A stretch of DNA of 64,000 bases from Demequina sp. TMPB413 (GTDB taxonomy: Bacteria > Actinomycetota > Actinomycetes > Actinomycetales > Demequinaceae), in the NCBI RefSeq assembly GCF_020447105.2, contig NZ_CP096184.1, positions 868,001 through 932,000 of the forward strand, in the 5' to 3' direction. Below the pieces are notes generated by a model, which searched no databases, was not told where the DNA came from, and saw only the letters and a program-made list of their open reading frames with translations. Shown here one piece after another: positions 1 through 64,000 of this stretch (positions are counted from its first letter, which is position 1; every line of letters starts with the position of its first letter). Position numbers and translations under genes: made by a program.

Positions 1-288
1 GGTGCCGCGTGGTGGCGCATCTGCACAGGAGACGACCCCGGCTACGGCTACGTCGGCGACGACATCCCGGAGGTCGGCCTCGCCGTGCTCCCCGGGCTGC
101 GCGGGCGGGGTCACGCGTCGTCCCTCATGCGGTGGCTGTTGGCGTCCGCGCGAGCTCAACGCATGCCAGCGCTCAGCCTGTCAGTGGAGGATGGCAACGT
201 GGCGGCGCGCGCGGTGTATGAGCGTTTGGGGTTCGTCAAGGTCGGCAGGACTGGCAACTCGGACACCCTGGTGCTTCAGCTTCTCTGA
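1..288 (+). CDS. GNAT family N-acetyltransferase, C-terminal part
   Basis: The reading frame is open from the first base, so the 5' end lies outside the window; 95 residues are visible. The segment GLRGRGHASSLM fits the acetyl-CoA pyrophosphate-binding loop (Q/RxxGxG/A) of GNAT enzymes. The later segment EDGNVAARAVYERLGF is the usual N-x-x-A-x-x-x-Y-x-x-x-G-F end of the fold. The substrate cannot be told from this fragment. It converges with the quinone oxidoreductase, with 18 bp between the two stop codons. Confidence 0.8.
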   Translation, partial: GAAWWRICTGDDPGYGYVGDDIPEVGLAVLPGLRGRGHASSLMRWLLASARAQRMPALSLSVEDGNVAARAVYERLGFVKVGRTGNSDTLVLQLL

Positions 289-306
289 CCCCGAGCACGG
301 GACAGG

Positions 307-1290
307 TCAGGGGGTGAGCAACACCTTACCCGTGGTCTTGCGGCCTTCGAGAGCCCGATGCGCCTCAGGCGCCTCCTCAAGTGGGTACGTGGCGCCGATG
401 CGCACCTCGAGGCTTCCGTCGGCTATGGCGCCAAACAGTTCGCCGCTACGCCATTGGCGCTCTTCGTCGGTGCGCAAGAAATGCCCAAGCGACGGTCGCG
501 TGACGCTCAGTGAGCCCGCCGCGCTCAGCCGTTGAAGATCGAAGGGAGGCACCTGCCCTGATGATCCGCCGAACAAGACGAGCATGCCACGCACGGCGAG
601 CGAACCAAGGGAGGCATCGAACGTCGACTTGCCCACGCCGTCGTAGACAACATCCACGCCGCGACCGTCCGTCAACTCCGTTACCGTATTCGGCACGTCG
701 ACGGCAAGGTTAGCGAGCCGGTCGTATCGAATCACGTGAGTGGCGCCAGCGTTCCTGGACAGTGACGCCTTCTCGGACGTGGAGACTGTGGTGATGACTT
801 GTGCCCCGCGTGCAACAGCCATCTGTGTGAGCAACAGCCCCACGCCGCCTGCGCCGGCATGGACCAGAGCCGTGTGGCCCGACGCAAGCGCAAAGGACGA
901 CGTCGACAGGTAGTGGGCAGTGAGGCCCTGCAGCATTGCCGCAGCGGCGACCTCCGTCGCCACGTCGTCGGGAAGGGCGTAGCAATCGCTCTGAGCGATG
1001 GTGACGTATTCGGCGTAGGACCGGGACGCGAAGGCCCATGCGACGCGATCGCCTACCCGCGCCCAGGTGACCCGTTCTCCCACCTCGATGACCGTCCCAG
1101 CGCCCTCGCTGCCAGGAGTCATGGGGAAGTCGACGGGGTACACGCCGGAACGCCTATAGATGTCGATGAAGTTCACACCGGCCGACTCGACGCGCACCAA
1201 CACCTGATCCGGTGGACACTCCGGTACCGGAAGGTCGTGCAGTTCCATGACGTGGGGGTCGCCCGGTTGGGACGCGACGATAGCCTTCAT
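307..1290 (-). CDS. Quinone oxidoreductase, zinc-free MDR family
   Basis: Medium-chain dehydrogenase/reductase of 327 aa that probably reduces quinones or related enones with NADPH in the cytosol. An N-terminal GroES-like domain is followed by a Rossmann domain with the nucleotide loop HAGAGGVG near residue 142. LQGLTAHYL just before it is typical of quinone oxidoreductases (Qor), and structural or catalytic zinc cysteines are missing, as expected for that branch. The start MKAIVASQ is chosen because it matches the family N-terminus; 52 more codons are open upstream but have no family character. It lies 40 bp downstream of the UvrA-like gene on the same strand and may be co-transcribed with it. 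The true substrate is unknown. Confidence 0.85.
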   Translation of the reverse strand: MKAIVASQPGDPHVMELHDLPVPECPPDQVLVRVESAGVNFIDIYRRSGVYPVDFPMTPGSEGAGTVIEVGERVTWARVGDRVAWAFASRSYAEYVTIAQSDCYALPDDVATEVAAAAMLQGLTAHYLSTSSFALASGHTALVHAGAGGVGLLLTQMAVARGAQVITTVSTSEKASLSRNAGATHVIRYDRLANLAVDVPNTVTELTDGRGVDVVYDGVGKSTFDASLGSLAVRGMLVLFGGSSGQVPPFDLQRLSAAGSLSVTRPSLGHFLRTDEERQWRSGELFGAIADGSLEVRIGATYPLEEAPEAHRALEGRKTTGKVLLTP

Positions 1291-1330
1291 GCCTCCATCG
1301 TGGCACGAAGGCCACTCAAGCAGCCGTCGC

Positions 1331-3730
1331 TCAGGCGACGTAGTCCTTGAGGTGTCGGGCGGTGAGTGTCTTGCCGTCGGCCACCATGTCGGTTGCTGTT
1401 CCCTCGAACACCACCGTTCCGCCGTCGTGGCCAGCGCCGGGACCAAGATCGATGATCCAATCCGCGTGAGCCATGACGGCTTGGTGGTGTTCGATCACGA
1501 TCACCGTGTTGCCGTCGTCGACGAGGCGATCCAAGAGGGCCAAGAGGTTGTCCACATCAGCAAGGTGGAGCCCTGTGGTGGGCTCGTCCAAAATGTACGT
1601 CGTGCCCTTCTTGGCCATCTGAATGGCGAGTTTGAGGCGTTGACGCTCGCCCCCCGACAAGGTGTTGAGCGCCTGGCCGAGGCCGATGTAGTGCAAGCCG
1701 ACGTCGTTGAGACGCGCAAGAATCGCGGCGGCCGGGCCATCGGCGAAGAACTCGAGTGCCTCTGCAACGGACATCTGGAGGACCTCGTGGATATTCCTGT
1801 CGCGCAACCTGTACTCGAGCACTTCGTCCGTGAAGCGCTTGCCCTCGCACGCCTCGCAGATGGTGCTGACCGTCGCCATCGGGCCGAGGTCGGTGAAGAT
1901 GAGGCCAGCCCCTTTGCACACGGGGCAGGCGCCTTCAGAGTTGGCGCTGAAGAGGGCCGGCTTCACCCCGTTTGCCTTCGCAAAGTCCTTGCGGATGATG
2001 TCGAGCAGGCCCGTGTACGTGGCGGGATTGGACCGGCGTGATCCCTTGATCGCACTCTGGTCAACGACGACCACCTGATCGCGCGAGGCGAGGTTGCCGT
2101 GAATCAGCGAACTCTTGCCGGAACCGGCCACACCGGTGACCACCGTCAGGATCCCTGTGGGCACGTCAATGTTGACGTCGCGCAAGTTGTGCTGGGTGGC
2201 ACCCCTGATCTCGAGTGCGCCGGTCGCTTTGCGCGGATGGGCGCGCAACTCAGCGCGGTGGTCGAGATGGCGCCCCGTGAGCGTGTCGGAGGAACGCAAC
2301 TGAGCGACGGTGCCGGTGAACTCGACCTGCCCACCGTCCTTGCCTGCCCGCGGTCCGAGGTCGACCACGTGGTCGGCAATGGCAATCACCTCTGGCTTGT
2401 GCTCGACCACGAGGACGGTATTGCCTTTGTCGCGCAGGCCCAGCAGGAGGGTGTTCATGCGCTGGATGTCATGCGGGTGGAGGCCTGCAGTGGGTTCGTC
2501 GAACACATACGTGACGTCGGTCAGGGCGGAGCCAAGGTGTCGCACCATCTTGACGCGTTGAGCCTCTCCGCCCGACAACGTACCTGCGGGCCGGTCGAGG
2601 CTGAGGTAGCCGAGGCCAATCTGCACGAGCGCGTCGAGGTTCTCTTGTAGCCCATTGAGGAGGGGAGCGACGGAGGGCTCGTCCAGTCCCCTCACCCATT
2701 CGGCGAGGTCGGAGATCTGCATGGCACAAGCGTCGGCGATGTTGACGTGACCAATGCGCGAAGACCGTGCCGCCTCCGCGAGCCGCGTGCCCTCGCAGTC
2801 CGGGCATGTGGTGAAGGTGACCGCCCGCTCTACGAAGGCCCGGATATGCGGCTGCATGGCGTCCACGTCTTTGGAGAGCATCGACTTCTGGATCTTGGGC
2901 ACCAGGCCCTCGTAGGTCATGTTGATCGACTCGATCTTGACCTTGGTGGGTTCCTTGTAGAGGAAGTTGTCTCGCTCGCGTTGGCTGGAGTCGCGGATGG
3001 GCTTGTGGGGGTCGAAGAATCCAGACTCGGTGAAGATGCGAACCATCCAACCGTCGGCCGTGTAGCCGGGGATGGTCAGGGCGCCCTCCGCAAGGGACTT
3101 CGAGTCGTCGAATAGCTGGGTCAGGTCAATGTCGTTGATCGAGCCCATTCCTTCACAGCGCGGGCACATCCCGCCAAGTACCTTGTATTCGCGCTTCTCG
3201 GCCATGACAGCGCCGCCTTTTTGCACCTTCACCGAACCGACACCAGTGGAGGACGGCACGTTGAACGAAAACGCCTGCGGTGGCCCGATATGAGGCTGGC
3301 CCACCTTGCTGAACAGGATGCGCAGCAGCGCATTCGCATCGGTCGCGGTGCCCACGGTCGAGCGCGAGTTGGCGCCCATGCGCTCCTGATCGACAATGAT
3401 CGCCGCGCTGACGCCACGAAGTGAGTCCACGTCCGGGCGGGCGAGCGACGGCATGAAGCCTTGGACGAATGCGCTGTAGGTCTCGTTGATGAGGCGCTGA
3501 GACTCGGCGGCAATCGTGCCAAATACCAGGGATGACTTTCCCGAGCCCGAGACGCCGGTGAAGACCGTCAGCCGTCTCTTGGGGATGGTGAGCGAGACGT
3601 CTTTGAGGTTGTTCTCGCGCGCTCCCTTGACCTCAATGAAGCCGTGAGAGTCAGCGGGATGGGCGCGGTCGGAAGAGTCGGGCAAGGCTGGCTCCTTGGA
3701 TGCAGGCGGAATGGGGACGATGCCTGACAT
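1331..3730 (-). CDS. UvrA-like ABC ATPase (short UvrA paralogue)
   Basis: Protein of 799 aa with two UvrA-type ATPase modules. Walker A motifs GVSGSGKSS and GVAGSGKSS and ABC signatures LSGGEAQR and LSGGERQR are all intact. Zinc-finger-type pairs CPRC, CPDC, CPVC and CEAC follow the UvrA pattern. It is about 150 residues shorter than housekeeping UvrA (about 950 aa), mainly in the N-terminal insertion where UvrB docks. It is therefore more like the UvrA2/DrrC-type paralogues linked to DNA-lesion or drug tolerance than to core excision repair; that function is an inference. The start MSGIVPIPP is preferred over an upstream ATG because the extra 44 residues are low-complexity and run into the divergent promoter region. 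Confidence 0.85.
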   Translation of the reverse strand: MSGIVPIPPASKEPALPDSSDRAHPADSHGFIEVKGARENNLKDVSLTIPKRRLTVFTGVSGSGKSSLVFGTIAAESQRLINETYSAFVQGFMPSLARPDVDSLRGVSAAIIVDQERMGANSRSTVGTATDANALLRILFSKVGQPHIGPPQAFSFNVPSSTGVGSVKVQKGGAVMAEKREYKVLGGMCPRCEGMGSINDIDLTQLFDDSKSLAEGALTIPGYTADGWMVRIFTESGFFDPHKPIRDSSQRERDNFLYKEPTKVKIESINMTYEGLVPKIQKSMLSKDVDAMQPHIRAFVERAVTFTTCPDCEGTRLAEAARSSRIGHVNIADACAMQISDLAEWVRGLDEPSVAPLLNGLQENLDALVQIGLGYLSLDRPAGTLSGGEAQRVKMVRHLGSALTDVTYVFDEPTAGLHPHDIQRMNTLLLGLRDKGNTVLVVEHKPEVIAIADHVVDLGPRAGKDGGQVEFTGTVAQLRSSDTLTGRHLDHRAELRAHPRKATGALEIRGATQHNLRDVNIDVPTGILTVVTGVAGSGKSSLIHGNLASRDQVVVVDQSAIKGSRRSNPATYTGLLDIIRKDFAKANGVKPALFSANSEGACPVCKGAGLIFTDLGPMATVSTICEACEGKRFTDEVLEYRLRDRNIHEVLQMSVAEALEFFADGPAAAILARLNDVGLHYIGLGQALNTLSGGERQRLKLAIQMAKKGTTYILDEPTTGLHLADVDNLLALLDRLVDDGNTVIVIEHHQAVMAHADWIIDLGPGAGHDGGTVVFEGTATDMVADGKTLTARHLKDYVA

Positions 3731-3822
3731 GAGTCTAGAACGCGGCTCCGACGAGTGGCCTGGCCGGGCGCGACGGGCCGACGCTGGGCCAAAGTTCCCG
3801 CTCGAGACCACCCGAGGCCCGC

Positions 3823-3828
3823 TACGGT
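3823..3828 (+). promoter_or_regulatory. -10 box TACGGT for a leaderless start
   Basis: TACGGT fits the TAnnnT pattern and ends 6 nt before the ATG at 3835. That spacing would put the transcript start at or next to the start codon. No good -35 box and no Shine-Dalgarno sequence is seen. Confidence 0.4.
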
Positions 3829-3834
3829 CGCGAC

Positions 3835-4260
3835 ATGGATATTGACCCGCGGAACCCTGCACCTGTCGCTGCCTTTGCCCGTCAGGAGCGCCTCGTCGTC
3901 GTGTCCACCGTCTCGCCCACTGGCGACCCAGAAGCGGCGCTCGTCGACATCGCGGCCGACGATGAGGGCACCTTCTTCTTCAACGCCTACAAGACCGCGC
4001 GCAAACTCAACAACCTACGCGCCAACCCGAAGGCTGCCATGGTCATCGGGACCAGGGGAGAGGTGTCGCTCCAACTGGAGGGTCCGGCGTACGTCGCCGA
4101 GGGCGAAGAGAAGGCGTACCTCGCGGCCGCACATGTCGCCCACTACCCAGGCTCGCGCGCAGAGCACGAGGACTTCGAGATGGTCGTCATCCGCCCCACC
4201 TGGGTGAGGCACTACGACGCCTCGACAAGGCCGCCCACGGTGGTCGAGGTGACCTGGTAG
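3835..4260 (+). CDS. PPOX-fold pyridoxamine-phosphate-oxidase-like protein
   Basis: Small protein of 141 aa with the split-barrel flavin-binding architecture. The N-terminal segment with RLVVVSTVSPTGDPEAALV is the usual first strand pair. FFFNAYKTARKLNNLRANPKAA is close to the phosphate-binding stretch seen in FMN- or F420-binding members. It could use FMN, F420 or neither; the sequence does not decide. It is divergent from the UvrA-like gene (104 bp apart) and converges with the PhoX-like gene through a shared hairpin terminator. The ATG appears leaderless, with a -10-like box just upstream. Confidence 0.75.
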   Translation: MDIDPRNPAPVAAFARQERLVVVSTVSPTGDPEAALVDIAADDEGTFFFNAYKTARKLNNLRANPKAAMVIGTRGEVSLQLEGPAYVAEGEEKAYLAAAHVAHYPGSRAEHEDFEMVVIRPTWVRHYDASTRPPTVVEVTW

Positions 4261-4280
4261 CCGCCAGCGAGCAACGCCAA

Positions 4281-4312
4281 GGGCGGGCCTCCCGTTTCCA
4301 GAAGACCCGCCC
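4281..4312. terminator. Bidirectional hairpin between convergent genes
   Basis: GGGCGGGCCT pairs with AGACCCGCCC over 10 positions with one mismatch and a 12-nt loop. It lies in the 64-bp gap between two stop codons, so it can serve both strands. There is no T-tract, which is common in high-GC actinobacteria. Confidence 0.6.
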
Positions 4313-4324
4313 CGTGCGTCGTCG

Positions 4325-5566
4325 TTACTTGTTCTTCTTGGAGATGGCCCAGATGCCGTCGGCCAGGTCCTTGTCGGGGTGCTGAACCGACACGTACATC
4401 ACCTTGCGGTCCTTGCCAAAGTAGATGCCCGTGGTCTCCGCTCCCTCGTCCTTCAGCGAGGCGAACAGCGAGACGGAGTCGGCCGCGCCGTCGCCATTTG
4501 CGTCCATCGTCGCCTGGTAGATGTCGGAGTAGTCATTGTCTTCGACAATCCACAGGGTGCCGTCTGGGCCCTCTGCGAGGTTGTCTGGGCCATTGAAGCC
4601 CGTGACGGAACCCGCGACCTCGACCGGCACGTTCAGGCCAGCCTTGACGAAGGTGGAGACGGTCTGACCTTCCAGGTCAATCGCGATGACGCGGTCTTCT
4701 GACGTGTTCGCCACGTAGAGGGTGTCATCAATGATTTCGATGTCCTCGGGACGGCCAAACTCGGTCGCATTCACAGCGTTCGCGGCGGCGTCTCCATCAA
4801 TCTGTGCCATCGCCTGGTCCAGTTCGACCCACTCAAAGGCGCCCACCTTGGAATCCACGTTGCCAGAGTTCCACACCTGCTGCTCGTCCGTGAGGCCCGT
4901 GAGCTTGAGCGCGTACAGCGTTCCTTCGGACAGGTCCTCCTTCTCGGAAGGGACAAAGCGGAAGATCGATCCACCGTTGTATTCGTCGATCACGTAGACC
5001 GCGCCGTCTTCACCCACATCGATGCCTTCGTGTCGCAGACTGCCGAGCGCGCCGCGCTCCACCACCTCGACAACCGCCGTCGGGTCGTGCTTCTCGAGGA
5101 AGATCTCGTAGACCTTGCCGCCGACCGTTTCCTCGGTAATCAGTAGCGTCTTCCAGGGCGTCCACCGGATGCCGTCCAGGCGGTTCCAGTCGAAGCCCCA
5201 GTCGGCGCCGCTCACCAAGACTGATGCCTCACCCGTCTTGAGGTCGGTGACCCCGACGGCGCCGCCAGAGCCGACCTCATAGGTGTTGTACATGTAGCGG
5301 CCGGAACGGTGGCCACGTTCGTTCTGAGTGTTCATGTCGTGCAGGTCGTCAACGCCTGGGTAGACGTCCAGTACGGTCTCGTCCTTGACCATCCACTGGT
5401 TGTAGCCCTCAGGGACCACGTAGGGGACATCCCACGTTGTGGATGCTTGCCCATAGGCAGAGGCCTCCAGAGGCTCGTACTCCCAAGGGCCGTTGTACGG
5501 GTTGGCGAAGGCGATGCCACCGAGGGCCACCGCGCCAATGCCTACTGCAGAAAATGACGTGCGCAT
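4325..5566 (-). CDS. Secreted PhoX-like (DUF839) protein
   Basis: Protein of 413 aa with a short hydrophobic N-terminus (about residues 5-21) that looks like a Sec signal peptide. The twin-arginine motif common in PhoX alkaline phosphatases is absent. The body resembles the DUF839/PhoX beta-propeller: RHEGIDV, RPEDIEI, FNGPDNLA and a late MYVSVQHP block are in the family order. Related enzymes are calcium/iron-dependent phosphomonoesterases, but this protein is shorter than typical PhoX and its catalytic residues were not verified, so phosphatase activity is an inference. A good ribosome site (AAGGAA) lies before the ATG. The 177 bp upstream (5567-5743) hold a 6-bp stem hairpin at 5581-5602 but no clear PHO box. 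Confidence 0.7.
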   Translation of the reverse strand: MRTSFSAVGIGAVALGGIAFANPYNGPWEYEPLEASAYGQASTTWDVPYVVPEGYNQWMVKDETVLDVYPGVDDLHDMNTQNERGHRSGRYMYNTYEVGSGGAVGVTDLKTGEASVLVSGADWGFDWNRLDGIRWTPWKTLLITEETVGGKVYEIFLEKHDPTAVVEVVERGALGSLRHEGIDVGEDGAVYVIDEYNGGSIFRFVPSEKEDLSEGTLYALKLTGLTDEQQVWNSGNVDSKVGAFEWVELDQAMAQIDGDAAANAVNATEFGRPEDIEIIDDTLYVANTSEDRVIAIDLEGQTVSTFVKAGLNVPVEVAGSVTGFNGPDNLAEGPDGTLWIVEDNDYSDIYQATMDANGDGAADSVSLFASLKDEGAETTGIYFGKDRKVMYVSVQHPDKDLADGIWAISKKNK

Positions 5567-5743
5567 GTGTCGTTCCTTCAGGTTGTGCGGGAGGGGACAA
5601 CCAGAACGTAGCGAAGCGCACTACCGTCGACGCTGAACGCGAGGTGTCCGGTTTATGGCACTTTGGGAAAGGTCCAGGAAACACGCCAAAGCGCCGACGC
5701 ACGACACGCCGTGAATGCGTGGGTTGGTCCGCGCGAGGGCCGC

Positions 5744-6340
5744 CTAGTCGGACGTGAAGCTGATGGAGTCGGCTACGTAATACCAGGCCGAACGCGCGGA
5801 CTCGTCACTCTGGTAGATCGTGGGCGTGCCGGGGGTCATGATCCATTTGTGCTCGCCAGCATCGATCAGCAACCGGGTGGGCGGCTCACCTTCTGCGTAT
5901 GCCGTGGCGCCCGCGATGGTTGGCTCCCACGTGGACAGGTCGGCTGGCGCTGACACGTCTGCGGTCTCGACAATGTCGAAGTAGAACCCCGCGCCGAGAT
6001 CGATCACATCGGGGGTGAACGCCCAGGTCAGGCGGAACCCGCCGTCGATTGACTGGACGTCCACCTCTTCAGGGACGATGAGCCCCAGTTCAGCTGCGTC
6101 GGCGCGCGCCTCTTCATCTGGAGACGAGCGCCCGAACATCAGCCACGCTCCCAAGGCAGCGATCACCAAAACTAGCGCCATCGCTGCGAACAGAACCTCC
6201 CGATGCGGACGGGTACCGAGGGGCTCCATTCCGTCGCCTCCGGCCGTGACTCCTCCAACGCGCGGATCCCTCGTGGGCGTGGATCCGTGGTGGGCGGCCG
6301 GCCCGTTGTATCCGCCCATGCGTCCGTTGTACGGGTCCAC
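5744..6340 (-). CDS. Hypothetical one-pass membrane protein
   Basis: Protein of 198 aa. The first 45 residues are Gly/Pro/Asn-rich with a repeated Tyr-Asn-Gly motif. One transmembrane helix spans about residues 49-69, followed by an extracytoplasmic domain of about 130 residues. That domain may be a beta-sandwich of fibronectin-III type, but this is only suggested by its pattern of short Val/Phe/Trp strands. The start is GTG with a G-rich ribosome site (AGGGGG) 7 nt upstream and a -10-like TACAAT farther up. No function can be assigned. Confidence 0.7.
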   Translation of the reverse strand: MDPYNGRMGGYNGPAAHHGSTPTRDPRVGGVTAGGDGMEPLGTRPHREVLFAAMALVLVIAALGAWLMFGRSSPDEEARADAAELGLIVPEEVDVQSIDGGFRLTWAFTPDVIDLGAGFYFDIVETADVSAPADLSTWEPTIAGATAYAEGEPPTRLLIDAGEHKWIMTPGTPTIYQSDESARSAWYYVADSISFTSD

Positions 6341-6369
6341 GTATTGCCCCCTTTTGCGTCGCTCCGATC

Positions 6370-6375
6370 ATTGTA
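6370..6375 (-). promoter_or_regulatory. -10 box TACAAT for the 5744-6340 gene
   Basis: On the minus strand TACAAT lies about 30 nt before the GTG start at 6340. A convincing -35 box is not visible, so the call rests on the hexamer and position. Confidence 0.4.
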
Positions 6376-6455
6376 GGCACACGGTAGCGAGGCCACCGCT
6401 GGAACCCATGTGCGCGGAGTCCCGGGCGTCGGCGGCCCATCCGAGCGCCAGCGTC

Positions 6456-6557
6456 GGCCGGTACGAATCAAGCCACTGGCGGGATTAGTGGGTGAAGGCC
6501 GGTACGAATCAAGCCACTGGCGGGAGATGGGTGCCGAAATCGGTACGAATCAAGCCA
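6456..6557. repeat. Three direct repeats with an exact 41-bp period
   Basis: A 29-bp unit occurs at 6456-6484 and again, identical, at 6497-6525. A third copy keeps the 17-bp core CGGTACGAATCAAGCCA at 6541-6557. The core starts at 6459, 6500 and 6541, exactly 41 bp apart. The spacers of 12 and 15 bp differ in sequence. The array sits in the 361-bp gap between the end of the superoxide dismutase gene and the start of the membrane-protein gene. The rest of the gap holds the promoter-like box at 6370 and the hairpin at 6581-6637; I see no gene there. Confidence 0.9.
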
Positions 6558-6580
6558 TTTCGAGGGGCGGAGGGGCGGAC

Positions 6581-6637
6581 GGGCGGGCCGGAAACGACCT
6601 CGGGCGGGCCAGCCGTTTCCGGTAGGCCCGCCCGAGG
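6581..6637. terminator. Strong GC hairpin(s) downstream of the superoxide dismutase gene
   Basis: CCTCGGGCGGGCC (6598-6610) pairs perfectly with GGCCCGCCCGAGG (6625-6637) across a 14-nt loop. A competing pairing uses 6581-6595 with 6615-6633, with a 4-nt bulge. It lies about 65 bp past the stop codon on the minus strand. It lacks a T-tract. Two alternative stems could also mean a processing signal. Confidence 0.6.
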
Positions 6638-6701
6638 CGGGGGAGACGCCGACCGGGCGAACCCGGGAAGGGGGACAGCGTCTCTGTGAAGCAGAGGGTC
6701 T

Positions 6702-7319
6702 CTAGACGAGCAGGCCCTGGGTGCCAGAGGCACGGGTGAAGCGCTGCTGGACGTTGGCCCAGTCAACGACGTTCCACCAGGCCTTGACGTAGTCGGCCTT
6801 CACGTTCTTGTACTGCAGGTAGAAGGCGTGCTCCCACATGTCGAGCATGAGCAGCGGGATGAGGCCAACGGGCACGTTGCCCTGCTGGTCGTACAACTGC
6901 ACGATGACCAGCTTCTTGCCGATCGTGTCGTAGGCGAGGATCGACCAGCCGGAGCCCATGACGGTCATGGCGTTGTGGGTGAAGTGAGCCTTGAACTTGT
7001 CGAAGGAGCCAAAGTGCTCGTCGATCGCGGTGGCGAGGTCGCCCGTGGGCTTGTCGCCTCCATCTGGCGACATGTTGGTCCAGAAGATCGAGTGATTGGT
7101 GTGTCCGCCAAGGTTGAAGGCGAGTGCCTTCTCGAGGCCGGCGATTGCCGCAAAGTTGTCGGTGTCGCGAGCCTCTGCCATCTTCTCCAGAGCGGTGTTC
7201 GCGCCAGCGACATAGGCGGCGTGGTGCTTGGAGTGGTGAAGTTCCATGATCTCGCCCGCGATGTGCGGCGCGAGTGCTGCATAGTCGTAGTTGAGGTCCG
7301 GCAGCGTGTAGTCAGCCAT
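6702..7319 (-). CDS. sodA: Superoxide dismutase, Mn/Fe family
   Basis: Cytosolic enzyme of 205 aa, the normal length, converting superoxide to oxygen and hydrogen peroxide. The expected metal ligands are present: His28, His76 in GHTNHSIFW, Asp160 and His164 in DMWEHAFY. The sequence cannot firmly separate Mn from Fe use. A ribosome site (GGAGGAAG) precedes the ATG. It follows qcrB on the same strand but a 139-bp gap with a palindrome suggests its own promoter. A strong hairpin lies downstream. Confidence 0.97.
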
Positions 7320-7363
7320 TCTTCCTCCAGTGCGCCCCGGGGCTTCCGAGACTCTCGTTGTGG

Positions 7364-7383
7364 CGCGTACCAGGAGGTACGCG
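7364..7383. promoter_or_regulatory. Palindrome upstream of the superoxide dismutase gene
   Basis: CGCGTACC-AGGA-GGTACGCG is a perfect 8-bp inverted repeat with a 4-nt centre, 45-64 bp before the ATG of sodA. A TTGACT about 16 nt upstream on the minus strand would place the -10 region inside the palindrome. It could be an operator or a 5' leader hairpin. No known regulator consensus is matched. Confidence 0.4.
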
Positions 7384-7458
7384 TTTGTCCTTCAGAGTCA
7401 ACGTGTGTGCGTCGGTGACCATTCCATTGTGGTGCGAAAGGCCCGCGCGCGCGACCGG

Positions 7459-9141
7459 TCAGGGGTGAACGGCAGGCTCTTCCGGCTTCGCTTTGGCCTT
7501 CTCTTCCAACTCGTGCGCGTGGTGAGCCTCCGCCGCCTTGAGCTCTGCAGGCGTGACGGGCTCAATGCGGTCCTCGAAGTAGAAGCGCGATACGGCGGCC
7601 TTGAAACGATCCCACCGGTAGCCCTTGCGGCGCACTCCGCGGTGGTTGTGCTCGGGAGCCAACTCGCGCGGCTTGAGTGCGTCGTAGGAGACCCTGACCC
7701 ACCGCTCCTGCTCGCTCAGCGGCTCGTGCACCTCGATGTACTCGCCGTTGTCGAAGCGGACGATGCGTCCCGTCTCATGACCATGCAGCACCAGTTCGCG
7801 GTCCTTGCGCTGCAAGCCCATCGCGATCCGTTTGGTCACGATGAACGCGACAACGGGCAGCACGATCACCGCAATACGGAACATCCACGTGAGAGCGTTG
7901 ATCGACAAGTCGAACAGCGTGGCGACGATGTCGTTCGAACCCTCGAGCACGAGCACCACGTAGAACGTGATGAGTGCGACTCCTAGCGAGGTGCGCGTGG
8001 GCGCGTTGCGAGGGCGGTCCAACACGTGCTTCTCGCCGCGGTCGCCGGTGGCCCATGCCTCGATCCACGGGTAGAGGGCGAGGAACCCGAAGAAGAGGCC
8101 CGGCACCACCACGGCGGGGATGAGCACATTGAGCGAGAGCGTGTATCCGCCGATCACGTACTCAAGGTTCCCTGGCATGATGCGCAGCGCACCGTCGATG
8201 AACAACATGTACCAGTCTGGCTGGGTTCCTGCAGAGACGGGGGAGGGGTCGTACGGTCCGTAGTTCCACACAGGGTTGATCTGGAACACGGCGGCGAGCA
8301 GGGCGATCACGCCAAACACCACGAAGAAGAAGCCGCCAGCCTTGGCCGTGTAGACGGGGAACAGTGGCAGCCCAACGACGTTCTTGTCGGTGCGCCCGCC
8401 TCCCGGGTACTGCGTGTGCTTGTGGAGGAACACCAAGAAGAGGTGGAGTGCGATCAGCCCAAGAATGATGGCGGGGATCAGCAAAATGTGCGCAGTGAAC
8501 ATGCGTGGAATGAGCGCTTCGCCGGGGAACTCTCCGCCAAAGAGCCAGTAGGAGATGTACGAGCCGGCGATGGGGATCGACTTGATTACGCCGTCGATAA
8601 TCCGCAGCCCGTTGCCCGACAACACGTCGTCGGGAAGCGAGTAGCCGGTGAAGCCCGCCGCGAGCGACAGGATCATGAGCGTGAAGCCCACCACCCAGTT
8701 GATCTCGCGCGGCTTGCGGAACGCGCCGGTGAAGAAGATGCGCGCCATGTGGGTCACGATCGAGGCGGTGAAGATCAGCGCGGCCCAGTGGTGAATCTGG
8801 CGCATGAGCAAGCCGCCTGGTACCTCGAAGGACATATGCACGGTTGACTCGAAGGCCCTCGACATCTCGAGGCCTTCCAGCTGCGGGAAGTCGCCCTCGT
8901 AGTGGACGATGTCCATCGACGGGACGAAGAACGCGGTCAGGATCACGCCTGAGAGCAGCAGTACGACGAATGAGTACAGCGCGATCTCGCCGAGCATGAA
9001 CGACCAGTGATCGGGGAAGATCTTGCGCGCGATGAACTTGGTGAAGGCGCCGATGGAGGTGCGCTCGTCGACGTAGTTGGCTGTGGCGCCTGCCGCTCGG
9101 TTGAGACGGGTGTCCGTGGGCGCGGTCTTCACTTCGGTCAC
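7459..9141 (-). CDS. qcrB: Cytochrome bc1 complex cytochrome b subunit
   Basis: Membrane subunit of 560 aa that binds two b hemes and the quinol sites of the bc1 complex. Multiple transmembrane helices are clear, and the Qo-site segment is PDWY, the actinobacterial form of PEWY. The long C-terminal extension of about 150 residues rich in charged residues is typical of actinobacterial QcrB. The start is GTG and overlaps the qcrA stop by 4 bp (GTGA), indicating translational coupling. It is the last gene of ctaE-qcrC-qcrA-qcrB. Confidence 0.97.
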   Translation of the reverse strand: MTEVKTAPTDTRLNRAAGATANYVDERTSIGAFTKFIARKIFPDHWSFMLGEIALYSFVVLLLSGVILTAFFVPSMDIVHYEGDFPQLEGLEMSRAFESTVHMSFEVPGGLLMRQIHHWAALIFTASIVTHMARIFFTGAFRKPREINWVVGFTLMILSLAAGFTGYSLPDDVLSGNGLRIIDGVIKSIPIAGSYISYWLFGGEFPGEALIPRMFTAHILLIPAIILGLIALHLFLVFLHKHTQYPGGGRTDKNVVGLPLFPVYTAKAGGFFFVVFGVIALLAAVFQINPVWNYGPYDPSPVSAGTQPDWYMLFIDGALRIMPGNLEYVIGGYTLSLNVLIPAVVVPGLFFGFLALYPWIEAWATGDRGEKHVLDRPRNAPTRTSLGVALITFYVVLVLEGSNDIVATLFDLSINALTWMFRIAVIVLPVVAFIVTKRIAMGLQRKDRELVLHGHETGRIVRFDNGEYIEVHEPLSEQERWVRVSYDALKPRELAPEHNHRGVRRKGYRWDRFKAAVSRFYFEDRIEPVTPAELKAAEAHHAHELEEKAKAKPEEPAVHP

Positions 9142-10163
9142 TTGAGGCGCTCCCAGTAGCTCGGGCCGATCGGCTCATTGAAGTCATCGGTGGCGATGAT
9201 GTAGCCCTCGTCATCGACGGCGATGGGCAGCTGCGGCAGCGGCCTGTTGGCGGGACCAAACACCACCTTCGCACCGTCCGCGACGTCGAACGTCGACTGG
9301 TGACAAGGGCACAGCAGGTGATGCGTCTGCTGTTCGTACAGGGCCACGGGGCAACCAACGTGGGTGCAGATCTTCGAGTACGCGACGATGCCGTCAAAGG
9401 ACCAGTCCTCGCGACCCGGCTGGACCTTGAGGTCTTCTGGACTCATGCGGATCAGCAGGACGACGGCCTTGGCCTTCTCTTCGAGCTGGTGGTGTTCAAG
9501 CTCCAGGAGGCCATCGGGGATGACGTGAAAGACCGATCCGATGGTGACGTCCGAGGCCTTGATGAGGCTGCCATCAGGGTCCTTCGCCAGGCGAACGCCC
9601 TGCTTCCACATGGTGTGGCGGAACTTGGAGACGTTCCAGTCGCCTCCAAGGTTTCCGATGGCGGGGACAAGGACGGACAGGGGAGCGATGGCCAGCGCGG
9701 TCACCAGGGAGCCTTTGAGCAGGCCACGGCGCCCCACGCCGACGCCGGCGTCCTTTGCGCCTTCCTTCAGGTTGTCGATGGCGCCAGCACGCGCTTCTTC
9801 CGACGAGCGCAAGGGGTGGCGCTCCTCCACCATGTCGTGGTCGCGCATGAGCGTTTTCGCCCAGTGAATGGCACCGACGCCGATGCCGATCATGGCGAGG
9901 AAGATGCCGAGTCCCATGAACATGGTGGTGTTCTGCACACCAGCGATGTTGTCGCCTCCCACGTCTCCCATGACGTAGGCGGCGATCGCGATGATGGCGC
10001 CTAGTACCGACAGTCCGAACATTGCGGCCACTTGACGCTCGGCCCTGTCGGCGGCCTTGGGGTCGACGTCGGCACGGCGTGGCCTGTGTTCGGCAGGCAC
10101 GCCAGGATCGGTGAACTCCTCGTCGACAGCGTCGCCTTGGTGCTCCACGTTGTCGGTGCTCAT
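9138..10163 (-). CDS. qcrA: Cytochrome bc1 complex Rieske iron-sulfur subunit
   Basis: Protein of 341 aa carrying the Rieske 2Fe-2S cluster that passes electrons from quinol to QcrC. The cluster-binding boxes CTHVGC and CPCHQS are intact near residues 250-275. Three N-terminal membrane helices, as usual in actinobacteria, replace the single anchor of mitochondrial proteins. The start MSTDNVEH overlaps the qcrC stop by 4 bp (ATGA); an upstream in-frame ATG would lie inside qcrC. It overlaps qcrB at its other end. Confidence 0.97.
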   Translation of the reverse strand: MSTDNVEHQGDAVDEEFTDPGVPAEHRPRRADVDPKAADRAERQVAAMFGLSVLGAIIAIAAYVMGDVGGDNIAGVQNTTMFMGLGIFLAMIGIGVGAIHWAKTLMRDHDMVEERHPLRSSEEARAGAIDNLKEGAKDAGVGVGRRGLLKGSLVTALAIAPLSVLVPAIGNLGGDWNVSKFRHTMWKQGVRLAKDPDGSLIKASDVTIGSVFHVIPDGLLELEHHQLEEKAKAVVLLIRMSPEDLKVQPGREDWSFDGIVAYSKICTHVGCPVALYEQQTHHLLCPCHQSTFDVADGAKVVFGPANRPLPQLPIAVDDEGYIIATDDFNEPIGPSYWERLK

Positions 10164-10942
10164 GAGGAACGGACTCCAATCCACACGGTAAATGCCACGA
10201 TCAGACCCATTCCGAGCAGCCAGGCCCACAGTCCTTCTGCGACGGGGCCAATGGTGCCAAGGCTCAGGCCGCCAGGTGAGCCATCGCGCTGCTGCTCAAG
10301 GAACGCGATCACGTCGCGCTTGTCTTCAGGCGTCAGGTTCGCTTCGTTGAACACCGGCATCGATTGGGGGCCCACCAACATGGCTTCGTAGATGTGAGTC
10401 GGCGTGGTCTGCCACAACGCCGGAGCGTACTTGCCTTGGCTCAGGGCGCCGCCGCCGCCCACCGAGCCGTGGCACATCGCACAGTTGGTGCGGAACAGCT
10501 GCATGCCGTTTGCTGGGTCGCCGAGCGAAGCGTCGACGGCTTCGGCATCCGGCACGGAGGGCCCGGGGCCAAGTGAGGCGACGAACGCGGCCAATTGCGC
10601 GATCTGCTCCTCATTGAACTGGACGTCCTTGGCGATGGCCTGCGGCCCAGAGGCCTGCATCGGCATCCGGCCGGTTCCTACCTGGAAGTCGACGGACGCG
10701 GCACCCACGCCCACGAGCGACGGTGCGACACCCACTTGGCCCTGGGCGTCGAGGCCGTGGCAGGTGGCGCAGTTTGCCGCGAAGAGCTTCTGGCCTTCTT
10801 GAATCGCGTCCTCTGATGCGACGGTTGCTTGTGCGGGCTGCGACCGGGCGAATGATGCCGCCATGGTGAGCCCAGCCAAGAGGACAAAGAGCAAGACGAA
10901 AGGTGCCGCGCGGTGGTGACGCTTCAAGGCAACGGTGCGCAT
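10160..10942 (-). CDS. qcrC: Cytochrome bc1 complex diheme cytochrome c subunit
   Basis: Protein of 260 aa with an N-terminal hydrophobic signal-anchor (about residues 14-32), two heme c sites (CATCH and CAMCH) in tandem cytochrome c domains, and a C-terminal membrane helix. This diheme subunit stands in for a soluble cytochrome c, linking bc1 directly to the aa3 oxidase in actinobacteria. A ribosome site (AAGGGGA) lies in the 9 bp after the ctaE stop codon. Confidence 0.97.
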   Translation of the reverse strand: MRTVALKRHHRAAPFVLLFVLLAGLTMAASFARSQPAQATVASEDAIQEGQKLFAANCATCHGLDAQGQVGVAPSLVGVGAASVDFQVGTGRMPMQASGPQAIAKDVQFNEEQIAQLAAFVASLGPGPSVPDAEAVDASLGDPANGMQLFRTNCAMCHGSVGGGGALSQGKYAPALWQTTPTHIYEAMLVGPQSMPVFNEANLTPEDKRDVIAFLEQQRDGSPGGLSLGTIGPVAEGLWAWLLGMGLIVAFTVWIGVRSS

Positions 10943-10951
10943 GATGTCCCC

Positions 10952-11584
10952 TTACTGCAAACCGTAGATGACAAGGAACAGTGCAACCCAGACCACATCG
11001 ACAAAGTGCCAGTAGTACGACACGACGATGGTGGTCGTTGCTTCAAGCGTGCCGAACTTCTTGGCGACGAACGACCGCCCGAGCACGAACAGCATGGCGA
11101 TCAGACCGCCGAGCACGTGGAGTCCGTGGAAGCCAGTGGCCAGGTAGAACGCCGAGCCATAAGGCGAAGACGAAATGGTGAGGCCCTCGTGCACGAGTTC
11201 GGTGTACTCGAAGACCTGGCCGGCGATAAAGATCGAGCCCATGATGTACGTCAGCACGAACCACTCATGGGTGCCCCACGCGCGGAAGTGCAGCAGCGAA
11301 CCAGTGCGTCGGCGTTGGTAGCGTTCGGCCGCCCACACGCCCGCCTGGGCCGTGAAAGACGACGCGACCAGGACTGCGGTGTTCACCAGCGCAAACGGCA
11401 CGTTGAGCAAAGACGTGCCGGAGGCCCACTCGCCGGGAGCCTCGCCGCGCAGGGTGAAGTACATGGCAAAAAGGCCAGCAAAGAACATGAGTTCTGAACT
11501 GAGCCAGACTATGGTCCCGACCGCCACTCTGTTGGGGCGCGTAGCGTGGATCGGGGAGGACATCGCCGCTGGTGCGTGGGACAT
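10952..11584 (-). CDS. ctaE: Cytochrome c oxidase subunit III
   Basis: Integral membrane protein of 210 aa with five hydrophobic helices and the conserved FHGLHVLGG and [11 protein letters not shown] segments of oxidase subunit III. It is the first gene of the ctaE-qcrCAB operon, as in M. tuberculosis. The start [10 protein letters not shown] is chosen because 56 further open codons upstream have no family similarity and overlap the divergent promoter region. Oxidase subunits I and II are not in this window. Confidence 0.95.
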
Positions 11585-11635
11585 GTCTTCATTATGCCTG
11601 TCTTCTGCATGCCCGCGAGCAAAGGTCCCGGGTGT

Positions 11636-11650
11636 CGGCGTGGCACGCCG
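11636..11650. promoter_or_regulatory. 15-bp palindrome in the ctaE divergent promoter region
   Basis: CGGCGTG-G-CACGCCG is a perfect 7-1-7 inverted repeat, 52-66 bp upstream of the ctaE start and 47-61 bp upstream of the divergent receiver-like gene. It could be an operator shared by both directions or a leader hairpin. No regulator is assigned. Confidence 0.3.
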
Positions 11651-11683
11651 CTGTTGACCGGACGCGACCGGTGTTCGGCATGC

Positions 11684-11689
11684 CAGAAT
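11684..11689 (+). promoter_or_regulatory. -10 box CAGAAT for a leaderless start
   Basis: CAGAAT ends 7 nt before the ATG at 11697, the spacing expected for transcription starting at the start codon. No ribosome-binding site is present. Confidence 0.4.
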
Positions 11690-11696
11690 GGACCGC

Positions 11697-12125
11697 ATGA
11701 ACGACGTCACTGTTCGCCAGGGCGATTCCCCTGCGCTCCCGCCAGTCAGCATCCTGCTCTACAGCGACGACGTCACGGTGCGTGACAAGGTCAAGCTCGC
11801 CGTAGGTCCCACGACTGCGGGTAGGTCGGTGGAGTGGACCGAGACCGCGACTCACGAGGGCACCGTCTTGCAGGCCGACGCGAACGATTTTGACTTGATG
11901 ATTCTCGATGGCGAGGCGGCGAAATCCGGCGGTATGGGCCTTGCCAGGCAGTTCAAGCACGAGCTCTTTGTCTGCCCGCCCATCCTGCTGTTGGTAGGCC
12001 GCATGGGCGACGCCTGGCTGGCCACCTGGTCGGAGGCCGACTCGGCCGTCGCGCACCCGCTCGACCCGTTCGTCGTCAAGGACGCTGTCGACGCATTCTT
12101 TGCTCCGGCCGCCGCGAGCGCCTGA
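11697..12125 (+). CDS. Receiver-domain-like protein next to trpD
   Basis: Protein of 142 aa with a CheY-like fold pattern: an early SILLYSDD strand with acidic pair, a central DLMILDGEA with the possible phospho-acceptor Asp, and LLLVGR where receivers have a conserved strand. The final Lys of the classic receiver is not evident (AHPLDP rather than KPxxP), so it may be a pseudo-receiver. There is no output domain. Similar small proteins often sit between ctaE and trpD in actinobacteria; the role is unknown. A second ATG at 11688 is possible but would overlap the -10 box. Confidence 0.65.
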
Positions 12126-12165
12126 GGCTGAATCCCCCCACCGACGCACCACCAAAGGAATCCTC

Positions 12166-13206
12166 ATGGCAACGTGGCCCGACATCCTGATGCGCCTTTC
12201 GTTTGACGAGGACCTGAACGCCTCTGACACAGCTTGGATGCTTGACGAGGTGTTCAGTGGCCGTGCGACTGATGCCCAACTGGGTGCGTTCCTGATGGGA
12301 ATGCAGACCAAGGGTGCGACTGCTGCCGAGGTCAATGGCATGGTCCAGACGATGTTGGCCCACGCGGCCCCCATCGCGATTCCCGGTCGCAGCGTGGACA
12401 TCGTGGGCACGGGAGGGGACAAGGCCAACACCGTCAACATCTCCACGATGGCCGCGATCGTCATCGCGGGCGCTGGCCTTCGTGTCGTGAAGCACGGCAG
12501 CAAGGCGGCCTCCTCGACCACAGGATCCTCGGACGTGCTGGGCGCGTTGGGCGTGAACCTCGACCTCGAGCCGGAGCGCGTTGCGCAGGTGGTTGACGAG
12601 GTGGGAATCACCTTCTGCTACGCCATCAAGTTCCATCCGGCCATGCGCTTCGCTGGGCCGGTGCGCAAAGAGCTTGGCATTCCGACCATCTTCAATGTGC
12701 TTGGGCCACTGGCGAACCCTGTGCAGCCGACCGTGAGTGTCATCGGTGCATCCTCTGAGCCGCTCGCCCCCGTCATCGCCGAGGTGCTCGCGATGCGCGG
12801 CCGTGAGGGCATGGTGTTCCGCAATAACGACGGCCTCGATGAGCTTGCGGCGACTTCTTCGACACGCGTGTGGGTGGTCCGCAACGGAGTGGTGACCGAA
12901 TCCGTGATCGACGCGGTCGAGGATCTGGGCCTTCACCCGATTCCGATCGAGGCTCTGCGCGGTGGCGAGTTCGACGAGAACGCCGCGGTCGTGAGGTCGG
13001 TTCTTGCGGGCGCGAGCGGCCCTGTGCGCGAGACGGTCATCGCGAATGCCGCCTTGGCCATTGCGGCCGACGGAACGCTCCCTGGCACCGACGCAGACGA
13101 CCTGCTGACCCGTATCAGGGCAGGTATGGTTGCCGCCGCTCATGCGATCGATTCCGGCGCGGCTGAGGCGACTCTCCATCGTTGGGCGAAGGCCACTCAG
13201 TCCTGA
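12166..13206 (+). CDS. trpD: Anthranilate phosphoribosyltransferase
   Basis: Enzyme of 346 aa that joins anthranilate to PRPP, the second step of tryptophan synthesis. The PRPP loop GTGGDKANTVNIST and the segment KHGSKAASSTTGSSD (usually KHGNRAASS) are in place. The start MATWPDIL is preceded by AAAGGA. No other trp gene is nearby; an isolated trpD next to ctaE is the common actinobacterial arrangement. It converges with the exonuclease gene, with 13 bp between stops. Confidence 0.96.
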   Translation: MATWPDILMRLSFDEDLNASDTAWMLDEVFSGRATDAQLGAFLMGMQTKGATAAEVNGMVQTMLAHAAPIAIPGRSVDIVGTGGDKANTVNISTMAAIVIAGAGLRVVKHGSKAASSTTGSSDVLGALGVNLDLEPERVAQVVDEVGITFCYAIKFHPAMRFAGPVRKELGIPTIFNVLGPLANPVQPTVSVIGASSEPLAPVIAEVLAMRGREGMVFRNNDGLDELAATSSTRVWVVRNGVVTESVIDAVEDLGLHPIPIEALRGGEFDENAAVVRSVLAGASGPVRETVIANAALAIAADGTLPGTDADDLLTRIRAGMVAAAHAIDSGAAEATLHRWAKATQS

Positions 13207-13219
13207 GGGCTAACAAGGT

Positions 13220-14935
13220 CTAGCGCCGCAATTGCTCAACGCTCTCGCGATCTGAGTTGCGCGCTGCGACCCAGCGCACGTGCCTCGCCGCTCCCATCGC
13301 TGGACTGCTCCACTCTCCTTCGATGAACACCAGCCGCGTGCCATCCGATTCGAGCCACTTCGCGATCATCTCCCGTTCCTCGACCAAGGCATCGGCGGGG
13401 GCCTCGTCCCATTCGTCCTTCAGACGGGCGCAAGCGGCCCACACGCCCTTGGAGACGTGGGCAGAGCCGGCAAGCACGCCGTCAACGACGCACACCACGT
13501 CAAAACCGTGACCCGCGCGCTTGACCGCCACGAGCCTTACACCTCTCAGGGATTGCAGGCGTTGAGCGCGCATCGACCCATCCACCAGCGCGGAGATTCC
13601 GTCTCGCAAGTGAGCAGCCCGCTCAAACTCCAGTTTGGACGCGTGTTCCTCGATGGCAGCGGCAATCGCAGAGATCACTGGTGAAGGGTCTGCAGTGAGT
13701 GCCGAGGTGGCAGCAGCCACCGTGGCGTCGTACCCAGACGACTCACCGTCGACGCAAGGCGCGGCGCACTGACCTAGATCCTTTTGCAGGCACGCCCTGG
13801 CACCTGCGCGCGGCACGATGGTCAGGCGCGTCGTGCAGGTGCGCACTCCCAATGCGTGCTGAACCGCCTCAATAGCCGCTTGCGACTCGCCCGCTCCGCG
13901 CATCGGCCCCACGAGTGCGCCGCCTCCTGCCGCTGAACGGGTCACGCGGAGGCGAGGGTAGCGCTCGTCGGTGAGGCCGATCCACGCGGTGCGCTCCGGC
14001 CGGACCGATCGGCGGTTGTAGCGAGGGCGATGCTGATCGATCATGCGAACCTCGACGACTCTGGCTTCGAGGTCGGTCGCACATACGTACGTGTCGACGC
14101 CTACGGCAAGTTCGAGCATCTCCCTGATCTGACGACGCTGCTCGCCGCGCGTGAAGTAGGTCTTGACTCGCGAGCGCAGGTTTTTCGAGGTGCCAACGTA
14201 CAGGTGTTCGCCCCGGGGGCCCCTGAACACGTACACACCCGGCTGGGCGGGAACCTTGTCCGCCATCGTCGCCTTTTTGCGCAACTTTTCGGGGACGGGG
14301 TTGCGCAAAGCGTCAAGGTCTTCTCGGTGCGTGATGCCGAAGCGCGCCAGGCGTTCAAGCATGTGATGGAGGATTTCCGACGTGGCCCTGGCGTCCTCCA
14401 GCGCCCTGTGGTTGGGGGTGACGACCGTGCCGAAGGCCCGCGCGAGGGTCGACAGTTTCTTGTTGGGCGCCTCTTCTTTTGTGGTGGCTCGTCGCGCAAG
14501 GGTGACTGTGTCGACCACCTCATTGCCTGGCCAGCTGTACGAGTGTTGCCTGCACGCCGCCTTGAGGAAGCCGACGTCGAAGGGGGCGTTGTGCGCCACG
14601 AGCACAGCGTCGCCAAGGAATTCGAGGAAGCTAGGTAGCACCTGCTCGATCGTTGGCGCTGCCACCACCATGGCGTCGGTGATGCCAGTGAGCGCCACGA
14701 TCATCGGCGGGATCGGGAGGCCAGGGTCCACGAGGGTCTGGAACTCGCCGATGACCTCACCTCCGCGAGTCTTCACCGCGCCGATCTCGGTGATCGCGCT
14801 TGACGCAGGGGAGCCGCCGGTCGTTTCAAGGTCGACGACCACGAAGGTGGTCGAGTGAAGAGGCTCACCGATCTGGTCGAGCCCCACCTGCACGCCATGA
14901 AGCTGGCTGCTCAAGTTGGGGGCATCGATCGTCAT
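13220..14935 (-). CDS. DEDDh exonuclease / GIY-YIG endonuclease fusion
   Basis: Protein of 571 aa joining two nuclease domains. Residues about 28-200 form a DnaQ-type 3'-5' exonuclease: VDLETTG gives the Asp-Glu pair, HNAPFD the second Asp, and HRALEDA the catalytic His and last Asp. Residues about 230-320 form a UvrC/Cho-type GIY-YIG domain (GVYVF, LYVGTSKNLRSRV). The C-terminal third resembles the UvrC region after GIY-YIG, with a cysteine group (CTTR, CLQKDLGQCAAPC). M. tuberculosis Rv2191 has the same architecture and the same location near trpD. A role in DNA repair is inferred. Confidence 0.9.
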   Translation of the reverse strand: MTIDAPNLSSQLHGVQVGLDQIGEPLHSTTFVVVDLETTGGSPASSAITEIGAVKTRGGEVIGEFQTLVDPGLPIPPMIVALTGITDAMVVAAPTIEQVLPSFLEFLGDAVLVAHNAPFDVGFLKAACRQHSYSWPGNEVVDTVTLARRATTKEEAPNKKLSTLARAFGTVVTPNHRALEDARATSEILHHMLERLARFGITHREDLDALRNPVPEKLRKKATMADKVPAQPGVYVFRGPRGEHLYVGTSKNLRSRVKTYFTRGEQRRQIREMLELAVGVDTYVCATDLEARVVEVRMIDQHRPRYNRRSVRPERTAWIGLTDERYPRLRVTRSAAGGGALVGPMRGAGESQAAIEAVQHALGVRTCTTRLTIVPRAGARACLQKDLGQCAAPCVDGESSGYDATVAAATSALTADPSPVISAIAAAIEEHASKLEFERAAHLRDGISALVDGSMRAQRLQSLRGVRLVAVKRAGHGFDVVCVVDGVLAGSAHVSKGVWAACARLKDEWDEAPADALVEEREMIAKWLESDGTRLVFIEGEWSSPAMGAARHVRWVAARNSDRESVEQLRR

Positions 14936-15021
14936 GGGTGAGACGGTACGTCACCGGTCAGACAGCGGACTCCGCCGATGCTCGCGGCGAGATGTCAGGG
15001 GGCGCGGATAGCGTGATTGTC

Positions 15022-15213
15022 ATGTTGATCGAATGTGATGAGTGCACGGCACGCGGCCCAGCGTGCGGCGACTGCGTGGTGTCTTTTCTCACGATCACGC
15101 AGCGTCCCCGAACCATCGAGGTAGACGACGACCAAGCGGCGGCCATCTCCGCGATGTCTCAAGGCGGGCTCTTACCGCCATTGCGACTCGTGCGGAATGA
15201 ACGCGCCAGTTAG
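15022..15213 (+). CDS. Small CxxC-pair protein, conserved in actinobacteria
   Basis: Protein of 63 aa beginning MLIECDECTARGPACGDC. Two CxxC pairs within 15 residues could bind zinc or an iron-sulfur cluster. The C-terminus PPLRLV followed by a charged tail also looks conserved from memory of similar actinobacterial proteins. A GTG at 15013 is an alternative start. Its stop overlaps the convergent acyl-CoA ligase stop by 4 bp. Function unknown. Confidence 0.6.
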   Translation: MLIECDECTARGPACGDCVVSFLTITQRPRTIEVDDDQAAAISAMSQGGLLPPLRLVRNERAS

Positions 15214-17009
15214 GAAGTCGGGCCCGATGCGTACAAGTCCTCGATGCGCTCGTGGAAGTCCGCGATCACGCGGGAGCGCACCACCTTGAGGGAAGGGGTG
15301 AGATAGCCGTTCGCGATCGTGAAGTCGTCCAGTACCACCTCGTACTTGCGAATGGACTCGGCACGGGAGACGGCCTTGTTGGTGCGCTCGACGGCCCTGT
15401 CGAGGTGCTCGCGCACCGTCGCGTCCTTCGAGGCCTCTGCCACGGTCATCTCCGGAAGACCCTTGGCGCGCAGCCAGCCTGGTAAGGCCTCCGCGTCGAG
15501 AGTGATGAGGGCGGCGATGAAAGGCTTGCCGTCACCTACCACCACGCATTGCGACACCAGGGGATAGGCCCTGAGGCGGTCCTCAAGCATCGCAGGGGCC
15601 ACGTTCTTGCCACCCGCCGTGACGATGAGCTCCTTCTTGCGGCCGGTGATGGTGAGGTAGCCGTCCTCGTCTTCCACCCCGATGTCACCCGTCATGAACC
15701 AGCCGTCGTGGGACGAGGCCGCCGTTGCCTCGGGGTTGTGGTGGTAGCCGGCGAACAGAGACGGTCCGCGCAACAGGATCTCCCCGTCGTCGGCGATCTT
15801 CACCTCGATGCCAGGCAGCGGTTTGCCCACCGTGCCGATCTTGGAGCGCGAAGGCCTGTTGACGTGGGAGGCCGCGTTGGTCTCCGTGAGTCCGTAGCCC
15901 TCCAAGACGACCAGGCCGAGTCCACGATAGAAGTGCCCGAGCCTCTCGCCGAGCGGCGCGGACCCTGAGATGGCCCAGTGACCGTTGCCGCCGAGCACGT
16001 TGACGATCTTGTGGAGCACCAAGCGGTGAGCGATGCGGTGGCGCAGCGTGAGGGCGGTGGAGGGCCCCTGAGGCGTGTCGAGAGCCTTTGAGTAGTCGAT
16101 CGCCTGCTTGGCCGCCCAGCGGAAGATCTTCACTTTGCCGCCTGCAGCGGCCTTCTGTTCGGCGGCCGTATAGACCTTCTCGAACACCCGCGGCACGGCA
16201 AGGATGAGCGTCGGCTTGAACGTGCCCATGTAGGGCACCAACTTGGCGGGGTCGGGACAGAAGCCCATCACCGTGCCAGAAGCAACCAACGCCACCTCGA
16301 CAAGCCTCGCGAGGGAGTGTGCGAGCGTGAGGAACATGACCGTCGAGGCGCCGTCCTCGAACAACACATCGCGCAGTTCCTCGTGAATGCCAGCGACGTG
16401 GACCGTGTAGTTGCCGTGCGTCAGTCGCACGCCCTTGGGGCGCCCCGTCGTGCCCGACGTGTAGATGATGGTGGCGAGGTCTTCCGGACCCGCAGCCGTA
16501 CGCCGCGCCTCGAGCTCGGCATCCGTCACGCTCGCGCCCTCAGCCTTGAGAGCGTCGAGTGCACCCTTGTCGATCACTTCGATCGCGGTGAGTGGAGACT
16601 CCGTATCGGAAGCCACCTTGCGGGCTAGCTCCGCGTGGGCCTCGGTTTCCACGAAGAGCGTGGTGATATTTGCGTCCGACGTGATCCAGTCGATCTGGGA
16701 GGACGACGACGTGTCGTATACCGGCACGGGAATGGCGCCAGCCGACCACAAGGCAAGGTCGAGCACGGTCCACTCAAAACGCGTGCGGCACATGATGCCC
16801 ACGGTGTCGCCAGGGCCGATTCCGCGCGCGATCAGGCCCTTCGCTACGGCGTCGACATGCTCGCGCGCCTGACGGCCCGTCACATCGATCCAGTCATCTG
16901 CAGGGTCGGTGTAGCGCATGACCACTCGGTCTGCATTGGTGGACCACGAGTCGGTGACAAGCGCCATGATGTTGCGTGCCGTGGATGCTGGGGACGAGGC
17001 ATCACTCAT
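15210..17009 (-). CDS. Long-chain fatty-acid-CoA ligase (AMP-forming)
   Basis: Enzyme of 599 aa of the ANL superfamily that activates fatty acids with ATP and CoA. The AMP loop YTSGTTGRPKGV, the segment EGYGLTET and the hinge TGRKKELIVTAGGKNVAP are all present, so it should be active. The start MSDASSPA is preferred over an ATG 12 codons earlier because GGAG lies 5 nt upstream. By position it matches fadD15 (Rv2187) in M. tuberculosis. Chain-length preference is not readable. Confidence 0.93.
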   Translation of the reverse strand: MSDASSPASTARNIMALVTDSWSTNADRVVMRYTDPADDWIDVTGRQAREHVDAVAKGLIARGIGPGDTVGIMCRTRFEWTVLDLALWSAGAIPVPVYDTSSSSQIDWITSDANITTLFVETEAHAELARKVASDTESPLTAIEVIDKGALDALKAEGASVTDAELEARRTAAGPEDLATIIYTSGTTGRPKGVRLTHGNYTVHVAGIHEELRDVLFEDGASTVMFLTLAHSLARLVEVALVASGTVMGFCPDPAKLVPYMGTFKPTLILAVPRVFEKVYTAAEQKAAAGGKVKIFRWAAKQAIDYSKALDTPQGPSTALTLRHRIAHRLVLHKIVNVLGGNGHWAISGSAPLGERLGHFYRGLGLVVLEGYGLTETNAASHVNRPSRSKIGTVGKPLPGIEVKIADDGEILLRGPSLFAGYHHNPEATAASSHDGWFMTGDIGVEDEDGYLTITGRKKELIVTAGGKNVAPAMLEDRLRAYPLVSQCVVVGDGKPFIAALITLDAEALPGWLRAKGLPEMTVAEASKDATVREHLDRAVERTNKAVSRAESIRKYEVVLDDFTIANGYLTPSLKVVRSRVIADFHERIEDLYASGPTS

Positions 17010-17090
17010 GTTGACTCCGTTGGCAAGGTGACTGGTTGCGCTCACGATACCCTCGGTGGGATTGCTTGTGATACATCTGAAAGGACTGAC

Positions 17091-18065
17091 GTGGACGCGG
17101 TAGGTGTCGATATTGGGGGAACCAAGATCGCTGTGGGAGTTGTCGACAGCGCTGGCACCATCCTGACGAAGGTGCGTCGTCCGACGCGGCCGCAGAACCC
17201 TGGCAGCATCGACGCCGCCATCGCCGACGCGGTGGCAGAGTTGTCAGGTCAGTACGACGTGCGAGCCGTAGGCCTTGCTGCAGCAGGTTTCGCGAGTTCC
17301 GACCGCAATCACATGAATTTCGCGCCCAACATCGCGTGGCGCGACTATCCCTTGGGTGACAACGTGCGGGCGCTGATGGGCCGCGACGACGTCACGGTGG
17401 TGGTGGAAAACGACGCCAACGCCGCGGGTTGGGCCGAATACGTCTACGGCGCAGGCAAGGGCACCGGCACCATGGTGATGCTCACGATCGGAACGGGCCT
17501 TGGATCGGCGATCGTCGTTGATGGGGAACTCGTGCGCGGTGCTTACGGCTTTGCCGCTGAGCTCGGACACTTGCGCATGGTGCCAGGGGGACAGCCGTGT
17601 GGCTGCGGCCAGAAGGGGTGCTGGGAGCAGTACGCCTCTGGCTCCGCGCTGACCCGCGAGGCGCGTAAGGCGGCTGTCGATCGCCCCGTTCGCGCCGCTG
17701 GACTCATCGAGCGAGCGGGCGGTAACCCTCTGGCGATCTCTGGTCCAGATGTCACCGCCGCCGCACTTGAGGGCGATGAACTCGGGCTCGAACTCCTCGC
17801 CGACGTCGGCCGCTGGATCGGCGAAGGCTGTGCCCAGGTCGCTGCCGTTCTCGATCCAGAGGTGTTTGTCATCGGCGGGGGAGTGATTGCCGCTGGAGAC
17901 TTGATGCTTGCTCCCGCACGCGAGGCGTTCGCCGAGCACTTGACGGCGCGTGGCCACCGGCCGGTGCCCCCCATCCTTGCCGCTGACATGGCAAATGATG
18001 CTGGAATCGTGGGGGCGGCAGCGCTGGCCCGCGAAGCAGTGCCGCTTGACATGACACCCCGCTAG
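17091..18065 (+). CDS. ROK-family glucokinase
   Basis: Enzyme of 324 aa that probably phosphorylates glucose with ATP. The phosphate loop DIGGTK lies near the N-terminus, GHLRMVPGG provides the sugar-binding His, and CGCGQKGCWEQYASG is the ROK zinc/signature motif. The start is GTG with AAAGGA five nt upstream. It lies 19 bp ahead of the acyltransferase gene, so the two are probably co-transcribed. A different sugar or an N-acetyl sugar as substrate cannot be excluded. Confidence 0.88.
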   Translation: MDAVGVDIGGTKIAVGVVDSAGTILTKVRRPTRPQNPGSIDAAIADAVAELSGQYDVRAVGLAAAGFASSDRNHMNFAPNIAWRDYPLGDNVRALMGRDDVTVVVENDANAAGWAEYVYGAGKGTGTMVMLTIGTGLGSAIVVDGELVRGAYGFAAELGHLRMVPGGQPCGCGQKGCWEQYASGSALTREARKAAVDRPVRAAGLIERAGGNPLAISGPDVTAAALEGDELGLELLADVGRWIGEGCAQVAAVLDPEVFVIGGGVIAAGDLMLAPAREAFAEHLTARGHRPVPPILAADMANDAGIVGAAALAREAVPLDMTPR

Positions 18066-18084
18066 AACGAACACGAGGAGAGCC

Positions 18085-18795
18085 ATGTACTACCAACTGT
18101 TCAAACACGTCCTTCTTGGCCCGGGGCTCAAGGTGTACTACCGGCCCTGGGTTGAGGGAGCCGAGAACGTGCCCGACTCTGGTGGAGCGATCCTCGCCTC
18201 TAATCACCTGTCGTTCTCGGACTCGGTGTTCTTGCCCTTGGTTCTCAAGCGCAAGGTGGTCTTCCTCGGCAAGTCTGAGTACTTCACCGGCAAGGGCGTC
18301 AAGGGCGCCGCTACGAGGGCCTTCATGCAGGGAGTCGGCACCATTCCCGTCCACCGCGGTGGCGGAAAGGCCTCTGAAGCGGCCCTTCGCACTGGCATGC
18401 AGGTTCTGGGTGGTGGCGAGTTGCTCGGCATCTACCCCGAAGGAACTCGTAGCCCAGACGGCAGGCTGTATCGCGGCAAGACCGGCGTGGCGAGGCTTGC
18501 CATCGAGGCGGGCGTCCCGATCATCCCCGTGGCGATGATCAACACGGATGTGGCACAGCCGGTCGGCAAGAAGGTGCCTTCGCGAGAAGACATCGGTGTG
18601 CGCATCGGCGCCCCCATCCACATCAGTGCGTATCGGGGTCGCCAGGAGGACCGGGAGGCCCTCCGCGAACTCACCGACACCGTCATGAGCGCCATTCGCG
18701 AGATGTCGGGTCAGGAGTACATCGACCGCGACTCGGCGCAATACAAGCGTGAACTCGCGAAAGCCGAGCGCGAGGCGGACTCCACGGAGTCCTGA
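18085..18795 (+). CDS. PlsC-like 1-acylglycerol-3-phosphate acyltransferase
   Basis: Protein of 236 aa of the lysophospholipid acyltransferase family. The catalytic box NHLSFSD is the HxxxxD motif, and YPEGTRSPDG is the substrate-binding box. It most likely adds the second acyl chain to lysophosphatidic acid at the inner membrane face. It is at the position of Rv2182c in the M. tuberculosis aroG region. AGGAGAGCC precedes the ATG. Confidence 0.88.
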   Translation: MYYQLFKHVLLGPGLKVYYRPWVEGAENVPDSGGAILASNHLSFSDSVFLPLVLKRKVVFLGKSEYFTGKGVKGAATRAFMQGVGTIPVHRGGGKASEAALRTGMQVLGGGELLGIYPEGTRSPDGRLYRGKTGVARLAIEAGVPIIPVAMINTDVAQPVGKKVPSREDIGVRIGAPIHISAYRGRQEDREALRELTDTVMSAIREMSGQEYIDRDSAQYKRELAKAEREADSTES

Positions 18796-18819
18796 ACCCA
18801 GCGTCGTCGCCCCGCGGGA

Positions 18820-18834
18820 CCTGCGTCGCGCAGG
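18820..18834. terminator. Short hairpin after the acyltransferase gene
   Basis: CCTGCG-TCG-CGCAGG is a perfect 6-bp stem with a 3-nt loop, 25 bp after the stop codon and ahead of the pfk -10-like box. No T-tract follows. Confidence 0.4.
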
Positions 18835-18851
18835 AGCCCTTGCCCCGCCCC

Positions 18852-18857
18852 TAGAAT
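18852..18857 (+). promoter_or_regulatory. -10 box TAGAAT upstream of pfkA
   Basis: TAGAAT lies 34 nt before the pfkA ATG, leaving room for a short leader with the GAAAGG ribosome site. No clear -35 box is seen in this GC-rich stretch. Confidence 0.4.
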
Positions 18858-18891
18858 GAGCGGGAAAACCCTCACCTGAAAGGCCTATCGC

Positions 18892-20091
18892 ATGTCCGTT
18901 CGTCGTGTCGCGTTGCTCACCGCAGGAGGCTTTGCCCCTTGCCTGTCGTCCGCCGTCGGTGGCCTCATTGGCCGCTACACCGAGGTGGCGCCCGAGGTGG
19001 AGATCATCGCTTACGAGCACGGATATTGGGGCCTCTTGCAGGGCAAGAAGGTCGTCATCTCTGACGCGGTGCGCGACAAGGCAGGCATCCTGCACGAGTT
19101 CGGCGGTTCGCCCATCGGCAACTCGCGCGTCAAGCTCACGAACGTTGCAGACTGCGTGAAGCGCGGACTCGTCAAGGAGGGTCAGGACCCGCTGGCCGTC
19201 GCGGCCGAGCAGCTCAAGGCCGATGGCGTTGATGTCCTTCACACCATTGGTGGCGATGACACCAACACGACAGCGGCCGACCTTGCCGCTTACCTTCACG
19301 ACAACGGCTACGAGTTGACCGTGGTGGGGCTTCCCAAGACGATCGACAACGACGTGGTTCCAATCAGGCAGTCGCTCGGTGCATGGTCGGCCGCCGAGCA
19401 GGCGTCCGTGTTTGCCCAGAACGTCATCGGCGAGCACCGCTCCGGACCCCGCATGCTCATCATCCACGAGGTCATGGGCCGCGCCTGCGGCTGGCTGACG
19501 GCCGCGACCGGCATGAAGTACCGCCAGTGGCTCAACACCTTGGAGTTTGTGCCGGAGATCGGCCTGACCAAGGAGCGTTGGGACATTCACGCGCTATACG
19601 TGCCGGAGCAGTCGATCGACCTCGACGCAGAAGCCGAGCGCCTGAAGGTCGTCATGGACACCGTCGGCAACGTCAACATCTTCCTGTCGGAGGGTGCTGG
19701 CGTTCCCGAGATCATCAAGGAGATTGAAGAGGCGGGCGGCGAGGTCGCACGCGACCCCTTCGGCCACGTGCGCCTTGACGACATCAATCCCGGCGCATGG
19801 TTCGCGAAGCAGTTCGCCGAACGCCTGGGTGCCGAGAAGGTCATGGTCCAGAAGTCCGGCTACTTCTCCCGCTCTGCCCGTGCCAACAAGGAAGACCTGC
19901 GCCTCATCAAGTCGATGACCGACTTCGCGGTGGAGTCGGCCCTGCGCGGCGAGCCTGGCGTCATCGGCCACGACGAGGAGGACGGCGGCAGGCTCAAGGC
20001 CATCGCGTTCCCGCGCATCGCGGGCCACAAGCCTTTCGACATCACCACGCCCTGGTACGTCGATCTCTTGGCTGACATCGGACAATCATGA
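18892..20091 (+). CDS. pfkA: PPi-dependent 6-phosphofructokinase
   Basis: Enzyme of 399 aa converting fructose 6-phosphate to the 1,6-bisphosphate in a reversible way when pyrophosphate is donor. The segment GGDDTNT carries GGDD, where ATP enzymes usually have GGDG or GGEG; that Asp marks the PPi-dependent group. PKTIDND is the catalytic loop and MGRACGWL replaces the common MGRHAGWL. The length and Gly-rich start fit the actinobacterial PPi enzymes. The DAHP synthase gene follows with a 4-bp ATGA overlap. Confidence 0.88.
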   Translation: MSVRRVALLTAGGFAPCLSSAVGGLIGRYTEVAPEVEIIAYEHGYWGLLQGKKVVISDAVRDKAGILHEFGGSPIGNSRVKLTNVADCVKRGLVKEGQDPLAVAAEQLKADGVDVLHTIGGDDTNTTAADLAAYLHDNGYELTVVGLPKTIDNDVVPIRQSLGAWSAAEQASVFAQNVIGEHRSGPRMLIIHEVMGRACGWLTAATGMKYRQWLNTLEFVPEIGLTKERWDIHALYVPEQSIDLDAEAERLKVVMDTVGNVNIFLSEGAGVPEIIKEIEEAGGEVARDPFGHVRLDDINPGAWFAKQFAERLGAEKVMVQKSGYFSRSARANKEDLRLIKSMTDFAVESALRGEPGVIGHDEEDGGRLKAIAFPRIAGHKPFDITTPWYVDLLADIGQS

Positions 20092-21476
20092 CCACCGCGG
20101 ACGAGAAGCTCGTCGCCGCTGGGGTTGACGACTACCTCGCCTGTGAAGCGTTGCAGCAGCCTGCTTGGCCTGACCCAGTGGCGCTCCAGCGCGCCGTTGA
20201 CAGGCTCAAGTTGGTGCCGCCGCTCGTGTTCGCTGGCGAAGCCGACGTGCTGCGCGGCCATTTGGCCGCTGCAGGCGCAGGCGAGGCCTTCGTGCTGCAG
20301 GGGGGCGACTGCGCCGAGATCTTCTCTGAGGCAACGGCAGACCGCATCCGCAACAAGATCAGGACCATCCTCCAGATGGCCGTCATCCTCACGTACGGCG
20401 CGTCAACGCCGGTGGTGAAGATCGGTCGTATGGCTGGTCAGTACGCCAAGCCGCGCTCTTCCGATTCGGAGACGCGGGACGGGGTGACGCTACCGGCCTA
20501 CCGCGGGGACATCGTCAACCACTCGTCTTTTGATCCAGAAGCGCGGATTCCGAATCCAGAGCGGCTGGTGGACGCGTACCACGTATCCGCCTCGACCCTC
20601 AATCTGATCAGGGCGTTTACTACCGGCGGTTTCGCCGACCTTCGCCGCGTGCACCAGTGGAACCGCGGTTTTGCGGCGAACCCCGCCTACGCCGCGTACG
20701 ACAGAGTCGCAGGCGAGATCGACCGTGCGGTGCGGTTCATGGAGGCGGCAGGCGGGGATTTCGAGGCGCTCAAGACGGTCGAGTTCTTTTCGAGTCACGA
20801 GGCGCTGCTTCTCGACTACGAGCGTGCGCTGACGCGTATCGACTCAAGGTCTGGGCTCCCGTACGACTGCTCGGGGCACTTCTTGTGGATCGGGGAGCGT
20901 ACGCGTCACCTCGACGGTGCTCACGTCGAGTTCATGTCGAAGATTCACAACCCCATCGGCATCAAGCTCGGACCGACGAGCACGGCGGCCGATGCCCTCG
21001 CTCTGGCCGAACGCCTGAACCCCGAGAACATCCCTGGCCGCATCACGTTTGTGGCCCGCATGGGGGCCGACAAGGTGCGCGACGTGCTCCCTGGGTTGGT
21101 TGAGGGAGTGCGGGACGCGGGCGTTGCCGTCACGTGGTTGACCGACCCGATGCACGGGAACACGTTCACCTCCGACTCCGGCTTCAAGACCAGGCGCTTC
21201 AACACGATCCTCGACGAGGTCAAGGGATTCTTTGAGGTGCACCGCGCCCTCGACACCGTTCCCGGTGGCTTGCACGTCGAGCTCACCGGCGACGACGTCA
21301 CCGAGGTGATGGGCGGCACGGCGGAGATCGACGACGAGGGCCTCGCCAGGCGCTATGAGACCAAGGTCGACCCTCGGCTCAATCACGAGCAGTCGCTCGA
21401 GATGGCCTTCCTGGTCTCCGAACTGCTGTCGCAGCGCAATCAGCCACCGCTCGAGCAGTTGAACGTCGACGACTAA
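20088..21476 (+). CDS. aroG: Class II 3-deoxy-7-phosphoheptulonate (DAHP) synthase
   Basis: Enzyme of 462 aa joining phosphoenolpyruvate and erythrose 4-phosphate, the first step of the shikimate pathway. The plant/actinobacterial (class II) character is clear from FVLQGGDCAE, MAGQYAKPRS and WLTDPMHGNT. It overlaps pfkA by 4 bp, linking sugar phosphate supply to aromatic synthesis. M. tuberculosis AroG (Rv2178c) is the same family in the same neighbourhood. It converges on the kinase gene, 7 bp between the stops. Confidence 0.95.
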   Translation: MTTADEKLVAAGVDDYLACEALQQPAWPDPVALQRAVDRLKLVPPLVFAGEADVLRGHLAAAGAGEAFVLQGGDCAEIFSEATADRIRNKIRTILQMAVILTYGASTPVVKIGRMAGQYAKPRSSDSETRDGVTLPAYRGDIVNHSSFDPEARIPNPERLVDAYHVSASTLNLIRAFTTGGFADLRRVHQWNRGFAANPAYAAYDRVAGEIDRAVRFMEAAGGDFEALKTVEFFSSHEALLLDYERALTRIDSRSGLPYDCSGHFLWIGERTRHLDGAHVEFMSKIHNPIGIKLGPTSTAADALALAERLNPENIPGRITFVARMGADKVRDVLPGLVEGVRDAGVAVTWLTDPMHGNTFTSDSGFKTRRFNTILDEVKGFFEVHRALDTVPGGLHVELTGDDVTEVMGGTAEIDDEGLARRYETKVDPRLNHEQSLEMAFLVSELLSQRNQPPLEQLNVDD

Positions 21477-21483
21477 CTGTCGA

Positions 21484-23448
21484 CTAGCTGTCGTAGTAGA
21501 GGACGATCGTGGTGCCCTCTTCGACCTGCTTGCCCTCGTCGATGCTCTGACGGGCGACGAACTCCTTCTTGGTCCACGGGAAGGCGTTGTCCGCCTTCCA
21601 CTCGACCACGAGCCCGAGATCGTCGGCCCTCGCCTGCGCGACATCGGTGCGCAGTGTGACAAAGTTCGGCACCTCAACCAACGGCTTGCCTTCTGACACT
21701 CGCAAAGTGACGGGCGCAGTGCGAGTCGATTCGGAATCGGGGGCGGGGTCGGTCGCGTAGACCTCACCCTTCTCAACGTCGTTGCTGCGCCCGTACTCGA
21801 CCGTGACTTCCATGGCGAAGCTCGAACCCGTCAGAAGTTCCTTAGCCTTCTCTTCGGTCAGACCGATGACGTTGGGAACCACGATCGGGAGCGGCCCCTT
21901 GGATATCTCGAGGTCGATCGGGGTGTTCCAGGGCACGGATTCTTCCGCCGCTGGCGAGGTCGAGATGACCTCTCCCTCTGGCGCCGTATCGGACCATACG
22001 CCTTCGGTCTCGCCCACGCTGAAGCCGGCGTCGCTCAGCATCTGAATCGCGTCTGACTCGAGCACACCCACCACGCTAGGGACGATCTCCATGCGCTGGC
22101 CCTTTGACACAAAGAGCTTGACCGTCTCTCCCTTGCCAATCTGCTCCTGCGCGGCGGGGTCGGTGCCGATCACCAGGCCGGTTGGCACGTCGTCGGAAAA
22201 CTCGGACACCGTGATCACGCCAAGGTCGGCGCTCGTGAGGATGTTCCGAGCGTCTTCTGCCGTCTCGCCTGCCACGGGCGGCACTGTCGTGTAGGCGCCA
22301 GGGCCCTGGGTGGTGTACCACCACGCGCCAAGGCCGAGGAGCACGATCAACGCCGTGACGATGGCGCCGACCCACAGCCCGACCCTGCGGTTTTCCCCGA
22401 TCGGCTCGAGCGCCTCTGGATCGTCGTCGATGATGTCAACGTCGATGGGAGCGAAGGCAGGCATGCCGGCGCCGATGGGGAGGGCGATCGTCGAGCCTGA
22501 AGGTGCGGAATCGAGAATCGTCGTCTCATCGTCGACAACCGGAACCTGGCCAGAGGGCGGATCGGCCCTTCGGTCGAGGGTGGGGTCGTCAATCATCGCG
22601 CGGGTCTGACGCAACAGCGCTAAGGCAGCCCCAGCGTCGGCCGGGCGGTTGTCAGGTTCGCGCGCGGCGAGCGCAAGCACGAGATCATCAATCTCGGTAG
22701 GAAGCCACGGCACGTAGGTCGAGGGAGCAGGAATGTCCTCGTGGACGTGGCGTGCCGCGACTTCGATGTCGCTCGGCGCCGTGAAGGGCTGACGGCCAGT
22801 GAGCGCCTCGAACAGCAAGATGCCCGTCGCGTACACGTCGGTGCGGGCATCAGCAGTGCCACGTGCGACCAGCTCTGGGCCAAGGTAGGCGACCGTGCCC
22901 ATGATGGTTCCTGTGGAAGTGGAGGTCACCTCTGTGACGGCGCGAGCGAGTCCAAAGTCGGCGAGTTTTGGCCTGCCATCCTCGTCCATCAACACGTTTT
23001 CTGGCTTGACGTCGCGGTGCACAAGCCCCTGACGGTGGGCCGCCCCGAGAGCGTCGAGCACGGCCTCCACAATGCCGAGCGCTTCACCGACGGGCAGGGT
23101 GACCTCGTGGTGGAGGCGGGCGCGCAGGTTCTCGCCCTCGACGTATTCCATCGTGAGGTAGGAGATGTCGCCGTCTGTGCCCTGGTCGTAGACCCGCACC
23201 ATGCCCGGGTGGGTGAGCCGCGCGGACGCTTTGGCTTCACGCCGGAAGCGGGAAGCGAACTCTTGCCGCTCGCTGTCGGTACCGAGGTCGGCGTGCATGA
23301 CCTTGACTGCCACGAGTCTTTCGAGGCGTCGATCAAGCGCGAGGTACACGGTCGCCATGCCGCCAGCGGCGACGCGTTCGCGCACCTCGTAGCGGCCGTC
23401 GATTAGACGGCCGAGCATGGGGTCGGTAATCGTCTCGGCCACAGTCAC
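21484..23448 (-). CDS. PASTA-domain Ser/Thr protein kinase
   Basis: Membrane kinase of 654 aa. The cytosolic kinase domain (about residues 18-275) has the Gly loop with GGMATVYLA, the VAVKVM lysine, HRDVKPENV and DFGLA. A juxtamembrane linker is followed by one helix (about 355-377) and four PASTA domains outside the cell that should sense muropeptides or lipid II. By position it corresponds to pknL (Rv2176), yet mycobacterial PknL has no PASTA domains, so it is closer to PknB in design. The start is GTG. The next gene upstream encodes a LysM hydrolase on the same strand. Confidence 0.93.
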   Translation of the reverse strand: MTVAETITDPMLGRLIDGRYEVRERVAAGGMATVYLALDRRLERLVAVKVMHADLGTDSERQEFASRFRREAKASARLTHPGMVRVYDQGTDGDISYLTMEYVEGENLRARLHHEVTLPVGEALGIVEAVLDALGAAHRQGLVHRDVKPENVLMDEDGRPKLADFGLARAVTEVTSTSTGTIMGTVAYLGPELVARGTADARTDVYATGILLFEALTGRQPFTAPSDIEVAARHVHEDIPAPSTYVPWLPTEIDDLVLALAAREPDNRPADAGAALALLRQTRAMIDDPTLDRRADPPSGQVPVVDDETTILDSAPSGSTIALPIGAGMPAFAPIDVDIIDDDPEALEPIGENRRVGLWVGAIVTALIVLLGLGAWWYTTQGPGAYTTVPPVAGETAEDARNILTSADLGVITVSEFSDDVPTGLVIGTDPAAQEQIGKGETVKLFVSKGQRMEIVPSVVGVLESDAIQMLSDAGFSVGETEGVWSDTAPEGEVISTSPAAEESVPWNTPIDLEISKGPLPIVVPNVIGLTEEKAKELLTGSSFAMEVTVEYGRSNDVEKGEVYATDPAPDSESTRTAPVTLRVSEGKPLVEVPNFVTLRTDVAQARADDLGLVVEWKADNAFPWTKKEFVARQSIDEGKQVEEGTTIVLYYDS

Positions 23449-23499
23449 ATTCTAGAGAGTCGGTAGGGGCAAACGGTGGGAGGCCGTTCCGATCGTGAT

Positions 23500-24792
23500 C
23501 TAGTCGAAACGCTCCATCAATGATTTCACAGAGGCAACGTACCGGACGGTGTCTGAGTTCATTCCTCTTGTGCGAACGGAGGTTTCTCCCTGGTAATAGC
23601 CCGCAATGGCGATGTCGAGCTCGGTGCCGTTGCGCTGCAGTTGGCGGAGGATCGCCACGCCCGCCGTGACATTGTCCTCAGCGATCAGCAAGTTGAGATC
23701 GCGTCCCACAAGGTCTGACGCCCAGTCGCCGGAGGTGGGGATGACCTGCATGGTCCCCACCGCATTAGCAGGGGAGACGGCCCGCTGGTTGAAGCCGGAC
23801 TCCTGGTAAGCGATCGCCTGGGCGAGAGCAGGGTCGACTCCCATTGCGTTGGCGGTATCGATCACCATCTGCTGCATCCGAGAACGGCTGGGCACGTCCA
23901 TGGAGTTGAGGGTCGCCTTGTTGACGTTAGCGGCCGCCACGACGTCCTTGGGGTAGGTGCGCCCTAGGAAGGTGTCGCCGACGAGCCCCGTGGGGGCGCC
24001 TCCAGGCACAGTCAGCACTTGGCCTATCCGAATCACCCCAGCGTCAGCCAGGGAGTTGGCCGTGGCGATGGCGCTCACGGTGGTGCCGTGGCGGCTCGCG
24101 ATCGAGGAGACGGTGTCACCAGCCTGCACCACGTAGGTGCCGCCGAATGAGGGGGTGGATGTGATTGTCGCGGGGGTGGCCAGGGCAGGCGAGCCACCGG
24201 TCGACGGGACCGTGATCGCCTGACCGATGCGAATGAGCGAGGGATTGCTCAGGCCGTTGCTCTCTGCCAGCGCAGACACCGTCGTGTTGGCGCCACGAGC
24301 GATGGACCACAGCGTGTCTCCTGCCTGCACCACGTACGTCGTGGACTGCGTCGCGGTAGGCGCCGCCGCGGGAGTAGCGGCGTGGGGGATGGTAGCGCCG
24401 GGAACGACGAGCGTCTGGCCGATGCGGATGGTCGCGGCAGCATTCAAGGAGTTGGCGCGGCGCAAGTCGGAGACCGTCACGCCGTAGGTCTCGGCGAGAT
24501 CCCAGGCGGTGTCGCCCTTGACGACGACGTGGGTGACCTGGTTGGGCGCGGGCATGGCCGTGGGGATGGTGAGGTGCTCGCCGACGTAGATGGTGGCGGC
24601 GGCGTCAAGCTCGTTGGCCTCGATGATGCGGGTCGACGGCACGCCGTACTTGGCGGCCAGTCGCGACACCGTGTCGCCTGGTTCAACCACATGATCGGTA
24701 TCTGCATGTGCAGGTAGCGCGACCAGCGCGAGAGCGGCAGTGGTCGTCAGCGACGTGGCAATGGTTCTGAGGGTTCCGGTGCGCGCGTCCAT
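23500..24792 (-). CDS. LysM x4 plus SLT lytic transglycosylase, secreted
   Basis: Protein of 430 aa with a signal peptide (about residues 1-30, ending AHA), four LysM peptidoglycan-binding domains between about residues 32 and 270, and a C-terminal soluble-lytic-transglycosylase domain. The catalytic Glu is in AYQESGF and the conserved GTMQVIP segment follows. It should cut glycan strands outside the cell. The start MDARTGTLRT has an excellent ribosome site (AGGAGG); an ATG farther up is unsupported. Three GTCACA direct repeats lie 45-69 bp upstream. It is co-directional with the PASTA kinase 51 bp downstream. Confidence 0.92.
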   Translation of the reverse strand: MDARTGTLRTIATSLTTTAALALVALPAHADTDHVVEPGDTVSRLAAKYGVPSTRIIEANELDAAATIYVGEHLTIPTAMPAPNQVTHVVVKGDTAWDLAETYGVTVSDLRRANSLNAAATIRIGQTLVVPGATIPHAATPAAAPTATQSTTYVVQAGDTLWSIARGANTTVSALAESNGLSNPSLIRIGQAITVPSTGGSPALATPATITSTPSFGGTYVVQAGDTVSSIASRHGTTVSAIATANSLADAGVIRIGQVLTVPGGAPTGLVGDTFLGRTYPKDVVAAANVNKATLNSMDVPSRSRMQQMVIDTANAMGVDPALAQAIAYQESGFNQRAVSPANAVGTMQVIPTSGDWASDLVGRDLNLLIAEDNVTAGVAILRQLQRNGTELDIAIAGYYQGETSVRTRGMNSDTVRYVASVKSLMERFD

Positions 24793-24836
24793 GGCGCCTC
24801 CTTGCATTGAGCGCCGCCGCGGTGCTGAAGGGGCGC

Positions 24837-24861
24837 ATGTGACACATGTGACAAATGTGAC
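24837..24861 (-). promoter_or_regulatory. Three GTCACA direct repeats with 9-bp period (MtrA-like box)
   Basis: On the minus strand GTCACA occurs three times with 3-nt spacers (TTT and TGT), 45-69 bp upstream of the LysM-transglycosylase ATG. Tandem GTCACA-type repeats are reported for the response regulator MtrA at wall-hydrolase and oriC promoters in mycobacteria. No MtrA gene is in this window, so the regulator is inferred. Confidence 0.55.
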
Positions 24862-24907
24862 TGTAGTTCGTCTTCGCGTGAGGCACAAGAGAAGGCGGTC
24901 GCGTCGC

Positions 24908-24913
24908 TACGCT
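24908..24913 (+). promoter_or_regulatory. -10 box TACGCT for a leaderless start
   Basis: TACGCT ends 6 nt before the GTG at 24920. No Shine-Dalgarno sequence is present. This promoter would be divergent from the transglycosylase promoter, so the GTCACA repeats at 24837-24861 may affect both. Confidence 0.4.
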
Positions 24914-24919
24914 TGTGAC

Positions 24920-25261
24920 GTGAGCGAATGGTTGAGCGTCCCCGAGTGCGCCGAGTTGCTAGGCGTCCCCTTGTCCCGCGTCAGGGAGTTTCTGCGCGAG
25001 CGCAATCTGATTGCCGTCAGACGCGGTGAGAACAATGCGCTCTATCTCCCAGCAGGGCAGATCGTCGAAGGCGAGCACGGGCACGAGGTGTTGGCGACGG
25101 TACGCGGCACCATCATCGTCCTGGCCGACGCCGGGCTGAGCGATGACGTCATCGTCGAATGGCTCACGACCTTCCATGAGGAACTAGGGGAAAGCCCGCT
25201 TGACGCCTTGAGGTCTGGCAAGCGGGCTCCCGTTCGCAGGCTCGCTCAGACGGTCTTCTAG
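24920..25261 (+). CDS. Rv2175c-like DNA-binding protein
   Basis: Protein of 113 aa with an N-terminal winged-helix/MerR-like helix-turn-helix (SVPECAELLGVPLSRVREFLRE) and a conserved C-terminal domain (LSDDVIVEWL, SPLDALRSG). It matches mycobacterial Rv2175c, a DNA-binding protein known to be phosphorylated by PknL, whose gene is next door there as it is here. The GTG start at 24920 gives the family N-terminus and follows a -10-like box. Its last codons lie in a 19-bp tandem duplication. Target DNA is unknown. Confidence 0.82.
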   Translation: MSEWLSVPECAELLGVPLSRVREFLRERNLIAVRRGENNALYLPAGQIVEGEHGHEVLATVRGTIIVLADAGLSDDVIVEWLTTFHEELGESPLDALRSGKRAPVRRLAQTVF

Positions 25262-25285
25262 CAGGCAGACGGTCTTCTAGCAGGC
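25247..25285. repeat. 19-bp tandem duplication over a stop codon
   Basis: The 20-mer CAGACGGTCTTCTAGCAGGC occurs at 25247-25266 and at 25266-25285, sharing one base, so the period is 19 bp. The first copy holds the last codons and TAG of the Rv2175c-like gene. The second copy lies in the gap before the convergent polyprenyl synthetase gene. Confidence 0.9.
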
Positions 25286-25314
25286 GCCGTACCGCTGGCA
25301 CGCGCTCAGGAGGG

Positions 25315-26385
25315 CTAGGAGTTGCGCGCGACCGTTGAGTCGATGAGGCTCTCAAGACGGTCGCGATAGAGCCCGTCGACGGCAAGAACGTCGAGCGCCA
25401 GGCGTGCCTGGCTGGCGTAGTCCTCGATCACTGCCTCCGTGGCGTCGACCGCTCCCGAACTGCTCATCACGGTGATGGCCTCACTGAGTTGCGTCGCGCT
25501 TGCCGCCTCATTGCCGACCACTGCCGCGAGGGCTTCGCGACCCTCGGCATCGGCGCCGCCAAGGGCTAGAGACAAGAGCAGGGTGCGCTTGCCCTCACGC
25601 AGGTCATCCCCTGCGGGCTTGCCGGTGGTGTCAGGAGACCCGATGGCGCCCAGGACGTCGTCGCGAAGTTGGAAGGCGATCCCCAGCGGCACGCCCACCG
25701 CCGCCCACTGGTCCACGTGTTCTGGGCTCAGGCCGGCGAGGGCCGCGCCGAGCGCAAGCGGTCCTTCCGCCGTGTAGGAGGCCGTCTTAGCCCGCATCGT
25801 CGCAATGATCGCGTCTGTCTGGCCTTCGAGTGAGCCAAGTGGTTGCGCCGCGAGCCTGATGTCCAGATACTGGCCAGCGGTGCAGAGGCTCGCCATGGAG
25901 GAGAAGCGCTCGCCGACCGCAGTCGAGACGGCGCCAGGCAGTCCGGCGATGGCCTCTGTAAGCAACTGGTGGCACGCCATGAGCGCCAGGTCTCCCGCGA
26001 GGATCGCGCCATTCGTGCCAAACCGCTCGCCGTCCCCGAGCCATCCCTGCGACTGGTGGTGTGCCTCGAGGCTCCGGTGGGTCGATGGCAGCCCGCGCCG
26101 CGTGTCAGAGCGGTCCAAAACATCGTCGTGAATGAGGGCGGCCGTCTGGAAGAGCTCGACTGCACCGGCCAACTGGGCTGCGCGGGCGGGCTCCCGACCG
26201 CCGCACGCCTCGTAGGCATGGAGCACCAGGAGCGCACGGACCCTCTTGCCCTTTGCGGCCAGCGTCGCGACGGGTGCGAGGAGTTCTTCAGCGCTCGACG
26301 TGGCGGGCGCGATTGCGGCAGCGAGTCGGTCGAGTGCCCGCGAAATGGCCTCGTCAACGTCGGCCTTTCGTCGAGCATCGTCCAT
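25315..26385 (-). CDS. Polyprenyl synthetase (IdsA-type)
   Basis: Enzyme of 356 aa that condenses isopentenyl diphosphate with allylic diphosphates. The first Asp-rich motif is DDVLDRSDTRRG; the second is reduced to RDDVLG, as in many actinobacterial IdsA enzymes. By location it matches idsA2 (Rv2173), a geranylgeranyl/farnesyl synthase, and it sits beside the Rv2175c-like gene. Product length cannot be told by eye. It converges with that gene over the tandem duplication. Confidence 0.92.
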   Translation of the reverse strand: MDDARRKADVDEAISRALDRLAAAIAPATSSAEELLAPVATLAAKGKRVRALLVLHAYEACGGREPARAAQLAGAVELFQTAALIHDDVLDRSDTRRGLPSTHRSLEAHHQSQGWLGDGERFGTNGAILAGDLALMACHQLLTEAIAGLPGAVSTAVGERFSSMASLCTAGQYLDIRLAAQPLGSLEGQTDAIIATMRAKTASYTAEGPLALGAALAGLSPEHVDQWAAVGVPLGIAFQLRDDVLGAIGSPDTTGKPAGDDLREGKRTLLLSLALGGADAEGREALAAVVGNEAASATQLSEAITVMSSSGAVDATEAVIEDYASQARLALDVLAVDGLYRDRLESLIDSTVARNS

Positions 26386-26493
26386 GCGCTCAGCCTAGAG
26401 GTCGCGTCGTCCCCAGACGCACGGCGAAAGGCTTGCTCACAGCAAACGGAGCCGCGCAAGCGGGACCCGAGCGGTAGCCGCGACTGTAGGTCC

Positions 26494-27528
26494 ATGACAC
26501 TTCGACTGAGCGACCCAGGCGAGCTGATCGCCACCATCCCCCTGATGCTGGGGTACACACCCGTCGATTCCGTAGTGATCGTGGGCTTGACCAGGTCCGG
26601 AAGAATGCATCCCTTGATGCGGGCCGACGCTGCCGAGTTCTCCATCAGCGACTGCTCTCGCGTGATGTGCTCGATCGCCGCAAGCCACTTGTCGGAGGCT
26701 GGCGCCAAACGCGCGATCGTGGTGGGGTACGGTGGCGCCGACAATCCTGACGGGACGCGTGCGGCTATCGCAGCCCGCGAGGCCCTTGCCGACCACATCG
26801 ACGTGGTCGATGCGTGGGCTGTCATCAAGGATCGCTACCGATCTCCAGAATGCGTCGACCCTGAATGCTGTCCCGATGCAGGCAGGGTCATTCCTCGGGC
26901 GCCTGAGGGGGCGGTGCGGGCGTTCTCCGTGCGACCGCATGGCGAGTCACCAGCAGCGAAGGCTCCTGCGGAGCGACGACGCAAGGCCAGGAGGGCGCAG
27001 CAGCGGTCGTGGGCTGCGAGGGAGCGAGATCCCGAACGCTGGCGCACTCAACGGTTGGAGGCCTGGCGACGAGCAGTGGCGGCAATGTGCGAAGGGGACA
27101 CGCCTTCAGATGCCGAGCTCGGCAAGATCGCGGCAGGTCTGCGTGACGTCGTCGTGAGGGACGCGATCGTCGTCGACATGGTTCCAGGAGAGGGGAGCGT
27201 CGCTGACGCGCTGTGCGTTGATCCTTCTGCGGCGGGCGTCAGGGAGGCGTTGGCCGTCATGCTGTTGCCAGCGTCGGCCGTTGCACCGCGGCCACTGATG
27301 GTGGCCGCCTTGGAAGAATTGGCTTCCGTGTTGCTTTGGCTGTGCCCAGAGGAGATCGCGCCAGCGATGACTCTGGTGGGGCTTGCGCGGTGGTGGCGTG
27401 GCGACGAGTCTGGTGCAGCAACGGCGGTGGCCATCGCACTGATAGACGAGCCCGAATACCGGCTTGCTGAGCTCGTGAAGTGCGCGATTGACGCTCACTT
27501 GCCGCCGGGCTGGCTCACCGCTGCATGA
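26494..27528 (+). CDS. DUF4192 family protein
   Basis: Protein of 344 aa starting MTLRLSDPGELIATIPLMLGYTPVDSVVIVG, the typical N-terminus of DUF4192. The middle (about residues 155-200) is rich in Arg, Glu and Ala. The C-terminal half holds helical repeats with ALLWLC/LARWWRGDESGAA-type segments. The role is unknown; such genes sit upstream of the main sigma factor gene in many actinobacteria, as here. The ATG is preferred because the 217 codons open before it lie opposite the polyprenyl synthetase gene. Confidence 0.8.
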   Translation: MTLRLSDPGELIATIPLMLGYTPVDSVVIVGLTRSGRMHPLMRADAAEFSISDCSRVMCSIAASHLSEAGAKRAIVVGYGGADNPDGTRAAIAAREALADHIDVVDAWAVIKDRYRSPECVDPECCPDAGRVIPRAPEGAVRAFSVRPHGESPAAKAPAERRRKARRAQQRSWAARERDPERWRTQRLEAWRRAVAAMCEGDTPSDAELGKIAAGLRDVVVRDAIVVDMVPGEGSVADALCVDPSAAGVREALAVMLLPASAVAPRPLMVAALEELASVLLWLCPEEIAPAMTLVGLARWWRGDESGAATAVAIALIDEPEYRLAELVKCAIDAHLPPGWLTAA

Positions 27529-27671
27529 GCGTTACATGACATATGAGCCCTTTGCGCTCATGGGAACTGTCAGTGGGGTCGCCGACGTTGACAGAGGCGT
27601 TACACTTTAATGGATTTGCCGGCGGTGCTGAGAGCCGTGGCAGCCCCCCAAATGTGTTCGAGAGGACTCGT

Positions 27672-28949
27672 GTGCCGTCTGATCGTTCCGGCGTAGCTCG
27701 TGCAGCGCGAGCGGGTTCCCCCCGCACCACCGGAGAGTCAGGCAACCACTCGGCTCCCACCCCACTGAAGGAGAAGACCACGTCCGCTACTGCCCCCATC
27801 GAGGACCTCGCTCCCACGGCCGCCCCGCGCGCCACCAAGGGCGCCGGTCCCGTGCGCTCGAAAGCAAGCAAGGCCAAGGCTGCTGCCGAGGACGCTCCCG
27901 TCGCTGACGAGGAAGACGTGGTGCCGGAAGACGTCGAGCCCACGCCCGACGCTGAAGCGGAAGAGCCCGAAGAGACCGCAGGCTTCGTTATTACGGGGGA
28001 AGACGACGATGCCCCCGTTCAGCAGGTCATGACGGCTGGAGCTACCGCAGACCCCGTCAAGGACTACCTGAAGCAGATCGGTAAGGTCGCTCTGCTGAAC
28101 GCCGAGCAAGAGGTTGACCTTGCCAAGCGCATCGAAGCGGGACTGTTCGCGGAAGAGAAGCTCAGTGGGGGAGACAAGATCACCCCCAAGAACCGTCGCG
28201 AACTGGAGTGGATCGCCAACGACGGTCGCCACGCCAAGAACCACCTGTTGGAAGCGAACCTGCGCCTCGTCGTCTCGCTCGCCAAGCGCTACACCGGCCG
28301 GGGCATGCTGTTCCTCGACCTCATCCAAGAGGGCAACCTTGGCCTGATCCGTGCGGTCGAGAAGTTCGACTACACCAAGGGCTACAAGTTCTCGACCTAC
28401 GCCACCTGGTGGATCCGTCAGGCGATCACGCGAGCCATGGCCGACCAGGCACGCACCATTCGCATCCCCGTGCACATGGTCGAGGTCATCAACAAGTTGG
28501 CTAGGGTTCAGCGCCAGATGCTTCAAGACCTCGGTCGCGAACCCACGCCAGAAGAGCTCGCGCGTGAACTCGATATGACGCCAGAGAAGGTGGTCGAGGT
28601 CCAGAAGTACGGCCGCGAACCCATTTCTCTGCATACGCCACTTGGTGAAGATGGCGACAGCGAATTTGGCGACCTCATCGAGGACTCTGAAGCGGTCGTG
28701 CCGGCCGACGCCGTGGGCTTCACGCTGCTTCAGGAAGAACTCAGCAAGGTCATGGATACGCTCTCCGACCGCGAGGCTGGTGTGGTGGGAATGCGCTTCG
28801 GCCTGACCGATGGCCAGCCCAAGACTCTCGACGAGATCGGCCGAGTGTTTGGCGTGACCCGCGAGCGGATCCGCCAGATCGAGTCCAAGACGATGTCAAA
28901 GCTCCGTCATCCTTCCCGTTCCCAGGTGCTGCGCGACTACCTCGATTAG
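27672..28949 (+). CDS. sigA: Principal RNA polymerase sigma factor
   Basis: Sigma-70 of 425 aa (HrdB/SigA/RpoD type). An acidic, Ala/Glu-rich N-terminus of about 130 residues precedes region 1.2 ([11 protein letters not shown]), region 2 ([43 protein letters not shown]), region 3 and region 4 ([20 protein letters not shown]). The GTG at 27672 follows AGAGGA; an ATG at 27543 would place the ribosome site and a TTGACA (27588-27593) inside the gene. A proper -10 partner for that TTGACA was not found. It should direct transcription of most genes. Confidence 0.93.
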
Positions 28950-29070
28950 GCCGCTTTTGCCATTCCCTGACGGATGGCGCATGCCCGCCGATAGGTAGGC
29001 ATAGCCACACTCAGGGAGGCGGAATGATGGTCAGACGCGCACGCTCATCCACCCGGAGAATGCCTGGACG

Positions 29071-30363
29071 ATGACCGAGTCGAGCGACAGCGCACCGAGC
29101 GCCTCAGATGAGTTCGCCGCGATTCTGAACGAGCGCCAGGTCACGAGCGTCTTCCAACCGATCGTTGACTTGGCGACCGGTGAGGTCGTGGGCTACGAGG
29201 CTTTGTGCCGCGGGCCTGAAGGGTCCCGCTTTGGGTCTCCTGCGGAGCTCTTTCGTCAGGCGGAACTCGATGGGCTGCAGTCCATGCTCAACTGGATCTG
29301 TCTCGGCTCCGCCTTTGAGGGCTTCTTCAGTGCAGGCGCTCCAAGGTCCGCCTCACTGTTTGTCAACATGTCAGTGGGCTTGCGCATCGATCAGTGTCCC
29401 CCGGACATCTACGAGATTGTCGCGCGTGCGCAGTCGTCGCTGAGGGTGTTCATCGAACTCAACGACGCCGCACTCGCATCCGACCCCGAGGGCGTGCTGG
29501 CCACCGTCGACCGTGCGCGTCAGCTGAGTTGGGGCGTATCGGTGGATGACGTCTCCTCGAGCCCTGGGTGTCTGTCGGTGCTGCCTCTCTTGTCGGCGGA
29601 CGTGGTGAAGCTCGACATGCGGATGCTCCAAAGGGATTCGCCAGGGGGTTTCGCACCATCGTTAGGCCCTCTGTTGAAGTACGTGGAAGCCAACAGGGTG
29701 ACTTTGATCGTGACCGGCATCGAGACAGCGGCTGAGGCGAAGCTCGCCCGCGCCCTTGGCGCTACGCTCGGTCAGGGGTATCGCTTCGGCAGGCCTGAGG
29801 CGCTCTCCGGACCGCTTGCAACGCCGCGTACTGTGGTTCCCCTGCTTGACGTCGTCCGGCACTCCCCGCGAAACACGTCGCTGCGGGACATCATCGAGGA
29901 TCACCCGTCCCAGACCATGACCGCCGAGTCTCTCCTTGAGATCGGCGGATTCTTCCTCCGACAGGCCATGACCGCACGCTCGCGTCCCGTCGTTCTCATC
30001 CGGCAACCGAACGGCCTGGCGCTCGACGCTGTGTTCCACGTGGGCACGCTCGATCAGTTGCGCGAAACGGCGGTGCTGTGCGCGATCTTCGGTCCTCATG
30101 GAGCGTCAAAGATTCTGCCAGGCTGGCGCCACGTGGTCGTGTCTCCTGGTGATCCGCTGAGGAACCGGGCTTTCTTGATTCTGCTGACGGACTCGCTCAC
30201 GGTCGGCATCGTCGCCACCAGGTGGATGCCCCACGAGGAGCTCTTCGATGTGGTGCTCACCCAAGACGCGACAACCGTCTATCGATTGGCTGACCACCTC
30301 ATTCGCCGCATGCCGTCGGAGCATGGTGACGAGATCGTGAGATTTGATTCCGGCGAGGACTGA
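29071..30363 (+). CDS. EAL-domain protein with C-terminal DICT-like domain
   Basis: Protein of 430 aa. Residues about 20-250 form an EAL domain, which usually cleaves c-di-GMP. Key residues appear kept: EAL in YEALCRG, Asn in FVNMS, Glu in FIELND, the Asp pair in VDDVSSS, Lys in VVKLD, Glu in TGIET and Gln in GQGYRFGRP. The loop after the Asp pair is altered (SSSPGC instead of FGTGYS), which may lower activity. The C-terminal 150 residues look like a DICT sensor domain; this is less certain. It lies 121 bp downstream of sigA. No GGDEF domain is present. Confidence 0.8.
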   Translation: MTESSDSAPSASDEFAAILNERQVTSVFQPIVDLATGEVVGYEALCRGPEGSRFGSPAELFRQAELDGLQSMLNWICLGSAFEGFFSAGAPRSASLFVNMSVGLRIDQCPPDIYEIVARAQSSLRVFIELNDAALASDPEGVLATVDRARQLSWGVSVDDVSSSPGCLSVLPLLSADVVKLDMRMLQRDSPGGFAPSLGPLLKYVEANRVTLIVTGIETAAEAKLARALGATLGQGYRFGRPEALSGPLATPRTVVPLLDVVRHSPRNTSLRDIIEDHPSQTMTAESLLEIGGFFLRQAMTARSRPVVLIRQPNGLALDAVFHVGTLDQLRETAVLCAIFGPHGASKILPGWRHVVVSPGDPLRNRAFLILLTDSLTVGIVATRWMPHEELFDVVLTQDATTVYRLADHLIRRMPSEHGDEIVRFDSGED

Positions 30364-30474
30364 CGAGAACCAGGTACGAGGCCCGCATCCCCCCGAGGCA
30401 CAACGTCGGCGGCGGCGAGGTCGGCGGGGACCGCTCCCGCGATACCATCGAAGGACACGTCCAGATAAGGAGCG

Positions 30475-30822
30475 ATGGTGGAAGCCCTTCAGATCGTCTT
30501 TGTGATTCTGCACCTGGTTGGCATGGCCGCCATCGTTGGCGGTGCACTCGAGCAGTGGCGAGTGGGAGAGCGCGGCATCACTGCGGTGATGGTGTGGGGA
30601 GCCAGGGCGCAGATTGTCACAGGGGTGTTCCTCGCAGGGATGGCCTTCGGGGACGACGACGAGTCGCCCAATCATTGGAAGATCGCCGTGAAGTTCCTCA
30701 TCGCGCTCGGTGTGGCGGGCATGTGCGAGACCGGATCGCGCCGGGAATCAGCCAAGCGCATGTGGGCAGGCGCCTTGGCGCTGACGCTCGTCAACGTGGC
30801 TATCGCCGTCGCCTGGCACTAA
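30475..30822 (+). CDS. Small hypothetical membrane protein
   Basis: Protein of 115 aa with four probable transmembrane helices (about residues 5-25, 38-58, 68-85 and 95-113). The AAGGAGCG ribosome site and a TACCAT -10-like box (30443-30448) support the start. The GNAT gene starts 3 nt after its stop, so the two form an operon. No family is recognised. Confidence 0.7.
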   Translation: MVEALQIVFVILHLVGMAAIVGGALEQWRVGERGITAVMVWGARAQIVTGVFLAGMAFGDDDESPNHWKIAVKFLIALGVAGMCETGSRRESAKRMWAGALALTLVNVAIAVAWH

Positions 30823-30825
30823 GCG

Positions 30826-31317
30826 GTGGCCTCTGTCACTGTGCGGCCGGCCGAGCCTGCCGACGCTGCCGAGATCGTCTATCTTGGTGCGCTCATGTAT
30901 AAGGCTGTGGGCGCGAAGCCCACGCCCGCTTGGGCTCTCGACTCGACCTCGCTCGTGAAGGAGCGCCTTGGCAAGGACCTCTACGGCGTCGTGATCGACG
31001 CTGAGGAGGGTGGGCTTGCGGCGTGCGGGCTGATCAACATCGTTCCCCGCTTGCCACGCCCTGGCAGGAACGCGCACCGCGCAGGCTATGTCCAGTGGGT
31101 CTCCACCGCGCCGCAATACCACCGCAGGGGGTACGCGCGGGAGATCATGACGGCGCTGCTTGAGTGGACAGACGACCAAGGCATCGAGGTCATCGAGCTG
31201 CACGCCACGCCCGCTGGACGTGAACTGTATCGCGAGCTTGGCTTCTTTGTGAAGACGGACAACCTGGCCATGACGGCGTTGAGGGCCGATGCCGCGACGG
31301 AAGTTCCCGAGGTATAG
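30826..31317 (+). CDS. GNAT family N-acetyltransferase
   Basis: Protein of 163 aa with a GNAT fold: VRPAEPADA at the N-terminus, the acetyl-CoA loop YHRRGYAREI, and ATPAGRELYRELGF near the end. The start is GTG, 3 nt after the membrane-protein stop. The acceptor is unknown. The parE gene follows with its own promoter. Confidence 0.85.
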   Translation: MASVTVRPAEPADAAEIVYLGALMYKAVGAKPTPAWALDSTSLVKERLGKDLYGVVIDAEEGGLAACGLINIVPRLPRPGRNAHRAGYVQWVSTAPQYHRRGYAREIMTALLEWTDDQGIEVIELHATPAGRELYRELGFFVKTDNLAMTALRADAATEVPEV

Positions 31318-31360
31318 CAGGCTTCGGGCGCGCCCGCTCGGGACCCGGTCAAACGCCGCT

Positions 31361-31366
31361 TAGACT
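31361..31366 (+). promoter_or_regulatory. -10 box TAGACT for leaderless parE
   Basis: TAGACT ends 6 nt before the GTG start of parE at 31373. No ribosome site lies between, so the mRNA probably begins at the start codon. Confidence 0.45.
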
Positions 31367-31372
31367 CACCGC

Positions 31373-33469
31373 GTGAGCTCCGACTACTCTGCACGTCATC
31401 TGTCAGTCCTTGAAGGATTGGACGCGGTTCGCAAGCGTCCAGGCATGTACATCGGCACCACGGACTCGCGTGGATTGATGCACTGCTTGTGGGAGATCAT
31501 CGACAACTCGGTGGACGAGGCCCTCGGCGGCCATGGCAATCGCATCGAAGTGATCCTGCATCCCGATGACTCGGTGGAGGTGCGCGACACCGCTCGCGGA
31601 ATCCCCGTCGACATTGAGCCGAAAACCGGCTTGAGCGGCGTCGAGGTCGTCATGACCAAACTGCACGCCGGCGGAAAGTTCGGCTCTGGCTCTTACGCCG
31701 CTTCTGGCGGTCTGCATGGCGTCGGCGCCTCGGTCGTGAACGCGCTCAGCGAGCGCCTCGATGTGTGGGTGGACCGTGGCGGCAAGACGCACCACATGGC
31801 CTTCCGGCGCGGTGAGCCTGGCAAGTTCGCTGACCCCGCGAGCGGCCCGACTCCCGACGCCGAGTTCACGCCTTTCGTGACCGGTTCCGAGCTGGACGTC
31901 ACGGGCAAGGTTGGCAAGGCGGTGACCGGCACGCGGATCCGTTACTGGGCCGACAGGCAGGTGTTCAACAAGCAAGCGAGCTTCTCGTACGACGAGTTGA
32001 TCGTCAGGGCCAGGCAGACCGCCTTCTTGGTGCCTCAGCTCACGATGGTGGTGCGGGACGAACGCAATCCGTTGGAACCGAGCGAGCAAAGCTTCATGTT
32101 CGAGGGAGGATCCAAGGACTTCGTCGACTTCATCGCGCCAGACGCAGCCGTCACGGACACGTGGCTACTCAAGGGCTCCGGAACGTACACGGAGACAGTG
32201 CCGGTGCTCAAGCCCAACGGCCACCTGGAGTCTGAAGATGTTGACCGTTCATGTGAGGTGGACATTGCACTGAGGTGGGGCACCGGTTACGAGACCGAGG
32301 TGCGCTCGTTCGTCAACATCATCTCGACGCCCAAGGGCGGCACTCACCTGACAGGCTTCGAGCAGGGCCTCACCAAGGTGGTGCGCAAAGTCATCGAGGC
32401 AAACGCGCGCAGGCTGAAGCTGAGCGGCAAGGATGGCGCCGAACGCATCGAGAAGGACGACATCATGGCGGGCCTGACCGCCGTTGTCACCGTGCGCTTG
32501 CCAGAACCTCAGTTCGAAGGTCAGACCAAGGAGGTCCTCGGGACATCGCCTGTGCGCGCCATCGTCGCGAAGACAATCGAGACGGAGCTTGGCGCGATCC
32601 TCACCTCGACCAAGCGAGACTTCAAGGCTCAAGCGAACACCGTGCTGGAGAAGGTGGTTGCGGAAATGCGCGCCAGGGTGGCCGCCCGCAAGCAGAAGGA
32701 GATCTCGCGGCGCAAGAACGCGCTTGAGACATCGACGTTGCCTGCCAAGCTCGCCGACTGCCGAAGCAACGACGTCGAGCTCTCTGAACTCTTCATCGTT
32801 GAGGGAGATAGCGCCCTCGGAACAGCCAAATTGGCGAGGCAGTCTGACTTCCAGGCGCTCCTTCCGATTCGCGGCAAGATCCTCAACGTGCAGCGTGCCT
32901 CCGTCACCGACATGCTTCACAACGCCGAGTGCGCCTCGATCATCCAGGTGCTGGGCGCTGGCTCTGGGCGCACGTTCGACCTCGAGTCGGCTCGGTACGG
33001 GAAGATCATTCTGATGACAGATGCCGACGTCGACGGCGCCCACATCCGCACCTTGTTGCTGACCCTGTTCTTCAGGTACATGCGCCCGCTCGTGGACGCC
33101 GGCCGCGTGTACGCAGCGGTGCCGCCGTTGCACCGGATCGAGGTCAATGGTTCCGCCCGCCGCGCTCGGGAGCACATCTACACGTACTCCGAGAAGGAAC
33201 TCCAGGAGACGTTGCGGGAATTGCGTCGAGCTGGGCGAAGTTTCAAAGACGAGATCCAGCGCTACAAGGGATTGGGGGAGATGGACGCCGACCAGTTGGC
33301 AGAGACGACGATGGACCCCGAGCATCGGACTCTGCGCCGCATCACTGCGGCAGACGCAGAATCAGCTGAGCGCGTCTTTGAACTCCTGATGGGCAATGAC
33401 GTTGGCCCACGCCGAGACTTCATCGTCGCGGGCGCTGCGACCCTCGATCACAACAGGATTGATACGTAA
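31373..33469 (+). CDS. parE: DNA topoisomerase IV subunit B (GyrB/ParE type)
   Basis: ATPase subunit of a type IIA topoisomerase, 698 aa. RKRPGMYIGTT and DNSVDEAL belong to the GHKL ATPase site; the TOPRIM domain has EGDSALGTAKLARQ and DADVDGAHIRTL. The partner A subunit gene is 1.8 kb downstream, on the other strand. Streptomyces has parE and parC in the same area near hrdB, so topoisomerase IV is preferred over gyrase, which actinobacteria encode next to dnaA. Confidence 0.9.
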   Translation: MSSDYSARHLSVLEGLDAVRKRPGMYIGTTDSRGLMHCLWEIIDNSVDEALGGHGNRIEVILHPDDSVEVRDTARGIPVDIEPKTGLSGVEVVMTKLHAGGKFGSGSYAASGGLHGVGASVVNALSERLDVWVDRGGKTHHMAFRRGEPGKFADPASGPTPDAEFTPFVTGSELDVTGKVGKAVTGTRIRYWADRQVFNKQASFSYDELIVRARQTAFLVPQLTMVVRDERNPLEPSEQSFMFEGGSKDFVDFIAPDAAVTDTWLLKGSGTYTETVPVLKPNGHLESEDVDRSCEVDIALRWGTGYETEVRSFVNIISTPKGGTHLTGFEQGLTKVVRKVIEANARRLKLSGKDGAERIEKDDIMAGLTAVVTVRLPEPQFEGQTKEVLGTSPVRAIVAKTIETELGAILTSTKRDFKAQANTVLEKVVAEMRARVAARKQKEISRRKNALETSTLPAKLADCRSNDVELSELFIVEGDSALGTAKLARQSDFQALLPIRGKILNVQRASVTDMLHNAECASIIQVLGAGSGRTFDLESARYGKIILMTDADVDGAHIRTLLLTLFFRYMRPLVDAGRVYAAVPPLHRIEVNGSARRAREHIYTYSEKELQETLRELRRAGRSFKDEIQRYKGLGEMDADQLAETTMDPEHRTLRRITAADAESAERVFELLMGNDVGPRRDFIVAGAATLDHNRIDT

Positions 33470-33504
33470 GCCAGACCGAGCATCACGGAACTTGAGGAGG
33501 CGAG

Positions 33505-33882
33505 ATGACCGAGTCAGCACATCCCAAGGGACAACCGCTCTACCAGGCAATGGCGCCGGAGTTGCCGGACATCGGGTGGTCTCGGCCGCTACCGAACCAG
33601 ATTACAGCGGACGCCGCTCGCGCGATCCATGAGTCCACCGATGCGGCGGCGCTTGGCGTGATGCTCGGGATGCTCCGCTCCTTCTGGGGCGCGGCTGGCG
33701 GCGTGCTCATGAGCCCGCTCGCAGGACTGGCCGCCTGGGCACTGGGCTGGGAGATCCTGGCTGCCGTGATCTTCGCTCTGGGTGTGCCCGCAGGACTGGC
33801 CACGATTGAGGGACGCAGGCGGGCGCGTCAGTGGCAGGCAGTGATCGAGGCGCGCCTCGAGACGCTGGGTGCGCGCGGCTAG
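33505..33882 (+). CDS. Hypothetical membrane protein after parE
   Basis: Protein of 125 aa with a hydrophilic N-terminus of about 45 residues, two hydrophobic helices (about 48-72 and 74-98) and a short basic tail. A strong ribosome site (GAGGAGG) precedes the ATG, and the gene lies 35 bp after parE, so co-transcription is likely. No family recognised. Confidence 0.7.
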   Translation: MTESAHPKGQPLYQAMAPELPDIGWSRPLPNQITADAARAIHESTDAAALGVMLGMLRSFWGAAGGVLMSPLAGLAAWALGWEILAAVIFALGVPAGLATIEGRRRARQWQAVIEARLETLGARG

Positions 33883-33951
33883 CGAGTTTCCAGCGGCGGT
33901 GTCGGGCCCGAGGTCGCAACCTTCTGCTCGTAGATGCGAAACAATGGCGGC

Positions 33952-35220
33952 GTGACATCCTCCCCGCCCCCTGCACAAGACATTGACGCCGACGAACTTG
34001 GGCGGCGTTCCAACGCCATCCTGCGGTTGGGCCTGCTCATGTTGGGTTCGGGCACCGCAAGCTACCGCGTCAAGCAAGGTATGAAGACCGTCGCGAAGTC
34101 CCTCGGTATTGAGGAACACTCCGAGCAGGTCACGCTGACGGAGATCACCACCACCTCCCGTGTGGGACAACTGTTCCGCACCGAAGTCTCTGAACTGCGA
34201 CACAACTCCGTGAACGCCGACAGGATCGCGAGACTCGACCGGTTCAGAAGGCACTTGCCAAGCGTGATGACTCCCGCCGAGGTGCACCGCGCCCTCGATG
34301 AGATCGAGCGCCAGAAGCCCATGTACAACAGGTGGCTCAACTCGACGTTTGCCGGAGCCGCATGTGCAGGGTTCGCGGTACTCAATAGGGCAAGGATCCT
34401 TGAAGTCGTCGTCGTCTTTGTCGCTGCCTTCATGGGTCAGTGGGTGCGCCGCGAGCTCGCGCACCGCTCCTTTAACGCCTTCGGCACCGTGTTGGTCGCG
34501 GCCACCGTCGCGACGACGGTCTATATCGGCTCCCTCGCTCTACTCTCGTTGGCGGGAACGGGACTCGAAACACACGCCTCTGGCTACATCTCCTCCGTGT
34601 TGTTCTTGCTTCCAGGATTCGCCCTCATCACTGGTGCGCTCGACCTGGCCAAGAATGACTACTCGGCAGGCATCATCCGCGTGGTCCACGGAACGTCGCT
34701 GACTCTTGCCGCTGCCGCGGCGGTGTGGGGAGTTTCGCTGCTCAGCCCTCTGGATACGAGCGCCCGCCCGCCGATCGACGTCGGGCTTGTGGGCGACCTC
34801 GGCATCAAGTCCGTAGCCAGCTTCGTGGGTGTCCTCGGTTTCGCGTTGCTTTTCAACTCGCCATGGAGGATGGCGCTGACCGCCGCCCTCATCGGCCTAG
34901 TGAACGTGCCACGCATGGTGCTCATCGAGAACGGCATGCCCGTCCAGACGGCGACGTTCCTTGCTTGCCTCGTGCTCGGCGTGCTTGCCGCAACTGGCGC
35001 CAGAGGCGGTAGGTGGCCCGTCATCACCCTGCAGGTCCCGGCGTCGCTCGTGCAGATCCCTGGCGTGCTCGCCCACGAGGCCGTCGTGAGCCTGAATGAG
35101 GCGCGCTACATCGACGCGACAGCAGGCATCTTGCAAGTGCTTCTGACGGTGCTGGCCATCTTGATTGGGCTCGTGGTGGCCAAGTACATGACCGATAGAC
35201 ACTGGGCCTTCGAAAGTTAG
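33952..35220 (+). CDS. Threonine/serine exporter family protein (ThrE-like)
   Basis: Membrane protein of 422 aa. The N-terminal cytosolic part (about residues 15-130, with LGLLMLGSGTASYRVKQ) is the ThrE amphipathic domain; the rest has about ten hydrophobic helices in two blocks. ThrE exports threonine and serine in Corynebacterium, so amino-acid export is inferred. The GTG at 33952 follows AACAAT by 6 nt and looks leaderless; the ATG at 33934 is an alternative that would remove the -10-like box. Confidence 0.82.
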   Translation: MTSSPPPAQDIDADELGRRSNAILRLGLLMLGSGTASYRVKQGMKTVAKSLGIEEHSEQVTLTEITTTSRVGQLFRTEVSELRHNSVNADRIARLDRFRRHLPSVMTPAEVHRALDEIERQKPMYNRWLNSTFAGAACAGFAVLNRARILEVVVVFVAAFMGQWVRRELAHRSFNAFGTVLVAATVATTVYIGSLALLSLAGTGLETHASGYISSVLFLLPGFALITGALDLAKNDYSAGIIRVVHGTSLTLAAAAAVWGVSLLSPLDTSARPPIDVGLVGDLGIKSVASFVGVLGFALLFNSPWRMALTAALIGLVNVPRMVLIENGMPVQTATFLACLVLGVLAATGARGGRWPVITLQVPASLVQIPGVLAHEAVVSLNEARYIDATAGILQVLLTVLAILIGLVVAKYMTDRHWAFES

Positions 35221-35246
35221 GTGCCTTCGAGAGTGAGCTCGGACGC

Positions 35247-37709
35247 CTACCCGATGCCGTCGACGGGAGTGTTCAGCGGAACGCCAGAACCATCGCGTCG
35301 TCCGATTGCTTCTGGGAGATCGATCGGCTGACCAGCACCCGACGCTGCGCGTGCTGGTGCAGGCCCCACCCAGGTTGCCAACAGTGAGTCCTCACCCTTC
35401 AGGAAGCGGTGAGCACGCACGCCGCCCGTCGCACGTCCCTTGCCGGGGTACTCGGCGAGCGGTGTCACCTTCGCGGCACCTGGTTGGGTGCCTGGCAAGC
35501 CGTCGGATGAGCCGGAAATGGTGACGACGTGGTTGTCCTGCTGCGCGTCCACCACAAAGAACCCTGCGACGGAGGCTCCTGCACCGATTTTGATACCCGT
35601 CATTCCACCCGCTGTGCGACCTTGAGGCCGCACGGAAGAGGCAGCGAAACGCAAGAGCTGCGCGTCGGACGTCACAAAGACCAGTTCGCGATCGTCAGCT
35701 GCAGGGGCAGCGCCTACTACGGCATCACCCTCCTTGAGCGCGATGACGTCCCAGGCGTCCTTCGAGGGCGCGGGCTCGGGGGCGACGCGCTTCACCGTCC
35801 CGTCCTTCGTGCCAAGCGCGAGGGGTGTTTGGCCGTCGAGCGGCACCAACGCAATGGGCTCCTCGTCCCGGTCAAGCATGACCAACTCGCGCACGGGCGC
35901 CCCGCCTGACAGCGAGGGCGGGCCGTCGGTGGGGGGAAGGCTCGGCACCTCGAGCAGGGACAGTCTGAGGATCCGGCCACGCGAGGTGAGCACCCCCACG
36001 TCGGAGCGCACCGTGGAAGCGATCGCAGAGCGCAAGGCGTCGTGCGGAGCACGCCTGCCCTCGCGCGACACCGGGTGTTCGTCGGAAGTGCGCGCGACCA
36101 GGCCCGTTGTTGACAGCAGTGCGTGGCAAGGCGTGTCGGCGATCTCCAGGTTCGCTGGGGCCGCGTTGCGGCCGGAAGAGGGCGCGGTCGCCGAGGCAGC
36201 ACCGGGCATTCCCGCGAGGGAAGCGGCGGCAGGGGCGCCAGCGTCTGCCAAGAGGATGGTCCGCCTCGGCGTCCCATACTCGGCGGCAACGGCGTCCATC
36301 TCGCGGCCAACCACGGCGCGGAGAGCACCTTCCGAGTGCAGGATGTCCTCAAGCTCGGCAATCTCTGCCATCAACTGGCTCTTTTCGTTCTCCAACTCGA
36401 TCCTGGAGAACTTGGTGAGCCTTCTTAGCCGCAACTCGAGGATGTACTCAGCCTGCACTTGAGAGAGGTCGAACGCCGTCATCAGGCGATCCTTGGCCGC
36501 ACCGGAGTCGTCCGACGTGCGAATGATCTGAATGACGTCGTCAATATCGAGGATCGCGACGAGCAGGCCGTCCACCAAGTGCAACCGTTCGCGTCGCGAG
36601 CTCAGCCGGTGTTCCGATCGCCTCCTGGTCACCTCGATGCGGTGATCGACCCACACCCTGAGCAGCTCCTTGAGACCAAGCGTGCGTGGCTCGCCGTCGA
36701 CCAGCGCGACGTTGTTGATCGAGTAGGCCTCCTCGAGCGGCGTGTAGCGATACAACTGCTCCAGCACGGCCTCGGGGGAGAAGCCGGTGCGGATCTCGAT
36801 GACGAGGCGCAAGCCGTGATGGCGGTCGGTCAGGTCAGTCACGGCTTGAATGCCCTGCAGGCGCTTCGCCGTGACCCCGTCCTTGATCTTCTCGATCACG
36901 CGCTCGGGACCCACCGTGTACGGCAACTCCGTCACGACGATTCCTTGACGCTTGGCCGTGACCTTCTCGATCCGGGCGGTCGCGCGGGTCTTGAAGGCGC
37001 CCTTGCCCGTCTCGTATGCCTGCCGGATTCCATCGAGACCGACGATCTTGCCGCCGGAGGGCAAGTCCGGACCAGGTACGAACTTCATGAGCTCGTCGAG
37101 GCTTGCCTTGGGGTTGGCGAGCAGGTGGCGCGCGGCAGAGACCACTTCGATGAGGTTGTGCGGCGCCATGTTGGTGGCCATGCCCACTGCGATGCCTGAG
37201 GCTCCATTGACGAGCAAGTTGGGAATCGCGCTCGGCAGCACGGAGGGCTGTTGAAGCTTGTTGTCGTAGTTGGGGACAAAGTCGACGACGTTCTCTCCGA
37301 GGTCGGCCGTCATGGCCATTGATGCGGGGGCTAGCCGCGCTTCGGTATAGCGGGAAGCGGCAGGGCCGTCGTCAAGCGAGCCAAAGTTTCCGTGTCCGTC
37401 GACCAGCGGCAGGCGCAGCGAGAAGGACTGCGCCATGCGTACGAGGGCGTCGTAGATCGCCTGGTCTCCGTGCGGGTGGAGCTTACCCATCACCTCGCCG
37501 ACGACGCGGGAAGACTTCACGTGCGCCCTGTCTGGGCGCAATCCCATGTCGCCCATGGTGTAGACGATGCGCCTTTGAACAGGCTTCAAACCGTCCCTCG
37601 CGTCAGGCAATGCCCTGGAGTAGATCACCGAATAGGCGTACTCAAGGAACGACGCCTCCATCTCGGCGCTCACGTCAATATCGACGATCTGTGCGTCGGA
37701 CTCGGGCAT
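35247..37709 (-). CDS. parC: DNA topoisomerase IV subunit A
   Basis: Breakage-reunion subunit of 820 aa. [22 protein letters not shown] is the family N-terminal block and the active-site Tyr lies in [10 protein letters not shown]. The C-terminal beta-pinwheel lacks the GyrA box (QRRGGKG) and ends with a KGRATGGVR segment usual in actinobacterial ParC. The start MPESDAQI fits the family; 158 further codons open upstream lie opposite the DUF5998 gene and are not coding. Confidence 0.9.
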
Positions 37710-37805
37710 GCAACACTCCGTTCTGGCTTGGGGCTCACGGCATTGTCTCGCGCCCGCAGCCAAGGGGTTGGCCACGCCACGCGAGCAGGTGAGACAATGC
37801 CACAC

Positions 37806-38366
37806 ATGTCCACCTCCCTTACACAGGCCGTCGTCGGTGCTGGCTACTACCCGGCCCTGGCCAACCACGTGCTCAGGAACGCGATCGGCGACGAGGAGGT
37901 TCGCGGCCACTTTGTGCACGCGGAGACCACCTTCGACACGTCGGAAGTGCGACGGCACATGACGGTGCTCGTCGTGACAAACGCCCGACTGATTCGGGTG
38001 CACATTGACGATGGAGCGAGCCCTGAGAGCGGCGGCACGCCGGCGGCGTCTGCGACAGTGGAGAGTGCCCCACTGCGCGTGGTCACTTCTGTCGCATTGA
38101 CGCACGTCGTGCTCGAACCAGAGTCCTTTCGGGAGGGAGATGTCCCGGGCGAGCTCGTGCTCGCGGTCGGATGGGGGATCCACTCACGCATCGACCTTGA
38201 GCCCGCCAATTGCGGCGACGAGTCGTGCGATGCAGACCACGGCTACACGGGGGACTTCACAGGCGACGACACCCTCGCGCGCGTGAGCGTGCTCGCAGAC
38301 GGAGCAGACACCGTGCGTGCTCTCGAGGACTTCACGGCCACCCTTCAACGCCTCGCCGGCCACTGA
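37806..38366 (+). CDS. DUF5998 family protein
   Basis: Protein of 186 aa with a core of alternating beta strands ([30 protein letters not shown]) and a pair of cysteines (NCGDESC). It matches a family found next to the AtaC-like phosphodiesterase and SepH genes in actinobacteria. The ATG at 37806 follows a GACAAT box by 7 nt; an ATG at 37797 is also possible. The next gene starts 1 nt after its stop. Function unknown. Confidence 0.75.
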
Positions 38367-38367
38367 A

Positions 38368-39534
38368 TTGGGGGCGATCGCACGGCTCAGAGCTGCAGGG
38401 CTTGAGCTGCCCGACTACGGCGGCAGGGAGCTTGGCGCCGTCCTATCGGGGTCGCTCGCAGCGATTGGCGCTGGCCATGCGGTGGCACACCGCGACGCGG
38501 AAGCCGACCGTGAACGCCTCGGAATCCCACACTCACGCCACGTGGTCGTGGTGCTTCTCGACGGACTCGGGCACTATCAACTCGAAGCGAGAAGAGGGCA
38601 TGCCCCCTTCCTGCGCAGCATCGAGTCGGGCGTCGTCACCGCAGGCTTTCCCACGACGACGGCGGCGTCGCTATCGCTTTTTGGCACCGGACTGCCAGCC
38701 GGACAAACGGGGATGTCTGGCTACACGGCACGCAACCCGCGCACCGGGCAGCTTGCCAATCTGATTTCTTGGGAGGGGGCCTACCGCGCCGAGGAATGGC
38801 AGCCGATGCCGTCGCTCCTTGCGGAGGCTGATCGAGAGGGATTCCCCGTCACGACGTTGGGCAAGCGCACCTTCGCCGGCTCCGGTCTGACCCATGCGGT
38901 ACTGCGCGGCGGCCAGTTTGTGGGCGCCGAGCATCTTGCCGATCGGATCGATGTCGCGCTTGCCGTGGCGCAGAAGCCCGGAGTCTCGTATTGCTATTGG
39001 GGAGAGATCGACGCCGCGGGACATGCGAAAGGCTGGCAATCGAATCAGTGGGTCGCCGCTCTGGAGGACGCCGACAGGGAGCTAAGGCGGCTCGCTGGCA
39101 ATCTGCCAGCCGATGCGGTCATGGTGGTCACGGCGGACCACGGAATGGTCGACGTGCCTGGCGCGCCCAGGTGGGACGTCGGCCAGACCGCCGCACTGGC
39201 TCAAGATGTCGAGCTTGTCGCAGGCGAGCCGCGCGCGCTGCACCTCCACGTGGACCCTTCACACGTCGCATCCGTCGCAGCTCGCTGGCAAGACGTGCTG
39301 GGCCACGATGCCGTCGTCATGACGAGGGACGAGGCAGAGACGGCGGGGCTTTTTGGTCCCATCTCGCTCGAAGTCAAAGAGCGCATCGGCGACGTGGTGG
39401 TCGCGATGGCTGGGCGAGCAACTGTGGTGGACTCGCGGGCGCAGAGCGCGCGTTCCATGGCGCTCGTGGGGATGCACGGATCGCTCACCCCCGAGGAACT
39501 GCACGTCCCTTTGCTGATGGCGCAAGGACGCTAG
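38368..39534 (+). CDS. AtaC-like phosphodiesterase / nucleotide pyrophosphatase
   Basis: Protein of 388 aa of the alkaline-phosphatase-superfamily type I phosphodiesterases. Metal and catalytic residues are visible: VVLLDGLG, the nucleophile Thr in FPTTTAAS, DAAGHAKGW, TADHGMVD and GMHGS. There is no signal peptide, so it acts in the cytosol. Streptomyces AtaC, a c-di-AMP hydrolase, belongs to this family and is encoded near sepH, as here; c-di-AMP as substrate is thus likely but unproven. The TTG start at 38368 is chosen because it sits 1 nt after the DUF5998 stop. Confidence 0.75.
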   Translation: MGAIARLRAAGLELPDYGGRELGAVLSGSLAAIGAGHAVAHRDAEADRERLGIPHSRHVVVVLLDGLGHYQLEARRGHAPFLRSIESGVVTAGFPTTTAASLSLFGTGLPAGQTGMSGYTARNPRTGQLANLISWEGAYRAEEWQPMPSLLAEADREGFPVTTLGKRTFAGSGLTHAVLRGGQFVGAEHLADRIDVALAVAQKPGVSYCYWGEIDAAGHAKGWQSNQWVAALEDADRELRRLAGNLPADAVMVVTADHGMVDVPGAPRWDVGQTAALAQDVELVAGEPRALHLHVDPSHVASVAARWQDVLGHDAVVMTRDEAETAGLFGPISLEVKERIGDVVVAMAGRATVVDSRAQSARSMALVGMHGSLTPEELHVPLLMAQGR

Positions 39535-39543
39535 CAGCGGCGC

Positions 39544-39560
39544 TCGCTCATGGTGAGCGA
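39544..39560. terminator. Bidirectional hairpin, 7-bp stem
   Basis: TCGCTCA-TGG-TGAGCGA is a perfect inverted repeat in the 38-bp gap between the convergent phosphodiesterase and sepH genes. Confidence 0.55.
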
Positions 39561-39572
39561 AGGCTCCGGCTG

Positions 39573-40586
39573 TCAGTCGTTCTTGGCTCCGAAGACGATC
39601 TCGTCCCAACTGGGAACGGACGCGCGACCCTTGCGGGGGCGCTTTTCTGCAGGGGGACCCTGAGGCGCCGGTTGCTGAGGAGCAGCCGGGCTGTGAGCGC
39701 CTTGGCCAGGTGGGTCTTGGCGAGCATTTCCCGCCGGGTGGGGGATGGTGGTGGGCCGCTGCGATGCCGCTCCACGTGCGGGGCCAAAACCTTCGAAGGC
39801 CTCGTCGTCTTCGTCGTCGTCCAACTCGAGCGGCTCCCGCATGCCCCTGCGACTGGCAAGGTCCTCGAGCAACGCGTCCGTGGTGTCGGGCGGAGCCGCC
39901 TTGCCATCTGCCACCTGCTCAGCGCTCGTAATCTCCGCGGGACGGTGGGGCTGCAAGGGGATGGGGCCACTGTCGGCGCGGACCGCGCTCAAGTGGCGGC
40001 GAGGCACCGGCGCATCGAGAAGCTCGGTTTCCGTCAACCAGGAAGCCTCGTCGTCCTCCGCAGTGAGCGCCTTGGCGACGTGGTCGTAGGTCCAGAGCGC
40101 TCGCACCGACCTACCGTCGACACGGTAGTCAGCGGCGACCTTCCACGGCTCGTCGATCTCGCGCCAGGCGTCCCACACCACGGACTCGGGGTCGACGCCG
40201 CGGCCGGCGAGGCGGTCGCCAACCAGGTCTCCCAACGTCGGGGAGGTGTGATCGCGGCCGATGCGCGTCGTCTTCGCCATGTCGACGATGTAGGAACGTT
40301 CCGCGAGCACGGGAGCCTCGAACTTGGTGATGGCTTCGACGGGCTCGCCCGTCAGTTCGGCGAGCTCTGCCGCATTGAGGCCCGCTCTGATGCGCTGCTG
40401 GATCTCGCGAGGGCTCAGCCGCGTCGCGGGTGGATCGTCGTCTCGGTCGCGGCGCATGACACGTGCGTGGCGCACCAACTCACGTAACTCGTCAGTAATG
40501 GCGAGCCGATGCTCGTCGCCGTCTGTCGTGACAACGATGAGATGGGTCCCGTCCTCTGACAGTCCCTTGAGGCTCATTCCGGTCAT
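39573..40586 (-). CDS. sepH: Septation protein SepH (DUF3071)
   Basis: Protein of 337 aa. The N-terminal domain (about residues 1-60, GLSEDGTHLIVV) is the DUF3071 hallmark and is followed by a helix-turn-helix-like region (REIQQRIRAGLNAAELAELTG). The C-terminal half is Pro/Arg-rich and disordered. SepH binds FtsZ and promotes Z-ring assembly in Streptomyces and mycobacteria. Starts at 40586 and 40577 are both ATG; the longer one is given. It converges with the phosphodiesterase gene. Confidence 0.9.
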   Translation of the reverse strand: MTGMSLKGLSEDGTHLIVVTTDGDEHRLAITDELRELVRHARVMRRDRDDDPPATRLSPREIQQRIRAGLNAAELAELTGEPVEAITKFEAPVLAERSYIVDMAKTTRIGRDHTSPTLGDLVGDRLAGRGVDPESVVWDAWREIDEPWKVAADYRVDGRSVRALWTYDHVAKALTAEDDEASWLTETELLDAPVPRRHLSAVRADSGPIPLQPHRPAEITSAEQVADGKAAPPDTTDALLEDLASRRGMREPLELDDDEDDEAFEGFGPARGAASQRPTTIPHPAGNARQDPPGQGAHSPAAPQQPAPQGPPAEKRPRKGRASVPSWDEIVFGAKND

Positions 40587-40658
40587 TGCTCTACTGTGCC
40601 ACGCCGGATGCCGCGAGGGGCGGCGCCGCGCCAGCGCGTCCTGTGCGAGGCTCTTGGT

Positions 40659-41465
40659 ATGCACTCAACGCGCGAACTCATGGACCTTGCCGCGAGCCTT
40701 GCGAGCCAGGCAGGACAACTGGTGATCGAGGGTCGATCGCAAGCGGAGGTCACCCTCACCAAGAGTTCGCCCATCGACATCGTGACGCAGATGGATGTGG
40801 CGGCAGAGAAGCTCTTGCGATCGCGGCTCGCTCAGGAGCGCCCTGATGACGCGATCCTCGGCGAAGAGGGCGAGGACGTCCCCGGCAAGACGGGCGTGAC
40901 CTGGGTGATCGATCCGATCGACGGGACCGTCAACTACCTGTATGGACTGCCGCATTTCGCTGTGTCTGTTGCCGCCGTCGAAGGGGGTACCGACCCTGCG
41001 TCTTGGCGCGTTCTTGCCGGCGCGGTGTATGGGGGCGGGGGAGTCGAGTGGAAGGCCGCGGCCGGGCATGGTGCGTGGCGCAACGGAAAGCAGCTGGAAC
41101 GGGGCGAGGCGCCTGCACTCGCGTCGACGCTTGTGGCGACCGGCTTCAGCTACGTCGCAGAGAGACGGGTCGCTCAGGGGCGCGTTGTCGCCGAGTTGCT
41201 CGGACAGGTTCGCGACATCAGGCGGCTGGGGGCGGCAAGCCTCGACTTGTGCCTGGTGGCTGAGGGTTCGGTGGATGCGTATTACGAGCACGGACTCAAG
41301 CCTTGGGACTTCGCTGCAGGATCGCTGATCGCTCAGGAGGCCGGCGTGAGGGTCGGTGGAATCGACGGGGGAGCAGCGGACGGTGAACTCCTCATTGCCG
41401 CCGCGCCTGAGGCGTGGGACGAGTTCAGGGACGTCCTCGAGAGGGCCGGCGCGCGACTGCCGTGA
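40659..41465 (+). CDS. suhB: Inositol monophosphatase family protein
   Basis: Enzyme of 268 aa with the two metal motifs of the family: GEEGE and WVIDPIDGTVNY, plus the C-terminal PWDFAAGSLIAQEAG. It should remove phosphate from inositol 1-phosphate or related sugar phosphates. It occupies the place of suhB (Rv2701c) near sigA in M. tuberculosis. The start MHSTRELM is preferred over an upstream in-frame ATG that overlaps the sepH promoter. Confidence 0.88.
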   Translation: MHSTRELMDLAASLASQAGQLVIEGRSQAEVTLTKSSPIDIVTQMDVAAEKLLRSRLAQERPDDAILGEEGEDVPGKTGVTWVIDPIDGTVNYLYGLPHFAVSVAAVEGGTDPASWRVLAGAVYGGGGVEWKAAAGHGAWRNGKQLERGEAPALASTLVATGFSYVAERRVAQGRVVAELLGQVRDIRRLGAASLDLCLVAEGSVDAYYEHGLKPWDFAAGSLIAQEAGVRVGGIDGGAADGELLIAAAPEAWDEFRDVLERAGARLP

Positions 41466-41588
41466 GGCCGGTGGCAACCGCCAACTCGCGCAAATGCGGA
41501 TTGTGGTGCAGAATGCCTGCGCTGAGTGGGAACAAAACCTCGGCCGCAAGCATTCATCACACACCTACAAGGTGAAGGAGATCCACGG

Positions 41589-41888
41589 ATGGCGACCGAC
41601 TATGACGCCCCCCGCAAGACCGACGACGAAATCGCGGCTGACTCGATCGAGGAGTTGAAGGCGCGTCGCTCGGATAAGAGCTCGGGCGTGGTCGATGAGG
41701 ATGAGGCGGAAGCGGCCGATAGTTTTGAGCTTCCTGGCGCCGACCTGTCCGGCGAGGAACTGTCTGTCAGGGTTCTTCCGCCACAACAGGACGAGTTCAC
41801 GTGCATGTCGTGCTTCCTTGTCCACCACCGCAGCCAACTTGCCGAGTTCAAGGGCGACCAGCCGATCTGCACTGAGTGCGCCGCGTAG
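41589..41888 (+). CDS. DUF4193 family zinc-ribbon-like protein
   Basis: Protein of 99 aa starting MATDYDAPRK. A strongly acidic middle is followed by CMSC and CTEC, two CxxC pairs that probably bind zinc. It matches Rv2699c, placed between suhB and dut there as here. The ribosome site AAGGAG lies 7 nt before the ATG. The 123 bp upstream hold a CAGAAT box at 41509-41514, a possible -10. Function unknown. Confidence 0.88.
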   Translation: MATDYDAPRKTDDEIAADSIEELKARRSDKSSGVVDEDEAEAADSFELPGADLSGEELSVRVLPPQQDEFTCMSCFLVHHRSQLAEFKGDQPICTECAA

Positions 41889-41924
41889 CGTCGGCCGCAC
41901 CCACGGTGGCAGCCCTGAAGGCCC

Positions 41925-42374
41925 ATGACTGACGTCGAAGTTCTCATCAGCACGACGGCAGCCGATGTCCCGCTGCCCGCCTATGCCCACCCTGGTGACG
42001 CGGGAGCAGACCTCACGACCCGTGAGACGCTGGTGCTCGCTCCCGGTCAACGTGCCACGGTGCGCACAGGCGTGCGCATCGCGTTGCCTGCCGGCTATGT
42101 CGCGCTCGTGCACCCGCGTTCTGGGTTGGCGGCGCGTCACGGAGTGACGATCGTGAATGGTCCAGGCACTGTCGACGCTGGCTACAGGGGCGAGATCAGC
42201 GTCACCTTGCTCAACACGGACCTCCACTCGTCAGTGGAGTTCGCGGTAGGGGACAGAATTGCTCAACTGGTGATCCAGAAGGTCGAACAGGCGGTCTTTG
42301 TCCCCGTCGCGACTCTGCCTGGTTCTCATCGCGGCGAGGGGGGCTTCGGCTCCACGGGAACCGCGAGCCCATGA
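41925..42374 (+). CDS. dut: dUTP diphosphatase (dUTPase)
   Basis: Enzyme of 149 aa that hydrolyses dUTP to dUMP and pyrophosphate, keeping uracil out of DNA and feeding thymidylate synthesis. The trimeric dUTPase motifs are visible: AGADLTTRE, HPRSGLAARHG, GTVDAGYRGE, GDRIAQLVIQK and the C-terminal RGEGGFGSTG. The next gene overlaps by 4 bp (ATGA). Confidence 0.97.
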   Translation: MTDVEVLISTTAADVPLPAYAHPGDAGADLTTRETLVLAPGQRATVRTGVRIALPAGYVALVHPRSGLAARHGVTIVNGPGTVDAGYRGEISVTLLNTDLHSSVEFAVGDRIAQLVIQKVEQAVFVPVATLPGSHRGEGGFGSTGTASP

Positions 42375-42673
42375 GCGTGGCAGGCAAAGTGCCAGTGCAC
42401 AGCGACTGGACGCCGCTCGGGGAGGTGACCGCCCGCTCGCTCGAACGCACCGGTGGGCGGATTTCCTACGTCGAGGTCAGTCCGCGTGACGCGCCGGCTC
42501 GACTCACTGTGCGACTCGTCGATTCGACCGGCGCGCTCGATCTGGTGTTTCTAGGCCGACGAGTGGTCGCCGGGCTCGAGCCGGGCGCAATCGTCAGCGT
42601 CGAGGGCCGAGTCGCGGCCAACGAGGACGTGCCGCGAATCTTCAACCCGCGATATGAACTGTGTCTGACGTGA
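42371..42673 (+). CDS. OB-fold nucleic-acid-binding protein
   Basis: Protein of 100 aa with an OB-fold pattern: RISYVEVSPRDAPARLTVRLVDSTGALDLVFLGRR and a late VSVEGRV strand. It matches Rv2694c, which lies between dut and the DUF3159 gene in M. tuberculosis. Coupled to dut by an ATGA overlap. Two genes found between these in mycobacteria (DUF3710 and Rv2695c types) are missing here. Its nucleic acid target is unknown. Confidence 0.8.
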   Translation: MSVAGKVPVHSDWTPLGEVTARSLERTGGRISYVEVSPRDAPARLTVRLVDSTGALDLVFLGRRVVAGLEPGAIVSVEGRVAANEDVPRIFNPRYELCLT

Positions 42674-43335
42674 CGCCCTCACAGCCAGCGGGCGGCGCGA
42701 GTTCGCTCCTGGGCGATGACTTCGACTGGTCGGAGGCCATCGGCGGCTGGCGCGGCCTTGTCGAGTCGGTCGCCCCCGGCGGCGTCTTCGTGACCGCCTA
42801 CCTCATCTGGGGAGGCTTCCGCGTGCCCGTGATCGCCGCCATTGCGACGGTCGTGGCGATGGTCGCGGTGCGGCTCATCCAGAGAACTCCAGTGACGCAA
42901 GCGCTCGGCGGGCTTCTAGGCGTCGCCATCGGCGCCATCTGGGCTTGGCGTGCAGGGGACGCCACCGAGTTCTTCGTCCCCAGCTTCTTCTACACCGGCG
43001 GATATGCGGTCGCCCTGCTCGCATCGATGCTGCTGCGCTGGCCGGCGGTGGGAATTGTGGTGGGCCTGCTCAAGGGCTGGGGAGGTCGTTGGCGGCTCTA
43101 CCCGCGTGTGGCGCGCCGCTTCCAAGCAGCCACCGCGTTCTACTTGGGCACGCAGCTGGTCAAACTCGCTGTGCAGCTCCCGTTGTACTTCGCGGGCGCA
43201 ACGGCGGCGCTCGGAGTGGCGAAGCTGGCTCTCGGCTTGCCATGGTTTGCCGTCGCCCTGTTCGTTATGTGGCGGATGGTGCGGAACGTAGAACTTCCTG
43301 AAGAGCCTGAGGATCAGCTTCAGCAGAGAGAATGA
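42670..43335 (+). CDS. DUF3159 family membrane protein
   Basis: Protein of 221 aa with about five hydrophobic helices and the DUF3159 pattern (FDWSEAIGGWRGLVES at the N-terminus, LLKGWGGRWR in the middle, FYLGTQLVKLAVQ later). The GTG at 42670 gives a 4-bp GTGA overlap with the OB-fold gene, matching the local style; GTG at 42661 is also possible. Its last 71 bp overlap the convergent trkA gene. Function unknown. Confidence 0.88.
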   Translation: MTPSQPAGGASSLLGDDFDWSEAIGGWRGLVESVAPGGVFVTAYLIWGGFRVPVIAAIATVVAMVAVRLIQRTPVTQALGGLLGVAIGAIWAWRAGDATEFFVPSFFYTGGYAVALLASMLLRWPAVGIVVGLLKGWGGRWRLYPRVARRFQAATAFYLGTQLVKLAVQLPLYFAGATAALGVAKLALGLPWFAVALFVMWRMVRNVELPEEPEDQLQQRE

Positions 43336-43939
43336 ACAACAGCTCGTCACGTGCCTCGACGGTGTCTTCCGGGGTGGGAGCGATCGTCCTATCGCCTCGC
43401 ACGATGCACGACAAGACCGTGTCAGCGGGCAGCGTGATGTCCCGCAATGCGACGCCAACGAGCGGAGAGTCGGACGGCAGCGTGACCTCGATGATGGACG
43501 CGCCAGACTGGTGGAAGGTGAAGACCTTGACTAGATCGCCGACGGCGACGGCCTCTTCGACCATGGCCGTCATGATGCGCGGCGTAGACACGGCGACGTC
43601 GACTCCCCATTGAGCGTCGTACATCCATTCGTTGCGCGGATTGTTCACGCGGGCCACCGTGCGAGGTACCCCAAACTCGGTCTTGGCGAGGAATGAGATC
43701 ACCAGATTGGCTTTGTCGTCTCCTGTCGCGGCGACCACCACGTCCATGGACTCGACGCCTGCCTCGCGCAAAGCCATGAGCTCGCAAGCGTCGGCAAGCA
43801 TCCACTCAGCCTCCGCGACTTGCGACACGCGCATCGCGGCAGGGTTCTGGTCGATGAGCAGAACCTCGTGAGAGTGCTCGATGAGGTCTCTGGCGATGGA
43901 ACGGCCAACGGAGCCAGCGCCGGCAATCAGGACCTTCAT
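43265..43939 (-). CDS. TrkA-family potassium uptake protein (CeoC-like)
   Basis: Cytosolic regulatory protein of 224 aa. A TrkA-N/RCK_N Rossmann domain (GAGSVGRSIA, acidic LLIDQN) binds NAD(H) or ATP; the RCK_C domain (about residues 145-215) could bind a small ligand such as c-di-AMP, as some RCK_C domains do. It is coupled to the next gene by a 4-bp overlap. The pair matches ceoC/ceoB (Rv2692/Rv2691). Its last 71 bp overlap the DUF3159 gene antisense. Confidence 0.9.
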   Translation of the reverse strand: MKVLIAGAGSVGRSIARDLIEHSHEVLLIDQNPAAMRVSQVAEAEWMLADACELMALREAGVESMDVVVAATGDDKANLVISFLAKTEFGVPRTVARVNNPRNEWMYDAQWGVDVAVSTPRIMTAMVEEAVAVGDLVKVFTFHQSGASIIEVTLPSDSPLVGVALRDITLPADTVLSCIVRGDRTIAPTPEDTVEARDELLFILSAEADPQALQEVLRSAPSAT

Positions 43940-44601
43940 GACGCCGCCTTCGGCGGGTGAGCAAAGGCCTTGGCGACGGCGCGCTCGGTGGCGGTCATCA
44001 CGAGCGCGTAAACATCGTCCCCGTCTTGAAGGACGGTGGCGTCGCTGGGCAATACCGCGTCACCAAAACGGGTGAGGTACGCGATGCGCGCGCCGGATGC
44101 CCGCTCCAACTCTTCGCATGTATGACCAACCCAGCCGTCGTTGAAGGGAAGCCTGCGCATGGCCAAGCCAGCGTCGGCGTCTTCATAGAGCTCTTCCGAA
44201 CCGCCTGGTAGCAGCCGGGTGACGATCTGGGCTGCCGTCCACGGCACCGGCGCGACCGTAGGGATACCGAGTCGGCGGTACACCTCAGCGCGTCCAGAGT
44301 CGGCGATGCGCGCGACGACGTTTTGCACGCCGTAGGTTTCGCGGACGACGCGAGCAGCGAGGATGTTCGAGTTGTCGCCGTCAGAAACGGCGGCGAAGGC
44401 GTAGGCCTCTTCGACCCCTGCGGTGGTCAGCGTGTCCCTGTCGAAGCCGAGTCCCGTGATCTTCTGACCCTTGAAGTCGGAAGGAAGCCTGCGGAAGGCA
44501 TCGGCGCGTACGTCAATGACAGCCACCGTGTGGCCGCGCGACTCGAATTCGCTCGCCAACGTGGCACCTGTTCGGCCACAACCCATGATCACCACGTGCA
44601 C
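43936..44601 (-). CDS. TrkA-family potassium uptake protein (CeoB-like)
   Basis: Protein of 221 aa with RCK_N (MGCGRTGATLA, then VAVIDVRADAF) and a C-terminal RCK_C domain. It probably forms a hetero-oligomer with the product of the next gene to gate a potassium transporter. No Trk/Ktr channel gene is in the window; the divergent neighbour is a KimA-like transporter 40 bp away. Start is GTG. Confidence 0.9.
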   Translation of the reverse strand: MHVVIMGCGRTGATLASEFESRGHTVAVIDVRADAFRRLPSDFKGQKITGLGFDRDTLTTAGVEEAYAFAAVSDGDNSNILAARVVRETYGVQNVVARIADSGRAEVYRRLGIPTVAPVPWTAAQIVTRLLPGGSEELYEDADAGLAMRRLPFNDGWVGHTCEELERASGARIAYLTRFGDAVLPSDATVLQDGDDVYALVMTATERAVAKAFAHPPKAAS

Positions 44602-44627
44602 GCCACCACGCTATACCGCCCGGAGCC

Positions 44628-44633
44628 TAGGAT
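44628..44633 (+). promoter_or_regulatory. -10 box TAGGAT for a leaderless start
   Basis: TAGGAT ends 8 nt before the GTG at 44642 in the 40-bp gap between the divergent CeoB-like and KimA-like genes. The tight gap means that the two promoters overlap. Confidence 0.45.
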
Positions 44634-44641
44634 GGTGCGAC

Positions 44642-46540
44642 GTGCGACGGTTTCTTGAACGAGTGAAGCGACTTGTGTTCGGCGCGCCCGTTGCGACCGA
44701 CCTGTCGAAGCCCCAGGCGCTGCGCAGCAGACTCGCGCTTCCAGTGTTTGGCGCTGGCGTGGTCTCGGCCGTCGCTTACGGTCCCGACGCCGTGGTGGCC
44801 GCGTTGCGGTCAGGCTCGCAACAGTCGGCGATTCCCTTCATGGCCGGTGGCGTCGTCGTCATCTTGCTACTCATTGGCTTTGCGTACGCGTCGCAAGTGC
44901 GCGCCTTCCCCCATGAACGCGGCGACTACGGGGTGGTGAGAGACCGGCTCGGCCAGAGGTTCGGCATGATCACCGGGGCGTCTTTGCTCATCGATTACCT
45001 CTTCACTGTGTCGATCGCCGTCTCGGCCATTGCCGAGATTGTCGTGTTCTTGATCCCCGAATGGTTTGGATCCGAGGCCACGATCGCGGTCGCTGCCCTC
45101 GCCTTCATGACGCTTGCGAACCTGCGCGGCGTCCGTGACAGACGGCGCGTGCTGTTGGCGGTCTGGCATGGCTTCTTGGTGGTGCTCGCTGTGCTCGCGG
45201 TGGTCGGCATCGTGCGCCAAAGCGGAACCACGGCCGCGCCTGTGATGGCGGATTCGACCAACACGTGGTCGGTATTGGTCGCCTATGCGGGTGCGGTGGC
45301 GTCGGGCGCGGTGATGGCGACAGGCCTTGAGCACCTCGCCTCATCGGGCCCTTATCACGCGGAACCCCGTGGTAAGCGGGCCTCGCGCACTCTGCTGACA
45401 GCGGTCGTGGCGGCCGCGATCGCGTTCTTTGTGATCAGTTGGCTCGCGTGGACGTACCGACTCACGGGTTGGGCCAATGGCTCGATCATGATGCAAGTCT
45501 CGGAGCGGGTGTTCGGCAACTCGATCGGCGTATGGGCCGTCGGCATCTCAGCCGTTGCGATCCTGTACGCGGCCGCGACGTCGGTGTTCAGGCGCTTCGC
45601 ACGACTGACGGGCCTCCTCGCCTCCGACGGCGTGTTGCCGCGACAAATGGCAATGCGCAACGACCGACTCGTTCTTCGTGGTGCCATCCTGCTCGTCGCC
45701 GCTCTGTCGGCAACCATCGTGATCTCCCAGCATGCGAGCGTCGACCGCCTCGTCCACATGTTCATCGTGGGCGTCTTCACCGCGATCGTCCTCAGCCAGC
45801 GGGCGATGATCGAGTGGACCACCGCCAAGCTGAAGTTGGTGACGGAGCCACATGAGCGTTGGATGCTGCAGGCCCGCCGCGTCCTTCACATGGTGGCGTC
45901 AGTGGTCGCGGTCGGTGTGCTCGTCGTGACGGCGGTCTTCAACTTCGCCAACGGCGCATGGATAGCCATCGTGCTCATCGTGGTGGTGGTCGTGATGATG
46001 CACTCCATCAAACGCCACTACGCCGCGGTGAAGGCGGACATCTCTCTTGACAAGGCCGCGAGGTCCCCAAGCCTGCCTTCCGCCACCCACGGGATTGTTC
46101 TCGTTGCCCAGATGCACCGGCCGGCCCTGCACGCCCTGGCCTACGCGAAGGCCGCGCGTCACAGCACGCTCAAGGCCGTCACGGTGCAAATCGACAGGGG
46201 CGCAGCGGTGGCGCTGCAGCGCCGCTGGTCGACCATGGACCTCGGCGTGCCGCTCGTCGTGCTTGACTCGCCATACCGCGACCTGGTTGGCCCCATGCTT
46301 GAGTACGTCAAGAACATGCACAGGGCGTCGCCGCGAGAGGCAGTGTTCGTCTATGTGCCCGAATACATCGTCGGGCGATGGTGGGAGCAACTGCTCCACA
46401 ACCGTGCGACCGCTCGGCTACGGGCTCAACTTCTGAACGTGCCAAACGTAGTCGTGAGCGCCGTGCCGTGGATGCTCGAATCTGCGCGCCGCGAGGGGCC
46501 AGTCGACGATCTCATCAACAAAGGACCGGAGCCTCAGTGA
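44642..46540 (+). CDS. KimA-like potassium transporter (APC superfamily)
   Basis: Membrane protein of 632 aa with about twelve helices (residues 30-470) and a soluble C-terminal domain (about 480-620). From memory of B. subtilis KimA (YdaO), the match runs end to end: RLVFGAP at the start, SAVAYGPDAV in helix 1, LLIDYLFTVSIAVSA, and in the tail YAKAARHSTLKAVTV, SPYRDLV and the RWWEQLLHN block. KimA imports potassium with protons and is inhibited by c-di-AMP. The M. tuberculosis locus equivalent is Rv2690c, usually called only an APC permease. Start GTG is leaderless. It overlaps the methyltransferase gene by 4 bp. Confidence 0.85.
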   Translation: MRRFLERVKRLVFGAPVATDLSKPQALRSRLALPVFGAGVVSAVAYGPDAVVAALRSGSQQSAIPFMAGGVVVILLLIGFAYASQVRAFPHERGDYGVVRDRLGQRFGMITGASLLIDYLFTVSIAVSAIAEIVVFLIPEWFGSEATIAVAALAFMTLANLRGVRDRRRVLLAVWHGFLVVLAVLAVVGIVRQSGTTAAPVMADSTNTWSVLVAYAGAVASGAVMATGLEHLASSGPYHAEPRGKRASRTLLTAVVAAAIAFFVISWLAWTYRLTGWANGSIMMQVSERVFGNSIGVWAVGISAVAILYAAATSVFRRFARLTGLLASDGVLPRQMAMRNDRLVLRGAILLVAALSATIVISQHASVDRLVHMFIVGVFTAIVLSQRAMIEWTTAKLKLVTEPHERWMLQARRVLHMVASVVAVGVLVVTAVFNFANGAWIAIVLIVVVVVMMHSIKRHYAAVKADISLDKAARSPSLPSATHGIVLVAQMHRPALHALAYAKAARHSTLKAVTVQIDRGAAVALQRRWSTMDLGVPLVVLDSPYRDLVGPMLEYVKNMHRASPREAVFVYVPEYIVGRWWEQLLHNRATARLRAQLLNVPNVVVSAVPWMLESARREGPVDDLINKGPEPQ

Positions 46541-47727
46541 CCCACACGATTCGCCTGACCATTGGTGCCCCAGCCCACGGCGGTCACTGCATCGCTCGGC
46601 ACGAGGGCCGCGCCGTCTTTGTCAGAGGAGCGTTGCCAGGCGAAGTCGTCGACGCTCGTATCGACGATGCGGCCGCGGATGCCCGATTCTGGAACGCCGA
46701 AGTCACGGCCGTCCTGGAGGCCTCGCCGGACAGAGTCGAACACCCGTGGCCCGAGGCAGGGGTTGGTGGCGTCGGCGGTGCGGAGCTCGGCCACGTCGCG
46801 CTTCCCGCCCAACGGGAGTGGAAGCTCGCGGTCGTGTGCGAGTCCCTGTCCCGCTTCGCCGGTATCGAGTACCAGGGCGACGTCAAGGGGGCTCCTGGAG
46901 ACGACGAGCGGGCGGGCTTGCGCTATCGGACCAGGGTGGCCGCGACGGCGGGTGAGGACGGGCGCGCGACGATGGCCATCCCCGGTAGCGGCGTGAGGCA
47001 CGCTCTGAGCGCCATGCCGCTAGCCGTTGAGGAGGCCGAGGCGGCGTTGCTGTCAGCCAAGGCCGAACCAGGTCAGTTGATCGAGGTGGCGAGGACGTCG
47101 CTGGGGGAGACCTACGTCTCCCGCGGCAAGGGCGACCACAAGATTCTCACCGAAACGGTGAGCGTCGGGGGGCGTAGCTTTGCATACGCCTTGCGAGCGG
47201 GCGAGTTCTGGCAGGTCCACCGCGAGGCCCCTGGTGTCCTGCTTGCCGAGGTGCTCCGTCTGGTGGGCGACGCGCCGCGGGTTCTCGACCTGTATTCAGG
47301 CGCGGGACTCTTCGCCGTCCCCTTCGCGGCCGAGGGCAGGGACGTCACCGCCGTGGAACTGGCAGGAGCGAACTCGAAAGGAAAGTCGAGCCTGCAGCAG
47401 AACCTGCGTGGCTACGCGAGCGCGACTGCAGTGGCAGGGGACACGCGCAAGACGGTCACGGCCATGGTCGCGGCCGATCAAGACTGGTCGCGCGGCGCGG
47501 TAGTGCTCGACCCTCCTCGTTCGGGAGCGAAGTCAGCGACCGTGCAAGCGATCGCTGCGCTTGAGCCACAACGCATCGTCTACGTCGCTTGCGACCCCGT
47601 CGCTCTGGCACGCGACGCGAAGACCCTCTCCGAGCGCGGATACCGCGCCGCGGAGATTCAAGCATTCGACCTGTTCCCCATGACCCATCACATCGAGACG
47701 GTGGCACTCTTCGAACGCACACCTTGA
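46537..47727 (+). CDS. TRAM-domain RNA (uracil-C5) methyltransferase
   Basis: Enzyme of 396 aa of the RumA/TrmA family. An N-terminal TRAM RNA-binding domain (about residues 3-60) precedes a Rossmann domain with LDLYSGAGLFAVP for SAM binding; DPPRSG and the catalytic Cys in VYVACDP are present. The cysteine cluster for the iron-sulfur centre of RlmD is missing. It corresponds to Rv2689c. Start GTG overlaps the transporter stop by 4 bp. The target uridine (rRNA or tRNA) is uncertain. Confidence 0.87.
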   Translation: MTHTIRLTIGAPAHGGHCIARHEGRAVFVRGALPGEVVDARIDDAAADARFWNAEVTAVLEASPDRVEHPWPEAGVGGVGGAELGHVALPAQREWKLAVVCESLSRFAGIEYQGDVKGAPGDDERAGLRYRTRVAATAGEDGRATMAIPGSGVRHALSAMPLAVEEAEAALLSAKAEPGQLIEVARTSLGETYVSRGKGDHKILTETVSVGGRSFAYALRAGEFWQVHREAPGVLLAEVLRLVGDAPRVLDLYSGAGLFAVPFAAEGRDVTAVELAGANSKGKSSLQQNLRGYASATAVAGDTRKTVTAMVAADQDWSRGAVVLDPPRSGAKSATVQAIAALEPQRIVYVACDPVALARDAKTLSERGYRAAEIQAFDLFPMTHHIETVALFERTP

Positions 47728-47744
47728 GCGTGCGCTCGCCTCGG

Positions 47745-47750
47745 TAGGAT
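47745..47750 (+). promoter_or_regulatory. -10 box TAGGAT upstream of acn
   Basis: TAGGAT lies 25 nt before the aconitase ATG, with TTGAGC 15 nt farther up (47724-47729) as a weak -35. The latter overlaps the stop codon of the methyltransferase gene. Confidence 0.45.
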
Positions 47751-47775
47751 GGAATCTCACGAGTCAAGGAGCGCA

Positions 47776-50586
47776 ATGAGCATCAACAGCCTGGGATCAA
47801 AGTCCACCCTCACCGTGGGCCCAACGTCGTACGAGATCTACCGCCTGGATGCAGTGCCAGGGCTGGAGAAGCTTCCGTACTCGCTGAAGATCCTGGCAGA
47901 GGCGCTCTTACGGACAGAGGACGGTGCCAACATCACCGCCGATCACGTGAAGGCGCTCGCTGGGTGGAATCCTGCGGCCGAACCCGACACGGAGATTCAG
48001 TTCACCCCGGCCCGTGTGGTCATGCAGGACTTCACCGGCGTCCCTTGCGTCGTCGACCTCGCCACCATGCGAGAAGCAGTGGTCGAACTCGGCGGGGACC
48101 CTGCGGTCATTAACCCGCTCGCCCCTGCAGAGATGGTCATCGACCACTCGGTCGTCATCGACATCTTTGGCCGCGGGGATGCTTTGCAACGCAACACCGA
48201 CCTCGAGTATGAGCGCAACCGCGAGCGCTACCAATTCTTGCGCTGGGGCCAGACGGCCTTCGACAACTTCAAGGTGGTGCCGCCAGGCACAGGAATCGTC
48301 CACCAAGTCAATCTTGAGTACCTCGCCCGTGGTGTCATGACGAAGGACGCAGACGGGGTCACGCAGGCGTACCCAGACTCGTGCGTCGGTACTGACTCTC
48401 ACACCACGATGATCAACGGCCTGGGAGTACTCGGCTGGGGCGTCGGCGGCATCGAAGCGGAGGCGGCGATGCTCGGCCAACCGGTGTCCATGCTCATCCC
48501 CAAGGTGGTCGGCTTCAAGCTTTCCGGCCAGATCCCTGCGGGAGCGACGGCGACGGACGTGGTGTTGACCATCACCGAGATGCTGCGCAAGCACGGGGTT
48601 GTGGGCAAGTTCGTGGAGTTCTACGGAGAAGGTGTGGGCGCAGTGCCGCTCGCGAATCGCGCCACCATCGGCAATATGAGCCCCGAGTTCGGCTCGACTG
48701 CCGCGATCTTCCCGATCGACGACGTCACGATCGAGTACTTGCGCATGACGGGTCGCCAGCCCGAGCAAGTGGCACTCGTCGAGGCGTACTGCAAGGAGCA
48801 GGGGCTGTGGCATGACCCGAGCGCGGCCGACTACGTGGAGCCGGTGTTCTCGGAGTACCTTGAACTGGATTTGAGCACTGTGGTGCCCTCGATTGCAGGG
48901 CCAAAGCGTCCCCAAGACCGCATCGCTCTCACCGACGCGAAGACGGGTTTTGCGGGCGTCATCGGGGACTACGCCCGCCACGAGGAGCAGGTCACCAAGG
49001 GACTCGACGAGTCAGTAGAAGAGACCTTCCCCGCTTCGGATCCCATTGCCGCCGAGTCGCACGCTGGCGACGCGCCGCAGCCGCGCGCCGTCGCGAGTGA
49101 GGCGGGAAACCGCCCCCAGAAGGTGGTCCCGTTGACTCTGGCCGATGGCACGGCGACCGACCTCGACCATGGTCGCGTGGTCATCGCTTCGATCACCTCG
49201 TGCACGAACACCTCGAACCCCTCGGTCATGCTCGCGGCTGCTCTGCTCGCTCGCAATGCCAATCAGAAGGGTTTGAGGTCCAAGCCTTGGGTCAAGACGT
49301 CGATGGCTCCCGGCTCTCAGGTGGTGACGGACTACTACGAGAAGGCCGGACTGTGGCCAGACCTCGAGGCACTCGGCTTCCACCTGGTGGGCTACGGCTG
49401 CACCACGTGCATCGGCAACTCTGGGCCGCTACCCGCCGAGGTGTCGGAGGCCGTGAACGAGCACGACCTTGCCGTCGTCTCTGTGCTGTCAGGAAACCGC
49501 AACTTTGAGGGACGCATCAATCCAGACGTCAAGATGAACTACTTGGCGTCACCTCCGCTCGTCATTGCCTACGCCCTCGCTGGCACGATGGACTTTGACT
49601 TCGAGTCGGAGCCGCTCGGTGTCGACCACGACGGCAAAGACGTCTACCTCAAGGACATCTGGCCGTCACCAGCTGAGGTGGAGTCTGTGGTCGGCTCCTC
49701 GATCACCGAGTCGATGTTCGCGACCAACTACGCGGACGTCTTTGCCGGAGATGAGCGGTGGCGCGGCTTGCCCACGCCTGCAGGCAAGACCTTCGAATGG
49801 GATGCGGACTCGACGTATGTGCGCAAGCCCCCGTATTTCGAGGGAATGGCCGCCAGCCCAGAGCCGGTCAAGGATATCGCTGGCGCGCGCGTCCTGGCGC
49901 TGCTTGGCGACTCGGTGACCACGGATCACATTTCTCCCGCTGGCTCGATCAAGGCGGACAGCCCGGCGGGCGTGTACTTGGCCGAGCACGGGATCGACCG
50001 CAAGGACTTCAACAGCTACGGCTCACGGCGCGGTAACCACGAGATCATGATCAGGGGCACCTTCGCCAACATTAGGCTCAGAAACCTCCTGCTTGACGGC
50101 GTGGAGGGCGGCTTCACGTTCAACTTCCTGAGTGACGCCCAGGACACCATTTACGATGCCGCACAGGCCTACGCCGAGGCAGGCGTCCCGCTCGTCGTGC
50201 TAGCCGGCAAGGAGTATGGCACGGGCTCCAGCCGCGACTGGGCGGCAAAGGGCACCAGCCTGCTGGGCGTCCGCGCCGTAGTCGCCGAAAGCTTCGAGCG
50301 CATTCACCGCTCGAACCTCATCGGGATGGGCGTGCTGCCGCTGCAGTTCCCTGAAGGGAAGTCGGCGGGAGACCTTGGTCTCGACGGCACGGAGACGTTC
50401 AGCATCGAGGGCATCGCGGCCTTCAGCGAGGGCGATCACCCCAGGTCGCTCACCGTGGTGGCGGAGAAGGCCGACGGGTCGGCCGTCAGTTTCGATGCCC
50501 GCGTACGGATCGACACGCCAGGAGAGGCCGACTACTTCCGGCACGGTGGCATCCTGCAGTACGTGTTGCGTTCGCTCGTCGCTTGA
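47776..50586 (+). CDS. acnA: Aconitate hydratase (AcnA type)
   Basis: Enzyme of 936 aa that isomerises citrate and isocitrate. Cluster-binding Cys are in [11 protein letters not shown] and [12 protein letters not shown]; the active-site Ser is in [12 protein letters not shown]. Domain order is the AcnA/IRP1 one, so an RNA-binding role without the cluster is possible. A low-complexity insert near residues 410-455, with ETFPASDP, is longer than in E. coli AcnA but common in actinobacteria. The ATG at 47776 follows AAGGAG. Confidence 0.96.
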
Positions 50587-50589
50587 CGG

Positions 50590-50626
50590 CCAACGCGCGG
50601 AAGCGAACCTCGCTCCCGTTCGTTGG
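50590..50626 (+). terminator. Imperfect hairpin between acnA and dxs
   Basis: A 16-bp stem with three mismatches begins CCAACG and ends CGTTGG around a 5-nt loop, starting 4 bp after the acnA stop. A TACAGT box follows at 50633-50638 and could be the dxs -10. Confidence 0.45.
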
Positions 50627-50667
50627 AGGACTTACAGTGAGACCGAACCGGGAAGTCAGGAGAAAGC

Positions 50668-52524
50668 GTGCTGGAGCGCATCGAATCACCGCGTGATGTG
50701 CGCTCGCTGACCCCAGGGGAGTTGCGCGAACTTGCTGAAGAGATCAGGGACTACCTCGTCGACGCCGTGTCGAAATCGGGTGGGCACCTTGGTCCCAACC
50801 TCGGCGTCGTCGAACTGACGCTCGCGCTGCATCGCGTCTTCGACTCACCCACCGACCGCATCGTGTTTGACACTGGCCATCAGTCGTACGTCCACAAGCT
50901 GCTGACGGGACGGCGCGACTTCTCGACGCTGCGCAAGCGCGGCGGCCTGGCGGGCTATCCCTCCCGTGCAGAATCCGATCACGATGTGGTCGAGAACTCG
51001 CATGCCTCGACGGCACTGTCCTGGGCTGCTGGCATCGCGAGGGGTCACACCTTGAGAGGCGAGACTGACAGAACGACGGTCGCCATCATCGGCGACGGCG
51101 CGCTGACGGGCGGCATGGCCTGGGAGGCGCTCAACTCCCTTGCGGACTGCAACGACAGGGTCGTGATTGTGGTCAACGACAACGGCAGGTCGTACGCCCC
51201 CACGATCGGCGGGCTGGCCCGCCGCCTTGACGGCATGCGCACGTCTCAGGCGTATGAGAACTTCCTCAGTTGGGGCAAGCGCACGTTCCACGCGCGCGGG
51301 CCGGTCAGAGACTTCACGTATCAGACAGTCATGCACGGCAAGCGCGCGCTCAAGGGTCTCATCGGCCCCCAAGGCATGTTCGAGGACCTCGGCCTGAAGT
51401 ACATGGGGCCTGTCGACGGGCACGACGTGGCTCAAGTGGAAGCGGCTCTCACTCACGCCAAGGGCTTCGGTGCGCCGGTGATCGTCCATGTCGTGACCGA
51501 GAAAGGGCGCGGCTACGAGCCTGCTGAGCTGGATGTCGCCGATCGTTTCCACGCCGTCGGGCAGATTCACCCGGAGACAGGACTGCCCGTTGAGCCGTCA
51601 CGGTTCGGGTGGACGGCTGTCTTTGCCGACGAGATGCTCGCGGCAGGCTCCGAGCGAGACGACCTTGTGGGAATGACGGCAGCCATGCTGCAGCCCGTCG
51701 GCCTCCAGCCTTTCGCCGATGCCTACCCCGGCAGGGTGATCGACGTCGGCATCGCCGAACAGCACGCTGTCACGGCCGCCGCAGGGCTCGCGTTCTCCGG
51801 AATGCATCCTGTTGTGGCGGTCTACGCGACCTTCCTCAACAGGGCCTTCGATCAGCTCTTGATGGATGTGGCGCTGCACAAGGCGGGCGTCACCTTCATG
51901 CTCGATCGGGCGGGCATCACTGGGGATGACGGGCCGAGTCACAACGGCATGTGGGATATGGCTCTGCTGCGCCACGTCCCTGGCTTGCGGATGGCGGCCC
52001 CTCGCGATGAGAAGACCTTGCGTTCGGCCTTCCGTGCGGCCATTGACATCGACGACGCCCCGACAGTGGTGCGCTACCCGAAGGGGGCAGTGGGCGAGGC
52101 GATGCCCGCAGTGCGCAGTGTCGAGGACATCGACGTGCTCGCCGAGCACGGAACGGTGCCGCAGGTGGTGGTGTTTGGCATCGGCTCGATGGCAGGCACC
52201 GCGATTGAGGTTGCAGGCAAACTCGCGGCGGGCGGCACCTCGGTGATCGCCGCGACCGCCACCTGGGTACACCCGGTGCCAGAAGGCTTGCTCGAGGTGC
52301 TGGGCGATGCCGAACTCGTCGTGACGGTCGAGGACGGACTGACGGACGCCGGTGTGGGCGAAGAGTGGGCCGAGTTCGCGAGGCTCGCGGGCCACGAGGT
52401 CCACTGGTCGCACCACGGTGTCCCGCGGGAATTCATCGAACACGCGTCTCGGGCACAGGTGCTCGAGCAAGTCGGGCTTGAGGCCTCAGTGATCGCCGAC
52501 GCCGCGGCAGCGCGCCTCGGCTAG
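50668..52524 (+). CDS. dxs: 1-deoxy-D-xylulose-5-phosphate synthase
   Basis: Thiamine-diphosphate enzyme of 618 aa joining pyruvate and glyceraldehyde 3-phosphate, the first step of the MEP isoprenoid route. The ThDP motif is GDGALTGGMAWEALN; DRAGITGDDGPSHNG is the conserved active-site loop in the second domain. The GTG start has AGGAGA upstream. The product feeds the polyprenyl synthetase found at 25315. It converges with the RNase D-like gene, with a 4-bp stop overlap. Confidence 0.97.
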   Translation: MLERIESPRDVRSLTPGELRELAEEIRDYLVDAVSKSGGHLGPNLGVVELTLALHRVFDSPTDRIVFDTGHQSYVHKLLTGRRDFSTLRKRGGLAGYPSRAESDHDVVENSHASTALSWAAGIARGHTLRGETDRTTVAIIGDGALTGGMAWEALNSLADCNDRVVIVVNDNGRSYAPTIGGLARRLDGMRTSQAYENFLSWGKRTFHARGPVRDFTYQTVMHGKRALKGLIGPQGMFEDLGLKYMGPVDGHDVAQVEAALTHAKGFGAPVIVHVVTEKGRGYEPAELDVADRFHAVGQIHPETGLPVEPSRFGWTAVFADEMLAAGSERDDLVGMTAAMLQPVGLQPFADAYPGRVIDVGIAEQHAVTAAAGLAFSGMHPVVAVYATFLNRAFDQLLMDVALHKAGVTFMLDRAGITGDDGPSHNGMWDMALLRHVPGLRMAAPRDEKTLRSAFRAAIDIDDAPTVVRYPKGAVGEAMPAVRSVEDIDVLAEHGTVPQVVVFGIGSMAGTAIEVAGKLAAGGTSVIAATATWVHPVPEGLLEVLGDAELVVTVEDGLTDAGVGEEWAEFARLAGHEVHWSHHGVPREFIEHASRAQVLEQVGLEASVIADAAAARLG

Positions 52525-53804
52525 CCCTCGGACGTGCCGGACCGCTGGTCAGCGTCGAGCACCGCAGCGCGCATGAAGGCCTCAGCGAGGGGTTGTGCGG
52601 TGAGGTCGATCTGCCAGGGCCGTGCTGAACGCGACGTCAAGAAGTCCCTGACCCACTGAACGCCGCCGTCTCGGTACTCCCAACAGGCCCTCCTGGCCGC
52701 ATCCGGCTGCAACAGGTTTTCCACGGGAACGTCATGGCGTTCGGCCAAGGCGGCGAGTGCGAGCTTCGCCTCCGTGAGTCTCGCCGCCGCCTCTGGTCGC
52801 TTGTCAGGCCAGGCCCTTGGCGGGGGAGGGCCGTCGCCGGCCGGAGCTCTCCGTGCGGGAAGGGCCTTCTCTGACAGGGCGAGCGCCGCCTCAATGGCTG
52901 GCCACCAGCGCGGGGCCGCCTTCTTGGTGCCGCGGGTGCGCCACTCGGGGATGTCCAAGAGCGCTTCAAGAGAGGCTGGCTTGCTGCTCGCGGCAGCGAT
53001 GATCGCCGCGTCCCTCAGCACGCGACCAGGAGTGACGTCGCGTCGTTGGGCCTCCCGCTCTCGCTCCTCCCACAGGGCACGCACGATCGCGAGCCCGCGC
53101 TGGTCACGCACCGTGTGAGTACCAGAGGTGCGCCGCCAGGGATCTATCCGGGGCTCGGCTGGGGGAGCCAGGCGCACCGCTTCAAACTCTTGGCGAGCCC
53201 ATTCGCTCTTACCTGCCGCTTCAAGATGCCCAGCAAGGCCATCCCTGAGTTCCAGCAGAATCTCGACGTCAAGGGCCGCGTAGGCAAGCCACGAGTCGGG
53301 AAGAGGGCGCACCGACCAGTCCTGTGCCGAGTGCTCCTTCGCAAGAGCGAAACCCAGTTCTCGCTCCACGACGGCCGCGAGTCCCACCTTGGGCCATCCG
53401 AGCAGCCTAGCTGCGAGTTCTGTGTCGAAGATGGCGGATGGATGGATTCCCAGGTCCTTCACGCCCGGCAGATCCTGGCTTGCGGCGTGGAACACGTACT
53501 CAGCGTCCCCCATGGCTTCATGAAATGCGCTGAGGTCGGGCAGTGCGGCCGCATCGATGAGGGCGATGCCGGCGCCTGCACGCTTGAACTGCACCAGGTA
53601 CGTGGCTTGGCCGTAGCGAAAGCCCGATGCACGTTCAGCGTCGGCCGCGATGGGACCCTTGCCTGTCTTGAAGGCTTCAATGACGCCGTGAAGTTGCTCA
53701 GCAGTCGTGACGATGTCGGGAACCCCGTCGGCAGGCTCCGTCAGGAGGATGGGCGCGGGGCCTTCCTCCTCTGTCGCTGCCGGTTCTTCTTGTGGTGAGC
53801 TCAT
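52521..53804 (-). CDS. RNase D-like 3'-5' exonuclease with HRDC domain
   Basis: Protein of 427 aa. The DEDD exonuclease domain (about residues 30-200) has ADAERASGFRYG (Asp-Glu), FHAASQDL (Asp) and YAALDVEILLEL (Tyr-Asp, DEDDy type). An HRDC domain follows (about 240-310, VRALWEEREREAQRRDVTPGRVL). It probably trims RNA 3' ends. Rv2681 is the match, next to dxs1. The ATG at 53804 overlaps the DUF3000 stop by 4 bp. Confidence 0.9.
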   Translation of the reverse strand: MSSPQEEPAATEEEGPAPILLTEPADGVPDIVTTAEQLHGVIEAFKTGKGPIAADAERASGFRYGQATYLVQFKRAGAGIALIDAAALPDLSAFHEAMGDAEYVFHAASQDLPGVKDLGIHPSAIFDTELAARLLGWPKVGLAAVVERELGFALAKEHSAQDWSVRPLPDSWLAYAALDVEILLELRDGLAGHLEAAGKSEWARQEFEAVRLAPPAEPRIDPWRRTSGTHTVRDQRGLAIVRALWEEREREAQRRDVTPGRVLRDAAIIAAASSKPASLEALLDIPEWRTRGTKKAAPRWWPAIEAALALSEKALPARRAPAGDGPPPPRAWPDKRPEAAARLTEAKLALAALAERHDVPVENLLQPDAARRACWEYRDGGVQWVRDFLTSRSARPWQIDLTAQPLAEAFMRAAVLDADQRSGTSEG

Positions 53805-54355
53805 CTGTGTCCTCCTGGAAGCACGGAAACCCCCTGTGGCGCTGGCGGAACACCCGCGCACATGGCGAGCAGTTCCGTCCACGCAACGATGTGCGGGGCA
53901 AGATCAGAGTCGGTGGGGGTCCACGACACCCTCAACTCGACGGTCACGTCGTCTTCATTCCGCGCGAGCTGGCCGAACGACCGTGACACCACCTTGGTCA
54001 CCGTGCCGCCGAAATGCTCGTGAGGAACGTCGCTGAGTGCCTCGTTAAGCCACGACCACGCCGCGTCCGCCCAGAGATCGTCTTGGCCGACCTCGGCCTC
54101 GACTCGCGCCTGGACCAGCGCCACCACACGGAAGGTCCCGTTCCACGCATCCTGACCCGCGGGATCGTGAAGAGCGACAAACCGGCCGGTCGTCTCGAGG
54201 TCCTCTGGCAGGACGGTGCCGTTGATGGCGACAGCGAAGGGTGCGATGCGCGACGGCGCAGGCGTTTCGACCAAGCGCACGTCGCGACGCGTGCGCGCCC
54301 CCTGCAAGGACAGCAGTGCCTCGCGGAACGCGGCCGGGACGGCCGTGGCATTCAT
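53801..54355 (-). CDS. DUF3000 family protein
   Basis: Protein of 184 aa, matching Rv2680, always seen upstream of the RNase D-like gene in actinobacteria. It shows LPEDLETTGRFVALHDPAGQDAWNGTFR-like conserved middle (split here by eye) and the C-terminal WTELLAMCAG. No catalytic motif is evident. Translationally coupled to the exonuclease gene, so a role with it is likely. Divergent from gnd by 124 bp, where I see no clear box. Confidence 0.85.
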   Translation of the reverse strand: MNATAVPAAFREALLSLQGARTRRDVRLVETPAPSRIAPFAVAINGTVLPEDLETTGRFVALHDPAGQDAWNGTFRVVALVQARVEAEVGQDDLWADAAWSWLNEALSDVPHEHFGGTVTKVVSRSFGQLARNEDDVTVELRVSWTPTDSDLAPHIVAWTELLAMCAGVPPAPQGVSVLPGGHR

Positions 54356-54479
54356 GGCATGAGCCTATGGCGCGGCCGACTGCGTGGCTGGTACGCCACG
54401 CCCTCGGCGCTGCGGGTAGGCCCTTTGGGCATTCCCGTCTAGGCTGGGATGCCGTACCCCTGACGGACAAGGAAGTGAC

Positions 54480-55913
54480 ATGGCGCTTGCCCAGATTGGC
54501 GTGACCGGACTCGCAGTGATGGGTCGGAATCTCGCGAGAAACTTTGCTAGGAATGGCTTCACGGTGGCTGTACATAATCGCAGCCCGCAGAAGATGCGGT
54601 CCTTGATTGCCGACCATGGCGACGAAGGCGAGTTCCTCGGCTCCGAGTCTCTCGACGACTTCGTGGCTTCCCTAGAGAAGCCCCGCAAGATCGTCGTGAT
54701 GGTCCAGGCTGGGGCCGCGACCGACGCCGTGATCGATGCGCTCGTGCCCCTCATTGACAAGGGCGACATCATCGTCGATGCCGGCAACGCTCACTTTCCC
54801 GACACCCGCCGACGCGAGGCAGAGCTCAGCGCGAAGGGCATCCTGTTCGTGGGTTCCGGCGTGTCAGGTGGCGAAGAGGGCGCCCTTCTTGGACCGTCGA
54901 TCATGCCCGGTGGGCCAGCGGAGTCTTACGCCTCGCTCGGACCGATCCTTGAGAAGATCTCGGCCAAGGTCGATGGTGTGCCCTGCTGCACCCACGTCGG
55001 TCCAGACGGCGCTGGTCACTTTGTCAAGATGGTGCACAACGGCATCGAGTATGCCGACATGCAACTCATCGCAGAGGCATACGCCGTGTTGCGTGCTGGT
55101 CTCGACCTTGAACCGCGTGAGATTGCGAAGATCTTTGCCGAGTGGAACGAAGGCGATCTTGAGAGCTTCCTGATCGAGATCACGGCGGAGGTGCTGTCAC
55201 ACAAGGACGCCGCGACGGGCAAGCCGCTCGTCGACGTCATCCTCGACGAGGCAGGGCAAAAGGGCACGGGCCGTTGGACGGTGCAGAATGCGCTGGATCT
55301 TGGCGTGCCGGTGACGGGCATTGCCGAGGCAACCTTTGCGCGTGCCATCTCCTCGCAGCGGGCGCAGCGCGAGGTTGCCCCCGAACTCTTGAGTGGTTCC
55401 GCAGGCGACTTCCATATTGGCAACAAGGAGGGGTTCATCGAAGACGTGCGCGTCGCCCTGTATGCCTCCAAGGTCGTGGCCTACGCGCAGGGCTTCGATC
55501 AGATCCAGGCCGCGTCAGAGGAGTACGGCTGGAACATCGACCGCGGCGCCATGGCGCGTATCTGGCGCGGTGGTTGCATCATCAGGGCGAGGTTCCTCAA
55601 CCGCATCACCGAGGCCTACGAGCGCAACCCTGAGCTTCCCAGCCTGTTGGTCGACCCGTACTTCACCGATGCTGTCGCCAACGGTCTGTCTGGATGGCGC
55701 AGGGTGGTGGCGCAGGCGGCACTTGCAGGAGTGCCTGCGCCCGCGTTCGGATCCTCGCTCGCGTACTACGACTCCTTGAGGAGCGAGCGCCTGCCTGCCG
55801 CGCTGATTCAGGGCCAACGCGACTTCTTTGGGGCGCACACCTACAAGCGGATCGACAAGGAAGGCACCTTCCACACGCTGTGGTCGGGCGACCGTTCCGA
55901 GGTAGAGGCTTAG
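54480..55913 (+). CDS. gnd: 6-phosphogluconate dehydrogenase (decarboxylating)
   Basis: Enzyme of 477 aa that turns 6-phosphogluconate into ribulose 5-phosphate with NADP reduction and loss of CO2. The dinucleotide loop GLAVMGRNLARN opens the protein; GSGVSGGEEGA, FVKMVHNGIEY and KGTGRWT are family hallmarks with the catalytic Lys. The length is that of the dimeric long form. AAGGAAG precedes the ATG. The ZapE-like gene follows 44 bp later. Confidence 0.97.
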   Translation: MALAQIGVTGLAVMGRNLARNFARNGFTVAVHNRSPQKMRSLIADHGDEGEFLGSESLDDFVASLEKPRKIVVMVQAGAATDAVIDALVPLIDKGDIIVDAGNAHFPDTRRREAELSAKGILFVGSGVSGGEEGALLGPSIMPGGPAESYASLGPILEKISAKVDGVPCCTHVGPDGAGHFVKMVHNGIEYADMQLIAEAYAVLRAGLDLEPREIAKIFAEWNEGDLESFLIEITAEVLSHKDAATGKPLVDVILDEAGQKGTGRWTVQNALDLGVPVTGIAEATFARAISSQRAQREVAPELLSGSAGDFHIGNKEGFIEDVRVALYASKVVAYAQGFDQIQAASEEYGWNIDRGAMARIWRGGCIIRARFLNRITEAYERNPELPSLLVDPYFTDAVANGLSGWRRVVAQAALAGVPAPAFGSSLAYYDSLRSERLPAALIQGQRDFFGAHTYKRIDKEGTFHTLWSGDRSEVEA

Positions 55914-55957
55914 CGGCTGAACTATCCACCGCTCGTGTACTGCTCTTGGGGTCGACC

Positions 55958-56920
55958 GTGAAGATTGTGGGACGTCGTCCCGTTGTCGAGGGAGTTGACC
56001 TCGTCGCGTCCCTTACAGTGCCAGCGCACTTTGCCGACGCAACGTTCGACACGTACCGACCAGACCCCCACTTCCCTTCGCAGGAGAGGGCCCTCGCCGC
56101 CGTTCGCGAGTTCGCGGCGGGGGCGAGCGGTCGGTTCCGCAGGAGCTCCGCCGGTAAAGGCTTGTATCTCGACGGCGGTTACGGCGTGGGCAAGACGCAC
56201 CTGCTCGCGGCTCTCGCCTCCCACGTGGGTCACGGGGCGGCCTTTGGGACCTTCGTCGAGTACACGCACCTGGTAGGCGCGCTCGGCTTCACCACCGCGA
56301 GGGACGCGTTGGCGGGCTTCCGCGTGGTCTGCATCGACGAGTTTGAACTCGACGATCCTGGCGACACGGTCTTGATGGCCAGGCTGATGCGTGAGCTGGC
56401 AGACGCTGGTGTGGCTCTCGCCGCGACATCGAACACTCTTCCCGACTCTCTGGGCGAGGGCCGGTTCGCTGCTGATGACTTCAAGCGAGAGATCCAGGCG
56501 GTCGCTCGCGTGTTCGAGGTCGTCACGATCGACGGCCCCGACTACCGCCACCGTGGCGAACTTGCCTTCGTGAATTCGAGTCCAGAGGCCGTGGCGCTCG
56601 TGTCGCAAAAGTGGGGCGGGACGGTCGAAACGTGGCCTGAACTCGTCGCCGATCTCCAGCACGTCCACCCAAGCAGACTTGGCGCCTACATCGATGGCGT
56701 GCGCTACCTGGGCCTCATGGACGTGGCTGCCTTGAACGACCAAGCGCAGGCACTGCGCGTTGTCAGCCTGGTGGACAGGTTGTACGACGCAGACGTGAGC
56801 GTCGTCGCCTCGGGAACATCCCTTGGTGAGGTGTTCACGGCCGAGATGCTGGCCGGTGGCTATCGCAAGAAGTACTTCCGTGCGCTCTCACGACTGTCCG
56901 CGCTCAGCGTCGGCGAATAG
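55958..56920 (+). CDS. zapE: ZapE/AFG1-like ATPase
   Basis: P-loop ATPase of 320 aa. Walker A is GGYGVGKTHLL (about residues 70-80) and Walker B is CIDEFELDD; SNTLPDSLGEGRF is the family sensor segment. E. coli ZapE associates with the division ring under oxygen limitation and mitochondrial AFG1 with protein quality control; which applies here is unclear. No ATG is near; the GTG at 55958 gives the expected N-terminus. It follows gnd. Confidence 0.87.
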   Translation: MKIVGRRPVVEGVDLVASLTVPAHFADATFDTYRPDPHFPSQERALAAVREFAAGASGRFRRSSAGKGLYLDGGYGVGKTHLLAALASHVGHGAAFGTFVEYTHLVGALGFTTARDALAGFRVVCIDEFELDDPGDTVLMARLMRELADAGVALAATSNTLPDSLGEGRFAADDFKREIQAVARVFEVVTIDGPDYRHRGELAFVNSSPEAVALVSQKWGGTVETWPELVADLQHVHPSRLGAYIDGVRYLGLMDVAALNDQAQALRVVSLVDRLYDADVSVVASGTSLGEVFTAEMLAGGYRKKYFRALSRLSALSVGE

Positions 56921-57102
56921 CAGGCAACACACCGCGTGCGCCACCGCACCGACGAGCTGCACGGCCGCTGTGGCGAAGTCGACACGTGACGCACCAGCAG
57001 AGGGCTCAGAAACGGACGCGAGGCGACGATGGGCACCATGAGGAGGGTGTGCCCCTTCACGGGCATGTGCCTGTTGCTGGGCTTGAAGAGAAGGAGTCAG
57101 TG

Positions 57103-57840
57103 GTGGTCAACATCTACGGCCGTGCGACACCGATCGCGATCGGGACGGCGGCCCGGACCCCGTTGACGGCGGCGACGGGATTGGATCCGGCCACCCCCGA
57201 GGCGGTGAAGGCCGCACATCACCAGGGTCGCATCGAAGCCGTCGCCCAGGCATTGGCGGTCATTGGCACGATCGAGGGCACCTTCAGGGTCGACGCCGAC
57301 GGTGATACCAGCCACCCGTCGTTCACGACCGCTGACCTACTGCGTCAAGTGGCGCTCCAGATCCGTGAAGAAGTCTTCGACCCGACCTCTCGCTCCACTC
57401 TCGAGATCGCCGCCCGAGCCAACGAGGCGCACGAGTTGTCGAACTACGTGCTTGAGGTCTCCAGCCACTACGCGGGTAGTAGCAATAACCCTGTCTCGGA
57501 GGCGCTCACCTTTGTCGCGAGCGACATCCGCAAGGGCACCGAGGGCGTCAACAAACTGCGCCAGGCCTCCAGCGTAGAGACAGAGCCTGAGCTTCTCACT
57601 GTGCTCGCGGTAGACGAGGACGACGACGTGCGGTGGTGGGCGGCACAGAACCCTGCCACCCCTGCAGAAGGCTTGCTTGAGGCACTCCACCGCGAGAAGC
57701 ACCCGATGGTTCTCACGGCGCTGCTCGCCAATCCACGCGTCCCGGCTGACGAGGCCGAGCCCTTTGTCACGCACTCCGCGCGTGATGTCAGTAGAGTCGC
57801 TCAGCGTCGGCTGTCGGAGGAAGAGCAACCGCCGATGTAG
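57103..57840 (+). CDS. Hypothetical protein with leucine-rich-variant-like tail
   Basis: Protein of 245 aa. The N-terminal 30 residues are Thr/Ala-rich; the middle (about 30-170) is mostly alpha-helical. The last 75 residues hold two short repeats of the form DDVRWWAAQNPATP and HPMVLTALLANPRVP, like the variant leucine-rich (HEAT-like) repeats of bacterial beta-propeller-free scaffolds. Start GTG at 57103 has AAGGAG with 6-nt spacing; GTG at 57100 is too close. The 182 bp upstream show no recognisable gene. No family is certain. Confidence 0.65.
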   Translation: MVNIYGRATPIAIGTAARTPLTAATGLDPATPEAVKAAHHQGRIEAVAQALAVIGTIEGTFRVDADGDTSHPSFTTADLLRQVALQIREEVFDPTSRSTLEIAARANEAHELSNYVLEVSSHYAGSSNNPVSEALTFVASDIRKGTEGVNKLRQASSVETEPELLTVLAVDEDDDVRWWAAQNPATPAEGLLEALHREKHPMVLTALLANPRVPADEAEPFVTHSARDVSRVAQRRLSEEEQPPM

Positions 57841-57865
57841 GTGCTACGCCTCGTGGCGTAGCGCC
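57840..57865. terminator. Bidirectional hairpin inside the 3' end of ppk2
   Basis: GCTACGCC-TCGT-GGCGTAGC is a perfect 8-bp stem with a 4-nt loop, extendable to 11 bp with one mismatch. It begins at the stop codon of the + gene and covers the last codons of the convergent polyphosphate kinase gene. Confidence 0.6.
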
Positions 57866-58713
57866 GTCACCCGTGCTTTCTCTTTGTCCACGTCGAAGTC
57901 CGCCACCGGCCACGTGAGGTTCATGCTCTCTAGGGTCGAGGCGAGCAACTCGGTGACCGCGAGTCGCGCGAACCATTTGTTGTCGGCGGGGATCGCGTAC
58001 CAAGGCGCCGCGTCGGTCGAGCATCGGTCAAACACGGCCTGGTAGGCCTCCATGTAGGAGGTCCACCGAGACCGTTCGTCGAGGTCTGCTGGGTTGTACT
58101 TCCAGTGCTTGTCTGGACGGTCTAGCCGTGACTCAAGGCGATCGAGTTGCTCCTCAGGGGAGACCATGAGCGCGCACTTGAGAATGAGCGTGCCCTCGTC
58201 GACACGACGGCGCTCCCAGGCGTTGATCTCGTCGTACCGGGCGCCCCACACGCTGGAGTCCACGAGTTCGTGCACCCGCACCACCAAAACATCCTCGTAG
58301 TGCGAGCGATCAAAGACTCCGATCCTGCCGGCTGCTGGTAGTGCGCGTTCGATCCTCCACAAGTAGTGATGTGAGCGTTCCTCTTGAGTGGGCACTCCAA
58401 ACGACGTGTGCTGCACGCCTTGAGGGTCGACCATGCCGAGGACGTGGCGGACGATGCCGCCCTTTCCAGAAGTGTCCATTCCCTGCAGCACCAGCAACAC
58501 TGACCGCCGACCCCCCGAGCGACCTTCCGCGAACAGTTGTTCCTGGAGTTCTTCGAGTCGCTCGCCGCGCCTGGCCATCAGCCGTTCGCCGTCCTCTTCG
58601 TCGCCGAAGAAGCCGGGCGTCGAGGCGCAATCGAAGTCGTCGATGGCAAAGTCGTCGCCAACCAGAAGAGTCTCCACCGGCGACGCCCTCCACGCGCCCT
58701 TCTTGCTGGCCAC
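57844..58713 (-). CDS. ppk2: Polyphosphate kinase 2 family protein
   Basis: Protein of 289 aa. Walker A is QGMDTSGKGG and the lid/Walker B region DRSHYEDVLVVRVHEL, both standard in PPK2 enzymes; YEDVLVVRVH is most like class III (AMP/ADP phosphorylation by polyphosphate), though class cannot be fixed by eye. It links polyphosphate stores to nucleotide pools. The GTG start shares a base with the treZ stop (TAGTG) and has GGAGGAG upstream, so it is coupled to treZ. Confidence 0.9.
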   Translation of the reverse strand: MASKKGAWRASPVETLLVGDDFAIDDFDCASTPGFFGDEEDGERLMARRGERLEELQEQLFAEGRSGGRRSVLLVLQGMDTSGKGGIVRHVLGMVDPQGVQHTSFGVPTQEERSHHYLWRIERALPAAGRIGVFDRSHYEDVLVVRVHELVDSSVWGARYDEINAWERRRVDEGTLILKCALMVSPEEQLDRLESRLDRPDKHWKYNPADLDERSRWTSYMEAYQAVFDRCSTDAAPWYAIPADNKWFARLAVTELLASTLESMNLTWPVADFDVDKEKARVTALRHEA

Positions 58714-60464
58714 TACTCCTCCTCCGCGACCACGAGGGCGACTGCGTCGGGGGCAAGGGAGAGTTTTCCCTCGGCGTCCGTGACGTCGCCGAAGGTGGCG
58801 AAGGCCTTCCCCTGAACTCGCATCGGCGAGTCTGAGAGGTTGGCGTGGACGCGCACTGGCCCGCTCATCGTGACCTGGCGGGCGGCGGCTTCGGTGACGG
58901 TGACAGGGTGACGCTTCCACGCGCCCTCGCCGAGCGTGAACGGGCGAGCTTGCATGACCGAACGCATCCACTCCTCGATCGCCGCGTGGTTGGTGCCAGC
59001 GGCACTGAGCCCAGGCCCCAGCTTTGACCTCAAGAAGGTTTGCCTGTCTTGAGGATCGGGTACCTGTACTTGGCCGCCGTAGAGCTCTTCCCACCCGTGA
59101 CCTGCGAACTCGCTCATGCGCCCTTGCGAGACCGCTGAACCTAGCGGCTCGTCGTGATCGGTGAAGAACATGAAGGGCCTGGTCTCCCCGTACTCCTCAC
59201 CCATGAAAAGCATCGGCGTGAACGGGCTGAGGAGGATGAGGGCGAGCGAGGCAGCCTGGGCGCCTGGACTGAGTGCGGATGACGGTCGATCGCCTAGAGC
59301 CCTGTTGCCCACCTGGTCGTGATTGGAAGCGAAGACGACGAACCGCTTCCGATCCATCTCGTCCGGTACAGGCGCGCCCCAACGCTTGCCGCGGAAAGTC
59401 GACACGCCCCCGTCGTGGACGAACACCTTGCGATACGCCTTGTCGAGCGCTTCGATCGAGCCGAAGTCGGCGTAGTAGCCGTGCGTCTCTCCCGTGAGGT
59501 AGGCGTGAAGCGCGTGGTGCACGTCGTCAGCCCACTGAGCGGTCATGCCAAGGCCTCCGTGTGTGACGGGCGTGACCATTGCGGGCTGGTTGAGGTCGGA
59601 CTCTGCGACGAGGGATAGCGGCCTGCCGACGCGCTGCGAGAGCGCCGCCGTGCGCTCGGACAATTCGGCAAGAATGTGGGTAGGGGAGTCGTCGACGAGG
59701 GCGTGAACAGCGTCGAGCCTGAGCGCGTCGATATGGAAGTCTTCGAACCACCGCAACGCGTTGTCGATGATGAAGTCCCGCGCGCCTCGCGCGCCGGCCT
59801 GATCGAGATTGACCGCCCAACCCCACGGCGTCTCGTGCGCGTCGGTGAAGTACGGCCCGAACTGGCTTAAGTAGTTGCCGTCGGGACCCAAGTGGTTGTA
59901 GACCACGTCGAGGCATACGCCGATGCCCTGCGCGTGTGCCGCGTCAACGAACCTCTGCAGGGCGGCTGGGCCGCCATATGCCTCGTGGACTGCGTACAAG
60001 GACACGCCGTCGTAACCCCAACCGCGATTGCCTGGAAAAGCAGCGACCGGCATCAGCTCGATCATTTCGATGCCGCGAGCAGCCAGATCCTCGAGTTGAC
60101 GGCCCACGATCGCGTCGAGAGTGCCAGCGGGCGTGAAGGTGCCCACGTGAAGCTCGTAAGTGACGGCGCCGCGTGCATCTCGGCCCTCCCACATTCCGTC
60201 AGCCCAACGGTGGATAGAGGCGTCGAAGGCTCGTGAGAAGCCGTGGACACCGTGTGGCTGCCAGGGACTGCGTGGATCAGGGAAGGGGCCTTCGCCGTCG
60301 ATCTCGAAAGCGTAGTCGTCGCCCGCGCGTACTCCCTGGGCGCTCCACCAGCCGTCGGAGTCTTTGATCATCTCGACGGACGTCTGCGGGTGGCCAGCAC
60401 CTGCTGGTCTTACGTGGCACGTCACGGCGGAGGCTTCTGGGGCCCATACGGTCGTCTTGTTCAT
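58713..60464 (-). CDS. treZ: Malto-oligosyltrehalose trehalohydrolase
   Basis: Enzyme of 583 aa that releases trehalose from maltooligosyl-trehalose. An N-terminal CBM48-like domain (VWAPEASAVTCHV) precedes a GH13 barrel: DVVYNHLG, ALRLDAVHAL with the nucleophile Asp, ESDLNQP with the acid Glu, and FASNHDQVGN with the final Asp. The start MNKTTVWAPEA overlaps the treY stop by 4 bp. It forms an operon treY-treZ-ppk2. Confidence 0.95.
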   Translation of the reverse strand: MNKTTVWAPEASAVTCHVRPAGAGHPQTSVEMIKDSDGWWSAQGVRAGDDYAFEIDGEGPFPDPRSPWQPHGVHGFSRAFDASIHRWADGMWEGRDARGAVTYELHVGTFTPAGTLDAIVGRQLEDLAARGIEMIELMPVAAFPGNRGWGYDGVSLYAVHEAYGGPAALQRFVDAAHAQGIGVCLDVVYNHLGPDGNYLSQFGPYFTDAHETPWGWAVNLDQAGARGARDFIIDNALRWFEDFHIDALRLDAVHALVDDSPTHILAELSERTAALSQRVGRPLSLVAESDLNQPAMVTPVTHGGLGMTAQWADDVHHALHAYLTGETHGYYADFGSIEALDKAYRKVFVHDGGVSTFRGKRWGAPVPDEMDRKRFVVFASNHDQVGNRALGDRPSSALSPGAQAASLALILLSPFTPMLFMGEEYGETRPFMFFTDHDEPLGSAVSQGRMSEFAGHGWEELYGGQVQVPDPQDRQTFLRSKLGPGLSAAGTNHAAIEEWMRSVMQARPFTLGEGAWKRHPVTVTEAAARQVTMSGPVRVHANLSDSPMRVQGKAFATFGDVTDAEGKLSLAPDAVALVVAEEE

Positions 60465-62977
60465 ACACGCTCCAAGAGGGCAACGGGATGTGCTTTGAGA
60501 ATGTCGGCAAGCGCCGCCTGGCCCCCCTCGAAGGTGGCTCCAGTAAGCGTGTCTTCCCATGCGCCGTCTGGCAGTGTCACCGTGTGTTCACCCCATCCGC
60601 CAAGGTTCTCAAGTTCGATGGCGATGCGGGTGGCGATCGTGATGACTTGCGGCACATCGTCCTCGGTGCGGGCGAAGACCACGGCGTGTCCCGAGGAAGA
60701 GGGCAGCGGCACGTAGCCAGCAGATTGGCCAATGAAGGCACCTGGATGAGTGGCTCGCGCGTGCAGTGCCCTTGCGGTGACCCTGTGCTTCTCCTCCGAG
60801 ACGTTGCGGGTCTTGCTGCGACCGGTCACCCGACCAAGTTGGCTCGCGAGGTGAACGAAGTCTACGGGCCTCCTATTGTCGGGATCGACGAGCATCGGCC
60901 GGAACTCTTCTGTGCCTTGATACACGTCGGGGACCCCCGGAATCGTGAGCTGAACGATCTTCTGGGCAAGAACGGCTGCCCTCACACCGTCAGCCGTGTG
61001 CATCGTCCACTCGTCAACGAGTTGACGCACCGCGGGGTCCGCGTGTGTCGCCTGAGCGAACCACAACACCGCCGTTTCGTAGGGCTCGTTGACGCCTGTC
61101 CAGGTCGTGTGGGTCTTCGCCTCGCGCATCGCCTTGATGAGGTAACCCTCCAGGCGATCCCACTCCATGAGCGCTCCGTCCACGGCGACGGTCCCCACGA
61201 GCGTCTGCCACCACAGGTTCTCGGTCCGACCATCGAGTTCAGCCGGACGTAACTCCGAGGTCGCTGCGCGCACCTTGGAGAGCCATTCGTCCCACGCCTC
61301 GGGTACCTCGCTCAATGTTCCGAGCCGAGCTCTCACGTCCTCCGATCTCTTGGTGTCGTGAGTCGTGAGCGTCGTCATGGCGTGCGGGTAGGTGTACTGC
61401 TGATCAGCCGCCCACGCGTGGAAGGCCTCTGGCGGCACCGCGAAGCGATCCGCGGGGGAGCCGACTTCGCACAAAGGAAGCAAGTGCGTCCACCGGTAGT
61501 ACGCGGTGTCCTCAACGCCTTTGGCCATGACCGCTCCGCAGGCCTGTTGGAAGCGTGTCACGAGGTGCATGCGGGTCGCGTCGAAGGTCTTGCCTGCCGA
61601 ACCGACCTCGGATCCCTTCAAGAGGTCGACGACGACGTCGAGCGTTTCGTGACGCTCAGGGTCGAGTTGGGCTCTCGCGTTCGTGGCCGCGGTGTCGATC
61701 GCCTCAATGGATGGAGGCTGAGACGTCGCACCAGGAATGACGTAGGCGCGATAGCGGCCGAAAGTGACGAGCATCGTGCGCAAGCAGTCGTAGAGAGCGC
61801 TCCAAGTGTGGTCGCGTAGCCGCACGTCTGACTTGCACACCTCGTGGGCCAGGGTGGCGAGTCTGCGCGCCTCTGACGACAGCGATTCCTGGACGATCTC
61901 CCTCTTGGCCTCGTCGATGATGCTCGGCAGCGCTCCCATGGCGTCGCCTGTCAGTTGGAAGAGTGTTCCCGCGAGCGGAGCGGAGCCCGCGGGGTTGCGT
62001 AAGAGGGCGCCGATGCGCCACGAAGCGTCGTAGCCCGTGGTTCCCGCCGTCTTCCACGAGGTAGGCAGTCGCTCCTCATCTTCGAGGATCTTCTCGACCA
62101 CAATCCACGCACCATTGGTGGCATCCGAGAGCTGAGCGATGTAGCCGGCGGGGTCGGCCAGGCCGTCAGGATGATCGATGCGCAGCCCCTGAAGGGTGCC
62201 GTCGTTGACTAGATCTACGATGCGGCGGTGCGTTGCCTCGAAGACGTCGGGATCCTCGACACGTACCGCAACGAGCGAGCCTACGTCGAAGAAGCGCCGG
62301 TAGTTGAGCTCCTCGTTGGCCACTCTCCAATAGGCGAGGCGATAGTGCTGCTCTTGGACCAAGGTATCCATTGGCAAGTTCTCGGTGCCCTCCCTGACAG
62401 GGAAGACGTGGTCGTAGTACCTGAGCACAGGAACCTCGCCGGCCTCCTCGAAGCCAGGGATCTCCATCGAGTCCAGCGCCAGTTCACCCCTTGCCAGGAC
62501 GGAGCCGATCCGATCTCCTAGCACCGGCATGAGGACGCCGTCATTGGACGACCAGTCGACGTCGAACCAGTGCGCGTAGGGTGATGCCTCGCCTTCCGCC
62601 AAAACCGACCACAAGGCCTGATTGTGAAAGACGGGGGTCGGCACGGACATGTGGTTTGGCACCACGTCCGCGATCAATCCGAGCCCGCGTTCGCCTGCCT
62701 CCCACGACAGCCTTCTCAACCCCTCTTCGCCGCCAAGAACCGCCGCCACGTGTGAGTGATCGACCACGTCGTAGAAGTGGGTTGAGCCGGGAGCCGCCGT
62801 CAAAATGGGAGAGAGGTACAGGTGGCTGACCCCGAGTGCCACAAAGTAGTCCAACTGATCCCGCGCGTCGTCAAAGGTGAAGTCAGGAGTCATTTGGAGG
62901 CGGTACGTCGAGACGGGCACAGGCGCGTCCGGTCGATGTCCCAACCGTTTGGGGCGTTCGTGAGGTGCATCTGCCAT
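60461..62977 (-). CDS. treY: Malto-oligosyltrehalose synthase
   Basis: GH13 enzyme of 838 aa that converts the reducing end of maltodextrins to a trehalose unit. Typical segments are STYRLQMTPDFTFDDA at the N-terminus, GLIADVVPNHM, GLRIDHPDGLADP with the nucleophile, and VYQGTE late in the barrel. The start at 62977 (MADAPHERP) has a weak ribosome site; ATGs at 63013, 63016 and 63040 are also open. No treX/glgX debranching gene is in the window. Confidence 0.95.
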   Translation of the reverse strand: MADAPHERPKRLGHRPDAPVPVSTYRLQMTPDFTFDDARDQLDYFVALGVSHLYLSPILTAAPGSTHFYDVVDHSHVAAVLGGEEGLRRLSWEAGERGLGLIADVVPNHMSVPTPVFHNQALWSVLAEGEASPYAHWFDVDWSSNDGVLMPVLGDRIGSVLARGELALDSMEIPGFEEAGEVPVLRYYDHVFPVREGTENLPMDTLVQEQHYRLAYWRVANEELNYRRFFDVGSLVAVRVEDPDVFEATHRRIVDLVNDGTLQGLRIDHPDGLADPAGYIAQLSDATNGAWIVVEKILEDEERLPTSWKTAGTTGYDASWRIGALLRNPAGSAPLAGTLFQLTGDAMGALPSIIDEAKREIVQESLSSEARRLATLAHEVCKSDVRLRDHTWSALYDCLRTMLVTFGRYRAYVIPGATSQPPSIEAIDTAATNARAQLDPERHETLDVVVDLLKGSEVGSAGKTFDATRMHLVTRFQQACGAVMAKGVEDTAYYRWTHLLPLCEVGSPADRFAVPPEAFHAWAADQQYTYPHAMTTLTTHDTKRSEDVRARLGTLSEVPEAWDEWLSKVRAATSELRPAELDGRTENLWWQTLVGTVAVDGALMEWDRLEGYLIKAMREAKTHTTWTGVNEPYETAVLWFAQATHADPAVRQLVDEWTMHTADGVRAAVLAQKIVQLTIPGVPDVYQGTEEFRPMLVDPDNRRPVDFVHLASQLGRVTGRSKTRNVSEEKHRVTARALHARATHPGAFIGQSAGYVPLPSSSGHAVVFARTEDDVPQVITIATRIAIELENLGGWGEHTVTLPDGAWEDTLTGATFEGGQAALADILKAHPVALLERV

Positions 62978-63100
62978 GTGTGTTTTCCCAGGTTCGTCAG
63001 GTACTTCAGCCATCATGTCACGGGGCTCTTGCCGCGGCATTGCGCAGGGCGTCGGCTGATGAAACCCTTGCTCGCGCCCTCGTCCGCAGTGGGAGGTTCG

Positions 63101-63670
63101 CTACCTCGGGGGCTCCACCGGCTCGGCACCCCGTTCGATCGCCACGCCGGTGAACTCGGCGTCGACGGCGTCGGCAAAGCGTCGGCCGTTGATCTCGTCA
63201 TGCCGACTGAAGCCCGCCGGTTCGATGTGCACGCGCAAGGTGTACTCGCCGTCCTCAGGAACCGTCCAGTTGCGTGCGTAGTGGTAAATCATGGGGTGCC
63301 AGACCAATTCTTGGGTGTACGGACCGAGAACGGCGCCTCGAGGAGTCTCAAGCGAGGCTGTGACCGTGAGTCCCGGGACGAATCTGCCGTCAGCCGCATC
63401 GCAGACGATGACCTCAACGTGCGCATTCGTTTGGTCAGGGTTGTGCCACACAAGTTCGCCGTCTTCCATGGCGTACACCCCCTCAGCGTCCTCAATGGCG
63501 TAGGCGATCAGATAGTCGCCCTTGAGCTGGAGACCTCCGTCATGCGCGACGTCGTTGGCCATGTGGTCAAGGGCGGCCCTATAGGCGTCACCTTGTGCGC
63601 GAGCCAGGTCAAGCTGGCGGTCCGTGGCCTCTGAACTTGCAGGGTTCATCGGGGGCGTCGTGTCGTTCAT
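63101..63670 (-). CDS. Tp34-like (PF10634-type) domain protein without signal peptide
   Basis: Protein of 189 aa. The C-terminal 130 residues resemble the Fe2+-transport/Tp34 periplasmic domain: HVEVIVCDAADGRFVPGL, LVWHPMIYHYARNW and YTLRVHIEP with HD late. Family members are usually exported; this one has a hydrophilic N-terminus with no signal, so a cytosolic or odd location is inferred. Metal ligands of Tp34 are not verified. The second of two adjacent ATGs fits the AAAGGA site better. It lies 123 bp upstream of treY on the same strand. Confidence 0.6.
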   Translation of the reverse strand: MNDTTPPMNPASSEATDRQLDLARAQGDAYRAALDHMANDVAHDGGLQLKGDYLIAYAIEDAEGVYAMEDGELVWHNPDQTNAHVEVIVCDAADGRFVPGLTVTASLETPRGAVLGPYTQELVWHPMIYHYARNWTVPEDGEYTLRVHIEPAGFSRHDEINGRRFADAVDAEFTGVAIERGAEPVEPPR

Positions 63671-63852
63671 CATGATCCTTTCTCAAGGTCTTGTCAGAAA
63701 CGAGGTCGCTACGACCACACCAAGCGCCAACGATCACATCGCCGCGAGGCATTCCCCCCGCGAGGCGTGTCGGCGGTCCTTGGCGACTGCGGCTAGGGTG
63801 CGAAAGGTCAGCACAGGCTCCTCAAGACTGGAACGAAAGAGGCACGCGATTC

Positions 63853-64000
63853 ATGGCATCACGAGGTGTCCAGCCGACCGGCGAATGCCGTCAGTACACG
63901 CCAGATCAGGTCTTCTTCTCCACCACTGACAAGCGCGGCACGATCGTGACCGTCAACTCGACATTCGTCGAGCTCTCGCGTTACGCGGAAGAGGAACTGG
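63853..64000 (+). CDS. PAS-domain protein, N-terminal part
   Basis: Only 49 codons are in the window. The segment DQVFFSTTDKRGTIVTVNSTFVELSRYAEEEL is the start of a PAS fold of the Aer/aerotaxis sort. The ATG at 63853 follows AAAGAGG, and TAGGGT at 63794-63799 may be its -10. What domains follow cannot be seen; a GGDEF, EAL or kinase output is possible. Confidence 0.7.
   Translation, partial: MASRGVQPTGECRQYTPDQVFFSTTDKRGTIVTVNSTFVELSRYAEEEL

Follow-up and report, generated by a model that had tools for sequence, protein, structure and literature searches.

The question raised by this locus is what the short array of direct repeats beside a superoxide dismutase (SOD) gene represents. In the 64,000-nt stretch of DNA analysed here (the window), the sequence CGGTACGAATCAAGCCA occurs three times, exactly, between the SOD gene and the neighbouring ORF, and the copies start at 6459, 6500, and 6541, that is, at a spacing of 41 + 41 bp. 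An earlier note had described a pair of identical 29-bp units and a third core of 17 bp with a 41-bp period, and this description was confirmed by the coordinates and by a shuffle control: with up to three mismatches, exactly three core copies were found in the window, against a mean of 0.13 and a maximum of 2 in shuffled sequences (0 of 100 shuffles reached three). The core sequence CGGTACGAATCAAGCCA was not found in the literature searched, and no description of such arrays appeared in the titles and abstract starts of the literature matches listed. The features of the locus are as follows.

5744..6340, minus strand: 198-aa ORF on the inner side of the array
6450..6458, plus strand: inner flank AGCGTCGGC, read by eye
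6459..6475, plus strand: core copy 1, CGGTACGAATCAAGCCA, inside the 29-bp unit 6456-6484
6500..6516, plus strand: core copy 2, inside the 29-bp unit 6497-6525, which is identical to the 6456-6484 unit
6541..6557, plus strand: core copy 3, a 17-bp core, outermost and SOD-proximal
6558..6592, plus strand: G-rich tail on the outer side, which reads as C-rich in the SOD transcript
6598..6637, strand-neutral: G+C-rich inverted repeat 3′ of SOD, probable terminator
6702..7319, minus strand: Fe/Mn superoxide dismutase gene, with Sod_Fe_N and Sod_Fe_C matches

The array has the SOD hairpin on one side and the neighbouring gene on the other, and its outer side (the 3′ side of the core) looks onto the 3′ end of the SOD gene. 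The 198-aa ORF on the inner side gave no match in Pfam or NCBIfam.

The count of copies and spacings that the earlier note had proposed for this genome and its relatives revealed a large family. In G000 (the assembly of the window; one contig, 2,920,349 bp) there were 101 core matches with at most three mismatches and a single match for the reversed-pattern control, while the degenerate consensus core CGGTACRRATYRAGCCA gave 98 matches at one mismatch and none for its control. The roughly 100 copies in this 2.92-Mb genome form 32 clusters in the window and 26 fetched regions, four of them single matches, a count that leaves out isolated weak matches at 78338, 358681, 1040824, 2358699, 2429127, and 2434673. 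Twenty-seven clusters overlap no called gene; the five that do include three single matches and, in addition, one coding copy. Many dispersed copies, mostly between unrelated genes, are what defines an interspersed intergenic repeat, and the suggestion of a family of intergenic repeats was clearly right. Thirteen core positions were kept in at least 85% of the first and last units (a set chosen by consensus resemblance), and the remaining four vary mostly by transitions (R, R, Y, R).

The geometry of the family was read from 52 clusters across G000 and a second genome of the genus, G017. Within arms, 93 of 97 spacings were either 41 bp (48) or 42 bp (45), the others being 39–40 bp (3) and 43 bp (1), so that the four-turn spacing noticed at the SOD locus holds family-wide. 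Arms contain one to six units, most commonly two. For units scoring at least 14 and with the FlhF copy excluded, 16 clusters contain both orientations no more than 200 bp apart. In all 16 the minus arm stands on the left and the plus arm on the right, i.e., (-)(-)...(+)(+), and the two arms were of equal size in 14 of them (permutation p 0.0012; G000 alone 0.003); when weaker units are counted, clusters 392k and 1117k change to 4 and 5 and the two unequal clusters to 2 and 2. In G000 the cores of paired arms were more alike than after shuffling (p 0.004), an effect not seen in G017 (p 0.36). A CRISPR array, with its unique spacers, is not supported, as the 24–25-bp spacers are partly repeated within arrays (e.g., in the plus arm 392154-392293).

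The coding copy consists of two palindromes, CGGTACGAATGG(NN)CCATTTGTACCG, 42 bp apart (L067:3919-3986; G000:C1:2392918-2392985). Both are in frame within the low-complexity linker of a 497-aa ORF, which we take to be FlhF, and encode GTNGSIRTG and GTNGAIRTG; here a coding region appears to have taken up the repeat. The full palindrome was also considered as a parent operator and rejected, since its only two exact matches are these in-frame ones in G000.

As for the genomic setting, the outer side of the arms looks onto the 3′ end of a gene in 46 of 67 cases and onto a 5′ end in 21 (pooled binomial p 0.003, with the two genomes non-independent owing to shared orthologous arrays). By genome, the 3′-facing arms numbered 27 of 41 in G000 (p 0.06) and 19 of 26 in G017 (p 0.03). 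The 67 arms exclude the FlhF copy and arms without any core scoring at least 15/17, and the facing counts depend on a home-made codon-usage gene caller. The inner side of unpaired arms was neutral in this respect (17 to 18). The G-rich tail seen at the SOD array is common on the outer side of family arms: the 30 nt past the outer core are G-rich, more so for 3′-facing arms (0.27 vs. 0.15, p 0.03). Flanking proteins include SOD, IMPDH-like, phosphoketolase, SpoIIM, HSP20, ABC transporters, SpoU methylase, SseB, ribosomal S15, PhoH, serpin, and a LacI-type regulator, among others. No shared theme was found among the flanking genes scanned with Pfam (38 of 54 in G000, 4 of 37 in G017), and a common regulon was rejected. 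Together with the predominance of 3′-facing arms, this speaks against a regulator array in the usual sense, one of the options raised earlier. Another, an iteron-like site, is unsupported for a repeat at about 30 dispersed chromosomal places: the 32 clusters lie on a 2.9-Mb contig, 72,556 plasmid and 50,697 phage records held no similar DNA, and no replication initiator was encountered among the 38 of 54 flanking G000 genes scanned. A plasmid or phage origin was rejected on the basis of the plasmid and phage records.

The distribution of the repeat is narrow. A search for the exact paired pattern across 44 genomes of the genus gave 52 matches in G000, 22 in G017, and none elsewhere (control, 0). 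The degenerate core at one mismatch gave, besides the 98 matches in G000, 62 in G017, 5 in G053, and 3 in G012; one match each in five other genomes is at chance level because the control also gave five. Absence from close relatives had been named beforehand as a refuting observation, and this holds in part, arrays or more than one core being confined to 4 of the 44 genomes in the pattern searches. Fourteen genomes representing other families of the same order gave no core match at two mismatches. Presence outside the genus was rejected: scans of genome contigs and of viral sequences with the paired pattern, in collections that may omit genomes near that of the window, gave one match each, both locally repetitive and coding-like.

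The SOD gene itself is present in all 44 genomes. By eye, at 30 SOD loci, an array 3′ of the gene was seen in three of the four array-bearing species, with three units in G000, two in G017, and two (one degenerate) in G053. The inner flank AGCGTCGGC is common to the SOD-side arrays of G017 and G053; the SOD locus of G012 has no array, yet it retains this flank as GCCGACGCTGGGG (by eye). Similar hairpins downstream of SOD occur in G017, G053, and G012.

At the genome scale, reciprocal best hits placed a G017 array near the orthologous gene for 13 of the 32 G000 clusters, counting cluster 1409098, which rests on the DUF222 gene itself, and the ambiguous 395908, whose neighbours have matches at a G017 site without an array as well. 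Locus alignment added G017 counterparts for 1516206, 1517422, and 1982725, and eight G017 loci reached via a flanking gene of G000 arrays contained no unit (L226-L228, L230-L232, L234, L235). A position-weight scan detected units, some of them weak, at 5 of 19 loci in G053 and 3 of 15 in G012, and at none of 13 in G021, all of these being a chosen subset located, except for the SOD loci, via one flanking gene. In G017 it detected units at 4 of 12 loci, two of which (L236, L237) had been fetched because they had units. One mononucleotide shuffle per locus gave one match at 10 bits and none at 12. Median HSP identity to G000 was 81.7% for G053, 79.8% for G012, 75.5% for G017, and 73.8% for G021. 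As G053 and G012 are nearer to G000 than G017 is, many of the “empty” sites there are probably losses; from this comparison, the arrays common to G000 and G017 are probably ancestral, with later loss or decay in G053 and G012. At 2534871, degenerate units are found in G012 and none in G053. The alignment at 443286 is good apart from one 42-bp unit that is missing from G053 (two units in G000, one in G053). Across 39 comparisons the interval in the array-less relative was shorter in 28 and longer in 11.

Where arrays were retained, their cores were conserved. Fourfold sites are nearly scrambled between G000 and G017, at 51% identity over 5531 sites in 29 reciprocal-best genes of array loci. In contrast, at ten orthologous array pairs the 13 fixed core positions matched the consensus at 453 of 468 sites in G000 and 374 of 390 in G017 (96–97%), a count that takes units of at least 13/17 at loci with arrays in both species, includes the ambiguous pair, and favours conserved cores. 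Neutral 17-mers should not survive a divergence of this extent, judging from the sequence comparison; repeated independent insertion at the same places could be another source of the orthologous arrays. Core conservation in both array-rich species points to cooperative binding by a sequence-specific protein. The earlier doubt that slippage alone made the array stands, in that the spacers differ and the cores are constrained between species; what does change is the number of units.

Some arrays travel with genes. The array forms the front end of eight DUF222-HNH (13E12-type) elements, three in G000, four in G017 (one truncated, one interrupted), and one in G053. Repeats of about 1.7 kb made of array, leader, and DUF222-HNH gene are located at 1409k, 1736k, and 2598k in G000 and at 185k, 1123k, and 1878k in G017. 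The 1409k protein, the sole gene-bearing copy tested, matched both PF02720 (5e-34) and PF01844 (5.3e-07), i.e., DUF222 and HNH. Between same-genome element copies, BLAST homology sets in no more than 12 bp from the outer end of an array core in four of six pairs; in the other two it begins just inside the array, though the arrays also align. For at least three elements the relatives have unoccupied sites. The G017 element at 1878k, beside pheS, has its DUF222-HNH gene (L082:4754-6124; G017:C1:1879753-1881123) interrupted by a transposase gene, presumably an IS256-type insertion, and measures about 3.4 kb vs. 51 bp in G000. The array and DUF222 gene at 1736k in G000 take up 2204 bp vs. 7 bp in G053. 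The G017 copy at 1065655 combines array and leader with a truncated DUF222 start in an interval of 639–663 bp vs. 127 bp in G000, 126 in G053, and 115 in G012. In G053:C2 two units stand upstream of a DUF222 gene. Two G000 sites with an array but no DUF222 gene have such a gene in a relative. For site 443286 the relative is G012:C50, which aligns on both flanks and has no array that could be recognised; for 1304811 it is G053:C2, which has an array as well and aligns on one flank only. The right ends of the elements showed no array, and no target-site duplications were readable at the unoccupied sites, where the flanks are too diverged.

The association is far from general. Of the 44 genomes, 42 contain DUF222 genes, and this array was seen at only 2 of 30 fetched DUF222 loci (L147 and L151, one each in G000 and G017), from which it follows that DUF222 genes generally do not need it; an array upstream of DUF222 genes as a rule was rejected. 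At L140, L142, L146, and L155, repeats with a different period upstream of DUF222 rose above the shuffle maximum. Within the close subfamily (at least 58% identity), the genes in G053:C67 and G012:C50 have no upstream array. Beside the other arrays neither DUF222 leader nor protein was detected, except for one weak 59-residue match in L071. In the window neither the leader model nor DUF222 proteins gave a match, and the SOD array does not qualify as a gene-bearing 13E12 element. As a separate observation, a conserved leader, TGTCGTGCCCAGG ... TCCACAGG ... CGTGCCTGGTAGGTG ... GTCAGGGGGTGGTG, is common to the regions upstream of DUF222 genes (L214, L198, L199); it has an internal repeat of its own and is perhaps an operator.

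Several known repeat systems resemble this family in part. REP/BIME sequences with RAYT transposases are dispersed, intergenic, often 3′ of genes, and arranged in oriented combinations, as are the arrays described here. Unlike them, our arrays are direct repeats four helical turns apart, and single arms have no conserved hairpin. The Y1 transposase PF01797 was found in none of the 44 genomes, with 5 of 14 control genomes positive; given this absence and a unit that is not an imperfect palindromic hairpin, REP/RAYT identity was rejected. MIRUs are short tandem arrays between genes in an actinobacterium, with variable unit number. Our arrays are likewise short, tandem, dispersed, and variable in unit number, but it is mainly the core that is conserved, the spacers diverge, and the arms are paired head-to-head and mostly equal. 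Tn7-type transposon ends carry several directly repeated transposase sites per end, with the two ends inverted. The direct repeats per arm and the inverted arms seen here are similar, whereas no transposase (Y1 search), terminal dinucleotide, or target duplication was found. A further likeness is to REP13E12 of M. tuberculosis, a multicopy actinobacterial element with DUF222 and HNH domains and paralogous copies (PMC13061034, PMC10589994). The available portions of these papers describe the REP13E12 regions as containing a putative prophage attachment site and as having no defined function (PMC13061034) and treat REP13E12/HNH/DUF222 as a repetitive category (PMC10589994); a front-end 41/42-bp repeat array is not mentioned in these portions. 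The present family differs also in that most arrays are without a DUF222 gene and 28 of the 30 fetched DUF222 loci of the genus are without an array.

Taking these data together, our tentative reading, to which we assign a probability of about 0.45, is that the arms are front ends of small mobile elements and that gene-less arrays are retained through protein binding. The SOD array is a member of an interspersed DNA repeat family that is restricted to one clade. The repeat unit would be a core of about 17 bp recognised as double-stranded DNA; two or more co-oriented units four helical turns apart would form one arm, and a putative factor would bind the cores cooperatively on one helical face. 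Mobile elements with the arm as front end would settle downstream of genes. The gene-bearing form consists of arm, leader, and DUF222-HNH gene, and the gene-less single arms and head-to-head paired arms would be stripped or non-autonomous relatives, presumed mobile as well. Stripped arrays may survive near gene 3′ ends as bound sites, and the factor was presumably lost in G053 and G012, where arrays are mostly decayed or gone. The reading is favoured by the copy number and dispersal, the fixed 41/42-bp spacing, the constant order and mostly equal size of paired arms, the clade restriction, the homology that starts at the array end in four of six pairs, the unoccupied sites, the core constraint, and the DUF222 genes of relatives at sites with only an array in G000. 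Weighing against it are the 11 of 39 array-less intervals that are longer, the missing right-end array and target duplications, the two pairs with homology starting inside the array, the lack of a DUF222 trace at most arrays, the many DUF222 genes of the genus without this array (G053:C67 and G012:C50 of the close subfamily included), and the probable losses behind many “empty” sites. Core conservation also exceeds the needs of a passive transposon end, which counts against the reading.

That same strong conservation at orthologous places speaks for a host function, in which a clade-specific nucleoid-, insulator-, or roadblock-type protein binds near gene 3′ ends and separates transcription units, mobility being secondary or ancient. 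We regard this as possible, if somewhat unlikely. The four-turn phasing, a commonest arm size of two, the C-rich tail in the adjacent transcript, and the 46 of 67 arms facing a gene 3′ end (with orthologous arrays shared between genomes) agree with it, as do neighbours without a common theme, which a general boundary would predict. Yet 21 of 67 arms look onto a gene 5′ end, a hairpin, found in similar form in array-less relatives, stands between the SOD gene and its array, arrays are absent at most examined loci of close relatives, and arrays travel with DUF222 genes. We consider unlikely a more specific proposal, in which the arrays are recognition ends of 13E12-type elements, DUF222 binds the four-turn direct repeats, HNH makes its cut where genes end (3′), and arrays stripped of the gene turn into chromosomal binding sites under constraint; if true, a multicopy orphan nuclease family of actinobacteria would be a self-mobilising element class. 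Quite doubtful, in turn, is a transposon-like element with terminal inverted arrays, varied cargo, and a putative transposase acting in trans, the paired arms being MITE-like and the following unit the cargo-bearing form.

L058:4207-5642 (G000:C1:1516206-1517641); L229:2333-3614 (G017): REase_MTES_1575-like unit with inverted arrays, nuclease ORF in G000

Here clusters 1516206 (---) and 1517422 (+) bracket an ORF between what we take to be valS-like and clpX-like genes. The constant outward order and the equal arms would suit such a transposon, and so would the presence of this unit in G000 and G017 (arrays on both sides in the latter), with an interval of 1525–1538 bp reduced to 24 bp in G053 and 114 bp in G012. 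The paired array 2292594 likewise occupies 334 bp vs. 13 bp in G053. The absence in G053 may, however, be a deletion, and the array-less G017 interval at 2292594 is longer (615 vs. 389 bp). The bracketed ORF matches REase_MTES_1575 weakly (33.3 bits, below the Pfam cut-off of 38.2), no array-linked transposase was found (Y1 is absent from all 44 genomes), and no target duplication was read. An RNA element in 3′ untranslated regions appears very improbable. In its favour are the frequent position of arms 3′ of genes, the long hairpins expected from paired arms, and the z of -3.92 for one single arm (L055); but the other 11 of 12 single-arm folds (11 arrays, that of the window on both strands) ranged from -1.12 to +2.23. 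An RNAalifold alignment of 21 two-unit arms gave a covariation term of -0.29 kcal/mol, with a two-sided change in 1 of 10 pairs. Within 6200-7400 of the window the single Rfam match, at 16.3 bits, stayed below its gathering cut-off of 37.8. We give equally little credence to a neutral, VNTR-like tandem repeat that is passively copied: unit number does vary from 1 to 6, and the one-unit difference between G000 and G053 at 443286 is clean, but conserved cores next to diverged fourfold sites are hard to reconcile with neutrality, and so is the strict order of paired arms.

Whichever reading applies, the array provides a clear, searchable DNA signature tied to some DUF222-HNH genes, a family that PMC13061034 describes as being without a defined function. 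The 52 clusters in two genomes and the decayed versions in two relatives are material for tests of binding, mobility, and neighbour transcription.

Two further observations were made. The sequence GGCCGACGCYGGGG (e.g., G000 C1:1736086-1736099) gave 198 matches at one mismatch vs. 14 for the reversed control; with some copies on the inner side of arrays, it is possibly a second repeat family. Near the SOD region, window positions 1331-3862 encode an 843-aa ABC ATPase, presumably UvrA-like, and a similar gene is found at the matching place in G017 (L079).
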